In this document: piece by piece, positions 1 through 64,000 of the stretch
How the letters are laid out: every line of letters begins with the position of its first letter
How positions within the stretch are numbered: position 1 is the first letter of the stretch
Assembly: GCA_018716285.1 (NCBI GenBank)
Contig: DVKD01000039.1
Location: 1 to 64,000 of the forward strand
Length of the DNA stretch: 64,000 nucleotides
DNA from: Candidatus Merdivicinus faecavium
GTDB lineage: Bacteria; Bacillota; Clostridia; Oscillospirales; Ruminococcaceae
Direction of reading: 5' to 3'
Notes under the pieces: model-generated
Database searches by the model: none
Seen by the model: the letters and a program-made list of their open reading frames with translations, nothing else
What the model was told of the DNA's origin: nothing
Program-made: the position numbers and the translations under genes

Positions 1-15
1 GTAATTCTCTGCCAT
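1..15 (-). CDS. 5' end of a leftward gene cut by the window edge
   Basis: Only the start codon and four further codons (MAENY) lie in the window; the rest of the gene is to the left. The start is well supported: an AGGAGGG ribosome site lies at 21-27 a few bases upstream, and a consensus promoter on the same strand lies at 88-116. No function can be assigned from five residues. Confidence 0.6.
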
Positions 16-87
16 ATGGACCCTCCTTACCCCATCCCGGACGGGACGGATCTTGCATTTTCCGGCGTAAAGCACGCCAACACTTTA

Positions 88-116
88 ATTGTATCGTAGA
101 TTAACCGCAAAGTCAA
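88..116 (-). promoter_or_regulatory. Sigma-A type promoter for the gene at the left edge
   Basis: On the minus strand, TTGACT (111-116) and TACAAT (88-93) are separated by exactly 17 bases. The leader between this promoter and the start codon at 15 is about 65 bases long. The promoter diverges from the one at 185-213. Confidence 0.65.
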
Positions 117-184
117 GCATATTTTGTAAAGCTTTTGTTTTGAGAAAATGAACTAAGTTTTTTCAACTTTTTTGAAAAATACTA

Positions 185-213
185 TTGACAACGTCTGCAT
201 CCCGTGCTATACT
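185..213 (+). promoter_or_regulatory. Near-consensus rightward promoter
   Basis: A perfect TTGACA (185-190) and TATACT (208-213) lie 17 bases apart, and TG at 205-206 forms an extended -10. It is one of the strongest promoter matches in the window, yet only very short ORFs follow it before ypeB. Confidence 0.75.
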
Positions 214-253
214 ATAACCATAGAAGATAATCAAATATCTTCAAAGAAACAGA

Positions 254-999
254 AAGGGTGATTCCGATGGACAATATTGAATCTTGTTTTATCCGAATCA
301 GCGGAGACCGTTCGTAAAACCTTTCGATGCAGATTTCTGAGAGAATTTTTCTTAAGTGAATCGATCCGTGAAAGCTTCCAGAAAATCATTTCAGCCAATG
401 CTTTCGTTAGAAGATCAGCGAATCAAAAAGGTAAATTCCAGAAGACATCTCATGTTTGGAGGACTTCCCTCATTTGAATTTTACGAAACCGTTTGATTAT
501 TTTCTATTTGAAATAATCCGCTGATTCCGGATAAACGACATCGCTACAATTGAATAGCCCAGACGGGCAAAACCAAACATTCTGAACCAGACAGCAAACA
601 GGAGTGAGTCCAATGGAGAAGGATCCCTTCCCCAAATAACCGATGTCATCGTTTTCCCTATCTGACGTACAACCGTTCCCATTCGAAATTCGGAGCGAAC
701 AGCGTAAGACAGAAAGCCGAAACGCACGATTCATTTGCAGGAGTGAGTCCCATGAAATAGTCATTCCCTCTTTCCCGCTTATCATTCGCAGAAATGAAGC
801 ATAAGAAAAGGAATGAGTCCCATGTACGCATGACCCTGTTGATAAAGAGATTTATCGTCTGATTCAGGAGTGAGTCCCATGCAGTAATCAGTCCTTATCA
901 ATAGAAACCGCTTTTCGAAAATTATCCGTGAATGTCTCTTCGCAGGATATCTAGGAAAACGGAACTGAAATTGATGCAGGAGTGAGTCCGATGAAGTAG
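254..999 (+). repeat. Six dispersed copies of a ribosome-site/ATG motif
   Basis: The consensus AGGAGTGAGTCCCATG occurs at 600-615, 739-754, 809-824, 866-881 and 978-993 with at most one or two changes. A more distant copy sits at 254-269 (13 of 16 matching). Each copy has a Shine-Dalgarno core and an ATG about eight bases later. The frames opened are minimal: ATG-AAA-TAG (752-760), ATG-CAG-TAA (879-887), ATG-AAG-TAG (991-999), ATG-TAC-GCA-TGA (822-833) and an eight-codon frame at 613-639. Similarity runs a little past the stop in the copies at 739 and 978. Spacing is irregular (57 to 139 bases), unlike a CRISPR or tandem array. Confidence 0.7.
267..317 (+). CDS. Possible 16-residue peptide or remnant of a gene start
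   Basis: ATG at 267 follows an AAAGGG ribosome site at 253-258 and lies just downstream of the promoter at 185-213. The frame runs MDNIESCFIRISGDRS and stops at TAA 315-317. It resembles no family I know. It may be a small peptide, or the surviving start of a decayed gene, because the sequence around its start (254-269) resembles the five start-like repeats further right. Coding status is uncertain. Confidence 0.3.
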   Translation: MDNIESCFIRISGDRS

Positions 1000-1308
1000 T
1001 ATTTCTCCTTTCGCCGCAAGCAGAAAACGGTCTTACTATGAAAGCAAAAAGGCAGTCAGAATCGTGAGTGCAAAAGCGATCGCAGATGACCGAAACAAAA
1101 GCTGCGGGCAGAAACAGGAGACCGATCCCGTTCCAGATAGAAACAGTCATTTTCCATAATCTAGCCTGTCCGGAAATTATCCCGAAACAGTGAAAGCAGA
1201 CGATGCAGTTTTAGATGACAGAAATTGCATAAGCATTGAAAAGACTGATGGAAACTGGAAAGGAAATCATTATTCGTGGAGGAAATCATTGTTGATTAGT
1301 GAGATGTA
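318..1308. other. Gene-poor, lower-GC spacer with no credible long ORF
   Basis: About 1 kb between the short ORF and the ypeB leader is visibly richer in A and T than the neighbouring genes. Frames longer than 60 codons occur on both strands but lack ribosome sites, recognisable domains and GC-rich third positions, so I do not call them. The only clear organisation is the family of start-like repeats listed separately and a small direct repeat, GGAAATCATT, at 1262-1271 and 1281-1290. The spacer could be a decayed gene or mobile element, or an untranslated transcript. Confidence 0.5.
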
Positions 1309-1337
1309 GCGCCGCCTTTCGTTGGAAAAGGCGGCGC
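1309..1337 (+). terminator. Hairpin, possible terminator or attenuator before ypeB
   Basis: An 11-bp perfect stem (GCGCCGCCTTT at 1309-1319 with 1327-1337, 7-base loop) is followed by a moderately T-rich stretch. It ends the gene-poor spacer about 100 bases before the ypeB start. Confidence 0.55.
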
Positions 1338-1435
1338 TTGTGGTTATATTTCACATCCTCCCCCCTTTTTTGCGGTATATTTTTCCGGTTTTGGGAAAAG
1401 CTATGGGCAAACAAACCGCAAAAGGGGGATTTTTC

Positions 1436-2773
1436 ATGCTTCATATCCGCACCCGCGTGCGGCTCGTCACCTTTGCCGCCGCCGCGATCCTGGTCTGCGG
1501 CGGGATGGCGTGGCAAAACTACCGGATGGCCCAAAAGTACAAAAACGCCCTGGAGGTCTCTTACCTCCGGGCGATGGAGGATCTCTCCTCCTACACTGAA
1601 AACATCTCTTCCGCCCTTATCAAGGGGATGTACGCCGGCACCCCGGAGCAGCTCAACGCCCTGACCGCCAAGCTCTGGAAGGAAGCCTCCGCCGCCAAGG
1701 TCGCCCTCTCCCAGATCCCGACCAGCCGCTACAACCTCGAAAACACCTACAAATTCCTCTCCCAGGTCGGCGAATACGCCGTTTCCCTCGCGAAAAAGTC
1801 GGAAAACGGGGAGCAGCTTTCCGACGAGGACCGGGAAAACCTGAAAGCCCTGTCCGGCTACGCGCAGGGCCTTGAGGAGAGCATGCTCATCATCCAGGAC
1901 GAGGTCCGCAGCGGGCGGATGAGCATCGGCGCAGCCGAGGAGATGGCGGACGGCATCCAGGCGGACGCCGCCTCCGACCTGGCCGAGGATCTCGCCGAAT
2001 TCGAGGAGGGCTTCACCGCCTACCCCACCCTCATCTATGACGGCCCCTTCTCCGACCACCTGCTCGAGATCGAGCCCCGCCGGCTGGAGGGCGAGGAGGA
2101 AATCACCCTCGCAGAGGCGCGGGAAAAGGCCGCCGCGGCCTTTAACGTCGATTCCGGCCTCATGTCCAACGAGTCGGAGGAACACAGCAGCATGCCCTCC
2201 TTCACCTTCTCTTTTGAAAACCGCTCGGCTGCCGTGACCATGCAGGGCGGCTACCTCAGCTACCTCACCGACCCGCGCACCCCCGGCGAACGCACTCTCA
2301 CGCCGGAGGAGGCGGTGGCCAAGGCGGAGAATTACCTGGCCTGGCTTGAGATCCCCGACATGCAGGTCACCTACTATGAAATCGCCGACAATGTCCTCAC
2401 CGCAAACTTCGCCTACACCGAGGGGGATGTGCTCTTCTATCCCGACCTCATCAAGGTGAGCGTCGCGATGGACAACGGCGGCATCCTCGGCTTTGACGCC
2501 CGGGCCTATCTGACGAGCAACTGCGAGCGCGGCCTTGCGGCGCCCCTGATCTCAGAGGAGGAGGCGCGCAAGTCGGTGAGCCCGGCCCTGGAAATCCAGA
2601 GCACCCGGCTCGCGGTCATCCCGTCGGACGGGAAACAGGAGCGCTACTGCTACGAATTCCACTGCCTGGCGGAAGACGGCGAAGAGCTCTTAGTCTACGT
2701 CAACGCCGATACCGGACGGGAGGAGCAGATCCTCATCCTCATGATCGACGAAAACGGGACCCTCGTCATCTGA
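1436..2773 (+). CDS. ypeB: Spore germination protein YpeB
   Basis: YpeB is the inner-spore-membrane partner that stabilises and localises the cortex-lytic enzyme SleB. The 445-residue product has an N-terminal membrane anchor (about residues 9-27, rich in Ala/Val/Ile), then the YpeB core with the SYTENISSALIKGMYAGTP segment, a coiled region, and C-terminal PepSY-like repeats (EITLAEAREKAAAAF, LTPEEAVAKAENYL). The start at 1436 is chosen because a GGGGG ribosome site at 1424-1428 lies seven bases upstream; the longer frame from 1322 begins inside a hairpin. In most spore formers sleB lies directly upstream, but here it is missing and the gene-poor repeat region takes its place. Confidence 0.88.
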   Translation: MLHIRTRVRLVTFAAAAILVCGGMAWQNYRMAQKYKNALEVSYLRAMEDLSSYTENISSALIKGMYAGTPEQLNALTAKLWKEASAAKVALSQIPTSRYNLENTYKFLSQVGEYAVSLAKKSENGEQLSDEDRENLKALSGYAQGLEESMLIIQDEVRSGRMSIGAAEEMADGIQADAASDLAEDLAEFEEGFTAYPTLIYDGPFSDHLLEIEPRRLEGEEEITLAEAREKAAAAFNVDSGLMSNESEEHSSMPSFTFSFENRSAAVTMQGGYLSYLTDPRTPGERTLTPEEAVAKAENYLAWLEIPDMQVTYYEIADNVLTANFAYTEGDVLFYPDLIKVSVAMDNGGILGFDARAYLTSNCERGLAAPLISEEEARKSVSPALEIQSTRLAVIPSDGKQERYCYEFHCLAEDGEELLVYVNADTGREEQILILMIDENGTLVI

Positions 2774-2787
2774 CCCACGCGCAAAAA

Positions 2788-2824
2788 CCGCCCGCTTCCC
2801 TTTTGCCGAATGGGAAGCGGGCGG
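2788..2824. terminator. Bidirectional terminator between ypeB and pcrA
   Basis: A 13-bp perfect stem (2788-2800 with 2812-2824) has TTCTTT after it on the plus strand and a run of five T before GC on the minus strand, so it can end both convergent genes. Confidence 0.85.
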
Positions 2825-2828
2825 TTCT

Positions 2829-5195
2829 TTATACTTTTTGCAGCTTTGCGAAGTTCGCCATGATCTTTTTGGTGCCGACCCGGTCGAAGGCGGTCTCGAC
2901 GAGGTTGTCGTTGCCCATCGGGGTGATGGAGAGGACGGTCCCCTCCCCGAAGACCTTGTGCCGCACCCGGTCGCCGACCCGGAAGCTGACCGCGGCCGCC
3001 GCCTTGGGCCGGGAGGCGCCCGCCACTGCCGCCGGCCGCGCGGGCGGAGGCGGGGGGGCCTGCCGCTGCCGGGACGCGCCGAAGGAGCGGTACTGCGAAA
3101 TGGTGTCGTCGATCCGCTCGATATTTTCCGCCGGGATCTCCTCCGCGAAGCGGGAGACGCGGTTGCGGTTGGTGGTGCCGAAGACCATCCGGGCCGCCGC
3201 ATGGGTGATGTAGAGCTGCTGCTTGGCCCGGGTGATGGCCACATAGGCGAGGCGGCGCTCCTCCTCAAGCTCAGCGGTGTCGTAAAGGACGCGCGGCGAC
3301 GGGAAGATGCCGTCCTCCATCCCCGGCAGGAAAACGACCGGGAACTCGAGCCCTTTGGAGCTGTGCATGGTCATCAAAACGACGGCGTCGTCGGCGTTGT
3401 TCATGCTGTCAAGGTCGGTGTAGAGGGCGATCTCCTCGAGGAAGCCGGAGAGGTTCCCCTCGGGGTTCTGCTGCTCGTACTTGACCAGGGTGGATTTGAG
3501 CTCGCCGATGTTCTCGAGGCGGTTCTTGCCCTCCTCGCCCTGGGCGCTCAGCATGGCGCGGTAGCCGGTCCTGTCGAGCAGGTCTTCCAGCAGGATGTCG
3601 AGCGGCTGGGTGAGCGCCTCGTCCCGCAGCTCCTCGATCATCCGGGCAAAGTCCATCAGCACCCCCGCCTTGCGGGAGAGGACGGTGTAGGCGCCGGCGT
3701 TTTTGAGCACCTCAAAGACGCTCTGCCCGCTCTTGGCCGCGATTTCCTCGGCGGAGAGCATGGTCGCCTCGCCGATGGAGCGCTTGGGCTCGTTGATGAT
3801 GCGGCGCAGCCGGATGATGTCGCTCGGGTTGTTGATGACGCTCAAATAGGCGACGAGGTCCTTGATCTCCTTGCGCTCGAAGAACTTGGTGCCGCCGAAC
3901 AGCCGGTAGGGGATGCCCGCCTTGATGAAATACTGCTCAATGACGCCGGACTGGGCGTTCATCCGGTAGAGGACGGCGTGGTCGCCGTAGCGCATCCCTT
4001 TGGAGACGTCCTCCTCGACAGTGTCGGCGATGAATTTCGCCTCGGCGTGCTCGTCGGAGAGCTTGCGCAGCTGGATCTTCTGGCCCGCGCCGTTCTCGGT
4101 CCAGAGGTTTTTGCCCTTGCGGGCCATATTGTGGCGGATGACCTCGTTGGCGGCGTCGAGGATGTTCTGGGTGGAGCGGTAGTTCTGCTCGAGCCGGATG
4201 ACGGCCGTGCCGGGGAACTGCTGTTCAAAGCTCAGGATGTTCTCGATGGTCGCGCCGCGGAACTTGTAGATGCTCTGGTCGTCGTCGCCGACGACACAGA
4301 GGTTTTTGTGGGCGCGCGCCAGCAGGCTCACCAGCTTAAACTGGGCGTGGTTGGTGTCCTGGTACTCGTCGACGAGGATGTAGCGCCAGCGGTTCTGGTA
4401 GTACTCGAGGACGTCGGGGTACTGCTCGAAGAGCTCGACCGTCTTGCAGATGATATCGTCGAAATCGAGGGCGTTTGCCTGTAGAAGGCGGGACTGGTAG
4501 CGCTGGTAGACCTTGGCGATCTCCTGCTTGCGGTAGTCGCTGCCGACAGTCAGGAGGTAATCCCGCGGGGAGATCATATTATCCTTGGCCCGGCTGATCT
4601 CGCCCAAAATCGCCTTGGGCTTGAAGAGCTTGTCGTTTAAGTTCAATTCGTTCATGCAGTCCTTGATGAGCCGCTGGCTGTCGTCCGCGTCGTAGATGGT
4701 GAAGCTCCTGCTATAGCCCAGCCGCTCGATGTCCCGCCGCAGGATGCGGACGCAGCAGGAGTGGAAGGTCGAGGCCGCGACATCGAGCGCCTCCTCCCCC
4801 AGCATGAGCTGGAGGCGGTCCTTCATCTCATTGGCTGCCTTGTTTGTAAAGGTGATGGCGAGGATGTTCCAGGGGCGGACCGGGTAGCGCCCGATCAGCT
4901 CGCTCAGGATCTCGTCCGGGACGTTTTCCCCGTCCAGATAGGCCTGCAGGACGGAGAGCTGCTCCTCCCCGATCCCGTCCGGCATCCAGGCGGAGGGCTT
5001 CGCGTTGCCGAAGCGGATCATATAGGCGATGCGGTTGATGATGACGGTGGTCTTGCCGCTCCCCGCGCCGGCGAGGATGAGGACGGGCCCGTCCATCTGG
5101 AAAATCGCCTCCCGCTGCATGGGGTTCATCTTGGAAAAGCGCTTTTCGAGGACCTTGTCCTTGAGCGCCAGATATTGTTCCTTAAGTTCCAGCAT
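2829..5195 (-). CDS. pcrA: ATP-dependent DNA helicase PcrA/UvrD
   Basis: Superfamily 1A 3'-5' helicase acting in nucleotide excision repair, replication-fork rescue and removal of RNA polymerase. The 788-residue protein carries Walker A (LAGAGSGKTT), the DExx box ILVDEYQDTN, VGDDDQSIYKFRGA, the QNYRS motif and the late motif RLAYVAITRAKQQLY. The C-terminal 50 residues (FRVGDRVRHKVFGEGTV) form the Tudor-like domain typical of Firmicutes PcrA, which binds RNA polymerase. The start at 5195 (MLELKEQY) is preceded by AAGGA at seven bases; longer starts at 5243 lack this. A Pro/Ala-rich linker precedes the Tudor domain. It lies 64 bases after the YibE/F gene and is probably cotranscribed with it. 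Confidence 0.95.
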   Translation of the reverse strand: MLELKEQYLALKDKVLEKRFSKMNPMQREAIFQMDGPVLILAGAGSGKTTVIINRIAYMIRFGNAKPSAWMPDGIGEEQLSVLQAYLDGENVPDEILSELIGRYPVRPWNILAITFTNKAANEMKDRLQLMLGEEALDVAASTFHSCCVRILRRDIERLGYSRSFTIYDADDSQRLIKDCMNELNLNDKLFKPKAILGEISRAKDNMISPRDYLLTVGSDYRKQEIAKVYQRYQSRLLQANALDFDDIICKTVELFEQYPDVLEYYQNRWRYILVDEYQDTNHAQFKLVSLLARAHKNLCVVGDDDQSIYKFRGATIENILSFEQQFPGTAVIRLEQNYRSTQNILDAANEVIRHNMARKGKNLWTENGAGQKIQLRKLSDEHAEAKFIADTVEEDVSKGMRYGDHAVLYRMNAQSGVIEQYFIKAGIPYRLFGGTKFFERKEIKDLVAYLSVINNPSDIIRLRRIINEPKRSIGEATMLSAEEIAAKSGQSVFEVLKNAGAYTVLSRKAGVLMDFARMIEELRDEALTQPLDILLEDLLDRTGYRAMLSAQGEEGKNRLENIGELKSTLVKYEQQNPEGNLSGFLEEIALYTDLDSMNNADDAVVLMTMHSSKGLEFPVVFLPGMEDGIFPSPRVLYDTAELEEERRLAYVAITRAKQQLYITHAAARMVFGTTNRNRVSRFAEEIPAENIERIDDTISQYRSFGASRQRQAPPPPPARPAAVAGASRPKAAAAVSFRVGDRVRHKVFGEGTVLSITPMGNDNLVETAFDRVGTKKIMANFAKLQKV

Positions 5196-5259
5196 AGTCA
5201 TTTCCTTTTCTGTCATAATGTCATGGGCAGATTCATTATACACCAGACGGCGGAAGATT

Positions 5260-6447
5260 TCAACGGGGAAGTTCCGCTCCGGCCTCCGCCTTCATATTTC
5301 CCCGGAAAAGCCATGCCGCGAGGAGGACGGTGATCGGCACCGAAAACAGAATGCCGATGCTGCCGACGATGGCCTGCACCACCTCGACGACGATCATCTC
5401 GAAGTTTAACATCATCAGCGGGTTGCGGTTGTAGGCGGTGAAGAGCAGCACCACCGCCATCGAGCCGCCCAGATAGGCGAGGATCAGGGTGTTGGTCATG
5501 GTGCCGATGGCGTCGCGGCCGATGTTCATCCCCGCCGCGATCATCCGCTTCGTCCCCCCGGGCCCGCCGACCTCAAAGGAGAGCTCGTACATCGCCGAGG
5601 TGATGGACATGGACACGTCCATGATCGCCCCGAGGGAGCCGATGAGGATCCCGCCCCAGACCACCCCGCGCAGGTCGATGGAGACGTCGCCGCTGAGCAT
5701 CATGAGGAAGGTGTATTCGGTGTCGAGGATGCCGGTGATCTTGAGTGCGCTGTTGACAATGAGCGCCAGCACGCCGGCCACCGCCACCCCGCCGCTATTG
5801 CCGGCCACCGCGCAGAGGGTCTTGCGGTTGAGTCCCCCCAGCAGGGCCAGGCTCGACAGGATGACAAAGAGGCTGACGACGATGGTCGAGGCGTACACAT
5901 TGCGGCCGGTCAGGATGGCGGGGATATAGACGCAGAAAAGGGCGGCAAAGGTGATAAGAAGGGCGATGACGGTCGCGGCCCCCTTCCACCGGCCGATCAC
6001 GACGACCAGAAGCAGGAAGGCCGCCGCAAGCCAGATCATCCCGGGGATGCGGTTCTGCCCGCCGTAAATCCACTGGTACTCGGTGTCAAGCCCCATCTGG
6101 TAGGCGTCGAGGACGAGGATGCGGTCCCCTTCCGCAACGGGATCGGGCTTTGGCAGGACCATCGGCTCGATGGTCTGCTGCATCTCGAGCACCTGCCCGT
6201 CGTACTCCCCTGAGGTCATCCGCGCGCGGAAGATGATGACCTCGGTGGCGGAGCCCTCCACAACGCTTTGCTCATACCGGTCGACCACCTCGACAACGGT
6301 GGCGGTCTCGCACTCCTCCTCGACGGCGTCGGTCGGCTGGTACCGGCAGACCCGCCAGCCGATGAGCAGAAAGAGGGCGGACAGAAGGAGCACAAAGGCC
6401 CGTTCCACAGCGGGCCAGATGCTTTTCCGCGGCTTTGTTTCCATCAT
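5260..6447 (-). CDS. YibE/F family membrane protein
   Basis: The 395-residue protein has an N-terminal transmembrane anchor (about residues 13-30), an extracytoplasmic beta-rich segment up to about 125 (EGSATEVIIFRARMTSGEYDGQ), then about seven hydrophobic helices with the family's conserved glycine- and proline-rich loops (GGILIGSLGAIMDVSMSITSAMYEL, quoted here only in part by position 255-280). This is the YibE/YibF architecture found in Firmicutes and actinobacteria; its biochemical role is not established. The GAAAGGAG ribosome site precedes 6447. It sits downstream of a terminator and upstream of pcrA. Confidence 0.85.
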   Translation of the reverse strand: MMETKPRKSIWPAVERAFVLLLSALFLLIGWRVCRYQPTDAVEEECETATVVEVVDRYEQSVVEGSATEVIIFRARMTSGEYDGQVLEMQQTIEPMVLPKPDPVAEGDRILVLDAYQMGLDTEYQWIYGGQNRIPGMIWLAAAFLLLVVVIGRWKGAATVIALLITFAALFCVYIPAILTGRNVYASTIVVSLFVILSSLALLGGLNRKTLCAVAGNSGGVAVAGVLALIVNSALKITGILDTEYTFLMMLSGDVSIDLRGVVWGGILIGSLGAIMDVSMSITSAMYELSFEVGGPGGTKRMIAAGMNIGRDAIGTMTNTLILAYLGGSMAVVLLFTAYNRNPLMMLNFEMIVVEVVQAIVGSIGILFSVPITVLLAAWLFRGNMKAEAGAELPR

Positions 6448-6499
6448 GCGTCTCCTTTCTCACAATGATGTGCGGCACAGCATGTGCAGCACAGCAAAA

Positions 6500-6520
6500 C
6501 GGGCCGTTCTCGACGGCCCG
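6500..6520 (-). terminator. Rho-independent terminator after the isomerase gene
   Basis: An 8-bp stem (CGGGCCGT with ACGGCCCG, 5-base loop) is followed on the minus strand by TTTTGC. It separates the degV-isomerase pair from the YibE/F gene. Confidence 0.75.
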
Positions 6521-6547
6521 GATATTTTATACAATCAAAGGGAGGCA

Positions 6548-7432
6548 TTACTCCACCGGGATGCCGTGCCGCTCGAGCAGCGCGCGGGAGACGTCGGCCA
6601 CCAGCTTGACGGCCGTTTCGGCGGCTTCCGGCGGCAGCAGCTCGGAGGTAGAAGTGGCTTCCGAGGAAAACTCGCCCTGATACCCAATCTCCTTGAGGGT
6701 TTCGAGAAACGCGTCCCAGTCGATGTTGCCGTAGCCGCAGACGAGGTGATCGTCCCGCTCCGACCAGTTGTCGTGGACGTGCAGGCATTTGAGCATCCCG
6801 CCCAGCTTGCGGGCGGCCAGGGAGGGCGATTCGCGGTGGATGTTGGAATGCCCGGTGTCGAGGCAGACGCAGACCCACTCGCTGTCAAGCCGGCGGGCGC
6901 ATTCGAGCATCTCCTCTATTGTCGAAAAGGTCGTCCGGCAGAGGCGCTTGACCGCCGGGTCCCAGCCGAACATATTCTCCAGCGCGATGGAGACCCTGTG
7001 CTTTTCAGCAAGCGGGAGCAGCTCACGGTAGAATTCCACATTGAGGGAGAGGTACTCCCCTGCCTTTTCCCCATTGATGCCGTCCGGGAACATGCGCGGA
7101 TGGATGACAAGGTACGGCGCGCCCAGGATCTCGCAGACCCGGAAGAACCGCCGCGTGACCTCCATCTTCCGCTGTACGACGGCCGGCGCGTCGCCGTAAA
7201 ACAGCATCGGCGCATGCGCCTGGGAAAAGATGATGCCGCTCTCATCCGCCGCCTTGCGGAGGGAATGCGCATACTCCTCCCAGCCGTCCTGCAGGTAAAT
7301 GCTGTCCGGCCCGTCGTGCAGGTAGCCGCTGTAGTCGAGGGCGCTGACCCCCAGCTCCGCGTAGCGGGCGACGGCCTGCCGCTCATCGCGGTACACCTTC
7401 CGCAGCATGTCCGAGCATACTCCAATTCTCAT
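6548..7432 (-). CDS. Sugar phosphate isomerase/epimerase-like TIM-barrel protein
   Basis: The 294-residue protein has the AP-endonuclease-2/xylose-isomerase-like TIM barrel. Probable metal ligands are visible: His and Glu in YLVIHPRMF and SIALENMFGW, Asp-x-x-His in CLDTGHSN, the HVHDN motif and a C-terminal Glu in GEFSSEATS. Such proteins isomerise or epimerise sugars and inositols, or dehydrate ketoacids; the substrate cannot be read from sequence. The start is ATG 7432, eight bases after AGGAGG; a TTG one codon earlier is less well placed. It lies 12 bases after degV and is probably in one transcript with it. Confidence 0.8.
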   Translation of the reverse strand: MRIGVCSDMLRKVYRDERQAVARYAELGVSALDYSGYLHDGPDSIYLQDGWEEYAHSLRKAADESGIIFSQAHAPMLFYGDAPAVVQRKMEVTRRFFRVCEILGAPYLVIHPRMFPDGINGEKAGEYLSLNVEFYRELLPLAEKHRVSIALENMFGWDPAVKRLCRTTFSTIEEMLECARRLDSEWVCVCLDTGHSNIHRESPSLAARKLGGMLKCLHVHDNWSERDDHLVCGYGNIDWDAFLETLKEIGYQGEFSSEATSTSELLPPEAAETAVKLVADVSRALLERHGIPVE

Positions 7433-7444
7433 CAAAAAATCCTC

Positions 7445-8317
7445 CTATCTTTCGGCGCCGAAAAAGAACAGCGCGATGGTCCCCGGCCCCGAATGGCTGC
7501 CGATGACCGGACCGATGGTGCTGTAGACGATCTCCTTGACCTTGCACCGGGAACGAACCTGCTTGCCGACATATTCGGCGTCCTCGCGCGCGCCGCCGTC
7601 GCTGATGAAGATGGTCTGCCCCTCTTTCGGGTCGCAGGTCTTGACCATATGGTCGACCAGCGCGTCGAGGGAGCGGCGGCGTCCCCGCACCTTTTCCATC
7701 GGGATGAGGTGGCCCTCATTGTCGACGTGCATGACCGGCTTGATCCCCAAGGCGGTGCCGATGACGGCGACGGTCGGGCTCACCCGTCCGCCCCGCTTGA
7801 GATGGAAGAGGTCGTCGACGGTAAACCAGTGGCAGAGGTGCAGGCGGTTGTCCGCGACCCACTGCGCGAGCGCGTCGATGTCCATCCCCTCCGCCTTTTT
7901 GCAGGCGGCCGTATAGACGAGGAGGCCCTCGCCCCCCGACGCGGCCAGCGTGTCGACGCAGACGATCTTCGCCTCAGGGTAACGGCTCCTCAGCTCCTCC
8001 GCGGCCAGAAGGGAACTCTGGTAAGTGCCGCTCAAGCCCGAGGAAAAGCCGAGGTAGAGGACGTCCTTCCCCTCCCGCAGGATCGGTTCGAAGACCTCGA
8101 GGAAGGTCTGCTGGTTGATCTGGGAGGTGGTCGAGGTCTTGCCCGCCTTTAAGCCGGCGTAAAACTCCTGCATGTTGTACTCCCGCTCGTCGGGATAGTT
8201 GTGATAGGATTTGCCGTCGATGTGGAATTCCATCGGAATCACGGTGACGTCGATCTTTTCCAGTACGGAAACCGCGAGGTCGGCGGTGGAATCGGTGACA
8301 ATCTGGTAATCGCGCAT
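7445..8317 (-). CDS. DegV family fatty-acid-binding protein
   Basis: DegV proteins bind a fatty acid in a cleft between two alpha/beta domains; some are FakB subunits that present it to the kinase FakA for incorporation into phospholipid. The 290-residue product begins YQIVTDSTADL, and has the TSQ motif (GKTSTTSQINQQTF), the SSGLSGTY loop and the C-terminal IGSHSGPGTIALFFFG, in which the His-Ser pair is conserved. No fakA is visible here. It ends with TAG, showing that TAG is a stop in this genome. A promoter lies at 8347-8375. Confidence 0.9.
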   Translation of the reverse strand: MRDYQIVTDSTADLAVSVLEKIDVTVIPMEFHIDGKSYHNYPDEREYNMQEFYAGLKAGKTSTTSQINQQTFLEVFEPILREGKDVLYLGFSSGLSGTYQSSLLAAEELRSRYPEAKIVCVDTLAASGGEGLLVYTAACKKAEGMDIDALAQWVADNRLHLCHWFTVDDLFHLKRGGRVSPTVAVIGTALGIKPVMHVDNEGHLIPMEKVRGRRRSLDALVDHMVKTCDPKEGQTIFISDGGAREDAEYVGKQVRSRCKVKEIVYSTIGPVIGSHSGPGTIALFFFGAER

Positions 8318-8346
8318 AAAATGACCCCCTTCATCTTTCTGGTATT

Positions 8347-8375
8347 ATTATACTCGATTCCCGGCCCAAAAGCAA
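8347..8375 (-). promoter_or_regulatory. Promoter of degV and the isomerase gene
   Basis: TTGCTT (8370-8375) and a perfect TATAAT (8347-8352) on the minus strand are separated by 17 bases. They lie about 30 bases upstream of the degV start. Confidence 0.75.
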
Positions 8376-8421
8376 GGAAAAGGCCCCGGAATTTTTACTT
8401 TTTGGTGAATCGGCACAAACA

Positions 8422-9009
8422 TCATGACAGCGACTGCTGCTCGTCTAGGCTCATCGAGAAGGCCGGGATGAATTCCCGCAGAAAATCCGCGACCTCGGGC
8501 AGCCCCATCTCCTCGAGGGCGGCGCGCTGGCTTTTTAAAGCGCTGTCGAACTCCCGGTTGCCCCCCGCCGCCTCCTGGAGGCACTTGACATAGGCGGCGA
8601 GCCGGTCGGCAGCCTTCAGATAGGGCAGCAGCTCCTCCTCCTTGCCCGGGAGAAAGAGGGGACGGTATTCCTCCCGCAGGTCTTCGGGCAGGCGGGAAAT
8701 GAGTTCCGCGGCGGCTTCCCGCTCCACTTCCTTGTAAAGGTCGCGCAGAGCGCTGCTGCGGTACTTGACGGGGGTCGGCATATCGCCGGTGAGGATCTCG
8801 CTCGCGTCATGGTAGAGGGCGAGGAGGGCGCAGCGCCCCGCGTCGAGCTGCCTGCCGTACCGCCGGTTGCCGATCGCGCAGAGGGCGTGGGCGAAGACGG
8901 CGGTATCGAGGCTGTGCTCGGCCAGGTTGTCGCCGAAGGTGTTGCGCATCAGTCCCCAGCGTTCGATCCATTTCATCCGCAGGATCAGGGCGAAAAAGCT
9001 GCTTGCCAT
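8422..9009 (-). CDS. yfbR: YfbR-like HD-domain 5'-deoxynucleotidase
   Basis: This family removes the phosphate from deoxyribonucleoside 5'-monophosphates and helps balance nucleotide pools. The 195-residue protein shows the HD-domain ligands in order: His in RNTFGDNLAEHS, His-Asp in ALYHDASEI and the family-specific TGDMPTPVKY, plus a later Asp in LKAADRLAAYVK. Length matches the family (about 200). AAGGAG lies nine bases before ATG 9009. It has its own promoter at 9032-9060, divergent from yfhO. Confidence 0.88.
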   Translation of the reverse strand: MASSFFALILRMKWIERWGLMRNTFGDNLAEHSLDTAVFAHALCAIGNRRYGRQLDAGRCALLALYHDASEILTGDMPTPVKYRSSALRDLYKEVEREAAAELISRLPEDLREEYRPLFLPGKEEELLPYLKAADRLAAYVKCLQEAAGGNREFDSALKSQRAALEEMGLPEVADFLREFIPAFSMSLDEQQSLS

Positions 9010-9031
9010 AGAAAATCACTCCTTATTTTCC

Positions 9032-9060
9032 ATCTTACCAGAAAAGTTTGCATTTGTCCA
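9032..9060 (-). promoter_or_regulatory. Promoter of the YfbR-like gene
   Basis: TGGACA (9055-9060) and TAAGAT (9032-9037) on the minus strand lie 17 bases apart, about 20 bases before the start codon. Confidence 0.55.
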
Positions 9061-9089
9061 TTTAAAAAACAGAACAGATGTGGTATACT
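9061..9089 (+). promoter_or_regulatory. Promoter of the yfhO-csbB operon
   Basis: TTTAAA (9061-9066) and TATACT (9084-9089) are 17 bases apart, with an extended TGG before the -10. It abuts the divergent promoter of the nucleotidase gene. Confidence 0.55.
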
Positions 9090-9157
9090 AGGTGTGTATA
9101 TACCCGGTTTTGCCTGCGCAATACCAAAATAATACCTTCCACAGGAGTTGACCCCGC

Positions 9158-11638
9158 GTGAATTTGTACAAAAAAAGTGTCCTGCGGCAGTACGGAGCCG
9201 TATTTGGTCTCGGGCTGCTGACCAGTTTTCTCTTCTTCCTCCCCTTCCTCATCTGGGACAACGGGCTGTTTATCTACTACGGCGACTTCAACGTCCAGCA
9301 GATCCCCTTCTACCAGATGTGCCACGACTCCATCCTCTCCGGCAACTGGATGTGGAACTGGTACACAGACCTTGGCGCAAACTTCATCGGCTCCTACTCC
9401 TTCTACCTGCTGGGCAGCCCCTGGTTCTGGCTGACCCTCCTCTTTCCGAGCGAGGCGGTGCCCTACCTGATGGCGCCGCTGCTCATGCTCAAATTCGCGA
9501 CCGCGGCCGTCACAAGCTACGCCTATATCCGCCGCTTTGTCAAAAACCCCGGCTACGCCGTCATCGGCGGGCTGCTCTACGCCTTTTCGGGGTACAGCAT
9601 CTACAACATCTTCTTCAACCATTTCCACGAGGTCATCGCCATCTTCCCCCTCCTCCTCATCGGGATGGAGGAATTCATGGTCAACAACCGCCGGGGCGCC
9701 TTTGCGCTGGCGGTCGGGGCCTGTGCCTTCATCAACTACTACTTTTTCTTCGGAGAGGTCATCTTCGCGGTGATGTACTTCCTCTTCCGCGCCGTTTATG
9801 ACCGCAAAAACCCCTACGGGTTTTATGTGACCTGGCGGAAATTTCTCCTGCTCGCCTTCGAGGCGGTGCTCGGGCTGCTGCTTTCGGCCTGCCTGCTGCT
9901 GCCGTCGCTGATGGCGATCGTCTCCAATCCCCGGACCTCCAACTTCCTCTTCGGCTGGAACGGCATTTTCTACGGCAACGTCCAGCGGTACGGGCTCATC
10001 CTCTCGAGCTTCTTCTTCCCGCCCGACATCCCCGCCTACCCGAACCTCTTCCCGGATTCCAACGCGAAATGGTCGTCGGTGTCGGCCTTCCTCCCCCTCT
10101 TCTCGATGAGCGGGGTGCTGACCTTCTTCAAATGCGCCCGCCGCCGGTGGGAAAAGGCCCTCTTCGGCCTGTGCATCATCTTCGCCTTCATCCCCTTCCT
10201 AAACAGCTCCTTCTCGGCCTTCAACAACGCCTACTACGCCCGCTGGTTTTTCATGTTCCTCCTGATTATGGCCATGATGACCGCCGTCTCCCTCGAGCGG
10301 TACCGGGAGCATTTCTCCTTTGGCATCAAATGGACGCTCATCATCACAATGGCCTTCACGGTGCTGGCTGTCTTCCCCTCCTACGAGAACGGCGTCCTCA
10401 CCTTCGGCAAGCTCATCAACTACCAGGAGCGCTTCTGGCCTTACCTGATCGTCTCGCTGATGGGGCTGGTCCTCGCCTCCTTCCTCGTCCAGCTCGACGG
10501 CAAGGCGTTTTTCCGGGTCACAGCGGCCGCCGTCTGTTTTGTCGCCATCGTGATGTCGGTGCTCATGCTCGCCCTGGGCAAGGCAAATCCCGCAAACGCC
10601 CACCGCGTTTCGGAAATGGCCCTCAAGGGCTCGGAAAAGTTCTCCTTCCTCAAAGATGACCCCGACGATTTCTACCGCATCGACCTGGACAACTGCATGG
10701 ACAACTTCCCGATGTACTGGAAGATCCCCACGATTCAGGCCTTCCACTCGGTCGTCCCCGGCTCGATCTTTGAGTTTTACGACACCATCGGCTACGACCG
10801 GAGCGTCGGCTCCCGCCCCGAGCTGGAATACGACGGGCTGCGGCTGCTCACCTCGGTCAAATATCTCCTCGCCTATGAGACCGAGACGGAGGACCCCGAT
10901 ATCGCCGGCTTCACCTATGTCACCACCGAAAACGAGCTGAAGATCTACGAAAACGAGAACTTCATCCCGATGGGCTTCACCTACGACTACTACGTCTCGG
11001 AGGAGGCGCTCAATTCCTACACCGAAAAACGGCGCGACCGGCTGATGCTGGCCGGCATCTATCTCGACGACGAGGCGGTTGCCCGCAATTCCGACATTCT
11101 CTCCCCCCTGCCCGACGAGGAATACCCCGTCCTGACCGACGAAGGGCTTGCAGACCTCGCCGCGGCCCGCAATGAGCATACCTGCTCGAGCTTTACAAGG
11201 GATAATACGGGCTTCACCGCGACGATTACCCTCGACCGGGAAAACCTTGTCTTCTTCAGCGTCCCCTACGACGAGGGCTGGTCGGCGACCGTCAACGGCG
11301 TGCCGGTCCTCATCGAGAAGGCCAACGCCGGCTTTATGGCGGTGCGGGTCCCTGAAGGCGAGTCGGTTATCCGCTTTGACTACCGCACGCCCGGCCTCAC
11401 GGCGGGCATCTGCATCACCGGCGGGGCGGCTGTCCTGTTGCTTTGCTACTGGCTCATCATCCGCCGGATGCGGGCCAGAAAGCGCGCCCTTCCCTATCGC
11501 CCGTACGCACACTTAAACGCCGAATACGCCCCGGAGGAGCTGGAAGCCGCCTCCGCCTACAGCCGGCGCATCGCCGCAAATATCCACGCCGCTTCCCTGA
11601 AAGAGGCAAAAGAACGGAAAGGATCGGATGAATCATGA
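9158..11638 (+). CDS. yfhO: YfhO family membrane glycosyltransferase
   Basis: In Bacillus subtilis, YfhO transfers GlcNAc from a lipid carrier made by CsbB to lipoteichoic acid outside the membrane. The 826-residue product matches this GT-C-like architecture: about a dozen hydrophobic helices over residues 10-480, an extracytoplasmic beta-rich domain (about 490-755, including the YfhO-type segment FFSVPYDEGWSATVNG), one last transmembrane helix near 760-785, and a charged cytoplasmic tail. An acidic loop YYGDFNVQQIPFYQM follows the first helix, as expected for the catalytic loop. The start is GTG 9158 after AGGAG. Its stop overlaps the csbB start by ATGA. Confidence 0.87.
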   Translation: MNLYKKSVLRQYGAVFGLGLLTSFLFFLPFLIWDNGLFIYYGDFNVQQIPFYQMCHDSILSGNWMWNWYTDLGANFIGSYSFYLLGSPWFWLTLLFPSEAVPYLMAPLLMLKFATAAVTSYAYIRRFVKNPGYAVIGGLLYAFSGYSIYNIFFNHFHEVIAIFPLLLIGMEEFMVNNRRGAFALAVGACAFINYYFFFGEVIFAVMYFLFRAVYDRKNPYGFYVTWRKFLLLAFEAVLGLLLSACLLLPSLMAIVSNPRTSNFLFGWNGIFYGNVQRYGLILSSFFFPPDIPAYPNLFPDSNAKWSSVSAFLPLFSMSGVLTFFKCARRRWEKALFGLCIIFAFIPFLNSSFSAFNNAYYARWFFMFLLIMAMMTAVSLERYREHFSFGIKWTLIITMAFTVLAVFPSYENGVLTFGKLINYQERFWPYLIVSLMGLVLASFLVQLDGKAFFRVTAAAVCFVAIVMSVLMLALGKANPANAHRVSEMALKGSEKFSFLKDDPDDFYRIDLDNCMDNFPMYWKIPTIQAFHSVVPGSIFEFYDTIGYDRSVGSRPELEYDGLRLLTSVKYLLAYETETEDPDIAGFTYVTTENELKIYENENFIPMGFTYDYYVSEEALNSYTEKRRDRLMLAGIYLDDEAVARNSDILSPLPDEEYPVLTDEGLADLAAARNEHTCSSFTRDNTGFTATITLDRENLVFFSVPYDEGWSATVNGVPVLIEKANAGFMAVRVPEGESVIRFDYRTPGLTAGICITGGAAVLLLCYWLIIRRMRARKRALPYRPYAHLNAEYAPEELEAASAYSRRIAANIHAASLKEAKERKGSDES

Positions 11639-12615
11639 CCTTATACCTGGTAATCCCCTGCTACAACGAGGAGGCCGTCCTCCCGGAAACCTCCCGCCGC
11701 CTCGCCGAAAAGCTCACCGCCCTGACCGCCGCCGGCAAGATCTCGGCGGACAGCCGGGTCCTCTTTGTCGACGACGGCAGCAAAGACCGCACCTGGGCGC
11801 TCATTTCCGAGTGCCACCGGGCCGACCGCCGCTTCGGCGGGGTCAAGCTCTCCCGCAACCGCGGCCATCAGAACGCCCTTTTGGCCGGGCTGATGACGGC
11901 AAAGGAGCGCTGCGACGCCGCGATCTCCCTCGACGCCGACCTGCAGGACGACCTCGACGCCATCGACAGGATGGTCGACGCCTTCCATGAGGGCTACGAC
12001 ATCGTCTACGGCGTCCGCTCCAGCCGGGAGACCGACACCTTCTTCAAGCGGACGACCGCCCAGGGCTTTTACAAATTCATGAAGCTCATGGGGGTCGACA
12101 TCGTCTACAACCACGCCGATTTCCGGCTGATGAGCCGCCGGGCGCTGGAGGGGCTCTCCGGCTACGAGGAAGTAAACCTCTTCCTCCGCGGCATCGTCCC
12201 CCTCATCGGCTACCCGAGCACGACGGTCGAATATGAGCGCCACGAGCGCTTCGCCGGGGAGAGCAAGTACCCCCTCAAAAAGATGCTGGCCTTTGCCTTC
12301 GACGGCATCACCTCCTTCTCGGTAAAGCCGATCCGCTGGGTGACGGGGCTCGGGTTCCTCATCTTTTTGGCGAGCATCCTGGCGCTTTTATACATCCTGG
12401 TGGTCAAGCTGCTGGGCTTTACCGTCGCAGGCTGGGCGGCGACGACGGCCTCCATCTGGATGTTGGGCGGCTTACAGCTCCTCTGCCTCGGGATCATCGG
12501 GGAATATGTCGGCAAGATCTACACCGAGGTCAAGGCCCGGCCGCGCTACTTTATCGAGGCGCTGGAGCTGACGCCGGAGGAGCCGGAGGAAACGGCGGAA
12601 AACCAGGCAGAATAA
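11635..12615 (+). CDS. csbB: CsbB/GtrB-type polyprenyl-phosphate glycosyltransferase
   Basis: GT2-family enzyme that attaches a sugar, GlcNAc in CsbB, to undecaprenyl phosphate at the inner face of the membrane. The 326-residue protein has the GT-A fold motifs VIPCYNEEAVL, FVDDGSKDRTW, DADLQDD (nucleotide-sugar/metal site) and a QNALLAGL segment, followed by two transmembrane helices near residues 235-260 and 265-290 and a Glu-rich tail. It overlaps yfhO by four bases (ATGA), so translation is probably coupled. Together the pair form a charge-and-transfer module for glycosylating an external polymer. The sugar and the acceptor are inferred from B. subtilis, not seen. Confidence 0.88.
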   Translation: MTLYLVIPCYNEEAVLPETSRRLAEKLTALTAAGKISADSRVLFVDDGSKDRTWALISECHRADRRFGGVKLSRNRGHQNALLAGLMTAKERCDAAISLDADLQDDLDAIDRMVDAFHEGYDIVYGVRSSRETDTFFKRTTAQGFYKFMKLMGVDIVYNHADFRLMSRRALEGLSGYEEVNLFLRGIVPLIGYPSTTVEYERHERFAGESKYPLKKMLAFAFDGITSFSVKPIRWVTGLGFLIFLASILALLYILVVKLLGFTVAGWAATTASIWMLGGLQLLCLGIIGEYVGKIYTEVKARPRYFIEALELTPEEPEETAENQAE

Positions 12616-12645
12616 GGGCTGCCTTTCCGGAGGGAGGACATCGGG

Positions 12646-13278
12646 TTGGAGATCTTAGTTCGAGCGGAAAAGCCGCAGGATTACAGAGAGGTGGAAGAAC
12701 TCACCCGCAGCGCGTTCGGATATCCCGAGAGAATCGCCCGCGGAGGCATCGGCTGCCCATATGAGCACTGGATGGTGCACGAGCTGCGCAGCCGGGACGG
12801 CATCCCGGAGCTGAGCCTGGTGGCGGAGGAAAACGGCAGGATCGTCGGGCACATCATTTGCAGCAAAGCAGCCGTACGCACCGGCAGCGGGGAGATTCCG
12901 GTGCTGAACTTCGGCCCGTTGAGCGTCCTGCCCGCATTGCAACGGCGCGGCGTGGGCAGGGCGCTGGTGACCGCCATGATCGAAAAGGCAAGGCAGCGCG
13001 GATACGGCGCGATTGTGTTCTTCGGACGGCCGGAGTATTACCCGCAGTTCGGATTCAAGGAAGCGGAAAAATTCGGCATCCGCGACCGGGAGGGCGGCAG
13101 CTGCCCGGCGTTTATGGCGATGGAGCTGATCCCCGGCTATCTGCGCCGGGCGCAGGGCGGCCGGTACTGGGAATCGGACATCTATGACGACGATTTGAAC
13201 CGGGAAAGCGTAAAGGAATTTGACCGGCAGTTCCTTCATCAGAGTGAAACTGTAAAGGAAACCCCCGAAAGAAAATGA
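12646..13278 (+). CDS. GNAT family N-acetyltransferase
   Basis: The 210-residue protein has the GNAT acetyl-CoA-binding core: a beta-bulge region LSVLPALQRRGVGRALV carrying the RxxGxG/A pyrophosphate-binding motif, then GYGAIVFFGRPEYYPQFGF, typical of the YhbS-like branch. The substrate is unknown. The start is TTG 12646, placed after a GGAGGGAGG ribosome site; no better ATG fits. It is about 30 bases after csbB and may be cotranscribed. A very strong terminator follows immediately. Confidence 0.8.
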   Translation: MEILVRAEKPQDYREVEELTRSAFGYPERIARGGIGCPYEHWMVHELRSRDGIPELSLVAEENGRIVGHIICSKAAVRTGSGEIPVLNFGPLSVLPALQRRGVGRALVTAMIEKARQRGYGAIVFFGRPEYYPQFGFKEAEKFGIRDREGGSCPAFMAMELIPGYLRRAQGGRYWESDIYDDDLNRESVKEFDRQFLHQSETVKETPERK

Positions 13279-13280
13279 AT

Positions 13281-13335
13281 GCTGACAAAAAACATCCCGC
13301 TGTCTGTACATGACAGCGGGATGTTTTTTGTCAGC
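13281..13335. terminator. Bidirectional terminator with a 24-bp perfect stem
   Basis: Positions 13281-13304 pair perfectly with 13312-13335 around a 7-base loop. Runs of six A and six T lie within the arms, so transcripts from either side end in a GC-rich hairpin (CATCCCGCTGTC core) plus T-tract. It separates the converging GNAT and DUF6506 genes. Confidence 0.88.
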
Positions 13336-13398
13336 TGTTTCGAGAAAGGCCGCGATTTCCTGCGCAGCCGTTTGATTTTGACCTTTCCGGATATTCTG

Positions 13399-13683
13399 CT
13401 ACTCGGCAAAAACGGCGCGGTAGAGGGCGTCCTGCTCCGGCAGGTGGGTAATATATCCCACCGGTATCCGGTTCCCGGTCGCCTCCGCGACTGCCCTCGC
13501 CCCCTCCGGACCGAAGGCGCCGCACAACTCGATACAGCCGGCCCCTTCCGCGCACAGTGCGCGTGCGGCCGCGGCCGCCTCTTCGAGATTGGCAACCCCG
13601 ACGATCTGTGCCGCACCGTCCCGGATGGCGGCGCGGTCGGCTGCATAATGGAAGTCCCCCATGATGAGAAACGCAAATTTCAT
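13399..13683 (-). CDS. DUF6506-like small protein
   Basis: The 94-residue protein begins MKFAFLIMG and contains AAQIVGVANLEEAA and the conserved-looking GCIELCGAFGPEGARAV segment, followed by RIPVGYITH. I recognise this pattern as that of the DUF6506 family of about 100 residues, whose function is unknown. The start at 13683 overlaps the stop of the upstream, amber-interrupted gene by ATGA, with GGGGAG placed seven bases before it. Translation may depend on that upstream gene being read through to its end. Confidence 0.65.
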   Translation of the reverse strand: MKFAFLIMGDFHYAADRAAIRDGAAQIVGVANLEEAAAAARALCAEGAGCIELCGAFGPEGARAVAEATGNRIPVGYITHLPEQDALYRAVFAE

Positions 13684-14648
13684 CTGATTTCTCCCCTTTT
13701 CTCCAAACTGCTGCAAAAATCCGCAGCTTCCTGCGTAGCCGCCCGATACAAATCAGAACCCGGGTCGGGAAGCATCTGCCATTCGCGGCCGGTAGGACAG
13801 CTCTCCTCCACCTGCTCGCACAGCGCAAGCAGGGCGGCGTTGGCGGCGGCGAGGTCTTCCGGCACATCCCCCGCCTCCACCGCCGCGAACAGTTCGCCGT
13901 AAAGGGCCGGGAGGAGGTCATCGTCCAGCGGCGGGAGGACGTCCACATGGAGGAGGACCGTATCCATCAGCCTGTCCAGCTCCCCGCTCTCCGGCACGGC
14001 GGAACCGGCGCAGAACGCCGCAGCCTTCTCGGCCGTCTGCCGGAGCAGCTCCCACTCCTTGCGGTTATAGTCCGCTTTGGCCTCTTTCGCGTCTTCCTCC
14101 TGCTGGATTTGGAGGAAAGCCTCCGCAAGCGGCTCCTCGTACTCGTCAAACAGGTCGAGGAGCGCCCCGTCCACCTCCCGCGAGAGGTCGGAATCCGGGT
14201 CGGCGAGCTAGAGGCTGTCCGCCTCCAGCGCCCTATCACAGAGGCTGCGGAGGGCGGTGCTGAACTCCGTGAGGAGGGCCTCCTCCTCCGCGCTGCCCCC
14301 TTCCTGGACGCGGATGGCGAGGTTTTGATACGGGATGAGGATCTCCGGCTCCCACCGCCGGAAAGCGCTGCTCGGGCGGGCGGCGTCGATCTTGGCGGTG
14401 GCGATCTCCGCATACAGGGCGAGCTCCTGCGGCGTATTGCTGTCCGGATAGTTGTAGTGGACGGATTCGCCGCAGAGCGCGGCGAACCGGTCGGAAAGCT
14501 CCCAGAGCTCCGCCCAGGCCTCCTGGGTGTTGGCGGCGCGCTCCTAGCGGAGCTCCCGGTTCTCCCGGAAAAGGAAGAAGCAGGCCGCCGCGAGGACCGC
14601 CGCTGCCGCGGAAAGCAGCGAAATGGCGATGACGCCGGATTTTTTCAT
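13680..14648 (-). pseudogene. Membrane-anchored protein gene with two in-frame TAG codons
   Basis: From ATG 14648, with a good AAGGAGG ribosome site, one uninterrupted frame runs 322 codons to TGA 13680-13682 except for two amber codons: TAG at 14544-14546 (codon 35) and TAG at 14208-14210 (codon 147). No frameshift is needed and codon use is GC-rich throughout. The product would start with an N-terminal membrane anchor (MKKSGVIAISLLSAAAAVLA) and continue as an acidic, helical extracytoplasmic domain with no family I recognise. TAG is used as a normal stop by degV, mraZ and the LRR gene, so the simplest reading is a recently inactivated gene. Translational readthrough or a sequencing error are alternatives. 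It lies between GH92 and the DUF6506-like gene and overlaps the latter by four bases. Confidence 0.7.
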
Positions 14649-14678
14649 GGGGATGCCTCCTTTCGGAAGGAAAATCCG

Positions 14679-16727
14679 TTATTTTTTCGGCTTCCTGCCC
14701 ATTTCGAGCACCAGCTCGCCGCCGGAGACGATCTGCTCGTGGGTGAGGAAGGGGCGCTCGAGCGGCACGCCGTTCAGCTTGGCCGACTGGATGTAGCGCA
14801 GCCCGTCCCCCGCGCCTTCGCTGACGACGGTGAAGGTCTTTCCGCCGCCGACCTGGATCTCCGCGCGGTCAAAGAGCGGGGTGCCGATGGCGTACTCCGC
14901 CTTGCCGGGGCAGACCGGGTAGAAGCCGAGCGCCGAGAAGACGAGCCAGCTCGACATCGCGCCGCCGTCCTCGTCGCCGCAGATGCCGGTCGGGGAGTTG
15001 GTAAACCAGATGTCCATCAGGTCGCGGAGCTTCTTCTGGGCCTTCCAGGGGGTCCCGAAGTAGTCGTAGAGGTAGGGGATGTGGAAGGAGGGCTCGTTGC
15101 CCATCGCGAACTGGCCCATCAGGCCGGTGGAATCGGGGAACTGCCCGAGGTAGACGTACTTGCTTTCCGGCCAGGTGAAGCCCTCGCGGAAGACCTGGTC
15201 GAGCCGCTCGGAGGCGGCCTCCCTGCCGCCCATCAGCTCCGCGAGCCCCTCCGGGTCGTGGAAGACCGACCAGGTGTAGGTCCAGGTGTTGTTTTCGGCG
15301 GTGTAGGCGCGGCCGCCCATGCCGCCCGCGAATTTGGGGTTGAAGTCCTCGACCCACTCGCCGCGGATGTCCTTGGGGGCCATCCAGCCGATCGCGGGGT
15401 TGTAGAGGTTGCGGTAATTCTGCCCGCGCTTCTCGAAGAGGGCGGCGTCCTCCTCTTTCCCGAGGGCTTTGGCGAGCTGGCCGGCGCACCAGTCGTCGTA
15501 GGCGTGCTCGAGGGTGACGGCGATAGCCTGGCGGCGCTCCCAGCTGTCGGCGTTTTTGCAGGTCTCCTCCTCCCCTTTGGCGAGGGCGGGGAAATAGCCG
15601 TTCTGCTGATAGCAGATGTCCGGCGCTTCGAGGGGGCGGTTGCAGCACCAGGGGAACATGCTCTCCTCCATCGCGTTCTTGCGGATGCCCTCGTAGGCGG
15701 TCTCGTAGTCGGCTTCGACCCCCTTGGCGAGCGCGTCGGCAAAGAGGGAGGCCGCGTGGAAGCCGATCATGACCGGCCGGTCGCCCTCAAAGGAGGGAAA
15801 GGAGGGCATCAGGCCGCTCTGGCGGTACATGAGGTTGTAGCTTGCGAGGATGTCGCGGTGGCGCTCCCCGTCGATTAACAGCTGGAGCGGGTGCATGCAG
15901 CGGAAGGTGTCCCACAGCCCGTCGCCGGTGTAGAAAATCCCCTCGTGGACCTGCCCGTCGTAGCCGGAGAAATACTGGCCGTATTCGGTGTAGTCGGTCA
16001 TCCGCATGAAGGCGCGGAAGAGGGCGGTGTAGTAGACGGCTTTGCGCTCCTCGGTGTTGCCGGTGACGGCGGCTTTGGAAAGCTGCCTGTCCCAGATTTC
16101 CCGCGCCTCACCGGCGATCCGGCCGAAATCTTTGCCGTCCGTCTCCTTGCGGAGGCTTTCTGCGGCCTTTTCAAAGGAAATGTAGGAGACGGCGCCCCGG
16201 ACGACAACTGTTTCCGGCACGCGGAGAACCCACTCCTCCCCCTCGCGGCGGAGGACCTTGAGCGGGCAGTCGAGGGCGACCAGGATGTACTCGTAAACCT
16301 CGAACTTCGGGTGCTCCCGGCGGATGCGGACGGCGATGCAGCCCTCCCGCTCCTCCGCTTCGCCGTTCGGGAAGCGGAGCCGCAGCTCGTTTGCGCCGGT
16401 GAAGCGGTGAAGGTAGACGTGCCGGGTCACGGTCGATTCGGCGACGATGTCCATCTCCTCCAGCTCGGCGCGGAGGTAATAACAGCGGAAATCCTCCCGG
16501 CTGTGGTCGAGGCTGTTGTCAAACGCGCCGTCCCGCCCGGGCATGACGTTCGCTTTGCCGAGCGGGTAGCCCTGCACGCGGTCGTTGCAGTAATAGTCGC
16601 CGCAGTCGGTCATGACCGGGGTGCTGCGGGCCATGCCGTAGGGGAGCATGACCTCGGGCTTGCAGGAGGCGAGCATGTGGGAGATGCTGCCGATGTAGGG
16701 ATTTATGTAATCTGCGAGATGCTGCAT
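14679..16727 (-). CDS. GH92 family alpha-mannosidase
   Basis: GH92 enzymes are calcium-dependent exo-alpha-mannosidases, mostly alpha-1,2-specific, that trim N-glycans or yeast mannan. The 682-residue protein has the N-terminal beta-sandwich start (YINPYIGS), the GLWDTFRCMHPLQLLI segment of the (alpha/alpha)6 barrel, NEPSFHIPYLYDYFG and the signature GICGDEDGGAMSSWLVFSAL with the catalytic-region acidic residues. There is no signal peptide, so it probably acts in the cytoplasm on imported oligosaccharides. The start at 16727 follows GGAGG by eight bases. It lies upstream of the amber-interrupted gene with a 30-base gap. Confidence 0.92.
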   Translation of the reverse strand: MQHLADYINPYIGSISHMLASCKPEVMLPYGMARSTPVMTDCGDYYCNDRVQGYPLGKANVMPGRDGAFDNSLDHSREDFRCYYLRAELEEMDIVAESTVTRHVYLHRFTGANELRLRFPNGEAEEREGCIAVRIRREHPKFEVYEYILVALDCPLKVLRREGEEWVLRVPETVVVRGAVSYISFEKAAESLRKETDGKDFGRIAGEAREIWDRQLSKAAVTGNTEERKAVYYTALFRAFMRMTDYTEYGQYFSGYDGQVHEGIFYTGDGLWDTFRCMHPLQLLIDGERHRDILASYNLMYRQSGLMPSFPSFEGDRPVMIGFHAASLFADALAKGVEADYETAYEGIRKNAMEESMFPWCCNRPLEAPDICYQQNGYFPALAKGEEETCKNADSWERRQAIAVTLEHAYDDWCAGQLAKALGKEEDAALFEKRGQNYRNLYNPAIGWMAPKDIRGEWVEDFNPKFAGGMGGRAYTAENNTWTYTWSVFHDPEGLAELMGGREAASERLDQVFREGFTWPESKYVYLGQFPDSTGLMGQFAMGNEPSFHIPYLYDYFGTPWKAQKKLRDLMDIWFTNSPTGICGDEDGGAMSSWLVFSALGFYPVCPGKAEYAIGTPLFDRAEIQVGGGKTFTVVSEGAGDGLRYIQSAKLNGVPLERPFLTHEQIVSGGELVLEMGRKPKK

Positions 16728-16768
16728 AGAATATTCCTCCAAAAATATCATTTCGCCGCATATCGAAA

Positions 16769-16794
16769 GCCCCGCCGCTTTGCAGCAGCGGGGC
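16769..16794 (-). terminator. Hairpin between hpf and the GH92 gene
   Basis: A 10-bp GC-rich stem with one G-U pair (16769-16778 with 16785-16794) is followed on the minus strand by a short TTTC. It is a probable but weak terminator, allowing some readthrough from hpf. Confidence 0.55.
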
Positions 16795-16817
16795 AGGATA
16801 TGGGCGTTGTCAGGCGT

Positions 16818-17333
16818 TTATCTGTCGGGCACGATCAGGCCGTAGCCGCCATCGTTGCGGCGGTAGACGACGTTGACAGTACCGCTTTCGGCGTTCAGGA
16901 AGACAAAGAAGCTGTGGCCGAGCATGTTCATCTGCAAGATGGCCTCGTCAACGTGGGTCGGGCGGAGGGTAACCTCCTTGGTGCGGATAACGTCGTAGTC
17001 GGTCTCCTCGGGGATGGGCTCCTCCGGCAGCTCGAAGGCGGATGCCTTGACCTTCTTCTGCAGGCGGGTCTTATTTTTGCGGATGCGGCGGATCAGGTTG
17101 TCGATGGCGTCGTTTAAGGCGTCCAGCTTGTCGATGCTGCGGGCCTCGGCACGGAAGATCATCCCGCCGGCCCAGACGGTGAGCTCGACGGTGGCCATCT
17201 CCTTCTGAGAGGACACGGTGACCTGCGCTTTGACATCGTCAAAAAACTTGTCCAGCTTTTTGAGCTTCTGTTCAGCGCGTTCTTTAAACGAGTCGGAGAG
17301 AGTCATTTTTCTTGCGACGAAAACTGTGTTCAT
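16818..17333 (-). CDS. hpf: Ribosome hibernation promoting factor, long form
   Basis: Long HPF binds the 30S decoding region and dimerises 70S ribosomes into inactive 100S particles in stationary phase. The 171-residue protein has the N-terminal S30AE fold (residues 1-100, FFDDVKAQVTVS, RAEARSIDKLDALNDAID), a short acidic linker and the C-terminal dimerisation domain (VVRTKEVTLRP-like segment, then GHSFFVFLNAESGTVNVVYRR). Of two ATGs close together, 17333 is seven bases after AGGAGG; the other is too close to it. It has its own promoter and a hairpin in its leader. Confidence 0.92.
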   Translation of the reverse strand: MNTVFVARKMTLSDSFKERAEQKLKKLDKFFDDVKAQVTVSSQKEMATVELTVWAGGMIFRAEARSIDKLDALNDAIDNLIRRIRKNKTRLQKKVKASAFELPEEPIPEETDYDVIRTKEVTLRPTHVDEAILQMNMLGHSFFVFLNAESGTVNVVYRRNDGGYGLIVPDR

Positions 17334-17356
17334 AATCATGCCTCCTAATCCATTCG

Positions 17357-17374
17357 GGAAAGGCGGGCCTTTCC
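17357..17374 (-). promoter_or_regulatory. Hairpin in the hpf leader
   Basis: A 7-bp perfect stem, GGAAAGG with CCTTTCC, and a 4-base loop sit about ten bases upstream of the hpf ribosome site, within the first 30 bases of the mRNA. It might influence mRNA stability or translation; there is no T-tract, so it is not a terminator. Confidence 0.4.
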
Positions 17375-17384
17375 TTGTGATTTC

Positions 17385-17413
17385 ATTATACCACAAATCG
17401 CCAGAAAAATCCA
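17385..17413 (-). promoter_or_regulatory. hpf promoter
   Basis: A perfect TATAAT (17385-17390) with an extended TGTGG before it lies 17 bases from TGGATT (17408-17413) on the minus strand. The weak -35 is offset by the extended -10. Confidence 0.65.
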
Positions 17414-17464
17414 GTCGTTTCCCGAAAAATTAGAGAAATCCGCAAAGATTATTCACATAATTTC

Positions 17465-18625
17465 CTATCCCAGAACCTTTTCCCCATCGATGAAGACCAT
17501 CGCCGGGCGCGCATAGGGGCCGCAGGGATCGTCCCCGTCCCGGTAGATGACGAGGTCGGCGTCCTTGCCGGGGCGGATGGAGCCGACCCGCTCGTCAATG
17601 CCGGCCGCCTCGGCTGCGTAGATGGTGATGGCCTTGAGGGCTTCCTCGTATTCCAGCCCGGCGCCGACTGCCAGCCCGGCGCAGAGCGGCAGGTACTGGA
17701 TGGGGATGACCGGATGGTCGGTGCAGAGGGCGGGTTTGAGGCCCGCGCTGTGGAGGAGGGCGGGGCCCTGGATGTCGAGGTTGCGCATCTCCGGCTTGGA
17801 GCGGTCGCAGAGGATGGGGCCAGCGATGACCCGCAGCTTCTCCCCGGCGAGGAGATCCCGGACCAGGTGCCCCTCAGTGCAGTGGACGACCACCAGGTCG
17901 AGCTTGAACTCCTTGGCGATGCGGACGGCGGTGAAGATATCGTCGGCGCGGTGGGCATGGAAGAAAGCCTTCTGCTTACGGGTGAGGACCGGGATCAGCG
18001 CCTCGCATTTGGCATCGTACTCGGGCTCGTCGAAATCCTCGTCCTCGTCAGCCCGCTCCTTGTCGTCGAGGTAGCGCTTGGCCTTGTTTAACTGGTCGCG
18101 GATGAGGGCGGCGGTTGCCATCCGGGTCATGGGGGCGGCGTTTTTCTCGTTGTAAACCGTCTTGGGGTTCTCGCCGAGGGCAAACTTCATGCCGATCGCC
18201 GGGTCGATGACCATATCATCGATGCGGCGGCCCTTCGTTTTGATGGCCGCCCACTGGCCGGAAATGGGGTTGGCGCTGCCGGGGCCGGTCAGGACGGTGG
18301 TGACGCCGCCCTTCCAGGCCTCTTCAAAGGTCCGGTCGAGGGGGTTCAAGGCGTCGATGGCGCGGAGCTGGGGGGTGACGGGGTCGGTGCTCTCGTTGCC
18401 GTCGTCCCCCTCAAAGCCGAGGCCGTCCTCCCACATCCCGAGGTGGGAGTGGGGGTCGATGAAGCCGGGCAGGACGGTCGCGCCCTCCAGGTCGACGACC
18501 GTTTCACCGGCGGGGACCTCGCTCATGGGGCCGACGCTGTGAATCTTGCCGTTCCGGATGCAGAGATAGCCGTCCGGGTAATTGATGTCCTCCATTGTCA
18601 GGATATTGCCGTGGATGAGCAGCAT
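17465..18625 (-). CDS. Amidohydrolase family protein
   Basis: Metal-dependent hydrolase of the imidazolonepropionase-like amidohydrolase group. The 386-residue protein has an N-terminal beta-sandwich half, the HxH metal motif in FIDPHSHLG, later His ligands in FFHAHRADD and VVHCTEGH, and the catalytic Asp in CTDHPVIP, followed by the family's closing segment GSIRPGKDADLVIY. The usual carbamylated Lys is not obvious, so the metal site may be mononuclear. The substrate is unknown. The start is ATG 18625 after AAAGGA. It begins 17 bases after asnB and is very probably in the same transcript. Confidence 0.85.
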   Translation of the reverse strand: MLLIHGNILTMEDINYPDGYLCIRNGKIHSVGPMSEVPAGETVVDLEGATVLPGFIDPHSHLGMWEDGLGFEGDDGNESTDPVTPQLRAIDALNPLDRTFEEAWKGGVTTVLTGPGSANPISGQWAAIKTKGRRIDDMVIDPAIGMKFALGENPKTVYNEKNAAPMTRMATAALIRDQLNKAKRYLDDKERADEDEDFDEPEYDAKCEALIPVLTRKQKAFFHAHRADDIFTAVRIAKEFKLDLVVVHCTEGHLVRDLLAGEKLRVIAGPILCDRSKPEMRNLDIQGPALLHSAGLKPALCTDHPVIPIQYLPLCAGLAVGAGLEYEEALKAITIYAAEAAGIDERVGSIRPGKDADLVIYRDGDDPCGPYARPAMVFIDGEKVLG

Positions 18626-18642
18626 AGTTTCGTTCCTTTCTG

Positions 18643-20583
18643 TCATTTTGCTTCTTCCTCCGCCTTCTGGGCGTCGAACCAGGCGTTGCGCTGGGTGTAG
18701 GCGAGCTCGCCGCGCAGGATGCGTTCGCGGGTCCTGTCCGCCTCAGCGATATACAGGCGGTGCCAGGTGAGGAAGACCAGGATGGACCAGAGCTTGCGGT
18801 AGTTGTCCGCCTTGCCGGAGCGGTGGTCCTCAAGCATTTGCAGCGCGGCCTTCCGATCGATAAATTCGTCGGCGGTCGAGCGGCTGATGATCTCTCTGGC
18901 CCACTCGTAGAGCTCATTTTTGAGCCAGACCCGCACCGGCACAGGATAGCCGAGCTTGGGACGCATAAAGGTGGCCGGGTCGACATAGTCTTTAAATGCG
19001 TAGCGGAGGAGGTACTTGGTCGTGCCGTTCTGCAGCTTGTCGGAATCCTTGAGGGTCGAGGCGAATGCGAAGACCTCCTTGTCGAGGAAGGGCACCCGCA
19101 CCTCGAGGGAGTTGCCCATGCTCAGGCGGTCGCCCTTGACCAGGATGTCGCCCTTGAGCCAGGTGCCGATGTCGACGTACTGCATCTTGATGAGGGGGTC
19201 GCGGTCGTGCACCTCGTCGAAATAGGGGCGGGTGAGTTCCGTGTAGGTCTGATTCGGGTTGCAGCATTTGAGGAAGGCGGCCTTCTGCTTTTCGTTAAAG
19301 AGGAAGGCGTTGCCGACGTAGCGCTCCTCAAGCGGGTAGCCGGCGCGGAGGAGGAAATTTTTCCCCTTGACCCCGTTGGGGATGAGGTGGGAAAGCCCGC
19401 GGCAAACCGCTTTGACCGCGGCGGGCGCGTCCTCAAACCGCCCGGCGCCGAGGGAGTCGCGGTAGGTCTTGTAGCCGGCGAACAGCTCGTCCGAGCCCTC
19501 GCCGGAGAGCATGACCTTAACATGGCTGGCCGCTTCCCGCGCAAGCATATAGATGGCGACGGTGGAGGGGTCGGCGACCGGGGAATCGAGGTGGAAGACG
19601 GTCTTCTCGAAGGCGTCCCGGAACTGTTCGCAATTGCCCTTGAGGACAATGTGCTCGACGTTCAAATGCTTGGCGATCTCCCGCGCGTCGTCGATCTCGC
19701 TGTAGGCGGCGACGTCGAAGCCGATGGTGAGGGCCTTGATGCCGGGATTTAAGCGGCTCGCGATGGCGGTCACGATGGCGGAATCGATGCCGCTCGAGAG
19801 GAAGGTTCCGACCTCGACGTCCGAGATCATGTGGTACTCGACCGACTCGGTCAAAACCTTGCGGAGCTTCTCCGCCTTGGCCTCAAAGCTCTCCTCGGAG
19901 GGCTTGCCGAAGGCCGGGGTGAAATACCGCTCGGTGCGGAATCCCTTCTCATCCGCGACCATATAGTGCGCCGCCTCGAGCGCCTGGATGCCGGGGGTGA
20001 TGGTATGCGGTTCCGGGACGTACTGGAAGGTAAAATAATGCTGGAGCATCGCGGGGTCGACGGTGAACTCCCCCATCTCTCCGTCAAAGAGGAAGGCCTT
20101 CATTTCGGAGGAAAAGAGGAGGCCGTCCCTGGTCTCGCGGTAGTAGAGGGGCTTGATGCCGAAGTAATCCCGGCCGGCGAAGACGGTCTTCTGCTCCGCG
20201 TCATAGATGAGGATGGCGAACATCCCGCGGAGCATCCCGATGAACTTTTCGCCGTACTTGCGGTAGAGGGCGACGATGACCTCGATCTCGGAATTGGTGC
20301 GGAACTCCACCCCCTCCTCGATCAGCGGGGCGCGGAGGTCGCGGTAGTTGTAAATTTCCCCGTTGAAGACGGCGATAAAGCGGCCGTCCTCCGAGGCAAA
20401 CGGCTGGGCGCCGGTGTCGAGGTCGATGATGGAAAGGCGGCGGAAGGCGATGTGGAAGCCGTCCCGGCGCAGGTACTGGCTGTCGTCCGGGCCGCGGTGG
20501 CGGATGGCGGCCGACATGCCGGTCATCATCTGCTCCGCGTCACACGCGCTGTTTCGGTTAAACATTCCTACAAATCCGCACAA
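18643..20583 (-). CDS. asnB: Asparagine synthase (glutamine-hydrolysing)
   Basis: Uses glutamine and ATP to convert aspartate to asparagine. The 646-residue protein has an N-terminal class II glutaminase domain whose nucleophile is Cys2 (initial MCGFVGMF, exposed after Met removal), NGEIYNYRDLR and the RxxFGIKPLYY-type linker, then the ATP-pyrophosphatase domain with the SSGIDSA P-loop and the SGEGSDELFAGY segment. The start is TTG 20583, fixed because Cys2 must follow it; AAAGGA lies about ten bases upstream. Several AsnB paralogues amidate cell-wall diaminopimelate rather than make asparagine, and its place right after the division cluster makes that worth considering. Confidence 0.93.
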   Translation of the reverse strand: MCGFVGMFNRNSACDAEQMMTGMSAAIRHRGPDDSQYLRRDGFHIAFRRLSIIDLDTGAQPFASEDGRFIAVFNGEIYNYRDLRAPLIEEGVEFRTNSEIEVIVALYRKYGEKFIGMLRGMFAILIYDAEQKTVFAGRDYFGIKPLYYRETRDGLLFSSEMKAFLFDGEMGEFTVDPAMLQHYFTFQYVPEPHTITPGIQALEAAHYMVADEKGFRTERYFTPAFGKPSEESFEAKAEKLRKVLTESVEYHMISDVEVGTFLSSGIDSAIVTAIASRLNPGIKALTIGFDVAAYSEIDDAREIAKHLNVEHIVLKGNCEQFRDAFEKTVFHLDSPVADPSTVAIYMLAREAASHVKVMLSGEGSDELFAGYKTYRDSLGAGRFEDAPAAVKAVCRGLSHLIPNGVKGKNFLLRAGYPLEERYVGNAFLFNEKQKAAFLKCCNPNQTYTELTRPYFDEVHDRDPLIKMQYVDIGTWLKGDILVKGDRLSMGNSLEVRVPFLDKEVFAFASTLKDSDKLQNGTTKYLLRYAFKDYVDPATFMRPKLGYPVPVRVWLKNELYEWAREIISRSTADEFIDRKAALQMLEDHRSGKADNYRKLWSILVFLTWHRLYIAEADRTRERILRGELAYTQRNAWFDAQKAEEEAK

Positions 20584-20643
20584 AATTGCAACATCCTTTC
20601 TGGCGTAAAGATCGGGCGGGCAGGCTTCCCCGCCATAGAAAAA

Positions 20644-20675
20644 TATCCTCCCTCGCGCGTTGACAAGGGAGGATA
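20644..20675 (-). terminator. Terminator after ftsZ
   Basis: A 10-bp perfect stem (TATCCTCCCT at 20644-20653 with 20666-20675) is followed by five T on the minus strand. It closes the dcw transcript. No clear promoter is seen between it and asnB, so asnB may rely on readthrough. Confidence 0.8.
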
Positions 20676-20687
20676 CCGGTCAGTCGT

Positions 20688-21794
20688 TTATTTGGAGCCA
20701 AAGATCCGCATGATGTCGCCAAAGTCCGCGTCCAGTTCAGGGAGGGGGGATTTGGCAGACTGATCTGCCGCCGGCTCTTCCTTGCCGGAACCGGCGCCGA
20801 CCCGCGCCTTGGACTTGTCCTCCAGGCCGGAATTGTAATCCTCGTCGAACCCGGTCGCGATGACGGTGACCCGGATCTCGTCGTTCATGCTGTCGTCGAA
20901 AACAAGGCCCCAGAAAATCGCGGCGTCGGGATGGGCCGCCTTTTCGATCATGGTCGAGACGAACTCGGCGTCCTCGTAGAGGAGGTCGTTGGAGGCGGTG
21001 ATGTTGATAATCACAGCCTTCGCGCCGGTGATGGAGGTCTCGAGCAGCGGGCTGGAAATCGCCATATCGGCGGCCGCCTCCGCCTTGTCCTTGCCGGTCG
21101 CGTTGCCGACGCCCATGTGGGCGACGCCGGCGTCCCGCATGACCGAGCAGAGGTCGGCGAAGTCGAGGTTGACGAAACCATCGGTGTTGATGAGGTCGGA
21201 GATACTCTGGATGCCCTGCTTTAAGACCCCGTCGACGACCTTAAAGGCGTCCTTGAAGGTCGTCTTCTGGTCGATGACCTGGCGGATGCGGTCGTTGGGA
21301 ATGATGACCAGCGAGTCGACCACCTCGCTTAAGGCCTTGATGCCCTCCTCAGCGTACATCATCCGGCGTTTCCCCTCATAGCTGAAGGGCTTGGTGACGA
21401 CGCCGATGGTGAGGATGCCCATCTCGCGGGCGATCTGGGCCACAACGGGGGCTGCGCCCGTACCGGTGCCGCCGCCCATGCCGGCGGTGATGAAGACCAT
21501 CTGCGCGCCCTTTAAGGCGGCCGCGATCTCGTCGCGGTTTTCCTCAGCCGACTGGGTGCCGAGCTCGGGCTTGCCGCCCGCGCCGCGCCCGTTGGAAGTC
21601 TTCAGGCCGATCTGGATCTTATACTCGGCTTTGGAGATGTCGAGGACCTGACGGTCGGTATTGATGGCGATAAAATCCACGTCGCGGACGCCGTCCTCGA
21701 CCATGCGGTTGACCGCATTGCCGCCCGCGCCGCCGACGCCGATGACCTTGATCACAACTGTTCTCTGCATATCATTCTCTAATGTAAAAGGCAT
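20688..21794 (-). CDS. ftsZ: Cell division protein FtsZ
   Basis: Tubulin-like GTPase that polymerises into the Z ring and organises septal wall synthesis. The 368-residue protein has [17 protein letters not shown], the tubulin signature [10 protein letters not shown], the T7 loop [11 protein letters not shown] and a variable linker ending in the conserved tail DIMRIFGSK. The start is ATG 21794 after AGGAGG at eight bases. It has its own promoter at 21869-21897 and a terminator at 20644-20675, so it can be expressed independently of the upstream wall genes. No ftsA lies beside it. Confidence 0.97.
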
Positions 21795-21868
21795 GCCTAC
21801 GTCCTCCTGTTTGCTAAGCGTACTATATTTTTTCCTTTCCATTTTGAAAAGGGGGTGCTCTACCTAAT

Positions 21869-21897
21869 ATCGTACCAGATTCCGGTCGAAAATTCAA
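21869..21897 (-). promoter_or_regulatory. Internal promoter for ftsZ
   Basis: TTGAAT (21892-21897) and TACGAT (21869-21874) lie 17 bases apart on the minus strand in the 151-base gap between divIB and ftsZ. Confidence 0.6.
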
Positions 21898-21945
21898 TAG
21901 AAAAAAGTGATTTTCTTCTGAAAAAATCCGACTTCTTTTGCCCGA

Positions 21946-23328
21946 TCAGGTCGAATCGGAAACACTGACCTGGCTTTCTCCGCCGCTGTCCCCGTCCGGT
22001 AGGGCGGCGCTGCTGTCGGAAGACGGCTCAGACGGCGCGGAGGAGTCCTCCGGCGTGGAAGAAACGTCCTCCGGCTGAGAGGAGGCGTCCTCGGGGGCGG
22101 TCTCGTCTGCAAGGCCGTCGTCCCAGTTCCATTCCCCCGCCCCGCCGCCCGGGACCTCGATCCCGGCCGCCGGCTGGAAGGGCATGACCGACGAGGCCGA
22201 CTGCGCGTCCAGGATTCCCGCCTCACCGGGCGGGATGATCGCACTGTATTCCTCTCCGGTCAGGACCTCTTTGACAAAGCGCAGCTTGTACTCGAGCTCG
22301 GAAAAGGAGCCGAGGCGAATCTCGATCCGGTTTTGCCAATAGATGGTGAGGGAGACCTCGCTCGAGATATCCACCGCGTTGACCTCGGAGAATTCCGCGG
22401 CTTCCAGCGCGCTGAACAGGGTCTTGAGGCTGGCCAGCTCATCCGGCATTTCCGGCGGGTCCTCGCCCTGTTCCTTGGCAAGAGCGGAGGCTTCCTCCCA
22501 GTTTTTCTGCTGAAGCTTGTCAACATAATCGCCGACCTGGGCGTTTTCGAGGGTGACCCCTACGACGACGACCCCGCTGCCGGAGCGGGCCTCCGCGTTC
22601 TTTTGCAGGATGCGGCCGCTCTGGCTGACGACATAATAGCTGCCGTCATAGAAAAGCTGGGCGCTCGGCTCCCCGTCGGCGATGGTGACGGTTAAGCCGG
22701 AGGGGAAATTCCGGTCGATGGTTACCCGGTCTGCCTGGGGCAGGCTTTCGAGCAGCGCATCCTCCATCGCGCCGGTATTGATGCGCAGGAGGTTGTCCCC
22801 TGTCTCGACGCCGAGGAGCGGGAGGACATCGGAGGCGGCGTATACCTCGCTGCCCTGCACCGTGATGGTCTCGATGTTGAAAAAGACGGTCAGCGAAAGG
22901 ACGATGCCGGTCGCGCTCAGGAAGAAGAAAAGGATGATGTAATAGAGGGTGTAATTGCGCTTGTGCCTGCGCCTGCGGCGGCGCTGGACCTCCCCGATGG
23001 CGGCCGCCCGCTGGTCCTGGGAATGCTGCTGCGGGCGGCGGGCGTTCCGGTCGATGGGGCGGGAGACATTCTGGCCGCTGCGCGGCGTCCATTCAGGCGG
23101 ATGCTGCGGAGCAGGACGCTGCCTGCTCTTTTTCCCCCGCTTTTTTGGCGGGCGCCGGCCCGGCGGGTGCCTGTTCGGCGGGTACTCCTGCGGCGGGCGC
23201 GGCTGCGGCGTCCCCCGGCTGGCGGGAACCGCCTGCTGCTGAGAGGACGGACGGCTGCGGGGAGCCGTCCGCTTCTGGGCAGGCCGTTTCCCGGATGGTT
23301 TTCCGGCCGGTTTTCTGGTCTGCGGCAT
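21946..23328 (-). CDS. divIB: Cell division protein DivIB/FtsQ
   Basis: Single-pass divisome protein that links FtsL/DivIC with septal synthases. The 460-residue protein has an unusually long cytoplasmic tail (residues 1-121, rich in Pro, Arg, Lys and Gln), a transmembrane helix at about 125-147, a POTRA domain starting at FFNIETITVQGSEVYAASDV, a beta domain, and a Ser/Glu/Pro-rich acidic C-tail from about residue 395. Typical DivIB proteins are about 260-300 residues, so both ends are extended. The start follows GGAGGG at a suitable distance. The gene lies 23 bases after murA. Confidence 0.88.
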   Translation of the reverse strand: MPQTRKPAGKPSGKRPAQKRTAPRSRPSSQQQAVPASRGTPQPRPPQEYPPNRHPPGRRPPKKRGKKSRQRPAPQHPPEWTPRSGQNVSRPIDRNARRPQQHSQDQRAAAIGEVQRRRRRRHKRNYTLYYIILFFFLSATGIVLSLTVFFNIETITVQGSEVYAASDVLPLLGVETGDNLLRINTGAMEDALLESLPQADRVTIDRNFPSGLTVTIADGEPSAQLFYDGSYYVVSQSGRILQKNAEARSGSGVVVVGVTLENAQVGDYVDKLQQKNWEEASALAKEQGEDPPEMPDELASLKTLFSALEAAEFSEVNAVDISSEVSLTIYWQNRIEIRLGSFSELEYKLRFVKEVLTGEEYSAIIPPGEAGILDAQSASSVMPFQPAAGIEVPGGGAGEWNWDDGLADETAPEDASSQPEDVSSTPEDSSAPSEPSSDSSAALPDGDSGGESQVSVSDST

Positions 23329-23351
23329 CCCCTGCCCTCCTTTCCTTCTGA

Positions 23352-24611
23352 TTAATCGGCGATCCGGCGGATATGTGCGCCGAGCGGCGTGAGCGCCTCT
23401 TCGATCCGCTCGTATCCGCGGTCGAGATGGTGGATCTCCCGCAGGATGGTCTCCCCTTCGGCGGCCAAACCGGCTGCCACAAGGGCCGCGCCGCCGCGCA
23501 GGTCGGTGCAGGACACCTCCGCGCCGTGCAGGGCGGGGACCCCTTCGACGACGGCCACCCTGCCTTCCAGCTTGATCTTTGCACCCATCCGCGTAAGCTC
23601 GCCCGCGTGTTTGTAGCGGCTTTCAAAGATATTTTCGACGAACATGCTGGTCCCTTCCGCCACGGCGGCTGCCGCCATGAGCGGCGCCTGCGCGTCGGTC
23701 GGGAAGCCGGGGTAGGGCATGGTGCGGACATCCCCGGCGGCGCGCAGCCGCGCAGGAGCCTTGAGCCGGATGCTCTTTCCTTCCACCTTGACCGCACAGC
23801 CCATTTCCTCGAAAATCGGGAGGATCCCGGCGAGGTGGACCGGCTCGGTTTCGGTGACGAGGATGTCGCCGCCGGTGCAGGCGGCGCAGCTTAAGTAGGT
23901 TGCCGCTACGATGCGGTCGGGGATGACCCGGTGCTCGCAGCCGCGCAGGGCTTCGACGCCGTCGACGACGATCGTCCCTTCCCCCGCGCCGCTGATCTTT
24001 GCGCCGCATTTGTTGAGAAAGTCGGCCAGATCGATGATCTCCGGCTCCCGCGCGGCGTTGGTGAGGACGGTGCGCCCCTCGGCGGTCGCGGCGGCGAGGA
24101 GGATGTTCTCGGTCGCGCCGACGCTCGGGAAGGAAAGGGCGATCTGCGCGCCCTTTAAGCGCCCGTCCACCCGGCAGAGCAGCCGCCCCCGGTCCTCCTC
24201 GATGATCAGCCCGAGCTTTTTAAGCCCGGCGAGGTGCAGGTCAATGGGGCGCGGGCCAAGCTCGCAGCCGCCGGGGAAGCTTAAATCCGCCTGCCCCGCG
24301 CGGGCGGCGATCGCGCCCAGGAAGACGATGGAGGAGCGCATCTCCCGCATGAGCGGTTCCGGCACGCTGTGGCTGCGGATGTCCGCGGCGTCGATGACGA
24401 CGCTCCGCCCCTGCCGCCGGACTTTGCAGCCGAGGTAGGACAGGATCTCGCAGGCCGCCCCCACGTCCGAAAGCTCCGGGCAGTTGTGCAGCACCGTCTC
24501 TCCGCGGCAAAGGACGGCGGCCGCCAGGAGCGGCAGGGAGCTGTTTTTCGCCCCATGTACCTTGATTTCTCCGCGGAGCGGACTTCCTCCGGTAATCATC
24601 AGCCGTTCCAT
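23352..24611 (-). CDS. murA: UDP-GlcNAc 1-carboxyvinyltransferase
   Basis: First committed step of peptidoglycan synthesis: transfers enolpyruvate from PEP to UDP-GlcNAc. The 419-residue EPSP-synthase-like protein has GAKNSSLPLLAAAVL, the active-site loop GGCELGPRPIDLHL with the catalytic Cys (the residue targeted by fosfomycin), and the FPTDAQAPLMAAAAVAEG segment. The start at 24611 follows AAGGGAG by seven bases. A terminator lies in the gap before it, so it may be partly uncoupled from murG. Firmicutes often have two MurA copies, and this is the one inside the dcw cluster. Confidence 0.95.
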   Translation of the reverse strand: MERLMITGGSPLRGEIKVHGAKNSSLPLLAAAVLCRGETVLHNCPELSDVGAACEILSYLGCKVRRQGRSVVIDAADIRSHSVPEPLMREMRSSIVFLGAIAARAGQADLSFPGGCELGPRPIDLHLAGLKKLGLIIEEDRGRLLCRVDGRLKGAQIALSFPSVGATENILLAAATAEGRTVLTNAAREPEIIDLADFLNKCGAKISGAGEGTIVVDGVEALRGCEHRVIPDRIVAATYLSCAACTGGDILVTETEPVHLAGILPIFEEMGCAVKVEGKSIRLKAPARLRAAGDVRTMPYPGFPTDAQAPLMAAAAVAEGTSMFVENIFESRYKHAGELTRMGAKIKLEGRVAVVEGVPALHGAEVSCTDLRGGAALVAAGLAAEGETILREIHHLDRGYERIEEALTPLGAHIRRIAD

Positions 24612-24726
24612 TGAAACACTCCCTTCAAAGGATCGCGCCGTTTTGCGCGTAATACTACAGACCATCCTATGCGCGCCCCTGTTCGGAGGTTCCAAAACAG
24701 CTTGTCCGCTCCGGCGTCTGAAAAAG

Positions 24727-24751
24727 CTTCCGCCGCAAAACGAGGCGGAAG
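24727..24751 (-). terminator. Terminator between murG and murA
   Basis: An 8-bp stem (CTTCCGCC with GGCGGAAG, 9-base loop) is followed by CTTTTTC on the minus strand. It lies inside the dcw cluster and could reduce transcription into murA, divIB and ftsZ. Confidence 0.75.
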
Positions 24752-24773
24752 GCGCATTTTCTTTAACATCCCG

Positions 24774-25907
24774 TTATTTCCCGCCTTTGGCGGCGAGGGT
24801 CGCCAGAATCGACTGGCAGATGCGGTCGGCGGTGTCGTAGACCGCGAGCTTGGCGGCGTTTGCGCCGAGCCTTGCAGTCTCCTCCGGGTCGGAGGAGAGG
24901 GCCTTGACCCGCGCGATCAGGGCGTCGCGGTCGTAGTCCTTTTCCTCGATGAGCAGGGCCGCGCCGTGATCCGCCAGGACCTTCGCGTTGTGGTACTGGT
25001 GGTTCTCTGCCGCATAGGGGTAGGGCACCAGGATGGACGCCCGTCCCACCACCTCCAGCTCGCTGATGGTGATCGCGCCGGCGCGGCTGATGATGAGGTC
25101 GGCCGCCGTCATGCAGAGGTCCATGTTGTCGATATACTCCCGCGTGCGGATCCGCGGGCAGTTTTCGAGCGAGACGCCCCGGTCGGCTAAAAGCCTCGGG
25201 AAATTCTCCCGCCCGTGCTTGCCGAAGCCGTGGATATGGTTGATCTTCCCTTCTTTGCTGTGCCAGGCCATCAGGTCGGCGGCCATCTCGTTGATTTTGT
25301 TGGCGCCGAGGCTGCCGCCCACCGAGAAGATGGTGAAGGCGCCGTCGAGGCCGAGCTTTTTCCGGGCATTTTCCCGGGTGGCCGAGAGGAAGGACTGCCG
25401 CACGGGGTTGCCCACCGTCTCGCAGCGGATGCCGGCCGGCATCCGGGATTTCGCCTCGGGGAAGGCCAGGAAGACGATATCCGCCTTCCTGGCGAGCAGC
25501 TTGTTGGTAACCCCCGGGAAGGCGTTCTGCTCATGGATGAAGGTCGGGATCTTCATCTTCTGGGCCTCCATCACGATGGGGCCGCCCAGGTAGCCGCCGG
25601 TGCCGATGACGGCGTCCGGACGGAAATCCCGCAGGACCTTCCGGGCCTTGAAGTCCGCGCTCGCAAGGTAGGAAACCGTCTTGATATTGTGGACGATATC
25701 GTGCGCCGAAAAACCGCGTGCGAAGCCGGATACCCGGATGTGCGCGACCGGATAGCCGGCACGGGGGACGAGGGTGTTCTCCATCCCGTCCGGATTCGCG
25801 ATAAAGAGGAATTCCGCGTCGGGCAGCCGCGCCTTCAGCTCGTTCGCGATGGCGATGGCGGGGTTGATGTGCCCGCCGGTGCCGCCGCCTACCAGGATAA
25901 ATTTCAT
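24774..25907 (-). CDS. murG: UDP-GlcNAc:lipid I GlcNAc transferase
   Basis: GT28 enzyme that makes lipid II at the inner membrane face. The 377-residue protein has the N-terminal glycine loop GGGTGGHINPA, the second G loop VIGTGGYLGGP, the IHEQNAFPGVTNKLL segment and the C-terminal nucleotide-sugar site (SRAGAITISELEVVGRASILVPYPYAAENHQ). The start at 25907 lies four bases after the ftsW stop, with only a weak AAGGCG site, consistent with translational coupling to ftsW. Confidence 0.96.
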   Translation of the reverse strand: MKFILVGGGTGGHINPAIAIANELKARLPDAEFLFIANPDGMENTLVPRAGYPVAHIRVSGFARGFSAHDIVHNIKTVSYLASADFKARKVLRDFRPDAVIGTGGYLGGPIVMEAQKMKIPTFIHEQNAFPGVTNKLLARKADIVFLAFPEAKSRMPAGIRCETVGNPVRQSFLSATRENARKKLGLDGAFTIFSVGGSLGANKINEMAADLMAWHSKEGKINHIHGFGKHGRENFPRLLADRGVSLENCPRIRTREYIDNMDLCMTAADLIISRAGAITISELEVVGRASILVPYPYAAENHQYHNAKVLADHGAALLIEEKDYDRDALIARVKALSSDPEETARLGANAAKLAVYDTADRICQSILATLAAKGGK

Positions 25908-25911
25908 ACGA

Positions 25912-27201
25912 TCACGCCTTGTCGTCAGATTTTGTGGGAACCGGCTCCGTTTCCTTGGGCTTCGGTTCTGGTTTCCGCGCATAGCGCGAAATATTGAGGA
26001 TGACCCCCATCTGGGCAAGCAGCATGGTCAGCGCCGTGCCGCCCGAGCTGAAAAAGGGGAGCGAAATGCCGGTATTGGGGATGGAATTGGTCACAACGGC
26101 GATGTTTAGCAGCACCTGCCACCCCACCTGGGCGGTCAGCCCGATGGCGAGCATGCAGCCGAACTTATCCGGCGCCCGCATCGCGATCATAAAGCCTTCG
26201 TAGACGAAGAGGACAAAGAGCAGGATGATGACCATCGCCCCGACGAAGCCCAGCTCCTCACAGATGATGGAGAAGATCATATCGTTCATCGGTTCGGAGA
26301 CGTAGAGGTGCTTCTGGGTCGAGTTGCCGAGCCCCACCCCCATCAGCCCGCCTGAGCCGATGGCGTAAAGGCCCTGCGCCGTCTGCCATTTGGTGCCGGT
26401 GAGGTCGCCCTCCAGAGGGTTTAACCAGTTCTGGAACCGCTCCCCGACGTATGCGAATTTGTCAATGCCGCCTGAAACGAGCAGGAAGAGCGCAAGGCCC
26501 GCCGCGCCGATTCCGGCCAGGGCAAAAAACCAGCGGAGCTTGCTCCCGCCGATGAACATCATGGTGCAGCCGATCAGCAGCACGATGAGAAGGCCGGACA
26601 GGTGCCGCTGCAGGACCAGAAGCCCGAGGACCGGCACAATGATCATCCAAAAGGGGAGAAAGCCGTATTTTATCTGCTTCATCCGCTTATAGTTGGAAGC
26701 GATCAGGTGGGCGCAGAGAATCGCGACGGAAAATTTCATGATTTCGGACGGCTGGAAGGAGATCGGCCCGAGATAGACCCACCGCTTCGCCCCGTGGACG
26801 CCGTCAAACAGCAGGGCGGCGCACATGAGCCCCATCCCGCCGATATAAATCAGCCACTTGAATTTCCGCCAGATATGGTAATCGATATAGGAAGCGATAA
26901 ACATCGCGACCAGGCCGACTACGGCGAAGATCGTCTGACGGGTCACGTAGTAAAGACTGTCCCCCTCTTCCCGCAGGGCGGTCACATAGCTCGCGGAAAA
27001 GAGCATGATGAGCCCGATGGTCTGGAGGACGATGATGAGGAAAAAGAAGGAGACGTCCATCCTCCCGCGCGCCGGGCGTTCCTGCTGCTCCTCATTTTTG
27101 GCGCGGAAGGCGTCAAAATCCAGCCGCTTTCCCTGCGCGGGCTTTCTGCGTTTGACCGCGGATGAGTTCCGCGGGAGATTTCGGGTCCTGGAACTGGCCA
27201 A
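25912..27201 (-). CDS. ftsW: Lipid II polymerase FtsW (SEDS family)
   Basis: Septal peptidoglycan glycosyltransferase that works with the class B PBP. The product has a basic cytoplasmic tail of about 50 residues, then about ten transmembrane helices with SEDS features: FQPSEIMKFSVAIL, the LQRHLSGLL loop, and the C-terminal GISLPFFSSGGTAL, with the extracellular Asp/Glu region between. The start is taken as TTG 27201 (429 residues), seven bases after GGAGG. A SpoVE role in sporulation cannot be excluded by sequence, but the position in the dcw cluster favours FtsW. Confidence 0.92.
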   Translation of the reverse strand: MASSRTRNLPRNSSAVKRRKPAQGKRLDFDAFRAKNEEQQERPARGRMDVSFFFLIIVLQTIGLIMLFSASYVTALREEGDSLYYVTRQTIFAVVGLVAMFIASYIDYHIWRKFKWLIYIGGMGLMCAALLFDGVHGAKRWVYLGPISFQPSEIMKFSVAILCAHLIASNYKRMKQIKYGFLPFWMIIVPVLGLLVLQRHLSGLLIVLLIGCTMMFIGGSKLRWFFALAGIGAAGLALFLLVSGGIDKFAYVGERFQNWLNPLEGDLTGTKWQTAQGLYAIGSGGLMGVGLGNSTQKHLYVSEPMNDMIFSIICEELGFVGAMVIILLFVLFVYEGFMIAMRAPDKFGCMLAIGLTAQVGWQVLLNIAVVTNSIPNTGISLPFFSSGGTALTMLLAQMGVILNISRYARKPEPKPKETEPVPTKSDDKA

Positions 27202-27231
27202 ATAACCCCCTCCTTTCCACACAAAAGAATA

Positions 27232-28233
27232 TCAGATGTTGAAAACCGCCACGACCGAGATAATCCCGCCGAGCAGCGTGACCAGGGAGAAAACGCCGAC
27301 GATTTTCTTCTCGCTCCACCCGCACATCTCGAAATGGTGGTGGATGGGGCTCATTTTAAAGATGCGCTTGCCGGTGGTCTGGAAGCTGATGACCTGCAAA
27401 ACGACCGACAGCGCCTCGATCACGTAAATGATGCCGAAGGCGGCGATCAGCACCGGGAGATTGATTCCAAAGCCGAGGGCCAGCACCGACCCGCCGAGAA
27501 ACATGGAACCGGTGTCCCCCATGAAGACCTTGGCGGGATAGAAGTTATAGATGAGGAAGCCGAGCAGGCCGCCCGCCAGCGCGCCGGCGTAAAGGCCCAT
27601 CCCGTCCAGCTGCAAAAGCCCCGCCATCGCGAGCACCGCAAGGCAGACGATAAAGGTCACCGACCCGGCCAGACCGTCGATGCCGTCTGTCAGGTTGACG
27701 GCGTTGGAGACAAAGAGGATGACCAGCACCATCAGCGGGTAATAGAAGAGCCCGAAATCGATCTGCCCGAAGAAGGGGAAAATAACCGTTGTCGAGGTGT
27801 CCCCCGCGAGATAGATGGTGGCAAGATAGGCCGCGGCTGCAAGCAGCTGCATGGCGAGCTTCTGCTTGGCGCGCAGCCCGAGGTTCTGCTTTTTGACATC
27901 CTTGATGTAGTCGTCCAAAAAGCCGATGAACCCGCAGGCGAGCGCAAGCCCCAGCCCCCCGAAAAGCTTCGCGTTGTTGACGACGCTCAGAGAGGCGGCG
28001 CCGTCCGCGGCCAGAAGGATAAAGCCGGCCGCAATTCCCGCGACGGTCCCGAAGATGAACAAAAACCCGCCCATATTCGGGGTGCCCTGCTTTTTCTTGT
28101 GCCAGGTGGGGCCGATCTCCTTGATGGTCTGCCCAAATTTGATCCTGCGCAGAAAGGGGATCAGGAACTTTCCTGTGATCGCGCTGACCGCGAAGGCGAT
28201 AACCGCTGCGGCCGCAATGCTGATATTCTCCAT
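27232..28233 (-). CDS. mraY: Phospho-N-acetylmuramoyl-pentapeptide transferase
   Basis: Integral membrane enzyme that transfers phospho-MurNAc-pentapeptide to undecaprenyl phosphate, giving lipid I. The 333-residue, ten-helix protein has the conserved GTPNMGG loop, LDDYIKDVKKQN, NAVNLTDGIDGLA with the catalytic Asp residues, FMGDTGS and the HHHFE motif MSPIHHHFEMCGWSE. The ribosome site is weak. murD, which usually follows mraY, is absent: the next gene is ftsW, 30 bases on. Confidence 0.97.
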   Translation of the reverse strand: MENISIAAAAVIAFAVSAITGKFLIPFLRRIKFGQTIKEIGPTWHKKKQGTPNMGGFLFIFGTVAGIAAGFILLAADGAASLSVVNNAKLFGGLGLALACGFIGFLDDYIKDVKKQNLGLRAKQKLAMQLLAAAAYLATIYLAGDTSTTVIFPFFGQIDFGLFYYPLMVLVILFVSNAVNLTDGIDGLAGSVTFIVCLAVLAMAGLLQLDGMGLYAGALAGGLLGFLIYNFYPAKVFMGDTGSMFLGGSVLALGFGINLPVLIAAFGIIYVIEALSVVLQVISFQTTGKRIFKMSPIHHHFEMCGWSEKKIVGVFSLVTLLGGIISVVAVFNI

Positions 28234-28264
28234 ACTGTCTACCCTGCTTCCAATATTTTTTCCG

Positions 28265-29635
28265 TCAGTGCTCGAGCTTGATGCCGTGCACCGCCTCGAT
28301 GACCTCCTCGAGCCGCATCCCGCGGCTTGCCTTATACAGGACGGCGTCGCCCGGCCTCAGCCAGACGCGGAGGTACGAGGCCATCTCCTCCCGCGTCTCA
28401 AAGCGGCGGGTGAGGAGGTGGCGGGACGCGAGGGCGCTTTCCTCCATCGCCCCGGCGTGCTCGCCGATGACAAAAAGCGCGTCGATTTGATTTCTGGCGA
28501 CATACCGCCCGACCTTGCGGTGCATCTCCTCGGCAAAGCTGCCCAGCTCGAGCATCTCCCCGAGCACGGCGACCCGGCGCTTGGCCTTGCGGAAGCCGTC
28601 CAGCACGCTCAGCGAGGCTTTCATCGAGTCGGGGCTCGCGTTATAGCAGTCGGCGATCACCGTGATCCCGTTGGGAAGGCGGATGATGTTCTGCCGCATC
28701 GCGGAGGGGGCGTAGGTCCTGAGACCCTCGACGATATCGTCCGGGCTCATCCCGGCCGCCAGCCCGACCGAAAAGGCGGCCAGGGCGTTGTAGACGTTGT
28801 GCCGGCCGAGGACCGGGATCATGGCGGTCACCATTTTGCCGTAAAACCGGATCCCAAAGATGGTGCAGCCGTCCTGCTCCCGGATATTGACCGCCTGCAC
28901 GTCGGCGGTACTGGAATCGATGCCATAATAAATAATATCCCGTTCCAGCTGGTTGTATACCTCGGCAAGCAGCTTATCGTCCGCATTGAGGACGAGCGGC
29001 GCCGTGCTGCTCATCCCTTCGGTGATCTCGAGCTTTGCTTTCAGGATGTTTTCCTTGCTGCCCAGATTCTCGATATGGGAAACGCCGATGTTGGTGATGA
29101 CCCCGACGCTCGGGCGGGCGGCCCGGGTCAGGAGGGAGATTTCCCCCGCGTGGGACATCCCCATCTCGATGACTGCGTTTTTGTAGCTCGAATCCAGCCG
29201 GAAAATGGTCTTGGGCAGGCCGATGCCGTTGTTTAAGTTGCCCATCGTCTTGAGGGTCCGCCCGCTCATCTGAAGGACCGAGCAGATCATGTCCTTTGTG
29301 GAGGTTTTGCCCACACTCCCGGTCACCCCGACCACAAAGGTGTGGAAAAGCCCCCGGTACCACCGGGCCAGCTCGATGAGGGCGCTTCGGGTGGAGGCGA
29401 CCTGCAAAACCGGGATGCCGACCGGGAGCGGGCGTTCGCCCAGAACCGCGGCGGCGCCCAGTTCCTCCGCCTTGGGGGCGAAGTCGTGCCCGTCAAAGCG
29501 CTCCCCTTTGATTGCGACAAAGAGGGCGCCGGGCGTCACCTGCGAGGTATCGGTGACAATGTTTGAAATGGCACAGTCGGCGGGACAGTCGGTCCGGAGC
29601 GCCTGCGCGATCTGCCGCAGCTGAATGGATTCCAA
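28265..29635 (-). CDS. murF: UDP-MurNAc-tripeptide:D-Ala-D-Ala ligase
   Basis: Adds D-Ala-D-Ala to complete the UDP-MurNAc-pentapeptide. The 456-residue Mur ligase has an N-terminal MurE/F-type domain, the ATP loop VVGVTGSVGKTSTKDM, the EMGMSHAGEI segment, NIGVSHIENLGS, and the C-terminal domain with DCYNASPDSMKASL. The start is TTG 29635, six bases after a GGGGGG ribosome site. It lies 18 bases after murE. Confidence 0.96.
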   Translation of the reverse strand: MESIQLRQIAQALRTDCPADCAISNIVTDTSQVTPGALFVAIKGERFDGHDFAPKAEELGAAAVLGERPLPVGIPVLQVASTRSALIELARWYRGLFHTFVVGVTGSVGKTSTKDMICSVLQMSGRTLKTMGNLNNGIGLPKTIFRLDSSYKNAVIEMGMSHAGEISLLTRAARPSVGVITNIGVSHIENLGSKENILKAKLEITEGMSSTAPLVLNADDKLLAEVYNQLERDIIYYGIDSSTADVQAVNIREQDGCTIFGIRFYGKMVTAMIPVLGRHNVYNALAAFSVGLAAGMSPDDIVEGLRTYAPSAMRQNIIRLPNGITVIADCYNASPDSMKASLSVLDGFRKAKRRVAVLGEMLELGSFAEEMHRKVGRYVARNQIDALFVIGEHAGAMEESALASRHLLTRRFETREEMASYLRVWLRPGDAVLYKASRGMRLEEVIEAVHGIKLEH

Positions 29636-29653
29636 CAGGAACCCCCCTTTCTT

Positions 29654-31105
29654 TTACGCTTCCTTCGCCTTGCGGGCGGCGACAGCCTCCGCGACGATCT
29701 CGCGCTCGTCAAAATGGAATTTTTCATGGCCGATGATCTGGTAATCCTCGTGCCCTTTGCCGCAGAGGACGATGGTGTCCCCGGGAAGGGCGGTATCAAT
29801 CGCGCGGAAGATGGCTTCCCGCCGGTTGACGATGACCTCATAGGGGGTGCCGTGCCCCTCGACGCCGGGCAGGATCTCGGCGATGATGGCTTCCGGATCC
29901 TCGGTGCGGGGGTTGTCGGAGGTGACGTAGACGTAATCCGCCCACTTGGCGGCAGCCTCCCCCATCAGGGGGCGCTTGGTGCGGTCGCGGTCCCCGCCGC
30001 AGCCGAAGAGGGCGACGAGCCGCCCTTTGACCGTCTCTTTTAAGGCGGAGAGGATGTTCTCCATCGCGTCGGGGCTGTGGGCGTAGTCGCTGATGACGGT
30101 GAAATCCATCCCGGTGGGGAGGATCTCGTTGCGCCCGCGCGCGCCTGCGACGACCGAGAGAGTCCCGGCGATGGTGTTGAGGCAGACGCCGAGCGCGAGG
30201 CAGGCGCCCATTGCCGCGAGTGCATTTTTCACCGAGAAATTGCCCGGCATCCCGAAGTGGATCCGGCTCTCGACGCCGCGGTAGGCGTAGCGGAAGTCGA
30301 CCGCATCGACGTGGTGACTGACCTCAAAGGCATTGAGCTCCCCCCTCCCCTCCATCGAGAAGCCGAGGACAGGGCAGGAGATCTCGCCGGCCAGGCGCTG
30401 CCCCCAGCTGTCGTCCATGTTGACGACGGCCGTGTCGCAGACCGCAAAGAGCTTCTTTTTGGCCTGGTAATAGGCTTCCATCGTCCCGTGGTAGTCGAGA
30501 TGCTCGTGGCTTAAGTTTGTGAAAACAGCGGCCTCGTAGTGCGCGTCCCCGATCCGGTTCTGGTCGAGGGCGTGGGAAGAGACCTCCATCACGCAGTACT
30601 CGCAGCCGGTCTTTACCATCTCGGCAAAAAGGGCTTCCAGCTCGAGGGCGTCGGGGGTCGTCTTGTCGGCGGGGAGGATTTTGTCCCCGATCTCATTCTG
30701 GATGGTGCCGATGAGCCCGACCTTTTTGCCGGCGGCGACCAGGATCTGTTTGATGAGGTAGGATACGGTCGACTTGCCCTTGGTGCCGGTCACGCCGATG
30801 AGGCGGAGCCTGCGGGAGGGGTTGCCGTACCAGTTTGCCGCCATCCGGCTGTAGGCCGCGTGGGTATCCGGGACAAGGATCTGGCAGGAAAGGCCGAGAT
30901 CCTGTTCACAGACGACGGCCAGCGCCCCCTTTTCGAGGGCGGAGGCCGCATAATCATGCCCGTCGGCTGCCGTGCCGGCGATGCAGACAAAGACGCTGCC
31001 GGGCACGACCTTGCGGGAATCGCTGGTCATTCCGGAAACCTCGCAGCCGGCAAGGGCAGCGGGAAGGTTTCCGGGGATATGCGCAACAAGTTCGGAAAGC
31101 TTCAT
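29654..31105 (-). CDS. murE: UDP-MurNAc-L-Ala-D-Glu:meso-DAP ligase
   Basis: Adds the third amino acid of the peptidoglycan stem. The 483-residue protein has the nucleotide loop VTGTKGKSTVSYL, the EVSSHALDQNRIG segment, the carbamylated-Lys region, and the specificity motif TSDNPRTEDP. DNPR in this position is characteristic of meso-diaminopimelate ligases rather than lysine-adding enzymes, so the wall is predicted to be of the A1gamma DAP type. The start at 31105 follows AAGGA by ten bases. Confidence 0.95.
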   Translation of the reverse strand: MKLSELVAHIPGNLPAALAGCEVSGMTSDSRKVVPGSVFVCIAGTAADGHDYAASALEKGALAVVCEQDLGLSCQILVPDTHAAYSRMAANWYGNPSRRLRLIGVTGTKGKSTVSYLIKQILVAAGKKVGLIGTIQNEIGDKILPADKTTPDALELEALFAEMVKTGCEYCVMEVSSHALDQNRIGDAHYEAAVFTNLSHEHLDYHGTMEAYYQAKKKLFAVCDTAVVNMDDSWGQRLAGEISCPVLGFSMEGRGELNAFEVSHHVDAVDFRYAYRGVESRIHFGMPGNFSVKNALAAMGACLALGVCLNTIAGTLSVVAGARGRNEILPTGMDFTVISDYAHSPDAMENILSALKETVKGRLVALFGCGGDRDRTKRPLMGEAAAKWADYVYVTSDNPRTEDPEAIIAEILPGVEGHGTPYEVIVNRREAIFRAIDTALPGDTIVLCGKGHEDYQIIGHEKFHFDEREIVAEAVAARKAKEA

Positions 31106-31136
31106 AATCACTCGTTCCTTTCTGATCCGCGGCGGA

Positions 31137-33422
31137 CTACTCGCCGTCCTCGCCCTCAATGAGGCACTCGATTGTGACGACGGTGCCCCTGGCGACCGAC
31201 GCGCCCGCCTCGGTATCCTGGCTGCTCACCCGGGCGCGGCTGTTCTGGGCGGCGCCGCCGGTGATGCGGATATTTAGGCCCGCGTTGGTCAGGATCTGGT
31301 TCGCCTGAGACGGGGTAAGGCCGACCACGTTGGGAACGGTGGTCATTTCCGTCTCCCGGTCGTCGGTGTAAATGATGATATTGCTGCCGGTCGCAACCTT
31401 TGTGCCGGAAGCGGGATACATGCTGACAACGGTCTTGCCTTCGCCGATGATGGTGCTCTCGAGCCCTTTGACCCGGAGCTTGCTCTGCGCGGCGAGCGGG
31501 TCGGTGCCGATAAGGCCGCCGGGTACGGAGACGTCCTGGGTCTTGGCCTCTTCCTCCGAATACTGCGGCTGGATGCCGAGATACGGGAGCAGGTCGGCCA
31601 TCAGGGAGGCGACGGTCGGCGCAACGACGGTGTTGGCGTATTCCGCGCCGGAGGTCGCTTCATCGACCAGGACGAGGGCCGCGACCTGCGGATCGTCGAC
31701 AGGGGCAAAAACAAAGTAGGAGAAGATGTAGACGTCCTCTTCCTTGTTGAGCTTCTGGGCGGTACCGGACTTGCCGCCGATGCGGTAGCCCTTCACATAG
31801 GCGTTGGAGCCGCCGTTTGCCGCGACGACCTGCTCAAGGGCCAGGCACATCGCCTCAGAGGTTTCCTCCGAAATGACCTGCCGGCGCACCTCGGTGCCGG
31901 TCTCCTCGACGATATTGCCGTCCGAATCCAGGACCTTGCTGACGATGTGGGGGGTGAGCAGCTTGCCTCCGTTGACGACAGCTGCCGCCGCAGTGAGCAT
32001 CTGGATGGGGGTAACGGTGTTGGACTGACCAAAGGAGCAGGACGCGAGGCTGACCGCGTTGAGCTGCTCGGCGGTGTAGTAGCTGTTCTGCGCCTCCGCA
32101 GGGAGGTCAATGCCGGTCTTTTCGGTCAGGCCGAAGGCGTCGAAGTACTTAAAGAAGCGGTCCGCACCCAGCGAGTTGCCGATGGCAATAAAGGCGGGGT
32201 TACAGGAATTGACGACTGCTTCGGTAAAACTCTGGAGGCCGTGGCCGGAATGGTCATGGCAGTGGATTGGGCGGGGCCAGCCGGGCACCATGACCGATCC
32301 GGTGCAGTTATAGCTGGAATTCAGCGTCGCAGCGCCTTCCTCGAGGGCGGCGGAGGCGGTTACCACCTTGAAGACCGAACCGGGCTCGTAAATATCGGTA
32401 ACGGCCTTATTCTTCCACTGCTTCTCCTGGGCGGCGACCCGGGTGGCGTCCTTTTCCTCCCCATCGGGCATGGCGTCGATCTCGGCTCTCGTTTCCTCAT
32501 CAGCGATCACGAGCGGGTCGTTGAGGTCAAAGCTTGGCATCGAAGCCATCGCCAGAATCCCGCCGGTGTTGAGGTCCATGACGATGCCGGCCGCGCCCTC
32601 CTGCGGCGCATGCTGGGCGATGGTCGCGTCCAGGGCCTTTTCGAGGTAGTGCTGGGCGACCTGGTCGATGGTGAGGACGAGGGAATAGCCGTCCTGAGCG
32701 GGGTAGTACTGCTCATATCCGGCGTCAAGCTTTTCGCCGTTTGCGTTTTTGGCCGAGATCTGGCGGCCCGGAGTGCCGGAAAGGTACTCGTCATATTCCG
32801 CCTCGATGCCGTAAACGCCCTGGTTGTCGTAGTTGGTAAAGCCGATGACGCTGGAAGCGAGATCGTCGTAGGGGTAGAAGCGCTTGGTGTTGACCATCAG
32901 GTAGATTCCGCCGATATCGTTGTCGGCGACAAACTCTGACACCTCGTCCGCAACCGATTTGACCACCTTGCGCTTGACCTCGCGGTACATGCTTTCGGTG
33001 TGGCTGAGATGCTCGACGATCGTCTCGGCGTCCACCTCCAAAATCTCGCAGAGCCCGTCGATGAGGGTCTGCTCATACGCCTCCTTTTCGGCGGCGGTGG
33101 CGGGCCGCGTCCCGTTTTCGGCCGTCTCGTCCTCGACTCTCAGCTCGTCCTGCGCCTGATAAAATTCCTTGGGCGAGAGGACGACGTCCCAAACTGTCGC
33201 GCTTTGGGCGAGGACGTTCATATTGCAGTCATAAATTGAGCCGCGGTTGGCAGTGATGGACACATCCCGCAGCTGCTGATCCGCTGCTGCTGCGCGGAGC
33301 TCATCGCCGGTGACCAGCGAGCGGTATACGAGGTTTGCAACAATCCATCCCAAAAAAAGGGCCATCAGACTGCAAAGCACGATCGTCCGCAGCTTGAGTT
33401 TTTTGTTTGCACCGTCAGCCAT
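31137..33422 (-). CDS. PASTA-domain class B penicillin-binding protein
   Basis: Transpeptidase that crosslinks peptidoglycan. The 761-residue protein has a cytoplasmic tail, one transmembrane helix (about 12-32), a dimerisation/pedestal domain, and a transpeptidase domain with S349-V-F-K352 (nucleophile Ser349), S406-C-N408 and K551-S-G. Two PASTA domains follow, at about 631-688 and 693-756. It could be the vegetative division PBP (FtsI/PBP2B) or sporulation-specific SpoVD; both share this layout, and as the only PBP here beside ftsL and ftsW, the division role is more likely. The start at 33422 follows AAAGGAG. Confidence 0.93.
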   Translation of the reverse strand: MADGANKKLKLRTIVLCSLMALFLGWIVANLVYRSLVTGDELRAAAADQQLRDVSITANRGSIYDCNMNVLAQSATVWDVVLSPKEFYQAQDELRVEDETAENGTRPATAAEKEAYEQTLIDGLCEILEVDAETIVEHLSHTESMYREVKRKVVKSVADEVSEFVADNDIGGIYLMVNTKRFYPYDDLASSVIGFTNYDNQGVYGIEAEYDEYLSGTPGRQISAKNANGEKLDAGYEQYYPAQDGYSLVLTIDQVAQHYLEKALDATIAQHAPQEGAAGIVMDLNTGGILAMASMPSFDLNDPLVIADEETRAEIDAMPDGEEKDATRVAAQEKQWKNKAVTDIYEPGSVFKVVTASAALEEGAATLNSSYNCTGSVMVPGWPRPIHCHDHSGHGLQSFTEAVVNSCNPAFIAIGNSLGADRFFKYFDAFGLTEKTGIDLPAEAQNSYYTAEQLNAVSLASCSFGQSNTVTPIQMLTAAAAVVNGGKLLTPHIVSKVLDSDGNIVEETGTEVRRQVISEETSEAMCLALEQVVAANGGSNAYVKGYRIGGKSGTAQKLNKEEDVYIFSYFVFAPVDDPQVAALVLVDEATSGAEYANTVVAPTVASLMADLLPYLGIQPQYSEEEAKTQDVSVPGGLIGTDPLAAQSKLRVKGLESTIIGEGKTVVSMYPASGTKVATGSNIIIYTDDRETEMTTVPNVVGLTPSQANQILTNAGLNIRITGGAAQNSRARVSSQDTEAGASVARGTVVTIECLIEGEDGE

Positions 33423-33579
33423 AGGCAAAATGCTCCTTTCTTCTGATAACAACAAGAGGTCAAGATCTCACATCTCAACCTCCCTGTCAATTGATATGTA
33501 TGGAGGAATCCGCGGTTTTATACCGCTTCCCCGGATTTATCAGGCAAACCAGGGTGCGGCCGTCTTCGGTATTCCGTTT

Positions 33580-34056
33580 TCAGTTCCCGCCTGCGGCCGT
33601 TCCGTCAAAAAGATCCTGCACGTATTCCACGATCCGCTCGAAGAAATTTAAGTCCTTCTCAGCGGCTTCCACCCGGTTTTCACGCTCAAGCTGCACATAG
33701 GTGACCTGCGATCCGTCCGGTTTGACCATCCCATATTCGCCGACCGCTTTTTCCTCGATCTCCTTTAAGGACATTTTGCCCTCAAGGTCGGTCTGCATCC
33801 GCACGTTTTCGGCTTCCAGGACATTCAGCTGCTGCTCAGCTTCGTTGATCGCGCCATTGAGCTCGGTCAGGACCACCTGACTGTACAGAAAGATGAAGCC
33901 CATTGTCAGGGCCAGCACCGCGAAAACAACGATTTTGGCGGGATGGACAGTCTTTTCCTGCCTTTTGACAGTTAAATTAGGACTGGGGTTTGCCGCTGTG
34001 CCGGAAGGCTGCTCGAACCGTTCCAGATCGTAAGCCAAATTGGTGTTCGTTGCCAT
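33580..34056 (-). CDS. ftsL: Cell division protein FtsL
   Basis: Small bitopic divisome protein that pairs with DivIC and DivIB and activates FtsW and the PBP. The 158-residue product has a cytoplasmic tail of about 40 residues, one transmembrane helix (about 42-62), then a heptad-like coiled coil (ELNGAINEAEQQLNVLEAENVRM) and a C-terminal amphipathic segment. Sequence conservation in FtsL is low; the call rests on topology and position between rsmH and the PBP. Six bases separate it from the rsmH stop. Confidence 0.88.
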   Translation of the reverse strand: MATNTNLAYDLERFEQPSGTAANPSPNLTVKRQEKTVHPAKIVVFAVLALTMGFIFLYSQVVLTELNGAINEAEQQLNVLEAENVRMQTDLEGKMSLKEIEEKAVGEYGMVKPDGSQVTYVQLERENRVEAAEKDLNFFERIVEYVQDLFDGTAAGGN

Positions 34057-34062
34057 GATGCA

Positions 34063-35037
34063 TCAACCCTCTCTGCATAATTCAGTGGAAGATGGGCCGT
34101 CAGTTTCGCGGTCCTTGATTTTTTCAATCACGCGAAGTTTCGCGCTCTGGCTGCGGCGGTTGCGGGCAAGCTCTTCCTCGGAAGGGAGAAGCGGCTTGCG
34201 GAAGGGCAGCCGCCCCTCCGGGGTATGTCCGCAGACGCAGACGGGGAAATCGGGCGGGCAGATACAGCCTTTGCAGAGGGCCGCAAACTTCTGCTTTACC
34301 ATCCGATCCTCCAGCGAGTGGAAGGTAATGATCGCAAGCCGTCCGCCCGGCTTTAAGGCGTCAAAAGCGGCGTCGATGCCCTGAGAGAGGGCGTCCAGTT
34401 CGGAATTGACCGCGATGCGCAGCGCCTGGAAGGAACGCTTGCAGGGGTTCTTCTCCCGCCTGGCCGCGGCGGGCATCGATGCCTTGATGATCTCCGCCAG
34501 CTCGAGGGTCGTTTCAATCGGCTTCTCGGCGCGGCGGCGCGCGATATTCTGCGCAATCCTCCCGGCGTACCGCTCTTCTCCAAACTCTCTGAAAATGCGC
34601 GAGAGCTCGTCCGGCGGACTTTCATTGACCAAATCGCGGGCACTGATCCCCTCCTTGGACATCCGCATATCGAGCGGCGCGTCTTTCAGATAGGAAAACC
34701 CCCGCTCCGCGGTGTCGAGCTGGTAGGAGGAAATGCCAAGATCAAGCAGCACCCCATCCACCCGGTCGACGCCGAGGGAATCCAGGGCCTGCCGCATATT
34801 GCGGAAATTGATGTGGACAACCTGTGCGTTCGGGTAAGCGGCGAGCCGCTCCCGCGCTGTGCGGACCGCATCCGGATCCTGGTCCAGGGCGATGAGCCGC
34901 CCGGTGGTCAGGCGCTTTGCAATCTCGGAGGAATGCCCCGCTCCGCCGGCGGTCCCGTCCACATAGGTGCCGCCGGGCTTGATATCCAGCCCGTCCATGC
35001 ATTCGTTCAGCATAACCGGGATGTGCTGAAATTCCAT
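34063..35037 (-). CDS. rsmH: 16S rRNA (cytosine-1402-N4)-methyltransferase
   Basis: Methylates C1402 in the ribosomal P site using S-adenosylmethionine. The 324-residue Rossmann protein has HIPVMLNECMDGL, the SAM loop YVDGTAGGAGHSSEI, ALDQDPDAV, LLDLGISSYQLD and the C-terminal TFHSLEDRMVKQKF. A Cys-rich segment (CKGCICPPDFPVCVCG) is normal for Firmicutes RsmH. The start follows AGGAGG. It is the second gene of the dcw cluster, as in most bacteria. Confidence 0.97.
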   Translation of the reverse strand: MEFQHIPVMLNECMDGLDIKPGGTYVDGTAGGAGHSSEIAKRLTTGRLIALDQDPDAVRTARERLAAYPNAQVVHINFRNMRQALDSLGVDRVDGVLLDLGISSYQLDTAERGFSYLKDAPLDMRMSKEGISARDLVNESPPDELSRIFREFGEERYAGRIAQNIARRRAEKPIETTLELAEIIKASMPAAARREKNPCKRSFQALRIAVNSELDALSQGIDAAFDALKPGGRLAIITFHSLEDRMVKQKFAALCKGCICPPDFPVCVCGHTPEGRLPFRKPLLPSEEELARNRRSQSAKLRVIEKIKDRETDGPSSTELCREG

Positions 35038-35098
35038 ACTGCCTCCTGCTGCCGGTCCGCAGCGGCCGGCGCCTTCTTTTTCTGTACGGCGCGCCGGC

Positions 35099-35521
35099 CT
35101 AGAAGCCGACCATCTGGATGAGCTCTTTGATTCTCTGTGCGCTCATCGCCTGCTTGGTCCGCTCCCACTCCTGCTTGCTCCAGATTTCACAGCGGTTGTC
35201 CGAACCGATCACCATGACCTCCTTTTCGGGGCCGATATGGTCCCGCAGGCCTTGCGGGATGACGATTCTCCCCTGCTTGTCCGGCTCCACTTCGGCAGCC
35301 GTAGAAAACAGGTAACGCTGGAGCTCTGCCGCCTGGTAGGCCGGAAGGGCGCGCAGCTTCTCCCGCTTGCGGTCCCATTCCTCGAGCGGATAGACGCAAA
35401 GGCAGGGATCCCCCAGCCCTTTTGCGACGACAAAACGCTCGCCCAGGTCTTCGCGGAGTTTGGCGGGGAAATTCAAACGCCCTTTGAGATCCATGCTGCA
35501 TGGAAATTCGCCGATCAGCAT
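35099..35521 (-). CDS. mraZ: Transcriptional regulator MraZ
   Basis: AbrB-like DNA-binding protein that represses its own cluster. The 140-residue protein has two MraZ repeats, each with the DxKGR core: SMDLKGRLNFPAKLRE near residue 10 and EPDKQGRIVIPQGLRD near 80. It is the first gene of the dcw cluster, with a promoter at 35627-35655 and GGTG repeats between promoter and gene that should be its binding boxes. It ends with TAG. Confidence 0.96.
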   Translation of the reverse strand: MLIGEFPCSMDLKGRLNFPAKLREDLGERFVVAKGLGDPCLCVYPLEEWDRKREKLRALPAYQAAELQRYLFSTAAEVEPDKQGRIVIPQGLRDHIGPEKEVMVIGSDNRCEIWSKQEWERTKQAMSAQRIKELIQMVGF

Positions 35522-35591
35522 CCCGCCGCACTCCTTTCACGGAAGAAACGCGCCATTCGGCTCATTTTTCCCGCAATTTCGTGGTTGTATT

Positions 35592-35615
35592 CACCATTTT
35601 ACACCGCTGTTCACC
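35592..35615 (-). promoter_or_regulatory. Probable MraZ operator, three GGTG boxes
   Basis: On the minus strand GGTG occurs at 35612-35615, 35602-35605 and 35592-35595, exactly ten bases apart, each within a similar ten-base unit (GTGGTGAACA, GCGGTGTAAA, ATGGTGAATA). Regularly spaced direct repeats just downstream of the promoter are the known arrangement for MraZ autorepression. Confidence 0.75.
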
Positions 35616-35626
35616 ACTACCATTCC

Positions 35627-35655
35627 ATTATAACGGCTAGCCCGCGATTTTGCAA
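35627..35655 (-). promoter_or_regulatory. mraZ (dcw cluster) promoter
   Basis: A perfect TATAAT (35627-35632) is 17 bases from TTGCAA (35650-35655) on the minus strand. The MraZ boxes begin 11 bases downstream of the -10. Confidence 0.75.
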
Positions 35656-35688
35656 TAGTTTTTTTGCGCAAAATCGGAGCTAGCCGTT
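35632..35688. repeat. Large interrupted inverted repeat over the dcw promoter
   Basis: The outer arms AACGGCTAGC (35632-35641) and GCTAGCCGTT (35679-35688) are perfect. The inner arms GATTTTGC (35646-35653) and GCAAAATC (35668-35675) are also perfect, with short asymmetric spacers. The -35 box lies in an arm and the last base of the -10 touches the outer arm. It may be a regulator site or a cruciform/terminator structure. The remaining bases 35689-35838 up to ydbT hold nothing else I can identify. Confidence 0.7.
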
Positions 35689-35838
35689 CTGTTCACAATA
35701 AATTTACATTTTACCTGGCAATCTTTTCCTTTTTTGACGGAATCACGAAAAAGGAAGCGATAAAATCGAGGTTTTCAAATCTTTGCAACAAAGGCTCGGA
35801 TTTTGTCGAAACTATTACTCTTTTTCCGCATCTGTGCC

Positions 35839-37284
35839 TTACCGCCCGAAAATCCGCAAAAATGCCTCCACTTCGTCAATCTGAATATTGTGCATCCGCA
35901 GATGGTAGTGTTTCTCCGAAAAAGTATGCACCACAACATCCGCGCATTGGGACATTTTCTGAAAAAGAGACTGGCGCACCTCCACCCGGGCAATTTTATC
36001 CTTATGAACCGTTACAGTAAAAAAGGCGTAAGCAAAGGTATAACGGAAGGTATAGATATCCTCCTTGATCCCGATGCCGACGTGGAAATAGGCGGCGATT
36101 TTGACAAAAAGCCACCAAACTGCCGGGAGCATCGCCATCAGCCCAAAAAAGAGGGTTGTGCGCCCAAAACGCGGAAATAGAAGATACAGTCCCCCGAAAA
36201 AGAGGACTATCACCAGCATAATCGTCAGCGGCGGAATCAGGAAGCGGCTGAGGGTGCGGAGATAGGGCCGGTATTTGCGGCGGGAGATCCGGTATTCCGG
36301 CAGCAGCAGCCGCAGACTGCGTTTGAGCTCCTCATCCCCGACTGCGGGCAGCAGGACGGCAAGCTCATTGCGTTCCTTCCCGTAGCCGGTGCAGTTGAGG
36401 AAGGCGGAATAAAATCCGCAGAGCCTGGTGATGAGATTCTGGCGGAACATCACGTAATTGATCCGCTCAACCGCAAGGTAATATTCCTTTTTCGTGACAA
36501 TCCCCGCCCGGACCGTCAGGAGGCGCCCTTTGCGCTGTGCGCGGAAGCGGAGGTTGCTGATCAGGGTCATCAAAAAGGCAATCGCCCATCCGCCCAGCAG
36601 GATGGCCGCCGCCATAGCTGCTGCCGGCGGGATATTGAAGGCGAGGATCTGGACGATGCGGGTGAAGGAATTGACCAGCAGCCGCTCGAACTGCTCTCCC
36701 AGCACCTTGCCGCTCTGGGAGAGAAAGGTCGCGGCAAAGAGGACGCCGGTGAGGGTATTGGAAGTGATGAGGGAGAGAATGGCGATATAAAGGGCGCGCG
36801 GATGGTAGCTGCGCGCACCCTCCGGCCCTCCCTTCAGGTCGGCAAGGCGGTCGGCGCCGCAGCCGATGATCTCCTCCGCCTGACCGCGGCTGAGGAGAAA
36901 GGTGAGGTCAGCCTTCTGGGCCGAGCCGCTGTCCGTCTCAAGCCGAAGCCGTGAGATCCGGAAGGGACGCAGATAAAACGGCTCCTCGATCGCGATGGAA
37001 GAAAGGTTTTTGTATGGGATGTACCGTTCTTTCCGGACGAGGATTCCCGAAACGGCAAAAATGCCTTCTTCGCGCAGGGCATATCGGGTAGCCATCCATT
37101 GCGCCACTCCGGCCCCGATGATGGCGAGGAGGACGAGGATGTCAAACCAGGTGCCGCGCACCCAGGTCAGGACATCCCCCCTGAGGAGAACCAGGGAACG
37201 CAGCAGCGGCAAAAGCAGGAGGATGAGGTATTTGGAAAAGGCATGCACCACAAAAACCGGATGCTGCCGCTGGAATTCACGCAT
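35839..37284 (-). CDS. ydbT: YdbT-like membrane protein with bacterial PH domains
   Basis: The 481-residue protein has paired transmembrane helices near the N-terminus (about 20-70), then a bPH2 domain (YALREEGIFAVSGILVRKERYIPYKNLSSI), another helix region, a second PH domain (VRAGIVTKKEYYLAVERINYVMF), two further helices and a third PH domain ending HLRMHNIQIDEVEAFL. This triple layout matches B. subtilis YdbT, which with YdbS confers resistance to some antimicrobial compounds; the mechanism is unknown. The start at 37284 follows GGGAGG and overlaps the ydbS stop by eight bases. Confidence 0.85.
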   Translation of the reverse strand: MREFQRQHPVFVVHAFSKYLILLLLPLLRSLVLLRGDVLTWVRGTWFDILVLLAIIGAGVAQWMATRYALREEGIFAVSGILVRKERYIPYKNLSSIAIEEPFYLRPFRISRLRLETDSGSAQKADLTFLLSRGQAEEIIGCGADRLADLKGGPEGARSYHPRALYIAILSLITSNTLTGVLFAATFLSQSGKVLGEQFERLLVNSFTRIVQILAFNIPPAAAMAAAILLGGWAIAFLMTLISNLRFRAQRKGRLLTVRAGIVTKKEYYLAVERINYVMFRQNLITRLCGFYSAFLNCTGYGKERNELAVLLPAVGDEELKRSLRLLLPEYRISRRKYRPYLRTLSRFLIPPLTIMLVIVLFFGGLYLLFPRFGRTTLFFGLMAMLPAVWWLFVKIAAYFHVGIGIKEDIYTFRYTFAYAFFTVTVHKDKIARVEVRQSLFQKMSQCADVVVHTFSEKHYHLRMHNIQIDEVEAFLRIFGR

Positions 37285-37753
37285 GACGCCTCCCTTTCCG
37301 GTCAAAAATCCGGGGCTGGAGCGCCGGAGAGTGCGGCGTGAGGTCGGAAAGCAGCGCTTCTGCGTCCTTCACCGGCAGAAATGGAATCGCCATCCGCGCC
37401 CCCATCGAGCAGACCACCACCGTGCGGGTATTGAGCAGGAGGGACAGCGGCGTGCGGACGACGCTGACATAAAGCACCGACCGCTTGAGGATCCGGGTGC
37501 GGGCAAAGATAATGAGGCCGCGCTGATATTCCACATAATCCTCATTGGAACAATAAAGCTCATTCTCGTACCGCAGCGGCAGGTAGAGGAACTCACAGAG
37601 AACCAGAAAAAAGCCGGTCAGCCAGAGCAGAAGATACCAGAAAAAGCTGCCGTCCGGCAGCAGCAGCCAGATTGCGGCAGCCAGCACGGCGGCAGCAAGC
37701 AGCGCCGCCAGTTCCCAAACGGCCAGCGCTTTTTTCGAGATCTTCCCCTCCAT
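37277..37753 (-). CDS. ydbS: YdbS-like PH-domain membrane protein
   Basis: The 158-residue protein has two adjacent transmembrane helices (about 10-32 and 38-60) followed by one bPH2 domain (YENELYCSNEDYVEYQRGLIIFARTRIL, ending PFLPVKDAEALLSDL). This matches YdbS, the smaller partner of YdbT. The start at 37753 is set by GGAGGGG just upstream; the longer frame to 37921 has no ribosome site and runs antisense to the small ORF region. The two genes overlap and should be translated together. Confidence 0.82.
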   Translation of the reverse strand: MEGKISKKALAVWELAALLAAAVLAAAIWLLLPDGSFFWYLLLWLTGFFLVLCEFLYLPLRYENELYCSNEDYVEYQRGLIIFARTRILKRSVLYVSVVRTPLSLLLNTRTVVVCSMGARMAIPFLPVKDAEALLSDLTPHSPALQPRIFDRKGRRHA

Positions 37754-37857
37754 AGCTTCCCCTCCGCAGCAATTTTCTTTCCCAAAATGTAATCCGGCAC
37801 AGCATCTGTTTGTTGACAAAGCGGCGTGCTCCGGCCAATTGCCGGCAGCAAACACAT

Positions 37858-37932
37858 CTAGTGTTCCGCAAAACGAGCCGGCCATGCGCCGCGGGCAGAA
37901 GCTTTCTGGCGCGCAAAGCAAAAAAACGGCAT
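37858..37932 (-). CDS. Possible 24-residue leader peptide
   Basis: ATG 37932 has a strong AGGAGGG ribosome site seven bases upstream and opens a 24-codon frame ending in TAG 37858-37860. The product begins MPFFCFARQKASARG and has no recognisable family. It lies between the structured leader and ydbS and could be a regulatory leader peptide or a small protein. About 100 bases separate it from ydbS. Confidence 0.4.
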   Translation of the reverse strand: MPFFCFARQKASARGAWPARFAEH

Positions 37933-37972
37933 TGTAAGGCCCTCCTGCAAAACCCGAGATGATACAATGTTT

Positions 37973-38041
37973 TCAAAGGGAATCCTGCCGGATTCCGAGG
38001 GGAAACGCAGTTTCCCCCAGCTTCCGCCAGGAAGCCTTTGA
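37973..38041 (-). ncRNA. Candidate structured RNA, compact four-way junction
   Basis: Read on the minus strand, TCAAAGG (38035-38041 side) pairs with CCTTTGA (37973-37979 side) to close three consecutive hairpins: 38020-38035 (6 bp, 4-base loop), 37999-38017 (7 bp, 5-base loop) and 37979-37996 (7 bp, 4-base loop). Linkers are only zero to two bases. About 30 bases later the ribosome site of the 24-codon ORF can pair with the 5' strand of this element. The arrangement resembles a translation-controlling riboswitch, but I cannot match it to a known class. The -10 box just upstream would start transcription at the very edge of the closing stem, so the start site needs confirming. Confidence 0.45.
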
Positions 38042-38045
38042 GGTT

Positions 38046-38074
38046 ATTATACCATAAATTCCCGCCCCTGCAAA
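38046..38074 (-). promoter_or_regulatory. Promoter of the structured leader and ydbST
   Basis: TATAAT (38046-38051), with an extended TGG before it, lies 17 bases from TTTGCA (38069-38074) on the minus strand. Confidence 0.55.
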
Positions 38075-38110
38075 CCTTTGGACAGGAAAAATTTACATAA
38101 TTGAAAAAAA

Positions 38111-38139
38111 CGGCCCCCGGAAATGGACTCCGGGGGCCG
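38111..38139 (-). terminator. Terminator after the solute-binding protein gene
   Basis: An 11-bp perfect GC-rich stem (38111-38121 with 38129-38139) is followed by seven T on the minus strand. Confidence 0.9.
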
Positions 38140-38164
38140 GGATGGCGCTGTGTAATCCGGGAAG

Positions 38165-39742
38165 TTATTCGCCGAGCGCCTCATAGGCGGCGGCGTACTC
38201 TTCCTCCATGGCAGCGGCGGCGGGGATGTAGGTGTTGTTGATAAAGTCCTCGAAAGCGGCGCGGTCGATCTCACCGACAACGAAAGCGGTCTCCATCTCG
38301 GAGCGCTCGGTGATGAGGTCGGGGTTGTCCGCATCAAAGTTGTTGACAAGGTTGGACTTGATGGTGGGGGTCTCGATCAGCTCGGTTACAGCTAAGACCG
38401 CATCAAAATCCTTGTTGAACTTCTCAACACGGGCCTCATTGTCGACATTCTCGTAAATAGCCGGGAAGCCGTCCTTCGCGAAGGCAAAGGTGAAGTAGGA
38501 GCTGGAGTAGGTTTTGAGGGTCTCAGCCTGCTCGGTGGTGCGGACAACGCTGTGGGCTTCCGCGTCGTAGGACTCGTAGTCGACGCCCTCGATGCCGAGG
38601 TTCATCAGCACGAAGCCTTCGTCGCCATTGCCCCAGTCGATGAGTTCCAGGCACTTTTCGACATCCGCATCGGCGGAAATCATCCAGCAGCCCCAGATCG
38701 GAGGTGCAGAATAGACAGTGGGCTTGCCGGTGTAGACATTCTCCAGCGGAGCGGCATAGGTGAAGGTCGAGAGGCAGGTCTCCTCATCCATGTAGGCGAG
38801 CTGCTGGTGGACGCCGGTCTGGAAGGAGCTGTAGGCGCCGATGGTCTGCGCGCGGAGCTTCTCTGCGTCTGCCATGTAGGCGTTGGTGAAGTACTCGGGG
38901 TCAAAGGAGCCGTCGAGGTAGCACTCGCGGAGGAACTCGAGGTAGTCGATATACTCGGTGCGGCAGTAGCGGGTGCTCGGGTTGCCGTCCTTATCGACGA
39001 CGTCGCCCAGCCCGAACGCATTGCTGATATAGGGGATATCCACAGCAGTGCCGGTGACGGCGGTGGAGAAGCCGTAGGTGTCGTCTACGCCGTTGCCGTC
39101 GGGATCGTCATAGGTAAAAGCGTGCATGACTTCCTTGAACTCGTCGAGCGTAGTGGGAACCTCGAGATCCAGGTTGTCGAGCCACTGCTGGTTGATGACC
39201 ATGCCCCAGTAGTTGACCATATTCGGCTTTGCAATGGCGTGGATCTTGCCGGTGTTGGTGGAGCGCATCGCCTCCATCATCGACTCGGGGACGTTGGCGA
39301 CGATATTCTCATAGTTGGGGATATAGTCGTCCAGCTCGGCGAGCAGGCCGTCTGCCGCCCACTGCTCATAGTTGGAATCTGCGCCGCCCCAGTTGTAGAT
39401 GATGTCGGGCAGGTCGCCGGAAGCCATCGTGATCTGAAGGCGTTCGTTGTAGTTGTTGATCGGAGGCGCTTCATACTCGATCACCAGGTTCAGGCGGTTT
39501 TCGATCTCAGCGAGCAGGGGGTTGTCCTCTACGGCAACCTCAGCGTTCAGGCGGTTGAAGATGCGAATGGTTGTGGGTTCTTCGCTCTCGCTGCTTTCAG
39601 AAGTACCGGTGGAAGCAGTCGTGTCGCTCCCGGTGGAAGCGGTGCTGGAGCCTGAATCGCCGCTGCAGGAGCTCAGGCCGACAGAAGCCAGCATGGAGGC
39701 CGCGCAGAGGGTCACGAAAACTCTCTTTGTCATCTTAGTCAT
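38165..39742 (-). CDS. Extracellular sugar-binding lipoprotein (LplA-like)
   Basis: Substrate-binding component of a carbohydrate ABC importer. The 525-residue protein has a signal peptide with lipobox LSSC (MLASVGLSSCSG, Cys at about residue 25), a Ser/Thr-rich linker and a large periplasmic-binding-protein type 1 fold of the LplA/YtcQ kind (over 500 residues). The start is ATG 39742, ten bases after AGGAG. It is leftward, separated from the rightward permeases by the AraC gene, but the two permeases are of the class that partners such lipoproteins. Its own promoter is at 39829-39857. Confidence 0.88.
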   Translation of the reverse strand: MTKMTKRVFVTLCAASMLASVGLSSCSGDSGSSTASTGSDTTASTGTSESSESEEPTTIRIFNRLNAEVAVEDNPLLAEIENRLNLVIEYEAPPINNYNERLQITMASGDLPDIIYNWGGADSNYEQWAADGLLAELDDYIPNYENIVANVPESMMEAMRSTNTGKIHAIAKPNMVNYWGMVINQQWLDNLDLEVPTTLDEFKEVMHAFTYDDPDGNGVDDTYGFSTAVTGTAVDIPYISNAFGLGDVVDKDGNPSTRYCRTEYIDYLEFLRECYLDGSFDPEYFTNAYMADAEKLRAQTIGAYSSFQTGVHQQLAYMDEETCLSTFTYAAPLENVYTGKPTVYSAPPIWGCWMISADADVEKCLELIDWGNGDEGFVLMNLGIEGVDYESYDAEAHSVVRTTEQAETLKTYSSSYFTFAFAKDGFPAIYENVDNEARVEKFNKDFDAVLAVTELIETPTIKSNLVNNFDADNPDLITERSEMETAFVVGEIDRAAFEDFINNTYIPAAAAMEEEYAAAYEALGE

Positions 39743-39785
39743 CAACAAATCACTCCTAAATAGTTTTAGATTGTCGCCGGATCCG

Positions 39786-39801
39786 GGCCTGCCGGCAGGC
39801 C
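39786..39801. repeat. Perfect 16-bp palindrome in the lipoprotein mRNA leader
   Basis: GGCCTGCCGGCAGGCC is fully self-complementary and extends outward with one bulged base to about 39782-39804. It lies between the promoter and the ribosome site of the binding-protein gene. It could be an operator or an mRNA-stabilising hairpin. Confidence 0.55.
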
Positions 39802-39828
39802 GGAACCGCAACTGTTTGTGACAACCTC

Positions 39829-39857
39829 ATTATGACAAAAGAGCGGCCAAAAGTAAA
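39829..39857 (-). promoter_or_regulatory. Promoter of the solute-binding protein gene
   Basis: TTTACT (39852-39857) and CATAAT (39829-39834) lie 17 bases apart on the minus strand. TGTTAT-type motifs lie just upstream at 39874-39879 and 39918-39943. Confidence 0.6.
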
Positions 39858-39919
39858 TAATGATTATGATTGGCCATAACATCAACAGATTCTCCTCAGA
39901 AAACAGGGAGAAATGCGTG

Positions 39920-42091
39920 TTATTCTTGTGCATTTTTGTTATCGTCCATCATTTTGCGATACTGTCCGGGGGTGATCCCCTCGATCCCCTTGAAGGTTTT
40001 GATGAAATAGTGCGCGTAGGCGAAGCCGACCCGGTGGGAAATGGCCTCGACGGTCAGGGCGTGGTCTTTGAGCAGCTCCTTGGCGAGCTGGACGCGCTGG
40101 TGGTTGACATAGTCGTTGAAGGTCTTCCCGGTTTTTTCCTTGATCAGCCTGGCGAGGTAGTTGCGGTTCATGCTGAGCTGGTCGGACATGGTGTTCAGGT
40201 TGAAGTCATTGTCGCAGAGGTTTTCCCGGATATACTGGAAGATGCTGTCCTCGAGGATGTTCTCGTCCCGGGCGTTTTTCCTGCTGATTTCATCGAGGAT
40301 CGTCCGGAGGAAGCCCATCAGCCACTCCTCTATGTCCGAAGCCTGGTAGAAATGGGGTTTTGCGTCCTCCTGGTACAGCTTGATCGAAATGGGGAGGGAG
40401 GTGATCTCCCTGAGGACCGCGTTCTGCAGCTGGTAGGCGTAACTCTCGATCAGGGTGTCCGGCAGGAAGTTTTCCCGGGACAGGATGGTGTCGAGAAACT
40501 TCTGCGCATACAGGAAGCAGCCCTCCGCATTGGCGATCATCATATTATTGAGGATCTGCCGCTCGCAGTTGAGCGGATACGGCACGGGGTCGCCGCCGGC
40601 CAGGCGGTTTCCGGGCTGGATGACGTTGCTGCGGGAGACGAGCTTGTAATCGAGCATCTGGAGCGCCTCGTTGAAGATGGCGGGGATATCGCGGAGCGAA
40701 TCGCTCTGCCTGCCGACGGACAGCCAGACACGAGGGGGGGGTGTAGTGCTCTGTTCGGAAAAGCTTCGGAACAGAGCCTTCAGATAGACGTCCCGCATCT
40801 CCGCAAAACTGCGCGCTTCTTCCTTATTATAGATGAAAAACAGGACGGTCAGCCCCGGGCGGATATCGATCACGCGCACATCCAGCCCGCGCGCCTTTTC
40901 TTTGATGCCGGCGTTGCACTGCTGGATCAGGGCGGAAAGGCTCGCCAGCTCGCCGATATGCTCGATGAGGACGAGGGAGAAAGCGCTGCCGGAAAGGTTT
41001 TGGCTGATCATCGCAAGCTGTTTCCGGGCAGATTCCCCGTCCGGGTCGGAATTCAATAGGATGTCGCGGAAGACCTTTTCATTGTAGGCGAAGATCGCCT
41101 CCTTCAGCGGCCTGGTCAGCCGCCAGATAAAGATGTAGGAAAGGACGAGGAGCAGCAGGAAGAGGAGGAGCACAACGACGGTTGCCGCAAATTGGTCGAA
41201 AAACTCATCGATGTCGAACTGCATCTCGCTGATGAGGTGGAAGTCCCACCCGATGGATTCGATCGCGGAGGAGGACTGCACCGACATCGGGCTGTCGGTC
41301 AGGAAATCCACCCAGAGGGAATCCCCGCTGATTTCCTTGGAGTCGTCGAATACCTCCTCGACCGGCCGGCCGTAAAACGGGGAGTTTGCAGGCGCGAAAA
41401 TCCGCCCCTCGGTGTCGGTGATATAGAGCTCCATCCCTTCGGCCGCGCCGTTTTTCCGGAGCATATCGTCGTAGAGGGACTGGAGGTTGACATTGACGGA
41501 AAGGACGCAGTCTGCCTGGGAAAGGGCAAGCGGGATGAGGATGGAGAAGATGAGCTGGTTGCCGCTCTCATTCGTTGTGCCACGGATGGTGCGGACCATG
41601 CGGACCGGCGACTGCTCGATATGCGTCGTATGGAAATACGGCAGGATCTCCTGGTCGTAGAAATTCGCTTCGGTGAAGGAGCAGCCCCATTCGGTGGCGT
41701 AGATGCGGGAAGTGACGCCGTTGCCGCCGTAGATGTTTTCCGTCGTCGGGAAGTACAGGTACGCGCTGTACAGATACCGGTTGCTCATGACGATGCTGTC
41801 CAGGATGTCGTAAAGGCCGGTGGTCGCGACAATGGAGGTCCGCATATCCTCCAGGACACCGCCCAGCTCGGTGTTATAGACGATGAGGTTGTAGGACTGG
41901 TCCGTGATCTGCTCGACCACCGTTTCAAAGGTGGTCGAGATCTGGTCCACAAAGCGCTGGTTGTTGCTGGTATAGTTTTTGATCAGCACAGACTGCACGA
42001 CCGTATAAAGGAAAATGACAGAAACGATAAGGGTCGCAGCAAGCGTGCCTGCAATGAGCTGCAGCAGCCTTTTCTGAAGCCTTTTTTCCAT
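39920..42091 (-). CDS. Membrane-bound AraC family regulator (YesN/two-helix sensor type)
   Basis: The 723-residue protein has a transmembrane helix near residues 10-32, a large extracytoplasmic Cache-like sensor region, a second helix near 300-325 (FAATVVVLLLFLLLLVLSYIFIW at its core), a cytoplasmic linker region, and a C-terminal AraC DNA-binding domain with two helix-turn-helix motifs (NLNTMSDQLSMNRNYLARLI and VEAISHRVGFAYAHYFIKTF). This one-component layout is common beside Lpl-type sugar transporters, where the sensor reads an external sugar or the loaded binding protein. The start at 42091 follows AGGGAG. It is divergent from the permeases. Confidence 0.88.
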   Translation of the reverse strand: MEKRLQKRLLQLIAGTLAATLIVSVIFLYTVVQSVLIKNYTSNNQRFVDQISTTFETVVEQITDQSYNLIVYNTELGGVLEDMRTSIVATTGLYDILDSIVMSNRYLYSAYLYFPTTENIYGGNGVTSRIYATEWGCSFTEANFYDQEILPYFHTTHIEQSPVRMVRTIRGTTNESGNQLIFSILIPLALSQADCVLSVNVNLQSLYDDMLRKNGAAEGMELYITDTEGRIFAPANSPFYGRPVEEVFDDSKEISGDSLWVDFLTDSPMSVQSSSAIESIGWDFHLISEMQFDIDEFFDQFAATVVVLLLFLLLLVLSYIFIWRLTRPLKEAIFAYNEKVFRDILLNSDPDGESARKQLAMISQNLSGSAFSLVLIEHIGELASLSALIQQCNAGIKEKARGLDVRVIDIRPGLTVLFFIYNKEEARSFAEMRDVYLKALFRSFSEQSTTPPPRVWLSVGRQSDSLRDIPAIFNEALQMLDYKLVSRSNVIQPGNRLAGGDPVPYPLNCERQILNNMMIANAEGCFLYAQKFLDTILSRENFLPDTLIESYAYQLQNAVLREITSLPISIKLYQEDAKPHFYQASDIEEWLMGFLRTILDEISRKNARDENILEDSIFQYIRENLCDNDFNLNTMSDQLSMNRNYLARLIKEKTGKTFNDYVNHQRVQLAKELLKDHALTVEAISHRVGFAYAHYFIKTFKGIEGITPGQYRKMMDDNKNAQE

Positions 42092-42133
42092 AGCAAATCT
42101 CCCTAAAGCAAAAATATTATGCGGGACTCCTTC

Positions 42134-42313
42134 TGTTATTCGAACGTTTTGTGTTATTCTGCCGCAGCATATCCGGTATCCTTCCCAGTAAAACGCCCTG
42201 TAACGTGTCTTATTATATCGCAAATTCCGGCAATTGTCCATAACACTCGGCGGATTTTATAACAAAAATGCAACATTTGCGCAAAAAACCGCTGTTACCC
42301 AAGCAGGCTGTTA
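42134..42313. promoter_or_regulatory. Clustered TGTTAT motifs, candidate AraC regulator sites
   Basis: In the 318-base gap between the regulator and the permeases, TGTTATTC occurs at 42134-42141 and 42152-42159, GCTGTTA at 42291-42297 and 42307-42313, and the reverse form ATAACA at 42240-42245 and 42259-42264. They come as pairs spaced 16 to 19 bases, about two helical turns, as for AraC-family half-sites. The rest of the gap holds only the two divergent promoters. Confidence 0.45.
42212..42240 (-). promoter_or_regulatory. Promoter of the membrane AraC regulator
   Basis: A perfect TATAAT (42212-42217) and TGGACA (42235-42240) are separated by 17 bases on the minus strand. Confidence 0.7.
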
Positions 42314-42332
42314 TCAAGCCGCAAGATTTCTA

Positions 42333-42361
42333 TTTACGAATCGGCCTTTTTTCGGTAATAT
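42333..42361 (+). promoter_or_regulatory. Promoter of the permease-GH130 operon
   Basis: TTTACG (42333-42338) and TAATAT (42356-42361) are separated by 17 bases, about 50 bases before the first permease start. TGTTA motifs at 42291 and 42307 lie directly upstream, where an activator would bind. Confidence 0.5.
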
Positions 42362-42409
42362 GGAACCAGAGCCAAGCTTTTGAGCAAAACAAACAAGGAG
42401 TTGATGGTT

Positions 42410-43360
42410 ATGACCAAAAAAACTGCTGCCGCCAACGCAGCTCCCGCCAAGAGCCTCCCCAAGTGGCTGCTCTATCTGTCGCGGAAAAAGTACCTGTACA
42501 TCATGCTGATCCCGTGCATCGTCTACTTCATCATTTTCAACTATGTTCCGATGTACGGCGTGCTGATCGCTTTCAAGGATTTCAACTTCAAGCTCGGCAT
42601 CCTGGGAAGCCCCTGGATCGGCTTTGAAAACTTCGAGTACATGTTCGGCCTGTCCGACTTCTACGAAGTCCTCCGCAATTCCATCGTCCTGAGCGTGCTG
42701 CGCATGATCTTCACCTTCCCCTTCCCCATCATCCTGGCGCTGCTCATGAACGACATCGCGATCCCCAAATACCAGAAGACGGTGCAGACGATCATCTACC
42801 TGCCGCACTTCGTATCCTGGGTCGTCATCGGCGGTATTCTGGTAAACTTCCTCTCCCCCACCAACGGCGCGGTCAACAACATCATCAAGTCGATGGGCGG
42901 CGAGCCGATCTTTTTCCTGGGCGAGCCGCAGTATTTCCGCACCCTCACCATCCTCACCAGCATCTGGAAGGATTCCGGCTGGGGCACGATCATCTACCTC
43001 GCCGCGATCACCAGCATCCCGGCCGAGCTCTATGAGGCCTCCACCATGGACGGCGCGAACAAGCTCCAGAACCTGTGGTATGTCACCCTCCCCTCCATCA
43101 AATCCACCGTTGTCATCATGTTCATCCTCCAGATGGGCCGCATCATGAGCAACGGCTTTGAGCAGGTCTTCATCCTCCAGAATACCCGGAACCTGAGCGT
43201 GTCGGATGTTTTTGAAACCTATACCTACCGCGTCGGCATGGTCGGAGGGCGCTACTCCTTCGCAACGACCGTCGGCCTGTTCACATCGGTCGTCAGCATC
43301 ATCTTCCTTCTCGCCAGCAACAAGCTCGCCAACGCGCTCGGCGAGGAAGGCATCTGGTAA
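42410..43360 (+). CDS. Sugar ABC transporter permease (LplB-like)
   Basis: Inner-membrane subunit of a carbohydrate importer. The 316-residue protein has six predicted transmembrane helices and the permease signature EASTMDGANKLQNLWYVTLP, whose EAA-Gly motif docks the ATPase. The N-terminal YLYIMLIPCIVYFIIFNYVPMYG (quoted by position, residues 27-49) is typical of the LplB/YtcP group. ATG 42410 lies nine bases after AAGGAG; an ATG two codons earlier is too close. No ATPase gene is present here, so a shared MsmK-type ATPase encoded elsewhere is likely. Confidence 0.92.
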   Translation: MTKKTAAANAAPAKSLPKWLLYLSRKKYLYIMLIPCIVYFIIFNYVPMYGVLIAFKDFNFKLGILGSPWIGFENFEYMFGLSDFYEVLRNSIVLSVLRMIFTFPFPIILALLMNDIAIPKYQKTVQTIIYLPHFVSWVVIGGILVNFLSPTNGAVNNIIKSMGGEPIFFLGEPQYFRTLTILTSIWKDSGWGTIIYLAAITSIPAELYEASTMDGANKLQNLWYVTLPSIKSTVVIMFILQMGRIMSNGFEQVFILQNTRNLSVSDVFETYTYRVGMVGGRYSFATTVGLFTSVVSIIFLLASNKLANALGEEGIW

Positions 43361-43388
43361 AGCGCTGAAGGAAAAGGAGGTTTTATCC

Positions 43389-44267
43389 ATGAAAATCAAA
43401 ATGACAAAGCTTGATATTGCATACAAGGCTTTTGTGTATATTTTCTGCACGCTGTTCGCCGTAATCTGCTTCTACCCCATGCTCTGCGTGCTCGCCTATT
43501 CCGTGACCCCTTACATGGAATACCTCGAGCATCCGCTGCGCCTCATCCCCTCGCACTTTGACTTCTCGGCCTATGAGAAGCTGCTCGGCTTTGACCTGGT
43601 CTACAGCGGCTACCGCAACACCATCTTCATTACCGTCGTCGGCGTCCTGCTCAACATCACCCTGATGTGCCTGTCCGCCTACCCGCTCTCCAAGAAGGAC
43701 CTCAAGGGCCGCAACTTTGTCCTCGGCATGATCACCGTCACCATGTTCTTCAACGGCGGCATGATCCCGAACTTCTACCTTGTCCGCACCCTGGGACTTT
43801 ACGACACCATCTGGTCCCTCATCATCCCCGGCGCCCTGGGGGCCTACAACCTGATCCTCATGAAGAACTTCATGACCCAGATCCCCGACAGCCTGGAGGA
43901 GTCCGCGGTCATCGACGGCGCGAACGAATTCGTCGTCCTCTTCCGGATCATCATCCCGCTCTCCAAGCCGGCGATCGCGACCTTCATCATCTTCCACGCG
44001 GTCTCCCAGTGGAACGGCTACTTCAACGCCATCCTCTACACCGTCAAGCGGAGCCTCTGGCCGCTGATGCTGGTCCTGCGCGAGATGGTCGTCGAAGACG
44101 GCATGAACATGGTCAACCAGGGCCAGATTTCGGACAGCAGCCTGACCACCATCTTTACCATGAAGATGGCCATCATCATCATCGCCGTCCTGCCGATCAT
44201 CTGCATCTACCCCTTCCTCCAGAAATACTTCACCAAGGGCCTCATGGTCGGGTCGGTCAAGGGCTGA
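43389..44267 (+). CDS. Sugar ABC transporter permease (YtcP/LplC-like)
   Basis: Second permease subunit; forms a heterodimer with the product of the preceding gene. The 292-residue protein has six transmembrane helices and the EAA-like motif EESAVIDGANEFVVLFRIIIPLS (key residues Glu, Ala, Asp-Gly-Ala near 187-196). It ends QKYFTKGLMVGSVKG, the usual C-terminus of this class. The start at 43389 follows AAGGAGG by eight bases, 28 bases after the first permease. Confidence 0.92.
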   Translation: MKIKMTKLDIAYKAFVYIFCTLFAVICFYPMLCVLAYSVTPYMEYLEHPLRLIPSHFDFSAYEKLLGFDLVYSGYRNTIFITVVGVLLNITLMCLSAYPLSKKDLKGRNFVLGMITVTMFFNGGMIPNFYLVRTLGLYDTIWSLIIPGALGAYNLILMKNFMTQIPDSLEESAVIDGANEFVVLFRIIIPLSKPAIATFIIFHAVSQWNGYFNAILYTVKRSLWPLMLVLREMVVEDGMNMVNQGQISDSSLTTIFTMKMAIIIIAVLPIICIYPFLQKYFTKGLMVGSVKG

Positions 44268-44292
44268 TCCAAAAAACTCATATCAAAACATT

Positions 44293-44325
44293 CCGGCATT
44301 GGCGGTACCGCACCGCCAATGCCGG
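44293..44325 (+). other. Intercistronic hairpin between permease and GH130 genes
   Basis: A 14-bp perfect stem (44293-44306 with 44312-44325) and a 5-base loop are followed by TTATGG, not a T-tract. It is therefore more likely an RNA-stabilising or processing element that adjusts the ratio of transporter to enzyme than a full terminator. Confidence 0.6.
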
Positions 44326-44372
44326 TTATGGAAATCTGCCGCGGCATTCCCGCGCGAAAGAAGGTTTTGCTT

Positions 44373-45377
44373 ATGCCAAAAATGCTCCCCGAACTCACCT
44401 CCAGCCCGGTCATCCACCGCTACAACGGCGGCGCGCCGGTGCTGTCCGCCAAGGACATCCCCTATGAGGCCACCTGCATCTTCAACGCGGGCGTCGCCAA
44501 ATACCAGGGCAAGTATGTCATGGCCTTCCGCGACGATTTTACGCATACGCCGAATACGGCGGCGTTCCGCGGCACGGTCGTCGGCGTCGCCTACAGCGAC
44601 GACGGCATCCACTGGGACGTCCGCAAGACCCCCTTCCTCACCCCCGAAAGCATGGGAGACCCCGACGTCACGCGGGTCTATGACCCCCGCATCACCGTCA
44701 TCGACGGGAAATGCTGCCTCTGCTTCGCGGTCGACACCCGGCACGGCCTCCGCGGCGGCATCGCGCTGACCGAGGACTTTGAGAAGATCGAGGTCATGAC
44801 CATGAGCGTCCCCGACAACCGCAACATGGTCCTCTTCCCCGAAAAGATCGGCGGCCGCTATGTCCGGCTGGAGCGCCCGATGCCCGTCTACTCCCGCGGC
44901 AAAGACCGGTTCGACACCTGGCTCTCCGCCTCCCCCGACCTGCGCTACTGGGGCGACTCCAAGCTCGTCCTCGCCGTCGAGGACGTCCCCTTTGCCAACG
45001 ATAAGGTCGGCCCCGGCGCTCCCCCCATCAAGACAAAGGACGGCTGGCTGACCCTCTTCCACGCGGTCCATCGGGACGAGAGCCGCGGCAAAAACGGATG
45101 GGAGCCCAAGTGGGCGAAGTGCTACTCGGCGGGCATCATGCTGCTCGACCTGGAAGACCCCTCCAAGGTCATCGGCATGTCCAAAGCCCCGCTGCTCGCC
45201 CCCGAGACCCCCTGGGAGGCAGACGACGGCTTCCGCACCAACGTCATCTTCCCCGGCGGCATGATCCTCGAGGACGACGGCGAGGTAAAAATCTACTACG
45301 GCGCTTCCGACACGGTCGAGTGCCTGGCCACCGCCCATGTCGACGAGCTGGTCGCCCTCTGCAAGGACCCGAAGTAA
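44373..45377 (+). CDS. GH130 family beta-mannoside phosphorylase-like enzyme
   Basis: GH130 enzymes split beta-mannosides such as mannosyl-glucose, mannobiose or mannosyl-GlcNAc with phosphate, giving mannose 1-phosphate. The 334-residue five-bladed propeller has AFRDDFTH (catalytic-Asp region), the VYDPRITVIDGKCCLCF segment, GRYVRLERP, and GAPPIKTKDGWLTLFHAV; the basic residues needed for phosphate are plausible but not confirmed. No signal peptide, so it acts in the cytoplasm on imported sugar. The start at 44373 lies nine bases after GAAGG. It follows the two permeases, which suggests a beta-mannoside is the transported substrate. Confidence 0.87.
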   Translation: MPKMLPELTSSPVIHRYNGGAPVLSAKDIPYEATCIFNAGVAKYQGKYVMAFRDDFTHTPNTAAFRGTVVGVAYSDDGIHWDVRKTPFLTPESMGDPDVTRVYDPRITVIDGKCCLCFAVDTRHGLRGGIALTEDFEKIEVMTMSVPDNRNMVLFPEKIGGRYVRLERPMPVYSRGKDRFDTWLSASPDLRYWGDSKLVLAVEDVPFANDKVGPGAPPIKTKDGWLTLFHAVHRDESRGKNGWEPKWAKCYSAGIMLLDLEDPSKVIGMSKAPLLAPETPWEADDGFRTNVIFPGGMILEDDGEVKIYYGASDTVECLATAHVDELVALCKDPK

Positions 45378-45388
45378 CAGAAAAATCC

Positions 45389-45424
45389 AATGCCCCCGGC
45401 GCCGCAGAAAGCGCCGGGGGCATT
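45389..45424. terminator. Bidirectional terminator between GH130 and the UroD-like gene
   Basis: A 14-bp perfect stem (45389-45402 with 45411-45424) is followed by a T-run on the plus strand, and by TTTTTC just beyond the AT end on the minus strand. It ends the converging genes. Confidence 0.85.
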
Positions 45425-45440
45425 TTTCAGGTGGGGCGTT

Positions 45441-46586
45441 CTATTTGGCGTACCGCCCGTAGGTCCGCGCGGTCTCGATCATGGCGAAAATGTTCTCCTC
45501 CGGGGTATCCCGCCCGCACTGGTCGCCGGTGGACAGGATGAACCGCCCGCCCTCGGCCGCATCGTCGATGGCCTGCCTGCTCGCCCGGACGACGTCCTCG
45601 ACCGAACCGTTGAGCATCACGTCGGTGGTGTGCAGGTTCCCCTTGAGGACGAGCTTGTCGCCGTACAGGCGCTTGAGCTCCCGCAGGTTGCAGTCGCCCA
45701 TCGGCGGGATCTCGAGGGGGTCGATGATGGTGAGGTCGGTCTCGTCGTGGCAGATGCGGACCAGCTCCTTCTCCGGCCCGCAGGAATGGATGTGGGAGGG
45801 GACGCCGTACTCCTTACAGAGCTGGGTGACCCGCTTGACGACCGGAAGGGCGAGCTTGCGGAAGGTCTCGACCGTCTGATAGACAAGGGTTCCCGAGCCG
45901 CCGGTGCAGATAAAGTCCGGCCTGGTCTCAAGGCTCATCAGCTTGCGGAAATAAACCTCGGAGTCGTGCAGCCGCTGCCGGCTGCGCTCCTCGTACCGCT
46001 CCGGATAGTCGAAGTACTCGTAGATCTGCTCCTCGGAGCCGATGAAGACCGATCCGCCGCAGGAAACCCCGACCAGGCCGTGGTCCCCCATCTCCTCCTT
46101 GACCAGCTTGAGCAGCGCCTCCCCCTCGATGCCGGCGTAGGGGTTGCGTTTTTCGACCGTTTCAAAATGGTTGGGCGTCGGGTCGACCCCCGCCTTTTCA
46201 ATGGGGACGCCGTGGACGGGCGGGTTGCCGATAAAATAGAAGCTGACATGGTTGTCCCAGAAGATCCTGCCGTTCGCCTTGCGGTAAACGCGGGTGATGA
46301 TCTGGTCTTCCGTCCGCTTGACGATCGCCTCACGGCGGTCGTAGTCGATCTGGCCCAGCTCGTCGAAGCGGATGGGGACGTAGCCATCCATCAGCGAGTC
46401 AAAGCCGAAGTATTTGACGCAGTCGATGTACGCCTTCCATTTCGGGATCTCCTCATAGAGGTAAATATCCCAAAACGGGCGTCCGGTCATTTTGACCGGG
46501 ATCATGTTTGAGGTGTCCGGGGCGACCGGCACGCAGTCCGGGATCTCGCCGCGGATTACGGTCAGAAGGCGTTCGCGGGAAGTCAT
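45441..46586 (-). CDS. Uroporphyrinogen decarboxylase-like protein (methyltransferase type)
   Basis: The 381-residue protein belongs to the UroD/MtaA-like TIM-barrel superfamily. It carries a probable zinc site (HIHSCGPEKE, with His-x-Cys, and a later Cys/His), EIPPMGDCNLRELK and GNLHTTDVMLNGSVEDV. Such proteins act as corrinoid-dependent methyltransferases or O-demethylases; true heme UroD conserved residues are not evident, and no corrinoid protein gene is nearby. The start at 46586 follows AAAGGA. It is divergent from the AraC gene at 46763. Confidence 0.78.
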   Translation of the reverse strand: MTSRERLLTVIRGEIPDCVPVAPDTSNMIPVKMTGRPFWDIYLYEEIPKWKAYIDCVKYFGFDSLMDGYVPIRFDELGQIDYDRREAIVKRTEDQIITRVYRKANGRIFWDNHVSFYFIGNPPVHGVPIEKAGVDPTPNHFETVEKRNPYAGIEGEALLKLVKEEMGDHGLVGVSCGGSVFIGSEEQIYEYFDYPERYEERSRQRLHDSEVYFRKLMSLETRPDFICTGGSGTLVYQTVETFRKLALPVVKRVTQLCKEYGVPSHIHSCGPEKELVRICHDETDLTIIDPLEIPPMGDCNLRELKRLYGDKLVLKGNLHTTDVMLNGSVEDVVRASRQAIDDAAEGGRFILSTGDQCGRDTPEENIFAMIETARTYGRYAK

Positions 46587-46762
46587 GGCAGCTTCTTCCT
46601 TTCTGTTTGCATAATCAAGGGTGCGCGCCGGCCCCGTCAGCGGATCGCAGAGCCGATTTTCGGGGATCCCGGCGGCTGATTTCATTATAGCAGATTCCCT
46701 CTTCCCTTTCTTCCCCGTTTTTGATATAATATTTGTGATTTTTTGACATCGGAGGTGGCGGT

Positions 46763-47596
46763 ATGCCGCGCGTTATCGAATCGGAAAGCATCTTCTCCCC
46801 CGGGCGGGTCCATTTCCGCCTCATCCGCAGCCTGGCGGAAGCTTCCTCCCCGCACACCCACACCTTTTTTGAGATCTTCCTGCTGATCAGCGGGCAGATG
46901 CGCCACCTGGTCAACGGGGAAGCGGTGCTGCTGCGCCAGAATGCGGCCGTCCTCATCCGGCCGGAGGACACCCACGGCTTTGCACGCGCCGGGGAAAGCG
47001 ACTGCTGCTTTCTGAACCTCGCCTTCCCGGCAGGGCTCCTGGGGGAGGTCTGCGCCTTTTTGGGGCAGGGGCTCTCCGTCGAGGGGTTCCTTACGCAGCC
47101 CACCTGTCTGACGGCGCAGGCGCCGGCCTCCCTCTGCGCCCGGGCCGAACAGGTCTATCGGGAATACTGCCTGCTGCCGCCCGGGGACCGTTCGGCCGAC
47201 GTGCGGGCAAAGCTTCTGCTCGCCGAGCTGCTTGAGGGCTGCTTTCTGCCGGCCGGGCAGACGGGGGACGCGCCCGGGTGGTTTCTCCGCCTGGAGGAGG
47301 AGATGCGGCGCCCGGAGGTCTTCGCGGGCGGCCTGCAGAAGCTCGCCGAGCTGAGCGGAAAGACCCCCGAGCACATCTGCCGCTCCTTCCGCAGGTACCG
47401 CTCCACGACGCCGCACGAGGTCCTCTCCAGGCTGCGGGCCGTCTATGCCGCCAATCTGCTGCGGACGACCTCCATGCCGGTTCTTGACATCTGCCTGGAG
47501 TGCGGGTACACGAGCCTCAGCCATTTTTACAGCCGCTTCCGCGCGGCCTACGGCCTCTCCCCCGCCGCCTACCGCAGCAAGCATCAGGCCATTTGA
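46763..47596 (+). CDS. Cytosolic AraC family transcriptional regulator
   Basis: The 277-residue protein has an N-terminal cupin sensor (HTHTFFEIFLLISGQMRHLVNGE; His pair near 31-33) and a C-terminal AraC DNA-binding domain with two helix-turn-helix motifs (GLQKLAELSGKTPEHICRSF and VLDICLECGYTSLSHFYSRF). GGAGG lies seven bases before ATG 46763, and TATAAT lies at 46725-46730, although its -35 is poor. It probably controls the divergent UroD-like gene and perhaps the lyase gene behind it. Confidence 0.9.
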   Translation: MPRVIESESIFSPGRVHFRLIRSLAEASSPHTHTFFEIFLLISGQMRHLVNGEAVLLRQNAAVLIRPEDTHGFARAGESDCCFLNLAFPAGLLGEVCAFLGQGLSVEGFLTQPTCLTAQAPASLCARAEQVYREYCLLPPGDRSADVRAKLLLAELLEGCFLPAGQTGDAPGWFLRLEEEMRRPEVFAGGLQKLAELSGKTPEHICRSFRRYRSTTPHEVLSRLRAVYAANLLRTTSMPVLDICLECGYTSLSHFYSRFRAAYGLSPAAYRSKHQAI

Positions 47597-47597
47597 C

Positions 47598-47634
47598 AAA
47601 ACGGGGCCGCCCCTTTGCGGGACAGCCCCGTTTT
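47598..47634. terminator. Bidirectional terminator between AraC and lyase genes
   Basis: The stem AAAACGGGGC (47598-47607) with GCCCCGTTTT (47625-47634) encloses a 17-base loop that can itself pair. A six-T run ends it on the plus strand. Confidence 0.8.
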
Positions 47635-48582
47635 TTACAGCCCGAGCAGCCGCTCCGCCTCGTCGGCGATCAGCTTCATCTGGCGCATGACGAGCTCGTC
47701 GTACTCCCCGCACTCGGAAGCCGGCCGGACGCGGGTCTCCAGCGAAAAGCCGAGCCCTTCCAGTTCCGAAAGGTGGTACTTGGCGGTGACCGGGTAATGC
47801 AGGCTCTCGGTAAAGGACGCCAGTGAAAGGAGAGCCGCCAGCTTTTCCGCCTTTTCCGGCTCAGCCTCATAATGCTCGCAGAGCCAGACGTAGAGCTTCG
47901 GGTGGAAATTGGCCATGATCCCGCAGTATCCCGCCGCGCCCATCCGCAGCGAGGGCAGCAGGGTCTGGGCGTTGGCGTTATAAAGCTGCATCCCGCTCCC
48001 TTTGAGCGTCTGCATCCGCTCGCCGATGGCCGGCGCGCTGCAGCAGGTGTCCTTGATGAAAGAAAACCGCCCCGAAGCGGCGCACCAGCGGAGCATCTCC
48101 CCGCTCAGCAGGCGTTTATACGGGGTGGGGCATTCGTAGAGCCCCAGCGGCATCTCCTCCGGCAGGAGCGCAAGCAGCCGCTCGGTGTCCGCAATCCATG
48201 CGGCGTCCCCGCGGTTTGCGAAATCCATCCGGTTGGTGAGGAGGACGACCGCTTCCGCGCCCGCCTCAAAGATAGCCGCAGCCTGTTCCGCCTGCTCCTC
48301 CGCCGTAAGGGCGATGCAGCCGGACGCGACGACCGCCATCCGGCTGCCGTCCGGGCGGCGGTGCGCTTCCGCGGCGGCCTTGACCCGCCGCACCAGTTCG
48401 GCGCTCTCCTTCAAATTCAGCTGGTAGAGCTCGCTTGACTGGCAGACGGCAAAAACGCCGTGGCAGCCGGCTGCGGCGTACCACTCCGTCAGGCGCTCCG
48501 CCGCTTCGAAGTCGACCGACTGATCCGGGCGGAAGGGGGTGATCATTGTCGGGAAGGCCCCGGATGGAAACTGTGCTTTCAT
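47635..48582 (-). CDS. DapA/NanA family aldolase-lyase
   Basis: Class I TIM-barrel lyase of the dihydrodipicolinate synthase/N-acetylneuraminate lyase superfamily. The 315-residue protein has the catalytic Schiff-base Lys in FSFIKDTCCSA and the proton-relay Tyr in LYECPTPYKRLL. The usual GTTGE loop is replaced by CQSSELYQLNLKE, so it is not the lysine-pathway DapA and probably cleaves or forms a sugar-derived 2-keto acid. The start at 48582 is supported by AGGTGA. Context with AraC and sugar genes fits a carbohydrate role. Confidence 0.83.
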   Translation of the reverse strand: MKAQFPSGAFPTMITPFRPDQSVDFEAAERLTEWYAAAGCHGVFAVCQSSELYQLNLKESAELVRRVKAAAEAHRRPDGSRMAVVASGCIALTAEEQAEQAAAIFEAGAEAVVLLTNRMDFANRGDAAWIADTERLLALLPEEMPLGLYECPTPYKRLLSGEMLRWCAASGRFSFIKDTCCSAPAIGERMQTLKGSGMQLYNANAQTLLPSLRMGAAGYCGIMANFHPKLYVWLCEHYEAEPEKAEKLAALLSLASFTESLHYPVTAKYHLSELEGLGFSLETRVRPASECGEYDELVMRQMKLIADEAERLLGL

Positions 48583-48707
48583 AAAAGTCACCTGTCCTTT
48601 TGCAGTAGATTCGGGCGCCGGGCGGGGCTGCCGCCCGGCTGTCTGTTTTCCATTATACCGCTTTCCCGCCCGTTTGTAAATCGCGCCCGCCATTTTTTCC
48701 GCCGGAA

Positions 48708-48745
48708 AATGGCCGCAGGCGGGTAATCCCCCGTCTGCGGCCATT
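48708..48745 (-). terminator. Terminator after the CmpB-type gene
   Basis: A 16-bp stem with one G-T pair and one mismatch (48708-48723 with 48730-48745) is followed by TTTTCC on the minus strand. Confidence 0.7.
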
Positions 48746-48769
48746 CTGTTGTTTTCCCCAAAATGATGG

Positions 48770-49762
48770 TCACTCCTCCACAAATTTGAGGTTGGCAAAG
48801 ATTTTCTGCATTCGCTCGTCGGGATAGTGCTCGTCGACCCAGACCATGAAGCTGTTCTGCGGCGGGTTGCCGGCAGTGCGGTCCATCCAGCGGTAAACGG
48901 TCGCAGCTGTCATCGCCGAATCAAAGATCATAAAGCCGAGCAGCGCCCAGGTCAGGATCTTGCCGAATCGGTTGGGGATCTTGAGGATCCATTTTGCCAT
49001 CCGCGGATAGACCGACTTGATCCACAGCACCCCAAGAATCCCCCAAAAAAGGGAATAAACCAGGCAGATCCGTCCGTTGATGTTGAACGGCATTCCGCTG
49101 TAGTCCCACGAGGTCGAGCCAAAGACCATTTCCTGGAACCAGGAGCAGAGGTACTCCACAACGCTGCCCACCAAAAATCCCCCTACAAAGGACAGAACCG
49201 GGTTGCGGTTGCGGTAGCGGTAAAGGGCGGCGGACAGGCAGCAGGCCCCCACCCCGTAAACCAGGTTGAACGGCCCGTAAATCAGCCCCACCCGGCTTTC
49301 ATAATGCCCGCGGTTGATGATGCACCAGAGCGTCTCGATGACGACCCCGAGAAAACAGCCGATAAAGAACACCCAGAACAGCTTATAGAAGGTGATCCCC
49401 TGCGCAAAATGCTGGCTCTTCTTTTCCTCCAGGTCGATCTGGGCATTGGTGGGCGACGGCGAGAGGAAGCGCGGCCCGATCTTCATTCTGGCCTCGTAGT
49501 TGTAAGACTCCCGCAGCCGGGTCTCGATTTCGTCGGCAAGAGTGGTGCAGCTGCGGTGGATTTTCTGATGGAGCTCCCCCGCCTCTTTCAGGGCCTTGGC
49601 CTCCTCCCTGAGGGTGACGCAGAGCTCGGAGTCCTTGGAAAGCCCGCTGCCGGTGTCCAGCGCAAGCTGGTCAAGCTGGCTTGTGACAACGCGGGCCGTA
49701 TCGTTTTCCAGCATCCGGAGCTGGTTTTCAAGTGAGTGATAGCGAGTCAGGATGGATTTCAT
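48770..49762 (-). CDS. Putative ABC transporter permease of the CmpB type
   Basis: The 330-residue protein has a predicted cytoplasmic helical N-terminal region of about 120 residues, then five or six transmembrane helices with motifs of this family: VVIETLWCIINRG, GLIYGPFNLVYGVGA and WDYSGMPFNINGRICL. This family is widespread in Clostridia as stand-alone membrane proteins; no transport function is proven and no ATPase is adjacent. The start at 49762 is near a GGAG, and a promoter lies at 49814-49842. Confidence 0.82.
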   Translation of the reverse strand: MKSILTRYHSLENQLRMLENDTARVVTSQLDQLALDTGSGLSKDSELCVTLREEAKALKEAGELHQKIHRSCTTLADEIETRLRESYNYEARMKIGPRFLSPSPTNAQIDLEEKKSQHFAQGITFYKLFWVFFIGCFLGVVIETLWCIINRGHYESRVGLIYGPFNLVYGVGACCLSAALYRYRNRNPVLSFVGGFLVGSVVEYLCSWFQEMVFGSTSWDYSGMPFNINGRICLVYSLFWGILGVLWIKSVYPRMAKWILKIPNRFGKILTWALLGFMIFDSAMTAATVYRWMDRTAGNPPQNSFMVWVDEHYPDERMQKIFANLKFVEE

Positions 49763-49813
49763 GTGCAGCTCCTTTGATTCGACGGAAATTGAGCAAAGAA
49801 CAGTTCATCTTCT

Positions 49814-49842
49814 ACTATACACGAAAATCCGCCGCTTGTCCA
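49814..49842 (-). promoter_or_regulatory. Promoter of the CmpB-type gene
   Basis: TGGACA (49837-49842) and TATAGT (49814-49819) on the minus strand are separated by 17 bases, with TG two bases before the -10. Confidence 0.7.
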
Positions 49843-50012
49843 GCCGCAGAGATTAAGAATTGATTAAATCCGAAACAGCGCCCCAAAATCGGAAACCGGG
49901 GCTCCTTTCTGACCAAAAATTCCCGCGCCGTTTAACCTTCTCTGTTCTGCCCATCCTAATCAGGAGCAAACGGAGTCTTCTCCCCACAAAACATTTTGAA
50001 AGGATGAACTGC

Positions 50013-50963
50013 ATGAAATCTGTCAACCCGCGCAAGGCAGCGATCATCGGCTGCGGCTTTGTCGGCTCTTCGACCGCCTTCAGCCTGATGCAGAGCGGCC
50101 TCTTTTCCGAGCTCGTGCTGCTGGACATCGACCGCAGGCGGGCCGAAGGGGAGGCAATGGATATCAGCCACGGCCTCCCCCTCGCAAAACCGATGAAGAT
50201 CTATGCCGGCGATTACGAGGATCTCTCCGACGCCTCCATCGTGATCGTCACCGCCGGGGCCAACCAGAAGCCCGGCGAGACCCGCCTCGACCTTGTCCAG
50301 AAAAACGCCGCCATTTTCCGCAGCATTATCCCGGAGATCACCGCCCGGGATTTCGACGGCATCCTCCTCATTGTCACAAACCCGGTCGACGTCCTCACCC
50401 AGGTCGCGCTCGAGCTTTCCGGGCTCCCCGAAAGCAGGGTCATCGGCTCGGGGACCGTCCTCGACACCGCCCGGCTCAAAAACCTTCTGGGCGAGCACCT
50501 CTCGGTGGACAGCCGGAGCGTCCACGCCTTTATTGTCGGGGAGCACGGGGACAGCGAGTTCCCGGTCTGGAGCAGCGCCAGCGTCTCGGGCATCCCCATC
50601 CACACCTTCTGCGAGATGCGCGGCTATTTTGACCATGACCAGGCGATGGAGGAAATCGCCCGCTCGGTCAAAAACAGCGCCTACGAGATCATCGCCCGCA
50701 AGCAGGCGACCTACTACGGCGTCGCGATGGCCATCCGCCGCATCTGCACCGCCATTGTGCGGGACGAGAAGTCCATCCTCCCGATTTCGACCATCCTGCA
50801 TGGGGAGTACGGCATCTCGGACACCGTTTTAAGCGTCCCGGCCCTGGTCGGGGCCGGCGGCGTGGAGCGGGTCGTCCCCATCTCGATGAGCGAGCCTGAG
50901 CGCAAAATGCTCTGCGATTCCGCCGAAATCCTGCGGGAGACCCTCAAAGGGATCCAGGACTGA
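50013..50963 (+). CDS. ldh: L-lactate dehydrogenase
   Basis: Reduces pyruvate to L-lactate with NADH to regenerate NAD in fermentation. The 316-residue protein has the Rossmann loop IIGCGFVGSS, the mobile loop with substrate-binding Arg (NQKPGETRLDL), TNPVDVLT, and the catalytic His in VGEHGDSE. The substrate-specificity residue context fits lactate rather than malate dehydrogenase (Gln in the NQKPGE loop). The start at 50013 follows AAAGGA by eight bases. I see no clear promoter or Rex-type site in the 170 bases upstream. Confidence 0.94.
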   Translation: MKSVNPRKAAIIGCGFVGSSTAFSLMQSGLFSELVLLDIDRRRAEGEAMDISHGLPLAKPMKIYAGDYEDLSDASIVIVTAGANQKPGETRLDLVQKNAAIFRSIIPEITARDFDGILLIVTNPVDVLTQVALELSGLPESRVIGSGTVLDTARLKNLLGEHLSVDSRSVHAFIVGEHGDSEFPVWSSASVSGIPIHTFCEMRGYFDHDQAMEEIARSVKNSAYEIIARKQATYYGVAMAIRRICTAIVRDEKSILPISTILHGEYGISDTVLSVPALVGAGGVERVVPISMSEPERKMLCDSAEILRETLKGIQD

Positions 50964-50976
50964 CCGCGATAAAAGA

Positions 50977-51009
50977 CAGGGATCCCAGCGTTTCAGGCTG
51001 GGATCCCTG
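50977..51009 (+). terminator. Terminator after ldh
   Basis: A 13-bp perfect stem (50977-50989 with 50997-51009) is followed by CTTTCATT on the plus strand. An AAAA run before it may also serve the converging aldolase gene. Confidence 0.8.
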
Positions 51010-51030
51010 CTTTCATTATATATGGATAGG

Positions 51031-51876
51031 TTATGCTTTCCCCTCGCTGCCGAACACCTGCATCTTGCGGATCGTCGCCGCCTTGACCGCCTCCGTGATG
51101 GCGGGCATAAGGTCGGTCAGTCCCTTCCCCGCCGCCCAATTGGCGTGAGCGGCGTCCGCCGCGGCGCAGTTGATGTCGGTGAAGATGTTGACCTTGGCGA
51201 TGCCGTTCTGGATGCAGCGCCGGAAATCCTCGTCCGACAGCCCCGAGCCGCCGTGAAGGACGAGCGGCGCGCCGACCAGCCCCGCGATTTTGGCAAGGCG
51301 GTCAAAATCCAGCCGCGGCTTGGCCCGGTAGGCCCCGTGGGCGGTCCCGATGGCGACGGCGAGGGCGTCGACCCCGGTCGCCTCCCAGAAGCGGCGGGCC
51401 TCCTCCGGCTTGGTGTAGATGGAATCATCCGCACCATCGGATTCATCTGTGCCCGCGTTCGCGCCGACATGGCCGAGCTCCGCCTCGACGGTGATCCCGC
51501 GGCTGTGCGCTTCGCGGGTCAGGGCGGCGACCTCCCTGCAGTTGCCGTCAAAGTCGAGGGTGGAGCAGTCGTACATCACCGAGGTGAAGCCGAGCTCCAT
51601 CGCCTGATGGACCCGCTCCCCGGTCAGGCCGTGGTCATAGTGGAGGACGACCGGCACCTTTGCCTTCCGGGCCATGGGGACCAGGAAATAGGCGAGTTCC
51701 TCGAGCTCCGCATAGGGCAGCAGGATTTCGGCGGTGCCGATGATGACGGGGGATCGCATCTCCTCGGCGGCGGCGAGGACGCCTTTGGCCATCTCCAGGT
51801 TTACCGTGTTGAAGAGCCCGACGGCGTAATGCTCCCTGGCCGCCCGGGGCAGGATATCGTTCAGATTTACTAACAT
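51031..51876 (-). CDS. Class II fructose/tagatose-bisphosphate-type aldolase
   Basis: Zinc-dependent aldolase that splits ketose bisphosphates or related ketose phosphates. The 281-residue protein has the metal motif VVLHYDHGLT, the second region VEAELGHVGANAGTD and the substrate/metal segment AVAIGTAHGAYRAKPRLDFD, followed by VLHGGSGLSDEDF and KVNIFTDIN. The FBA and tagatose-bisphosphate branches cannot be separated by eye. The start at 51876 follows AAAGGAG by seven bases. It is the last gene of the kinase-isomerase-aldolase operon, which suggests that it splits the phosphorylated ketose made by the kinase. Confidence 0.88.
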   Translation of the reverse strand: MLVNLNDILPRAAREHYAVGLFNTVNLEMAKGVLAAAEEMRSPVIIGTAEILLPYAELEELAYFLVPMARKAKVPVVLHYDHGLTGERVHQAMELGFTSVMYDCSTLDFDGNCREVAALTREAHSRGITVEAELGHVGANAGTDESDGADDSIYTKPEEARRFWEATGVDALAVAIGTAHGAYRAKPRLDFDRLAKIAGLVGAPLVLHGGSGLSDEDFRRCIQNGIAKVNIFTDINCAAADAAHANWAAGKGLTDLMPAITEAVKAATIRKMQVFGSEGKA

Positions 51877-51889
51877 GGGGCTTCTCCTT

Positions 51890-52438
51890 TCAGTCTTCGA
51901 TCTCGGGGATGCGGCGGATGCGGGGGTCGGTGAAGATGTCGTACTCGTCGTAGCTCGGCGTGCTGAACTCCGAGACGACCGCGCCCTCATCGCCCGCCTG
52001 GAACCAGTGGCGGGTGTTCGGGCGGATGGTGTACTGCTCGCCGGGCGCCAGCGCGATCTCGTGCCAGACCGTATAGTGCTCCTCGCTGCCGGCCGGAGGG
52101 GTGCAGGCAGGGGTTTGCGCCGGATCCCCCTCGACGTAGAGGTAGCAAAGGCCGTACCGGCAGCGGAAGGTTTCCTCCTTGCCCGGGTACCCGAGGGAGG
52201 GGATGGGGGCGTGGCGGTGTTCCGGGCAGGTCTGGCGCGGCATGAGGGCCATTTCCTTGGCGCAGCAGCGCTCGGTGTTGACATACACGATCAGCTGCAG
52301 CCCGGTCCGGGCGAGATCCTCGAGTCCAAAGTCGGCGACTTCGAGGTTTTCGATCTCCTCTGGGGTCAGGGTGATATGGGCCTTGTCAAAGAGGGCGAGG
52401 GCCTTTGCTTTTGCGGCTTCATAGTCGGATTTTTTCAT
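51890..52438 (-). CDS. D-lyxose/D-mannose ketol-isomerase (cupin)
   Basis: Interconverts D-lyxose and D-xylulose, and often D-mannose and D-fructose. The 182-residue cupin matches the D-lyxose isomerase family in length and in its metal ligands: His-x-His in CPEHRHAP, Glu in GKEETFRCRYG and a later His in RPNTRHWFQAG. The start ATG 52438 overlaps the stop of the kinase gene in TGATG, with AAAGGA nine bases upstream, so translation is coupled. It is followed 13 bases later by the aldolase. Confidence 0.83.
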   Translation of the reverse strand: MKKSDYEAAKAKALALFDKAHITLTPEEIENLEVADFGLEDLARTGLQLIVYVNTERCCAKEMALMPRQTCPEHRHAPIPSLGYPGKEETFRCRYGLCYLYVEGDPAQTPACTPPAGSEEHYTVWHEIALAPGEQYTIRPNTRHWFQAGDEGAVVSEFSTPSYDEYDIFTDPRIRRIPEIED

Positions 52439-53400
52439 CACAATACATCCTTTCGCTGTAATTTGGGATGGCGTTCCATAAAATCGAGCACGGCCGGAAG
52501 GGAGGGGATCCCCGTCGAGGCGCCGACGGCCTGGATGCAGTGGGCGCCGACCGCGTTGGCGAGCCGCCCGCATTGTTCAAAGCTCCAGCCCTGCGCAAGC
52601 CCGCAGAGGAAGCCGGCGCAGAAGGAATCCCCCGCCCCCGTCGTATCGACCGGGCGGATTTCGGTATAGGCGGGGAGGAGAAAGCGCTCCTCCCGGCTGG
52701 GGGCGAAATAGGCGCCGTCCCCGCCGGTCTTGACGACGACCTGCCCGACGCCGCAGTCAAAAAAGAAGTCGGCGATCTTTGAAAGCTCCCGCTCCCCGGA
52801 CAGGGCCGCCGCTTCGTCGTAGCTGGGCATAAACAGGTCGAGCCCCGGCAGCGCCTCCCGGATCTTGGGCAGCCAGACGCCGTCAAAGTCGCAGGCGGTG
52901 TCCATGACGGTGAACTTTCCCTGCTCCCGCATCCTGCGCAGCAGCTGTCCGCAGGGCGCGCCGTCAAAGGAGGTCAGCAGCAGCGCGCCGCCGATGAAAA
53001 TGATGCCGCACTCCGCGAGCAGCCCTTCCGGGATCTCCTCCGCGCGCAGCGCCGAAGTCGATCCGGGGCAGTAGAGGAAGGAGCGCTCCCCCTCGGAGCT
53101 CACGCAGACGGCCGAGGTGGTGGTGGCAGCCGACGGGTCGCGGAGCACGCCGCGGGTGTCCACCCCCGCTTCCTCGCAGGTGCGGAGGACGAAATCCCCG
53201 AAGCTGTCCGCGCCGACCTTGCAGCAGAGCAGGGCCGGGACTCCGAGCTTCGCGAGGTCGATGGCGGCGTTGGAGGCGCAGCCGCCGACGTGGGTCGACG
53301 CGCCCGCGATCTTTTGCAGTTTCCCCGGCGCGGGGAGGGCGTCGACCGGCGACAGGATGATGTCGGTCGTCACGCTGCCGATACAGCAGATCTTTTTCAT
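52438..53400 (-). CDS. PfkB family sugar kinase
   Basis: The 320-residue ribokinase-fold protein has the N-terminal glycine pair (THVGGCASNAAIDLAKLG), and the C-terminal signature DTTGAGDSFCAGFLCGL with the catalytic Asp. It phosphorylates a ketose, nucleoside or sugar; in this operon a ketohexose or ketopentose such as fructose or xylulose is the natural inference. It is the first gene of the three-gene operon, with GGGGG before ATG 53400 and a promoter at 53511-53539. Confidence 0.9.
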   Translation of the reverse strand: MKKICCIGSVTTDIILSPVDALPAPGKLQKIAGASTHVGGCASNAAIDLAKLGVPALLCCKVGADSFGDFVLRTCEEAGVDTRGVLRDPSAATTTSAVCVSSEGERSFLYCPGSTSALRAEEIPEGLLAECGIIFIGGALLLTSFDGAPCGQLLRRMREQGKFTVMDTACDFDGVWLPKIREALPGLDLFMPSYDEAAALSGERELSKIADFFFDCGVGQVVVKTGGDGAYFAPSREERFLLPAYTEIRPVDTTGAGDSFCAGFLCGLAQGWSFEQCGRLANAVGAHCIQAVGASTGIPSLPAVLDFMERHPKLQRKDVL

Positions 53401-53419
53401 AGAATTCCCCCTTTTTTGT

Positions 53420-53448
53420 TTGACATCTTATGGAAAATGCGGTATGAT
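53420..53448 (+). promoter_or_regulatory. Promoter facing the ROK regulator
   Basis: A perfect TTGACA (53420-53425) and TATGAT (53443-53448) are 17 bases apart on the plus strand. It leaves a 180-base leader before the ROK start and runs through the divergent operon promoter. Confidence 0.65.
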
Positions 53449-53510
53449 GGAGAAAAAGTGCCCGCCTTTTGCGATATGAAGGCGGCTCGCTTTTTCTCCC
53501 GATTAACCAC

Positions 53511-53539
53511 AGTATACACCATTCCGTCCTATTTGTAAA
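53511..53539 (-). promoter_or_regulatory. Promoter of the kinase-isomerase-aldolase operon
   Basis: TTTACA (53534-53539) and TATACT (53511-53516), with an extended TG, are 17 bases apart on the minus strand. Confidence 0.7.
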
Positions 53540-53562
53540 TAGCATATATAAATTTATTTGCA
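53534..53562. promoter_or_regulatory. Candidate ROK repressor operator
   Basis: TGTAAATA (53534-53541) and TATTTGCA (53555-53562) form an inverted repeat with 7 of 8 bases matching around an AT-rich 13-base centre. It covers the -35 of the operon promoter, as expected for a NagC/XylR-type repressor site. Confidence 0.5.
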
Positions 53563-53628
53563 CGCTTCCCTCTATGGGAGGGCAGATGCAAAAACACGGC
53601 TGCCGGCCGCACTGCAAGGAGGATCCCT

Positions 53629-54831
53629 ATGAAAAACCGCGGAATCAACAGCGAGCAGGCCAAACGGACCAACCGTCTGCTGGTGCTGCAAAATCTGAGC
53701 ATGACGGGCGGAGCTTCCCGCACCGAGCTGACCCGGCGGGTCGGCCTGGCCAAAATGACCGTCACGAACATCACGGCCGAGCTGATCCGCAGCGGCATCC
53801 TCCGCGAAAGCCAGTCTCTCGGCCACGACCGGCCCGGCGCAGGCCGCCCCCAGATGCTGCTGAGCTTTACGCCAAAAGCGCCGGCCGTCATCGGCATCTG
53901 GCTTTCCCGCGACGCCTGCACCGGCATCCTCGCGGATATGGCCCTCAAAGTTCTCGAAACCCGCACCCATCCCCTTTCCGCCGGCGAGACCGCCGAAACG
54001 CTGCTGGACAAGTTTGCGGACCTCTGCGCCTCCCTCCGCGGCGCGCTTTCTCCCGGCCAGCCGCTGCTCGGGGCGGGGATCGCCTCGATCGGCCCGCTCG
54101 ATCTGCAAAGCGGCAGTATCCTCAACCCGCCGAACTTCGGCGGGCTCCATGACATCCCGGTCTGCGCCGCTTTGTCGGAGCGCCTGGATCTGCCGGTTTT
54201 TCTGGAAAACGACACCAACGCCGCCGCCCTGGCCGAAAAATATTTCGGCTGCTGCGCCTCCTGTTCAAACTTTGTCTACGTCGGCCTGACCAACGGCCTG
54301 AGCGCCGGCATCGTCCTGCGGGACGCGCTGCTGCACGGCCAGCACGGCTTTGCGGGGGAACTTGGCCACACCGTCGTCGATCCGGCGGGTGCGAAATGCT
54401 ACTGCGGCCGCCGCGGATGCCTTGAGACGCTGGTCGCCGCCTCCCGCCTGCTTCGGGAGGCGGAGGGACGGTTTGGATACCCTTTCCGGGATTTTGCGCA
54501 GCTTTGCCGTTTTTGCGAAAGCAGGACGGAGGGGGAGGAGTGGCTCGCCGGGAAGCTCGAGCCGCTTGCGCTGGCGCTTGCCAACCTCGCAAACCTCGTC
54601 GACCCGGAATGCATCCTGCTTGGGCACGAAGGCGCCTGCCTCCCCGACCGCATTCTGGACCTGCTCGCCCGCCGGGTCAACGCGGAAGTTCTCGCGGGAG
54701 AGCGCGCGGGTATCCGCATCGGGCGCAGCTCCTTCGGCCCGCTCGCGGCGGTCTACGGGGCGGCGGTGGTCGTCCTCAAAAAGGTGTTCGACGGCGAGCT
54801 TGGCTACGCGCAGTTTTTCCGCGAAGCGTGA
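53629..54831 (+). CDS. ROK family transcriptional repressor (NagC/XylR type)
   Basis: The 400-residue protein has an N-terminal winged helix (SRTELTRRVGLAKMTVTNITAELI, residues about 30-55), then a ROK sugar-kinase-like domain with GIASIGPLDLQSG, FLENDTNAAALAEKYFG, and the zinc motif AKCYCGRRGCLE. Such repressors release DNA on binding a sugar or sugar phosphate. AAGGAGG lies six bases before ATG 53629. It is divergent from the kinase-isomerase-aldolase operon and is probably its repressor. Confidence 0.9.
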   Translation: MKNRGINSEQAKRTNRLLVLQNLSMTGGASRTELTRRVGLAKMTVTNITAELIRSGILRESQSLGHDRPGAGRPQMLLSFTPKAPAVIGIWLSRDACTGILADMALKVLETRTHPLSAGETAETLLDKFADLCASLRGALSPGQPLLGAGIASIGPLDLQSGSILNPPNFGGLHDIPVCAALSERLDLPVFLENDTNAAALAEKYFGCCASCSNFVYVGLTNGLSAGIVLRDALLHGQHGFAGELGHTVVDPAGAKCYCGRRGCLETLVAASRLLREAEGRFGYPFRDFAQLCRFCESRTEGEEWLAGKLEPLALALANLANLVDPECILLGHEGACLPDRILDLLARRVNAEVLAGERAGIRIGRSSFGPLAAVYGAAVVVLKKVFDGELGYAQFFREA

Positions 54832-54868
54832 CCGCGCCGCCCGGCCGTTTTTCCACAAAAAATCCGCA

Positions 54869-54913
54869 AAAAACTGCCGCCGGTTGGGGAAAGCCCTTCC
54901 GGCGGCAGTTTTT
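54869..54913. terminator. Bidirectional terminator between ROK and zinc-ribbon genes
   Basis: A 15-bp perfect stem (54869-54883 with 54899-54913) includes five A on one side and five T on the other, so it stops the converging transcripts. It marks the left border of the AAA-protease/Hsp70 cluster. Confidence 0.85.
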
Positions 54914-54919
54914 CTGAAA

Positions 54920-55414
54920 TCAGGCCAAAAAGCGGATGCCCGCGGCCTCGCTGTATTCCTCGGGGGTCCCGACCAGGACGGTCAGAGTGAGATTTTTCTC
55001 GAGCCGGATGCCGACCCGCCAGAGCCCCTCCGCCTTCGGCAGCGGCAGCTCAACGGAGAAGTCCTTGGCAAGGCCCTTCCCCTCCGCGCGGAGGGAGAGG
55101 CGCAGCGCCGAGCCGTCCTCCAGATCATCGGGCTCGAGGCGGAGGAATTCGGTCTCGCTCCAGACGGTCTGGCCGTCCGCGCGGCCGAGATCGGCCAGGA
55201 CGACAGTCTCCTCCGTCTCCTTGACGCCGCCGTCCCCGTTTTCATAGCGGTAGACGACCGCCTTGAGGGAGCTCAGACTGCTGACCAGCCGGGCGCGGTG
55301 TTCGGCGCAGAAGCTGTCGACCGACCCGCCTCCCCCGAGATCCCCGAGCGCGGGCATCCCGCAGTAGGGGCAGGCTGTCCCCTCGTAAGATGTCTGACAT
55401 AATTTGCATACCAT
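54920..55414 (-). CDS. Small zinc-ribbon protein of the AAA-protease/Hsp70 cluster
   Basis: The 164-residue protein starts with a zinc ribbon (Cys3, Cys6, Cys15 and Cys18 in CKLCQTSYEGTACPYCG), then a Gly-rich linker (GDLGGGGS), and a domain of about 120 residues predicted to be beta-rich (ETVVLADLGRADGQTVW, FSVELPLPKAEGLWRVGI). I recognise no family for the second part. The start at 55414 follows AAAGGAGG by eight bases; a longer frame begins at 55435. It is the last gene of the cluster, 20 bases after the coiled-coil gene. It may be a substrate adaptor, but this is only inference from the zinc-ribbon fold. Confidence 0.7.
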   Translation of the reverse strand: MVCKLCQTSYEGTACPYCGMPALGDLGGGGSVDSFCAEHRARLVSSLSSLKAVVYRYENGDGGVKETEETVVLADLGRADGQTVWSETEFLRLEPDDLEDGSALRLSLRAEGKGLAKDFSVELPLPKAEGLWRVGIRLEKNLTLTVLVGTPEEYSEAAGIRFLA

Positions 55415-55434
55415 ATCGGAATCCTCCTTTATCA

Positions 55435-56436
55435 TCAGGAATTTGCACTGCGTTCGAGCATCTCTTCACTCGCGGTAACGCCCAGCTGGATCTCCTCCTG
55501 TACGAGGGCAAGCCAGCCTGCGATCTGTTCCAGATCGCCCTTGACGGCGGCGGGGAGGTCCTTCTCCCCTTTGTAAGCCGACTTTTCGGGCAGCCGCGCC
55601 TGAAGCCGCGCTAAAACCTGGGCGCGTTCAGCCTCGTTGCGGTCCCAGAGGTTCTCCCATGCCTTGCGGAATACCTCGGTCCGGGCGGCGATCTCCTGCT
55701 GCGCGCGTTCCAGTTCGGTGCGGGAGGCTTCGAAAGCGTCCAGCTGCTCCTTTGCCCGGCTCGCGCGCTCCCCGGCCTGCTCCATAGCCGATTTGCGGTC
55801 GGCAAGGGTCTTTGTGAGCGACGCTTCCTGCTGGAGGAGGGCGTCCTCCTCGGCCTTGTACCGCGCGATCTCATCGTCCAGGGCCTTTTTCCGGCTGCGG
55901 ACGGAGGCGAGCGTCTCTTCCCGTGTCTTAGAAAGCTCCTCCAGTTCCTGGCAGCGGCGGTCGATCTCCGCGGCCTCCGCTGCCGCCTGGTCCAGACGGC
56001 CGTCCTCAAGCTCCTCGATGCGGGCGCGCTTGCGCTCATTTTCCTTCCGGCGCTCGAGAAGCCCTGCGCGTTCCGGCTCGAGCCTCGCCAGAAGCGCGTC
56101 CAGCCGGCTGCCCTCTGCATCCGCCTCGGCGGCGAGGTTCTGGATCTCATTGAGGGAGGTCTCCGTCTGCTGCGCCTGCCGGACAAAGCCGTCGAGACGC
56201 TGGCGCTGCGCGCCGGCTGAAAAAGCCACGCTGTTTGCCGCGGCGAGGCGGAGCAGGCCGTTGAACAGCGCGCTCAAGCCGGTCGCATCCTGCGGCGTAC
56301 AAGTCAGCCGGTCGACGCCGGAGGGGCTTGCGAATTCCTTAAGCGCTTCGGTGAGGAATCGAACGGCGTCGCTGCCGGTGGGCTGCGCTTTCTGGCCGAT
56401 GACCTCCAGCATATACTGAATATTGCGGGTATTCAT
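55435..56436 (-). CDS. Coiled-coil protein of the AAA-protease/Hsp70 cluster
   Basis: The 333-residue protein is almost wholly helical: a small N-terminal domain (about 1-85), then a long coiled coil (about 85-270, rich in Glu, Ala, Arg, Lys and Leu heptads such as RLDALLARLEPERAGLLERR), and a C-terminal helical end. There are no signal peptide, transmembrane segment or catalytic motif. ATG 56436 overlaps the Hsp70-like stop by ATGA, so the two proteins are made together and probably interact. It could act as a scaffold or a nucleotide-exchange-type cochaperone; neither is shown by sequence. Confidence 0.65.
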   Translation of the reverse strand: MNTRNIQYMLEVIGQKAQPTGSDAVRFLTEALKEFASPSGVDRLTCTPQDATGLSALFNGLLRLAAANSVAFSAGAQRQRLDGFVRQAQQTETSLNEIQNLAAEADAEGSRLDALLARLEPERAGLLERRKENERKRARIEELEDGRLDQAAAEAAEIDRRCQELEELSKTREETLASVRSRKKALDDEIARYKAEEDALLQQEASLTKTLADRKSAMEQAGERASRAKEQLDAFEASRTELERAQQEIAARTEVFRKAWENLWDRNEAERAQVLARLQARLPEKSAYKGEKDLPAAVKGDLEQIAGWLALVQEEIQLGVTASEEMLERSANS

Positions 56437-58307
56437 CTTGATTTCTCCCCTTTCTGATCTGCGGCGGCGGTGCGGAATATGAGAAGGCCGTCGTAAAGCT
56501 CGTGCAGGGTGCCGAGGCGGCGAACCTGCGGCGTGCCGCTTTCCACAAATTTGGGCGTCGGCGGGAAAACGCTGTCATCGTACCGCGATTCGACCGGCAC
56601 GATATGGAGGCTCAGCTGCAGGGATTCGTCGAGCGAAAAGCCGATGAAGAACAGCAGATTGCTGCCGAGGACGTCGCTTCCGAAGGTAAACGCCTTCTGC
56701 AGCTCCTGGGCCACCGGCACCCGCTGGCCGAACGCCGGGTTGTCGGTCAGGTTGATGAGGATCTGGTCGATCTTGCTGGCCCCGCAGGGGAGCGGCGTCC
56801 CGTCGGCGTTTAAGAGGTAGCAGGGCTGCCCTTCCCGCACGACGTCGTCCTTGCGGATGGAATAGAGGTCCACCTGCTTCCCGTCCGGATCGAGGGCGCA
56901 GAAGCCGACCGAGAAGGGGCTGGTCTGGATGACCTCGATCACATGGTTGGCGGCGAGGGTGAGGCCGTAGGAGACGGCCATCGCCCGCTCGCTCTGGACG
57001 AGCTGCTGGCTGAACCGGGGATCGAAGCCCTCGCCCTGCCAGCCCATCTCCTCCTTGACCTGCGCCTCGACCAGCGGGAAGTTGCAGAATCCGCCGCAGA
57101 GGATGATCCGGAAGAGCCCTTCGCCGGAGTTCTCGTTCCGTCCGGCGTCGGCAGCGGTCCAGGGGATGCCTTTTTCGTCCAGGTACTGGCGGACCTCGGC
57201 GATCTCCTTGCGGATGACCGGCGCGATGTGGCGGTCATAGGCCCCCATCAGCAGGCCGTAGCTGATGTCCAGCGTGTCCTCATCCGCCCCGGCCTCGTCG
57301 TCATCCAGGCCGTTGAAGTCGATAGAAAAGGCGGTCTCCTTCATCTCCTCCGCCTCATCCATCCCGCCGAGGTAGTAGATTTCGCGCAGGGCGCGGAGGT
57401 TGTCGCTGATGCTCGTGCACTCCCGCCCCTCTTCCGCGGCGCGGGAAACGAGATTTTCGCCGCTGTCGCCCAAAATGGTCGCCTCGACCGCCCGGACGTA
57501 CTGCTGGAACTTCGGCCCCCGGACGATCTCCTGCTCGCTGCGGCCGGTCAGGGCTGCGAGCGCCATCAAAACGACCATCTCCATATACGCGATGCCGGAG
57601 GCGCCGAGGGTGCGGTCGGTATTCTCGCCGACGCCGTTGCGGAAAACGCCGCGGATCCGGCTGCGGGGACCGTTCTCGTCGGCCTCGCAGACGGTGAGGT
57701 CGAGGGTGCCGCCGCCCGCGTCAAAGACGAAGCAGTGCCCGCGGAAGGGCCGGCCGGCTTCCCGCCGGTATTTGTGGACAAAGTAGGCGCAGGCCGCGAC
57801 CGGCTCGGAAACCAGCCGCACCCGCTTGACCTGCGGGAGGCTTTTGCAGATGTCGAGGAGCTGGGTCCGCGCGTCGTAGGTGCTCTCCTTGCGGAGCCAG
57901 CTTTCCGGCACCCCGATGGCGACCTCCTCCAGCTCGGAGAGGGAAAAATTCTGGGCGACGGCGGAAAAAATGAACTGGTAGTAGCGCCGGCAGATCTCCT
58001 CCGGGGTATCCGGGGCGGTATAGCCGCGCTCGGCGATCATCTCCTGGTTCTCCTCGGCAAGCAGGAGCTTCCAGCCGGTCCAGCTGCGGCAGGGGCGGTC
58101 AGCCGTCGCCTGATTGACAGCAGTCTTTGCCTGGGCGGCAAACAGGTAGGAGGTCTGCCCCTTTCTTGTCTTCGCAGCGACGATGGACGGCAGGTAAGGG
58201 CTGTCCATCCCCTGGGTGATAAAGGGGTGAAGCTGCTCATCCTCCCCGAGGTAGGAGACCGAAAAGTAGGTAGAGCCTCCGTCGACGCCAAATCCGCTGT
58301 ATTTCAT
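56433..58307 (-). CDS. Hsp70/actin-like ATPase
   Basis: The 624-residue protein has an actin-fold ATPase: phosphate-1 loop GVDGGST (7-13), the Hsp70-type VSEPVAACAYF (166-176), phosphate-2 loop DAGGGTLDLTV (196-206) and the adenosine motif LCGGFCNFPLVEAQ (403-416). The C-terminal part (about 455-620) is beta-rich but lacks a recognisable DnaK substrate-binding lid. It is not DnaK: the N-terminus, spacing and C-terminus differ and no dnaJ or grpE lies nearby. AAGGAG precedes ATG 58307. It lies between two coiled-coil genes in the cluster. Confidence 0.82.
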   Translation of the reverse strand: MKYSGFGVDGGSTYFSVSYLGEDEQLHPFITQGMDSPYLPSIVAAKTRKGQTSYLFAAQAKTAVNQATADRPCRSWTGWKLLLAEENQEMIAERGYTAPDTPEEICRRYYQFIFSAVAQNFSLSELEEVAIGVPESWLRKESTYDARTQLLDICKSLPQVKRVRLVSEPVAACAYFVHKYRREAGRPFRGHCFVFDAGGGTLDLTVCEADENGPRSRIRGVFRNGVGENTDRTLGASGIAYMEMVVLMALAALTGRSEQEIVRGPKFQQYVRAVEATILGDSGENLVSRAAEEGRECTSISDNLRALREIYYLGGMDEAEEMKETAFSIDFNGLDDDEAGADEDTLDISYGLLMGAYDRHIAPVIRKEIAEVRQYLDEKGIPWTAADAGRNENSGEGLFRIILCGGFCNFPLVEAQVKEEMGWQGEGFDPRFSQQLVQSERAMAVSYGLTLAANHVIEVIQTSPFSVGFCALDPDGKQVDLYSIRKDDVVREGQPCYLLNADGTPLPCGASKIDQILINLTDNPAFGQRVPVAQELQKAFTFGSDVLGSNLLFFIGFSLDESLQLSLHIVPVESRYDDSVFPPTPKFVESGTPQVRRLGTLHELYDGLLIFRTAAADQKGEKSR

Positions 58308-58339
58308 GATTGACCACTCCTTCGCGTATTTTCAGTGCG

Positions 58340-59650
58340 TCAGCCCACCGCCGTAAAGCGCTCGAGGTCGGGGACCTTGCGGCAGTCGTGCTGCGCGTCG
58401 GGCTGCGCGCCGATTTCTTCGTGCAGAAGCTGCCCGATCTCAGCCGACGTCTGGTGGGCGCGGCCGTAATCATCCTCACCGTCATAGACGATGAAATCGA
58501 CATTGGGCTTGCCGGAACCGTCGCCGCCGATGCGGAATGCGACCCGGTTGCCGGAGCCGTCGTTGTAAACTAAGGACATATCCTCCCGCTCATCGCCGCC
58601 GCAGTAGTCGGCGACCTCGCGCTGCCAGCTGCTGCCGGTCATGACGTCGTTGATGGCGAGGGCCTGCCGGAGGGCGGCCTCGGAGCGGATGAGCGCGTCG
58701 GTGGCCTGCTGGGAAGCGACGTGCGCTTCCTCGCGGACGGCAGCCAGAGCGGCGGCGACTTCGTCAAGCTGAGAGAAGCCGACCGATTCGTCTCTGTCGG
58801 CCCGGTCGAGGACGGCCATCTGCGCATCGAAACGCCGGCGCAGGTCGGTCACAGCGCCGCGGGTCCAGAAGTCGACGTCGCAGGGGCGGGTGACCTGTTC
58901 GCCGTCGGATTCAAAGGTCACCTCGCGGCTTCCGAGGGTTTCGAGCTCGGAGAGCAGGGCGCTCGCCTCTTTGCGGAGGAAGAGCAGGGTGTCGGCGAAC
59001 TGGCGGTTCTGGATAGTCAGCCGGCCCTTGAGGGCGTAGGCTTCGGGGACGCAGACATTCGCGGTGCCAAGGGCGGCCTCGGCGTTGCCGGCGCGGAGGG
59101 AGGCTTCACCGGCTTCCAGCTGCTGGCGGAGGGTGGCAAAGCGCTCGCCCTCAAAACGGCCGGGGTGCAGGCCCTGCATCTCCTCGACCTGGCCGCGGAG
59201 CTCTTTCAAAGCGCAGGCAGCGGCCTCATGGGCGCTCTCCTTCTGGGCGGCAATGGCCTGGAACTGGGCGGCGGTCTCCTTCGACAGGCTCTGGACCTGG
59301 TCGCTGATGCCGCGGATGCGGGTGTTCATCTGGCCCATCGCCAGGCGGATGGACTCGAAGCTCTGCTGGGTCTGGGCCTGTTCGGCCTGCTGCTGGCGGG
59401 TGAGCGCATCGATGCGGTCGTTGAAGCGCCGGTTTAACTCTGCCGTCTCCTTGCGGGCGGCGTTTGCCTCCCTGCGGCTGCGTTCGGCGGCGGCCTCCGC
59501 TTCGCGGCGCCTGCTTTCGAGCTCGCGGCTGCGCTGCTGTTCCCGGCGGAGGCTCTCCTGGGCGGCTGCGGCCTGGGCGCGGTTGGCGGCGCTTTCGCGC
59601 ATCTGGCGGTTGTAGTCGTTGCGGTTGACTACCATAGTGTATCCGGACAT
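58340..59650 (-). CDS. Coiled-coil protein with unrecognised C-terminal domain
   Basis: The 436-residue protein has a long coiled coil at about residues 15-160, very rich in Gln, Arg, Ala and Glu (RREQQRSRELESRRREAEAA), then a helical middle, and a distinct C-terminal domain (about 340-436) with GGDEREDMSLVYNDGSGNRV and PNVDFIVYDGEDDYG, which I cannot assign. No membrane segment or signal. The start at 59650 follows AAGGAG. It lies 121 bases after the AAA-protease gene and 32 bases before the Hsp70-like gene. The C-terminal domain recalls modules that bind or sense a partner, but this is inference. Confidence 0.65.
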   Translation of the reverse strand: MSGYTMVVNRNDYNRQMRESAANRAQAAAAQESLRREQQRSRELESRRREAEAAAERSRREANAARKETAELNRRFNDRIDALTRQQQAEQAQTQQSFESIRLAMGQMNTRIRGISDQVQSLSKETAAQFQAIAAQKESAHEAAACALKELRGQVEEMQGLHPGRFEGERFATLRQQLEAGEASLRAGNAEAALGTANVCVPEAYALKGRLTIQNRQFADTLLFLRKEASALLSELETLGSREVTFESDGEQVTRPCDVDFWTRGAVTDLRRRFDAQMAVLDRADRDESVGFSQLDEVAAALAAVREEAHVASQQATDALIRSEAALRQALAINDVMTGSSWQREVADYCGGDEREDMSLVYNDGSGNRVAFRIGGDGSGKPNVDFIVYDGEDDYGRAHQTSAEIGQLLHEEIGAQPDAQHDCRKVPDLERFTAVG

Positions 59651-59771
59651 ACAATACCTCTCCTTCAAAAATCTATTTGGGTTTCTGCGGGATTTTCTCC
59701 CTTTCGCCCTAATAAAATCACGGGAGGATGTTTTCTGTCAGATGGGGAAAAATTTTTTTGGATAGTATCTG

Positions 59772-62700
59772 TCACGCCTCGTCCGCTCCCCCATACGCCT
59801 CGCGGGCCAGCGCCCAGAAGTTGCGGATGTGGGCCATGAAGTTCACCTCATCGCCTGTTTCGCCGAAGGCGCCCTGGAAGATGCCGCCGGCATAGCCGTC
59901 CTCGAGCAGGACGGGGCTGCCGGAGTTGCCGTGCTTGCCTTCGATCTGGAGGTCGACGACCTCGCGCACGCCCCTCGTGCGCTTGATGCCGGCTGCGACC
60001 CTGCCGTCATAGAGGTGCAGGTTGGTCAGCCCTTTCGGGAAGCCCGGCATCCAGACCGGCTCGCCGATGCGGCAGTTGTAATCCGCCGGCGCCAGGGGGA
60101 TGCAGGGGTAGCTGTCGCCCCGCTCCAGCCGGATGACCGCGATGTCCCGCGCCTCATCCGCGAGCAGGACCTGGCAGGGGCACCAGACCGGCTGCCCGTC
60201 CCGGTACCCGATCCGGATCTCGACCTTCACCGCATCCCGCACGCAGTGGGCGCAGGTGAGGACGTCCCCCTCCGGGGAGACAAGGAAGGCGGTGCCGGTG
60301 CCGAGGCCGCCGGCCGTCTGGAGTCTCAGGTAGAGCACCGCGTTCAGCCGCTCTTCCGGGTCGGCCGGAACGGCGTTGTCGGTGGCCTGGGCGATCCGCT
60401 CGAGGGCCTCCCGCGCGGCACGGAGGCCGGCGGGGGTCCGGAAGGTGCGGACTGCGGACGATGCGGCAACGGTGCGGTCTTCCGGGTCGATGTCCTCCGG
60501 CGTCAGGATCCAGCGGTCGGGGAGCTTATCGACATCCTGCCCGGCTTCCGCCGCCTTCTGCATCCGCCGCGAATGGCAGGTGATCGAGCGGTTGATATAG
60601 TTGCGGACCTCCCGCGCGTTGCCGAATTCCGGGTCGTTTTGGGCGATCCAGGCCGCGAAGATGCGCTCGCTTTCGGCTAAGAACTCCTCCGAAGCGCTGT
60701 CAAAATTCTCATTTTTGGTCATCACTTCCGCAATCTGCCGGAGCTCGGAAGCGGCATAGTTTGGGAAGTGCACCTTAGAAAACCGGGACTTTAAGCCCGG
60801 GTTCGTTTTGATGAGCTCATCGAGCTGCTTTTCATACCCGGCGAAAATCACAGTTACCTCGCCTTTATGGTTTTCCACATATTTCATCAGCTCATCCAGC
60901 GCCTGCTCCCCGATGCGGGTATCCCGCAGGGTATAGGCCTCGTCGACAAAGAGGATGCCGCCGAGCGCTTCGTCGAGCTGCTTTTTCAGCTTCCCGATCG
61001 CGTCCCCGGTGAGCAGGCCCTGCACGTCGACCTCGACAAACCGGCCGTGACTGAGTGCGCCGATCCGGCGCAGGATCGGCCCCATCCGTTTGGCGACCTC
61101 ATTTTTACCGGTGCCGGGGTTGCCGACGAAAAGGTACGCCTCCCCTTTCTGGCTGTTTTTCGCGCCGCCGCGGGTGCCGAATTGGATGTTCGCCATCAGA
61201 TCCCTGATCTTCTGCTTCACATTGCCGAGACCGATCAGGCCGTCCAGCTCCTGCCAGGGGTCGGCGCTGAGCGCGCGCTTTTCCCAGTAGGGCTTCAAAT
61301 CCTCGTGGATGATGTCGGGGGTCATGACCTCCTGCCTGCCTTCAAACTTCAGCCAGGAGTCGCTGAGCGGCTGATAGAACTCGTTTTCCATCGTGCGGAT
61401 GTTCGCCCATTCCTTGTCGCTGCTCCGGCGGGTATTGTACCAGTTTTCAAAGAAGGCGGGCAGGCCCTTTTCCAGTTCGGGGGAGAAAGGGATATCCCGC
61501 GCCTTTTTGCGGAAGATGCGGTACAGCTGGTCGGAGGTGTAGTCGGGGATTTCGATTTGGGTGGGGAAACGGCTGTCAAAGCCCGGATACTTCTTAAACA
61601 GGTCGTGCGACTGCTGCTTGTAGCCCGCCAGAACGACAGCCATCGTCCCGCGGCGTTCCAAGGCAACGGTGAGCAGCGCGTCCATGATGTCCTTCTGGAA
61701 GCTGTCCCCGTCCTGATTGTCCCCGCCGTCCATCTGGTAAATCTCGTCGACAAAGAGGACGCCCTGGTCGGCTTCGTCCGCCTTCTGGCGCAGCATGGCC
61801 GAGGAGTGGCCGACGTACTTCCCTTTCAGGTCGGCTTTGGTGACTTTGACGACATGCCCAACCTTTAAGAGGCCGTAGTGGAGGAGCAGCATGCCGTAGT
61901 ACTCGGCGAGGGTAGTCTTGCCGGTGCCGGGAGGCCCTAAGAGGACGAGGTTGAAGTTCGGCGGTTGCCCTACAAACTGAACTTCGCTTCCGAACCGCTC
62001 GAGGGTGAGGGCGTCTGCGGCTGCTTCCTTCCGGCGCGCCCTGTTGGCCTGGCGGACGACTTCGAGAATATGCTTCTCAAGCTTGGCAAAGCCATTGGTG
62101 TCCCGCAGCCGGTCGAGCAGCTTCTGGTGCTTATTTTCCTGCTCCGCATAGGCGGCGCGGAGCAGGGGGCCGAACTTGTCGGGGTTGTCGCGCAGGCTGC
62201 GGCAGAAGGTGAAGACCGGGGCTTCGGGGTCGAAGCTGTAGACCCGCAGCTGGCTGCTGCTCTCCTCGCCGGGCTGCAGATGCTCCCGCAGATAGGCGAC
62301 CAGGACCTTTGCGAGCGCCGCCCGCTCCTCGGCGGTGATGGAAAGGTTATAGAAGACCGCGGCGCGGTCGAGCAGCCTGCCCGCTTCGTCGAGGCCGACG
62401 CTGCGCCCGCGGATCAGCCGGTATCCGAGCGTCTTCTCGAGCCCCTCGAGCGCCTTGCTGCGGGAATCCTGGCTCTTGTATTCCTCGACCTGCTCCTGCA
62501 GAAGGTAGGAGCAGATGGTCTCGTAGAAGGAGCTTTCGTGCTGGTAATCCTCGATCAGCCGCTCTTCGCTCCGGGTTGTAAAAATCATGATGCTGCGGCC
62601 GCGCCGGTATTCCCCGGTGCTGGCAATCAGGTCGCGCAGGATCTCCCGCACGCAGGGGAGGCTGAAATAGCAGAAAGATTCCTCCGGGAAAATAATCGCG

Positions 62701-63161
62701 GTGCGGAGCTTTTCCGACTGCATACAGGGGAGGATGACATTCCGGAAGTTCTGCTCAAAGCTCTTGGCATTGTTGATAAAGGGCTTTTTCATCCGGACCG
62801 GGCCGATTTCGCTGCTGCGGCCCGCATAATCCCCGTCCATTTCGGCAAAGCGGTCCCGTCCGAGCTTATTCTGGGAAGCGTTCTTCGCGCCGTGCTTCTG
62901 CAAAAACTCCTCCTTGCTGCCCGAGAATTTCTCATAATCCGCAGCGAAACGGAAGGCGTACTCGGAGAAGCGGTCGTAGGTCTCGAAATAGAGGATCTTC
63001 GCGTCGTTGACGGCGAAGACGATCCGATCAAAGCCCTGCTCGCGCAGGGTGCGGTAAAGGTAGGCGTTCTGGTCGATGACCTCGAGGGATGGGAGGATAA
63101 AGCGGTCCCGGGTGCAGGCATAGAAATAATAAAGGCTCCGGTTTTCATGAAATTGTAACAT
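59772..63161 (-). CDS. Tandem AAA+ ATPase fused to a trypsin-like serine protease
   Basis: The 1129-residue protein has three parts. Residues 1 to about 390 are an N-terminal region I do not recognise. Two CbbX/EccA/SpoVK-like AAA+ modules follow: AAA1 with Walker A GPPGTGKTT (409-417, Lys415) and Walker B VLFVDEIYQM (Asp472-Glu473); AAA2 with the ELDGLIGLGNVKQKI lead-in, Walker A GNPGTGKNE (680-688, Lys686) and Walker B ILFVDEAY (Asp740-Glu741). AAA2 has Asn where Thr or Ser normally follows the Walker Lys. Residues about 935-1129 are a chymotrypsin-fold protease with His972 (LTCAHC), Asp1006 (ARDIAVI) and Ser1080 (GNSGSP). There is no signal peptide, so it is cytoplasmic. The likely role is ATP-driven remodelling coupled to proteolysis. 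Confidence 0.85.
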   Translation of the reverse strand: MLQFHENRSLYYFYACTRDRFILPSLEVIDQNAYLYRTLREQGFDRIVFAVNDAKILYFETYDRFSEYAFRFAADYEKFSGSKEEFLQKHGAKNASQNKLGRDRFAEMDGDYAGRSSEIGPVRMKKPFINNAKSFEQNFRNVILPCMQSEKLRTAIIFPEESFCYFSLPCVREILRDLIASTGEYRRGRSIMIFTTRSEERLIEDYQHESSFYETICSYLLQEQVEEYKSQDSRSKALEGLEKTLGYRLIRGRSVGLDEAGRLLDRAAVFYNLSITAEERAALAKVLVAYLREHLQPGEESSSQLRVYSFDPEAPVFTFCRSLRDNPDKFGPLLRAAYAEQENKHQKLLDRLRDTNGFAKLEKHILEVVRQANRARRKEAAADALTLERFGSEVQFVGQPPNFNLVLLGPPGTGKTTLAEYYGMLLLHYGLLKVGHVVKVTKADLKGKYVGHSSAMLRQKADEADQGVLFVDEIYQMDGGDNQDGDSFQKDIMDALLTVALERRGTMAVVLAGYKQQSHDLFKKYPGFDSRFPTQIEIPDYTSDQLYRIFRKKARDIPFSPELEKGLPAFFENWYNTRRSSDKEWANIRTMENEFYQPLSDSWLKFEGRQEVMTPDIIHEDLKPYWEKRALSADPWQELDGLIGLGNVKQKIRDLMANIQFGTRGGAKNSQKGEAYLFVGNPGTGKNEVAKRMGPILRRIGALSHGRFVEVDVQGLLTGDAIGKLKKQLDEALGGILFVDEAYTLRDTRIGEQALDELMKYVENHKGEVTVIFAGYEKQLDELIKTNPGLKSRFSKVHFPNYAASELRQIAEVMTKNENFDSASEEFLAESERIFAAWIAQNDPEFGNAREVRNYINRSITCHSRRMQKAAEAGQDVDKLPDRWILTPEDIDPEDRTVAASSAVRTFRTPAGLRAAREALERIAQATDNAVPADPEERLNAVLYLRLQTAGGLGTGTAFLVSPEGDVLTCAHCVRDAVKVEIRIGYRDGQPVWCPCQVLLADEARDIAVIRLERGDSYPCIPLAPADYNCRIGEPVWMPGFPKGLTNLHLYDGRVAAGIKRTRGVREVVDLQIEGKHGNSGSPVLLEDGYAGGIFQGAFGETGDEVNFMAHIRNFWALAREAYGGADEA

Positions 63162-63181
63162 ACGTCCATCTCCTTGCTAAA

Positions 63182-63207
63182 TTTTTCACCCTGATAAAGG
63201 TGAAAAA
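63182..63207 (-). other. Hairpin upstream of the AAA-protease ribosome site
   Basis: A 9-bp perfect stem, TTTTTCACC with GGTGAAAAA, and an 8-base loop lie ten bases before the ribosome site. A second hairpin (63273-63296, 10 bp with one G-U pair) lies near the expected RNA start. Both sit in a leader of about 150 bases and could control expression. Confidence 0.5.
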
Positions 63208-63317
63208 AACCTCTTTCTGTCACCTGAGAGCGCGCAAATTTCCCGTGAGAATTTTGTGGATTGTGCGAAAGCCCGCCTCTTCCAAAGAAAAGGCGGTGCG
63301 TTTCTTGCGTTTCTTTC

Positions 63318-63346
63318 ATTATATCAATTTTTCCGGTGCAATGCAA
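63318..63346 (-). promoter_or_regulatory. Promoter of the AAA-protease gene cluster
   Basis: A perfect TATAAT (63318-63323) with upstream TTGA, and TTGCAT (63341-63346), are 17 bases apart on the minus strand. It would drive the AAA-protease and the genes after it independently of the LRR gene. Confidence 0.7.
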
Positions 63347-63384
63347 TCCATTTTAGATAAAAATCTGTCACAAAACCGCCTCTG

Positions 63385-64000
63385 CTAGCGGAACTCCACC
63401 GGACAGCGGATCCCCGCGTCCGCGATCTCCTGCTGCCGGTTTCTCCAGGAACGCGGCAAGACGGCGCGCTGAAGGCGCCATTGGCTAAAGGCGGATTTGC
63501 CGAGATGCATTAAGCTGTCCGGCAGCTCGATCTCCTTGAGGTTCTCGCAGTCCTCAAATGTTTTCTCCTCGATCGCTTCCAGCCCCTCGGGGAGGGAGAT
63601 GGAACGCAGGGACGAGTTCCGCCAGAAGGCGCACTTCCCGATGACCCGGAGGGTGGAGGGGAGCTTTACCTCTTCCAGTTTTGTGCAGTGGTCAAAGCAG
63701 TAGTTGCCCAGCTCCCGCACCCCTTCCGGGATAAATATCCGGCGGACTGTGCCGCTTTCCCGCAGGGCGTTGAAACCGAGCCTGGTCACCGGCTGTCCCG
63801 CGAAGGTCTGCGGCACGGTGAGGACTTCCGGCGCTGCGGCGCCTTTTTTCAAACACAGAGCGCCGCTGCCGTCCATTTCCCAGAGCCTTTCATCGGCGGC
63901 GGGGTCTGGCTCCGGCCGGTTCCCGCGGGGGGATCGCTCCATCTGCCGGGGCCTGGCGGGATAGACAGGCTCCTGCGCCTGCAGGCGGGCGAGTTCCTCC
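63385..64000 (-). CDS. BspA-type leucine-rich repeat protein, C-terminal part
   Basis: The frame is open from the right edge to TAG 63385-63387, so at least 205 codons are seen and the true start lies outside the window; an internal ATG at 63942 has no clear ribosome site. From about the middle it carries BspA/LRR_5-type repeats of about 23 residues: VRRIFIPEGVRELGNYCF, LEEVKLPSTLRVIGKCAF, LRSISLPEGLEAIEEKTF, LKEIELPDSLMHLGKSAF. The part before the repeats is Pro/Arg/Gln-rich (LARLQAQEPVYPARPRQ). Such repeats bind protein partners. No signal can be judged because the N-terminus is missing. It lies 220 bases before the AAA-protease gene. Confidence 0.78.
   Translation of the reverse strand, partial: EELARLQAQEPVYPARPRQMERSPRGNRPEPDPAADERLWEMDGSGALCLKKGAAAPEVLTVPQTFAGQPVTRLGFNALRESGTVRRIFIPEGVRELGNYCFDHCTKLEEVKLPSTLRVIGKCAFWRNSSLRSISLPEGLEAIEEKTFEDCENLKEIELPDSLMHLGKSAFSQWRLQRAVLPRSWRNRQQEIADAGIRCPVEFR

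Follow-up and report, generated by a model that had tools for sequence, protein, structure and literature searches.

A dedicated survey of the SpoVK/CbbX/EccA clade of AAA+ proteins turned up no evidence that its members are fused to peptidases or interact with them (Delerue et al., PMC10659427), which is an empirical generalization on the clade and does not define it. The trypsin-like proteases that are fused to Hachiman and Avs proteins have been described as triggered by oligomerization and as cutting a pro-nuclease, and in Hachiman the protease-triggering step is controlled by ATP (Tuck et al., PMC12799240). Additionally, HSP70, GTPases, zinc ribbons and trypsin-type proteases were reported as components of conflict systems by Kaur et al. 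(PMC7159879), whose text mentions neither CbbX nor SpoVK. The window analyzed here, a stretch of 64,000 nt from a gut bacterium, a Candidatus Merdivicinus species, bears one gene in which two AAA+ modules of the SpoVK/CbbX/EccA clade stand together with a trypsin-like protease. The initial annotation had stated that CbbX/EccA-type modules carry no known protease, in agreement with the clade survey, and the seven fused proteins presented in this work run counter to the survey's statement (PMC10659427), so that a published generalization of a protease-free clade is contradicted. The fusion is real and conserved, and no description of this AAA+/trypsin-like combination was found in the literature searched. 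It consists of known parts in a new combination, within an uncharacterized and partly receptor-like gene system.

Concerning known AAA+ proteases, FtsH and Lon also have an AAA+ part followed by a C-terminal protease in a single chain, but the fusion belongs to a different AAA+ clade, its protease is of the trypsin fold and not M41 or S16, and it has no membrane anchor. The nuclease-protease pairs of Avs1, Hachiman (HamMAB), Lamassu and DRT systems (PMC12799240) share with it a cytoplasmic trypsin-like protease set on an NTP-dependent regulatory machine, and PADLOC similarity is to RT-Protease_XI, LmuA and Avs1b. However, the protease is N-terminal in those systems and C-terminal in every fused protein found here (n = 7), the regulatory part is a SpoVK-clade AAA+ instead of a STAND, helicase or RT component, and no adjacent metallo-beta-lactamase (MBL)-fold pro-nuclease was found among the five window neighbors scanned. 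By analogy, the fused system is best read as comparable in logic to the Hachiman, Avs and Lamassu protease fusions. The conflict systems combining DO-GTPase/GAP1 with HSP70 (PMC7159879) resemble it in their HSP70-like and zinc-ribbon proteins and in the DO-GTPase2-type GTPases of the sister loci that carry the same N-terminal domain and AAA+ core, but the fused loci encode a protease and lack a DO-GTPase. GAP1, tubulin and GrpE were not recognized in the window neighbors scanned.

The fusion protein and its domains

The ORF occupies 59772..63161 of the minus strand and encodes, uninterrupted from an ATG start, a protein of 1129 aa (Table 1). Pfam detected AAA in two stretches (best at residues 406-538, E-value = 4.8e-24), AAA_lid_6 at residues 832-891 and Trypsin_2 at residues 956-1094, the last over the entire model (1-144/144, E-value = 3.5e-23); the chain terminates with the protease domain and no PDZ follows. 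An assembly chimera or frame artefact is ruled out by conserved homologues, because L021 (Candidatus Merdivicinus excrementipullorum) and L022, both of the same genus, encode the same protein with the same layout and gene order at 55-57% identity, and proteins of this layout but lower identity are encoded in L037, L040, L067 and L166, which represent other genera and families. The tandem AAA+ and trypsin-like protease in one chain, as initially annotated, is thus borne out by the intact ORF, the Pfam and NCBIfam domains and the seven fused proteins. The cytoplasmic location that had been assigned to it also stands, as no signal peptide or membrane segment was evident (maximum 19-residue Kyte-Doolittle mean of 1.17). 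A full-length AlphaFold model built from four sequences was poor (pLDDT 57.5), with the protease part mostly below pLDDT 50 and largely unfolded, and a promoter scan gave no signal above chance.

Table 1. Features of the fusion gene and its neighbors in the window.
Feature	Position	Strand	Remarks and basis
Fusion protein: N (probable pseudo-AAA+)-AAA1-AAA2-trypsin-like protease	59772..63161	-	1129 aa; ORF, Pfam/NCBIfam, homologues
Ribosome-binding site AAGGAG	63170..63175	-	8 nt 5' of ATG; sequence
N-terminal domain (conserved); AAA+ fold predicted, degenerate, no Walker A	62127..63161	-	Residues 1-345; profile, model
AAA1	61347..62024	-	Residues 380-605; Pfam, NCBIfam, motifs, fold
AAA2, CbbX/SpoVK-like	60477..61268	-	Residues 632-895; profiles, motifs, fold
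AAT codon, Asn687 of AAA2 Walker A	61101..61103	-	Sequence, alignment
HtrA/DegP-like trypsin-fold protease, no PDZ	59775..60329	-	Residues 945-1129; Pfam, alignment, tree
Catalytic His972 codon	60246..60248	-	Alignment
Catalytic Asp1006 codon	60144..60146	-	Alignment
Catalytic Ser1080 codon (GNSGSP)	59922..59924	-	Alignment
Coiled-coil protein, 442 aa	58340..59668	-	Most conserved operon partner
Hsp70/actin-fold ATPase-like protein, 624 aa	56433..58307	-	Homologous to L037 Hsp70
Second coiled-coil protein, 333 aa	55435..56436	-	ORF, locus comparison
Zinc-ribbon protein, 171 aa	54920..55435	-	Pfam; cf. L021:15454-15951
Zinc-ribbon + LRR_5 protein	63385..64000	-	Leaves window; 304 aa in full contig

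Judging from sequence, AAA1 and AAA2 are members of the SpoVK/CbbX/EccA clade and yet none of SpoVK, CbbX or EccA proper, since the three NCBIfam models, with two matches each in the protein, all scored under their equivalog cut-offs (286 < 423, 270 < 459 and 246 < 467 bits). Both modules are nearest to CbbX in fold comparison (Z 20-21), the closest sequence match of AAA2 is CbbX as well (3zuh/3syk, E-value about 4e-34), and both harbor the GY sensor-1 signature and arginine finger known from the clade (AGYK...SRF in AAA1 and AGYE...SRF in AAA2). What sets the protein apart from other clade members is the tandem arrangement of the modules, the probable pseudo-AAA+ N-terminal domain and the fused protease. 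The motifs of AAA1 are intact, including Walker A (GPPGTGKT) and Walker B (FVDE), and an aromatic pore loop (KYVGH) is present, whereas AAA2 has lost the aromatic pore-loop residue in the Merdivicinus proteins and in L067; on the simplest reading, the motor would be AAA1, with AAA2 as a tier for structure or sensing. In the window species, the Walker A of AAA2 is GNPGTGKN, with Asn687 at the last position where all relatives have Thr or Ser, and this residue may mark a degenerate site or an error of metagenome assembly.

The region preceding AAA1 had been presented as novel, but it is not a one-off. A profile of residues 1-340 also matches the protease-less multi-AAA+ proteins of L039, L038, L072, L164, L165, L167 and L168, so this conserved domain of about 340 residues marks a broader family of which only some members have a protease. 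Its sequence contains no Walker A motif (GxxGxGK), a sequence search against solved structures returned no homologue, and profile comparison with AAA+ was weak (only 7.5%). The model of residues 1-289 (pLDDT 71.5, pTM 0.72) found AAA+ ATPases as nearly all of the structural matches listed (Foldseek E-value = 3e-3, probability up to 0.95; VIA Z up to 7.4 across the whole domain including the lid). The domain is therefore designated a probable degenerate (pseudo-) AAA+ module, an AAA+-like predicted fold lacking GxxGxGK, and this identity is drawn from fold comparison and not from sequence or profile searches, with scores in a range that a common arrangement may also reach.

The protease is HtrA/DegP-like (S1C), matching MucD, DegP and HtrA in profile comparison (E-value about 1e-20), although it has neither PDZ nor signal peptide, is fused to AAA+ modules and forms its own group in the tree. 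The triad of His972, Asp1006 and Ser1080, which had been described as intact-looking, is present in full, aligns with the triad positions of DegP, MucD and HtrA and is invariant in 7/7 fused proteins, as is the Gly that follows the catalytic Ser. Within the genus, the protease is the most conserved domain of the chain (72% identity between window and L021, against 52-60% for the N-terminal domain and AAA+ modules). The nonsynonymous rate between the same two proteins is also lowest there, and by this estimate purifying selection is strongest on the protease. A branch with 100/100 support splits the fused proteases from HtrA proteins of the same bacterial family, which is consistent with a single origin of the fusion, in a tree with long branches.

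Distribution, operon partners and sister loci

The fused proteins of the window, L021, L022, L037, L040, L067 and L166 differ in the number of AAA+ modules, which is one, two or four. L037 (1110 aa), L067 (1140 aa), L040 (833 aa) and L166 (1716 aa) are diverged members from other genera and families; L040 has a single module and L166 has four, revealing a new layout in which a trypsin-fold protease lies beneath an AAA+ stack of variable height. The fusion is present in 3/7 sampled genomes of the genus and is scattered otherwise, and the N-terminal domain was detected in 13/396 genomes of the family and 2/391 of the class. Patchy occurrence of this kind is typical of accessory systems. A phage or plasmid origin was rejected: the full fusion protein was not found on plasmids or phages, no record covered 80% of it, and among the matches listed similarity ends at the AAA modules; a single-protein query of viral contigs matched only the already known contig.

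Four genes follow the fusion gene at its 3' side on the same strand, encoding, in order, the first coiled-coil, the Hsp70-like, the second coiled-coil and the zinc-ribbon proteins. The Hsp70-like protein has a weak Pfam match of its own and is recognized by its similarity to the Hsp70 of L037 (E-value = 4.6e-21). Upstream of the fusion gene, an array of LRR genes starts with the zinc-ribbon + LRR_5 gene at the window end and extends past it to about C24:84.3 kb. Beyond the array lie a radical SAM gene of NrdG-like type and a gene that is possibly sigma-like. The array proteins have a common N-terminal tag (CPVCGYDxSRDxxxYPSLARxR), and a PSLA-type tag occurs in 12 frames.

Synteny study showed that the gene set of the window is found again in L021. 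Coiled-coil, Hsp70-like and NrdG-like radical SAM partners accompany the fusion in most loci, and several loci also encode zinc-ribbon LRR or DUF6273 proteins. Specifically, L037, L040, L067 and L166 also encode the first coiled-coil and the radical SAM proteins, with coiled-coil homologies that come from iterative searches and are possibly overstated; the Hsp70-like protein occurs in L037 and L067 and is matched in part in L040, whose contig stretch breaks off there. In place of the LRR_5 proteins, L040 has DUF6273 proteins and L067 other zinc-ribbon proteins. The fusion is thereby tied to an uncharacterized Hsp70, radical SAM, coiled-coil and LRR gene system of Clostridia. Among the protease-less sister loci, four of seven encode a DO-GTPase2-type GTPase (Pfam DO-GTPase2), against none of six fused loci, an alternation seen in few and partly related loci (L039 and L168 are of one genus). 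The operon, its partners and this alternation tell more on function than the chain alone.

The scanned operon proteins had no specific PADLOC match to a known defence system, and matches to known defence libraries were only to generic protease, AAA and radical SAM folds. Among the partners, none was identified as a known effector (nuclease, pore or toxin), and sporulation or envelope genes were not observed in the operon.

Proposed mode of action and alternatives

We tentatively favor, at somewhat less than even probability, the reading of the fusion as a site-specific signaling protease of a stress or conflict system, gated by its AAA+ part and the Hsp70-like partner, with gating, substrate and function all putative. 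The protein would be a ring-forming AAA+ switch with a trypsin/HtrA-type protease as its output. Its AAA+ part would oligomerize, and the Hsp70-like, coiled-coil and zinc-ribbon/LRR proteins would assemble and sense a trigger, which may be stress, a damaged protein or an invader. ATP turnover or re-assembly would then expose or cluster the protease, leading to a limited, site-specific cut in an operon product or host protein and not to bulk degradation. In Merdivicinus, AAA1 would act as motor and AAA2 mainly as a structural or nucleotide-sensing tier, and the protease would take the place of the DO-GTPase2-type GTPase found with protease-less sister proteins.

This signaling role is suggested by the invariant triad (7/7) in the most conserved domain of the chain, by the motor motifs and aromatic pore loop kept in AAA1 with the aromatic lost in AAA2, by an N-terminal domain common to protease-less AAA+ proteins, by partners conserved over several genera and families, and by the DO-GTPase2 relatives in 4/7 protease-less against 0/6 fused loci. 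The patchy distribution and the separate protease group in the tree (100/100) point the same way, and there is precedent in NTPase- or helicase-regulated immune protease fusions (PMC12799240) and in HSP70/GTPase conflict systems (PMC7159879). Against it weigh the absence of a known effector among the partners, the generic nature of the defence-library matches and the few, partly related loci behind the GTPase/protease alternation. If the gating is true, this would be a bacterial case of receptor-coupled protease activation, and the compact system, with its catalytic residues and partners identified, lends itself to direct testing. A bolder and rather doubtful extension is that these proteins constitute a novel class of immune or stress proteases under AAA+ control, in which a SpoVK-clade stack of one, two or four tiers with an HtrA-type protease would be controlled through an Hsp70-like/coiled-coil assembly and receive its information from an expandable, tagged, cytoplasmic LRR/DUF6273 recognition array, that is, a receptor array coupled to a protease machine.

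Processive quality control is an unlikely alternative, in which AAA1 would, as in FtsH or Lon, unfold substrates that the Hsp70-like and coiled-coil proteins bring to it and thread them into a C-terminal ring of trypsin-type protease domains. FtsH and Lon indeed share the order of N-terminal domain, AAA+ and protease, no motor motif is missing from AAA1, which also keeps the aromatic pore loop, and an Hsp70-like chaperone gene adjoins. However, the N-AAA+ core occurs without protease in sister loci, which argues that its basic role is other than threading into a protease, and the AAA+ tier that adjoins the protease has no aromatic pore residue in Merdivicinus and L067. Moreover, characterized members of the clade remodel specific targets (PMC10659427), and patchiness is unusual for housekeeping quality control.

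We consider it improbable that the fusion is a dedicated chaperone or remodeling complex that builds a cellular structure (e.g., LRR assemblies, envelope or spore components), in which the protease matures its own partners by cleavage, for instance the LRR proteins that carry the tag. Although SpoVK and EccA, as relatives in the clade, function in envelope or secretion processes (PMC10659427) and the LRR tag could be a docking or cutting site, the operon shows no visible sporulation or envelope genes, the LRR_5 proteins are swapped for DUF6273 proteins in L040 and for other zinc-ribbon proteins in L067, and the system is missing from most relatives. Finally, a catalytically idle protease domain serving as a peptide-binding module, as reported for most effector-position vWA-fused trypsin domains in MoxR-vWA conflict systems, is very improbable, given that seven diverged proteins all keep the His, the Asp, the Ser and the Gly after it, and that the strongest purifying selection of the chain falls on this domain.

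Module number and the AAA2 Walker A motif

Proteins of the AAA+ protease family carry one, two or four AAA+ modules. The Walker A motif of AAA2 ends in GKN in the window species (61101-61103), whereas GKT is found in the other fused proteins; the two differ by a single base, and GKN may be either real or an assembly error.

Coordinates of features in the window and at related loci
Feature	Position	Remark
Relative with four AAA+ modules and protease	L166:1864-7014	1716 residues
LRR_5 gene array	G000:C24 (full contig), about 63388-84297	window 63385-64000 is the array edge
Probable sugar-catabolism cluster	window 51031-54831	basis: sequence appearance
Variant locus	L072:1495-17139	IMG/VR contig
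Zinc-ribbon proteins with DUF6273	L040:12665-19514	

Genes bordering the AAA+ protease

The AAA+ protease gene adjoins an expanded cytoplasmic LRR family, with an N-terminal PSLA(R/K) tag common to 12 frames of the array and a CPVCGYD zinc-ribbon motif in several. The system is flanked in the window by the probable sugar-catabolism cluster, whose members look aldolase-like, cupin-type isomerase-like, PfkB-like (kinase) and ROK-type (regulator). In L040, which harbors a diverged fused homologue, the DUF6273 proteins stand in for the LRR_5 proteins and are possibly an alternative recognition module.

Protease-less relatives

Protease-less N-AAA+-AAA+ proteins are adjoined by a DO-GTPase2-type GTPase gene at L039, L164, L165 and L168, and L039 and L168 additionally bear an Hsp70-type gene. 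L072 is another variant of the same core, containing TerD-like genes, an NrdG-like radical SAM, coiled coils and N-AAA+x3, along with genes resembling kinase, vWA and PP2C by appearance.
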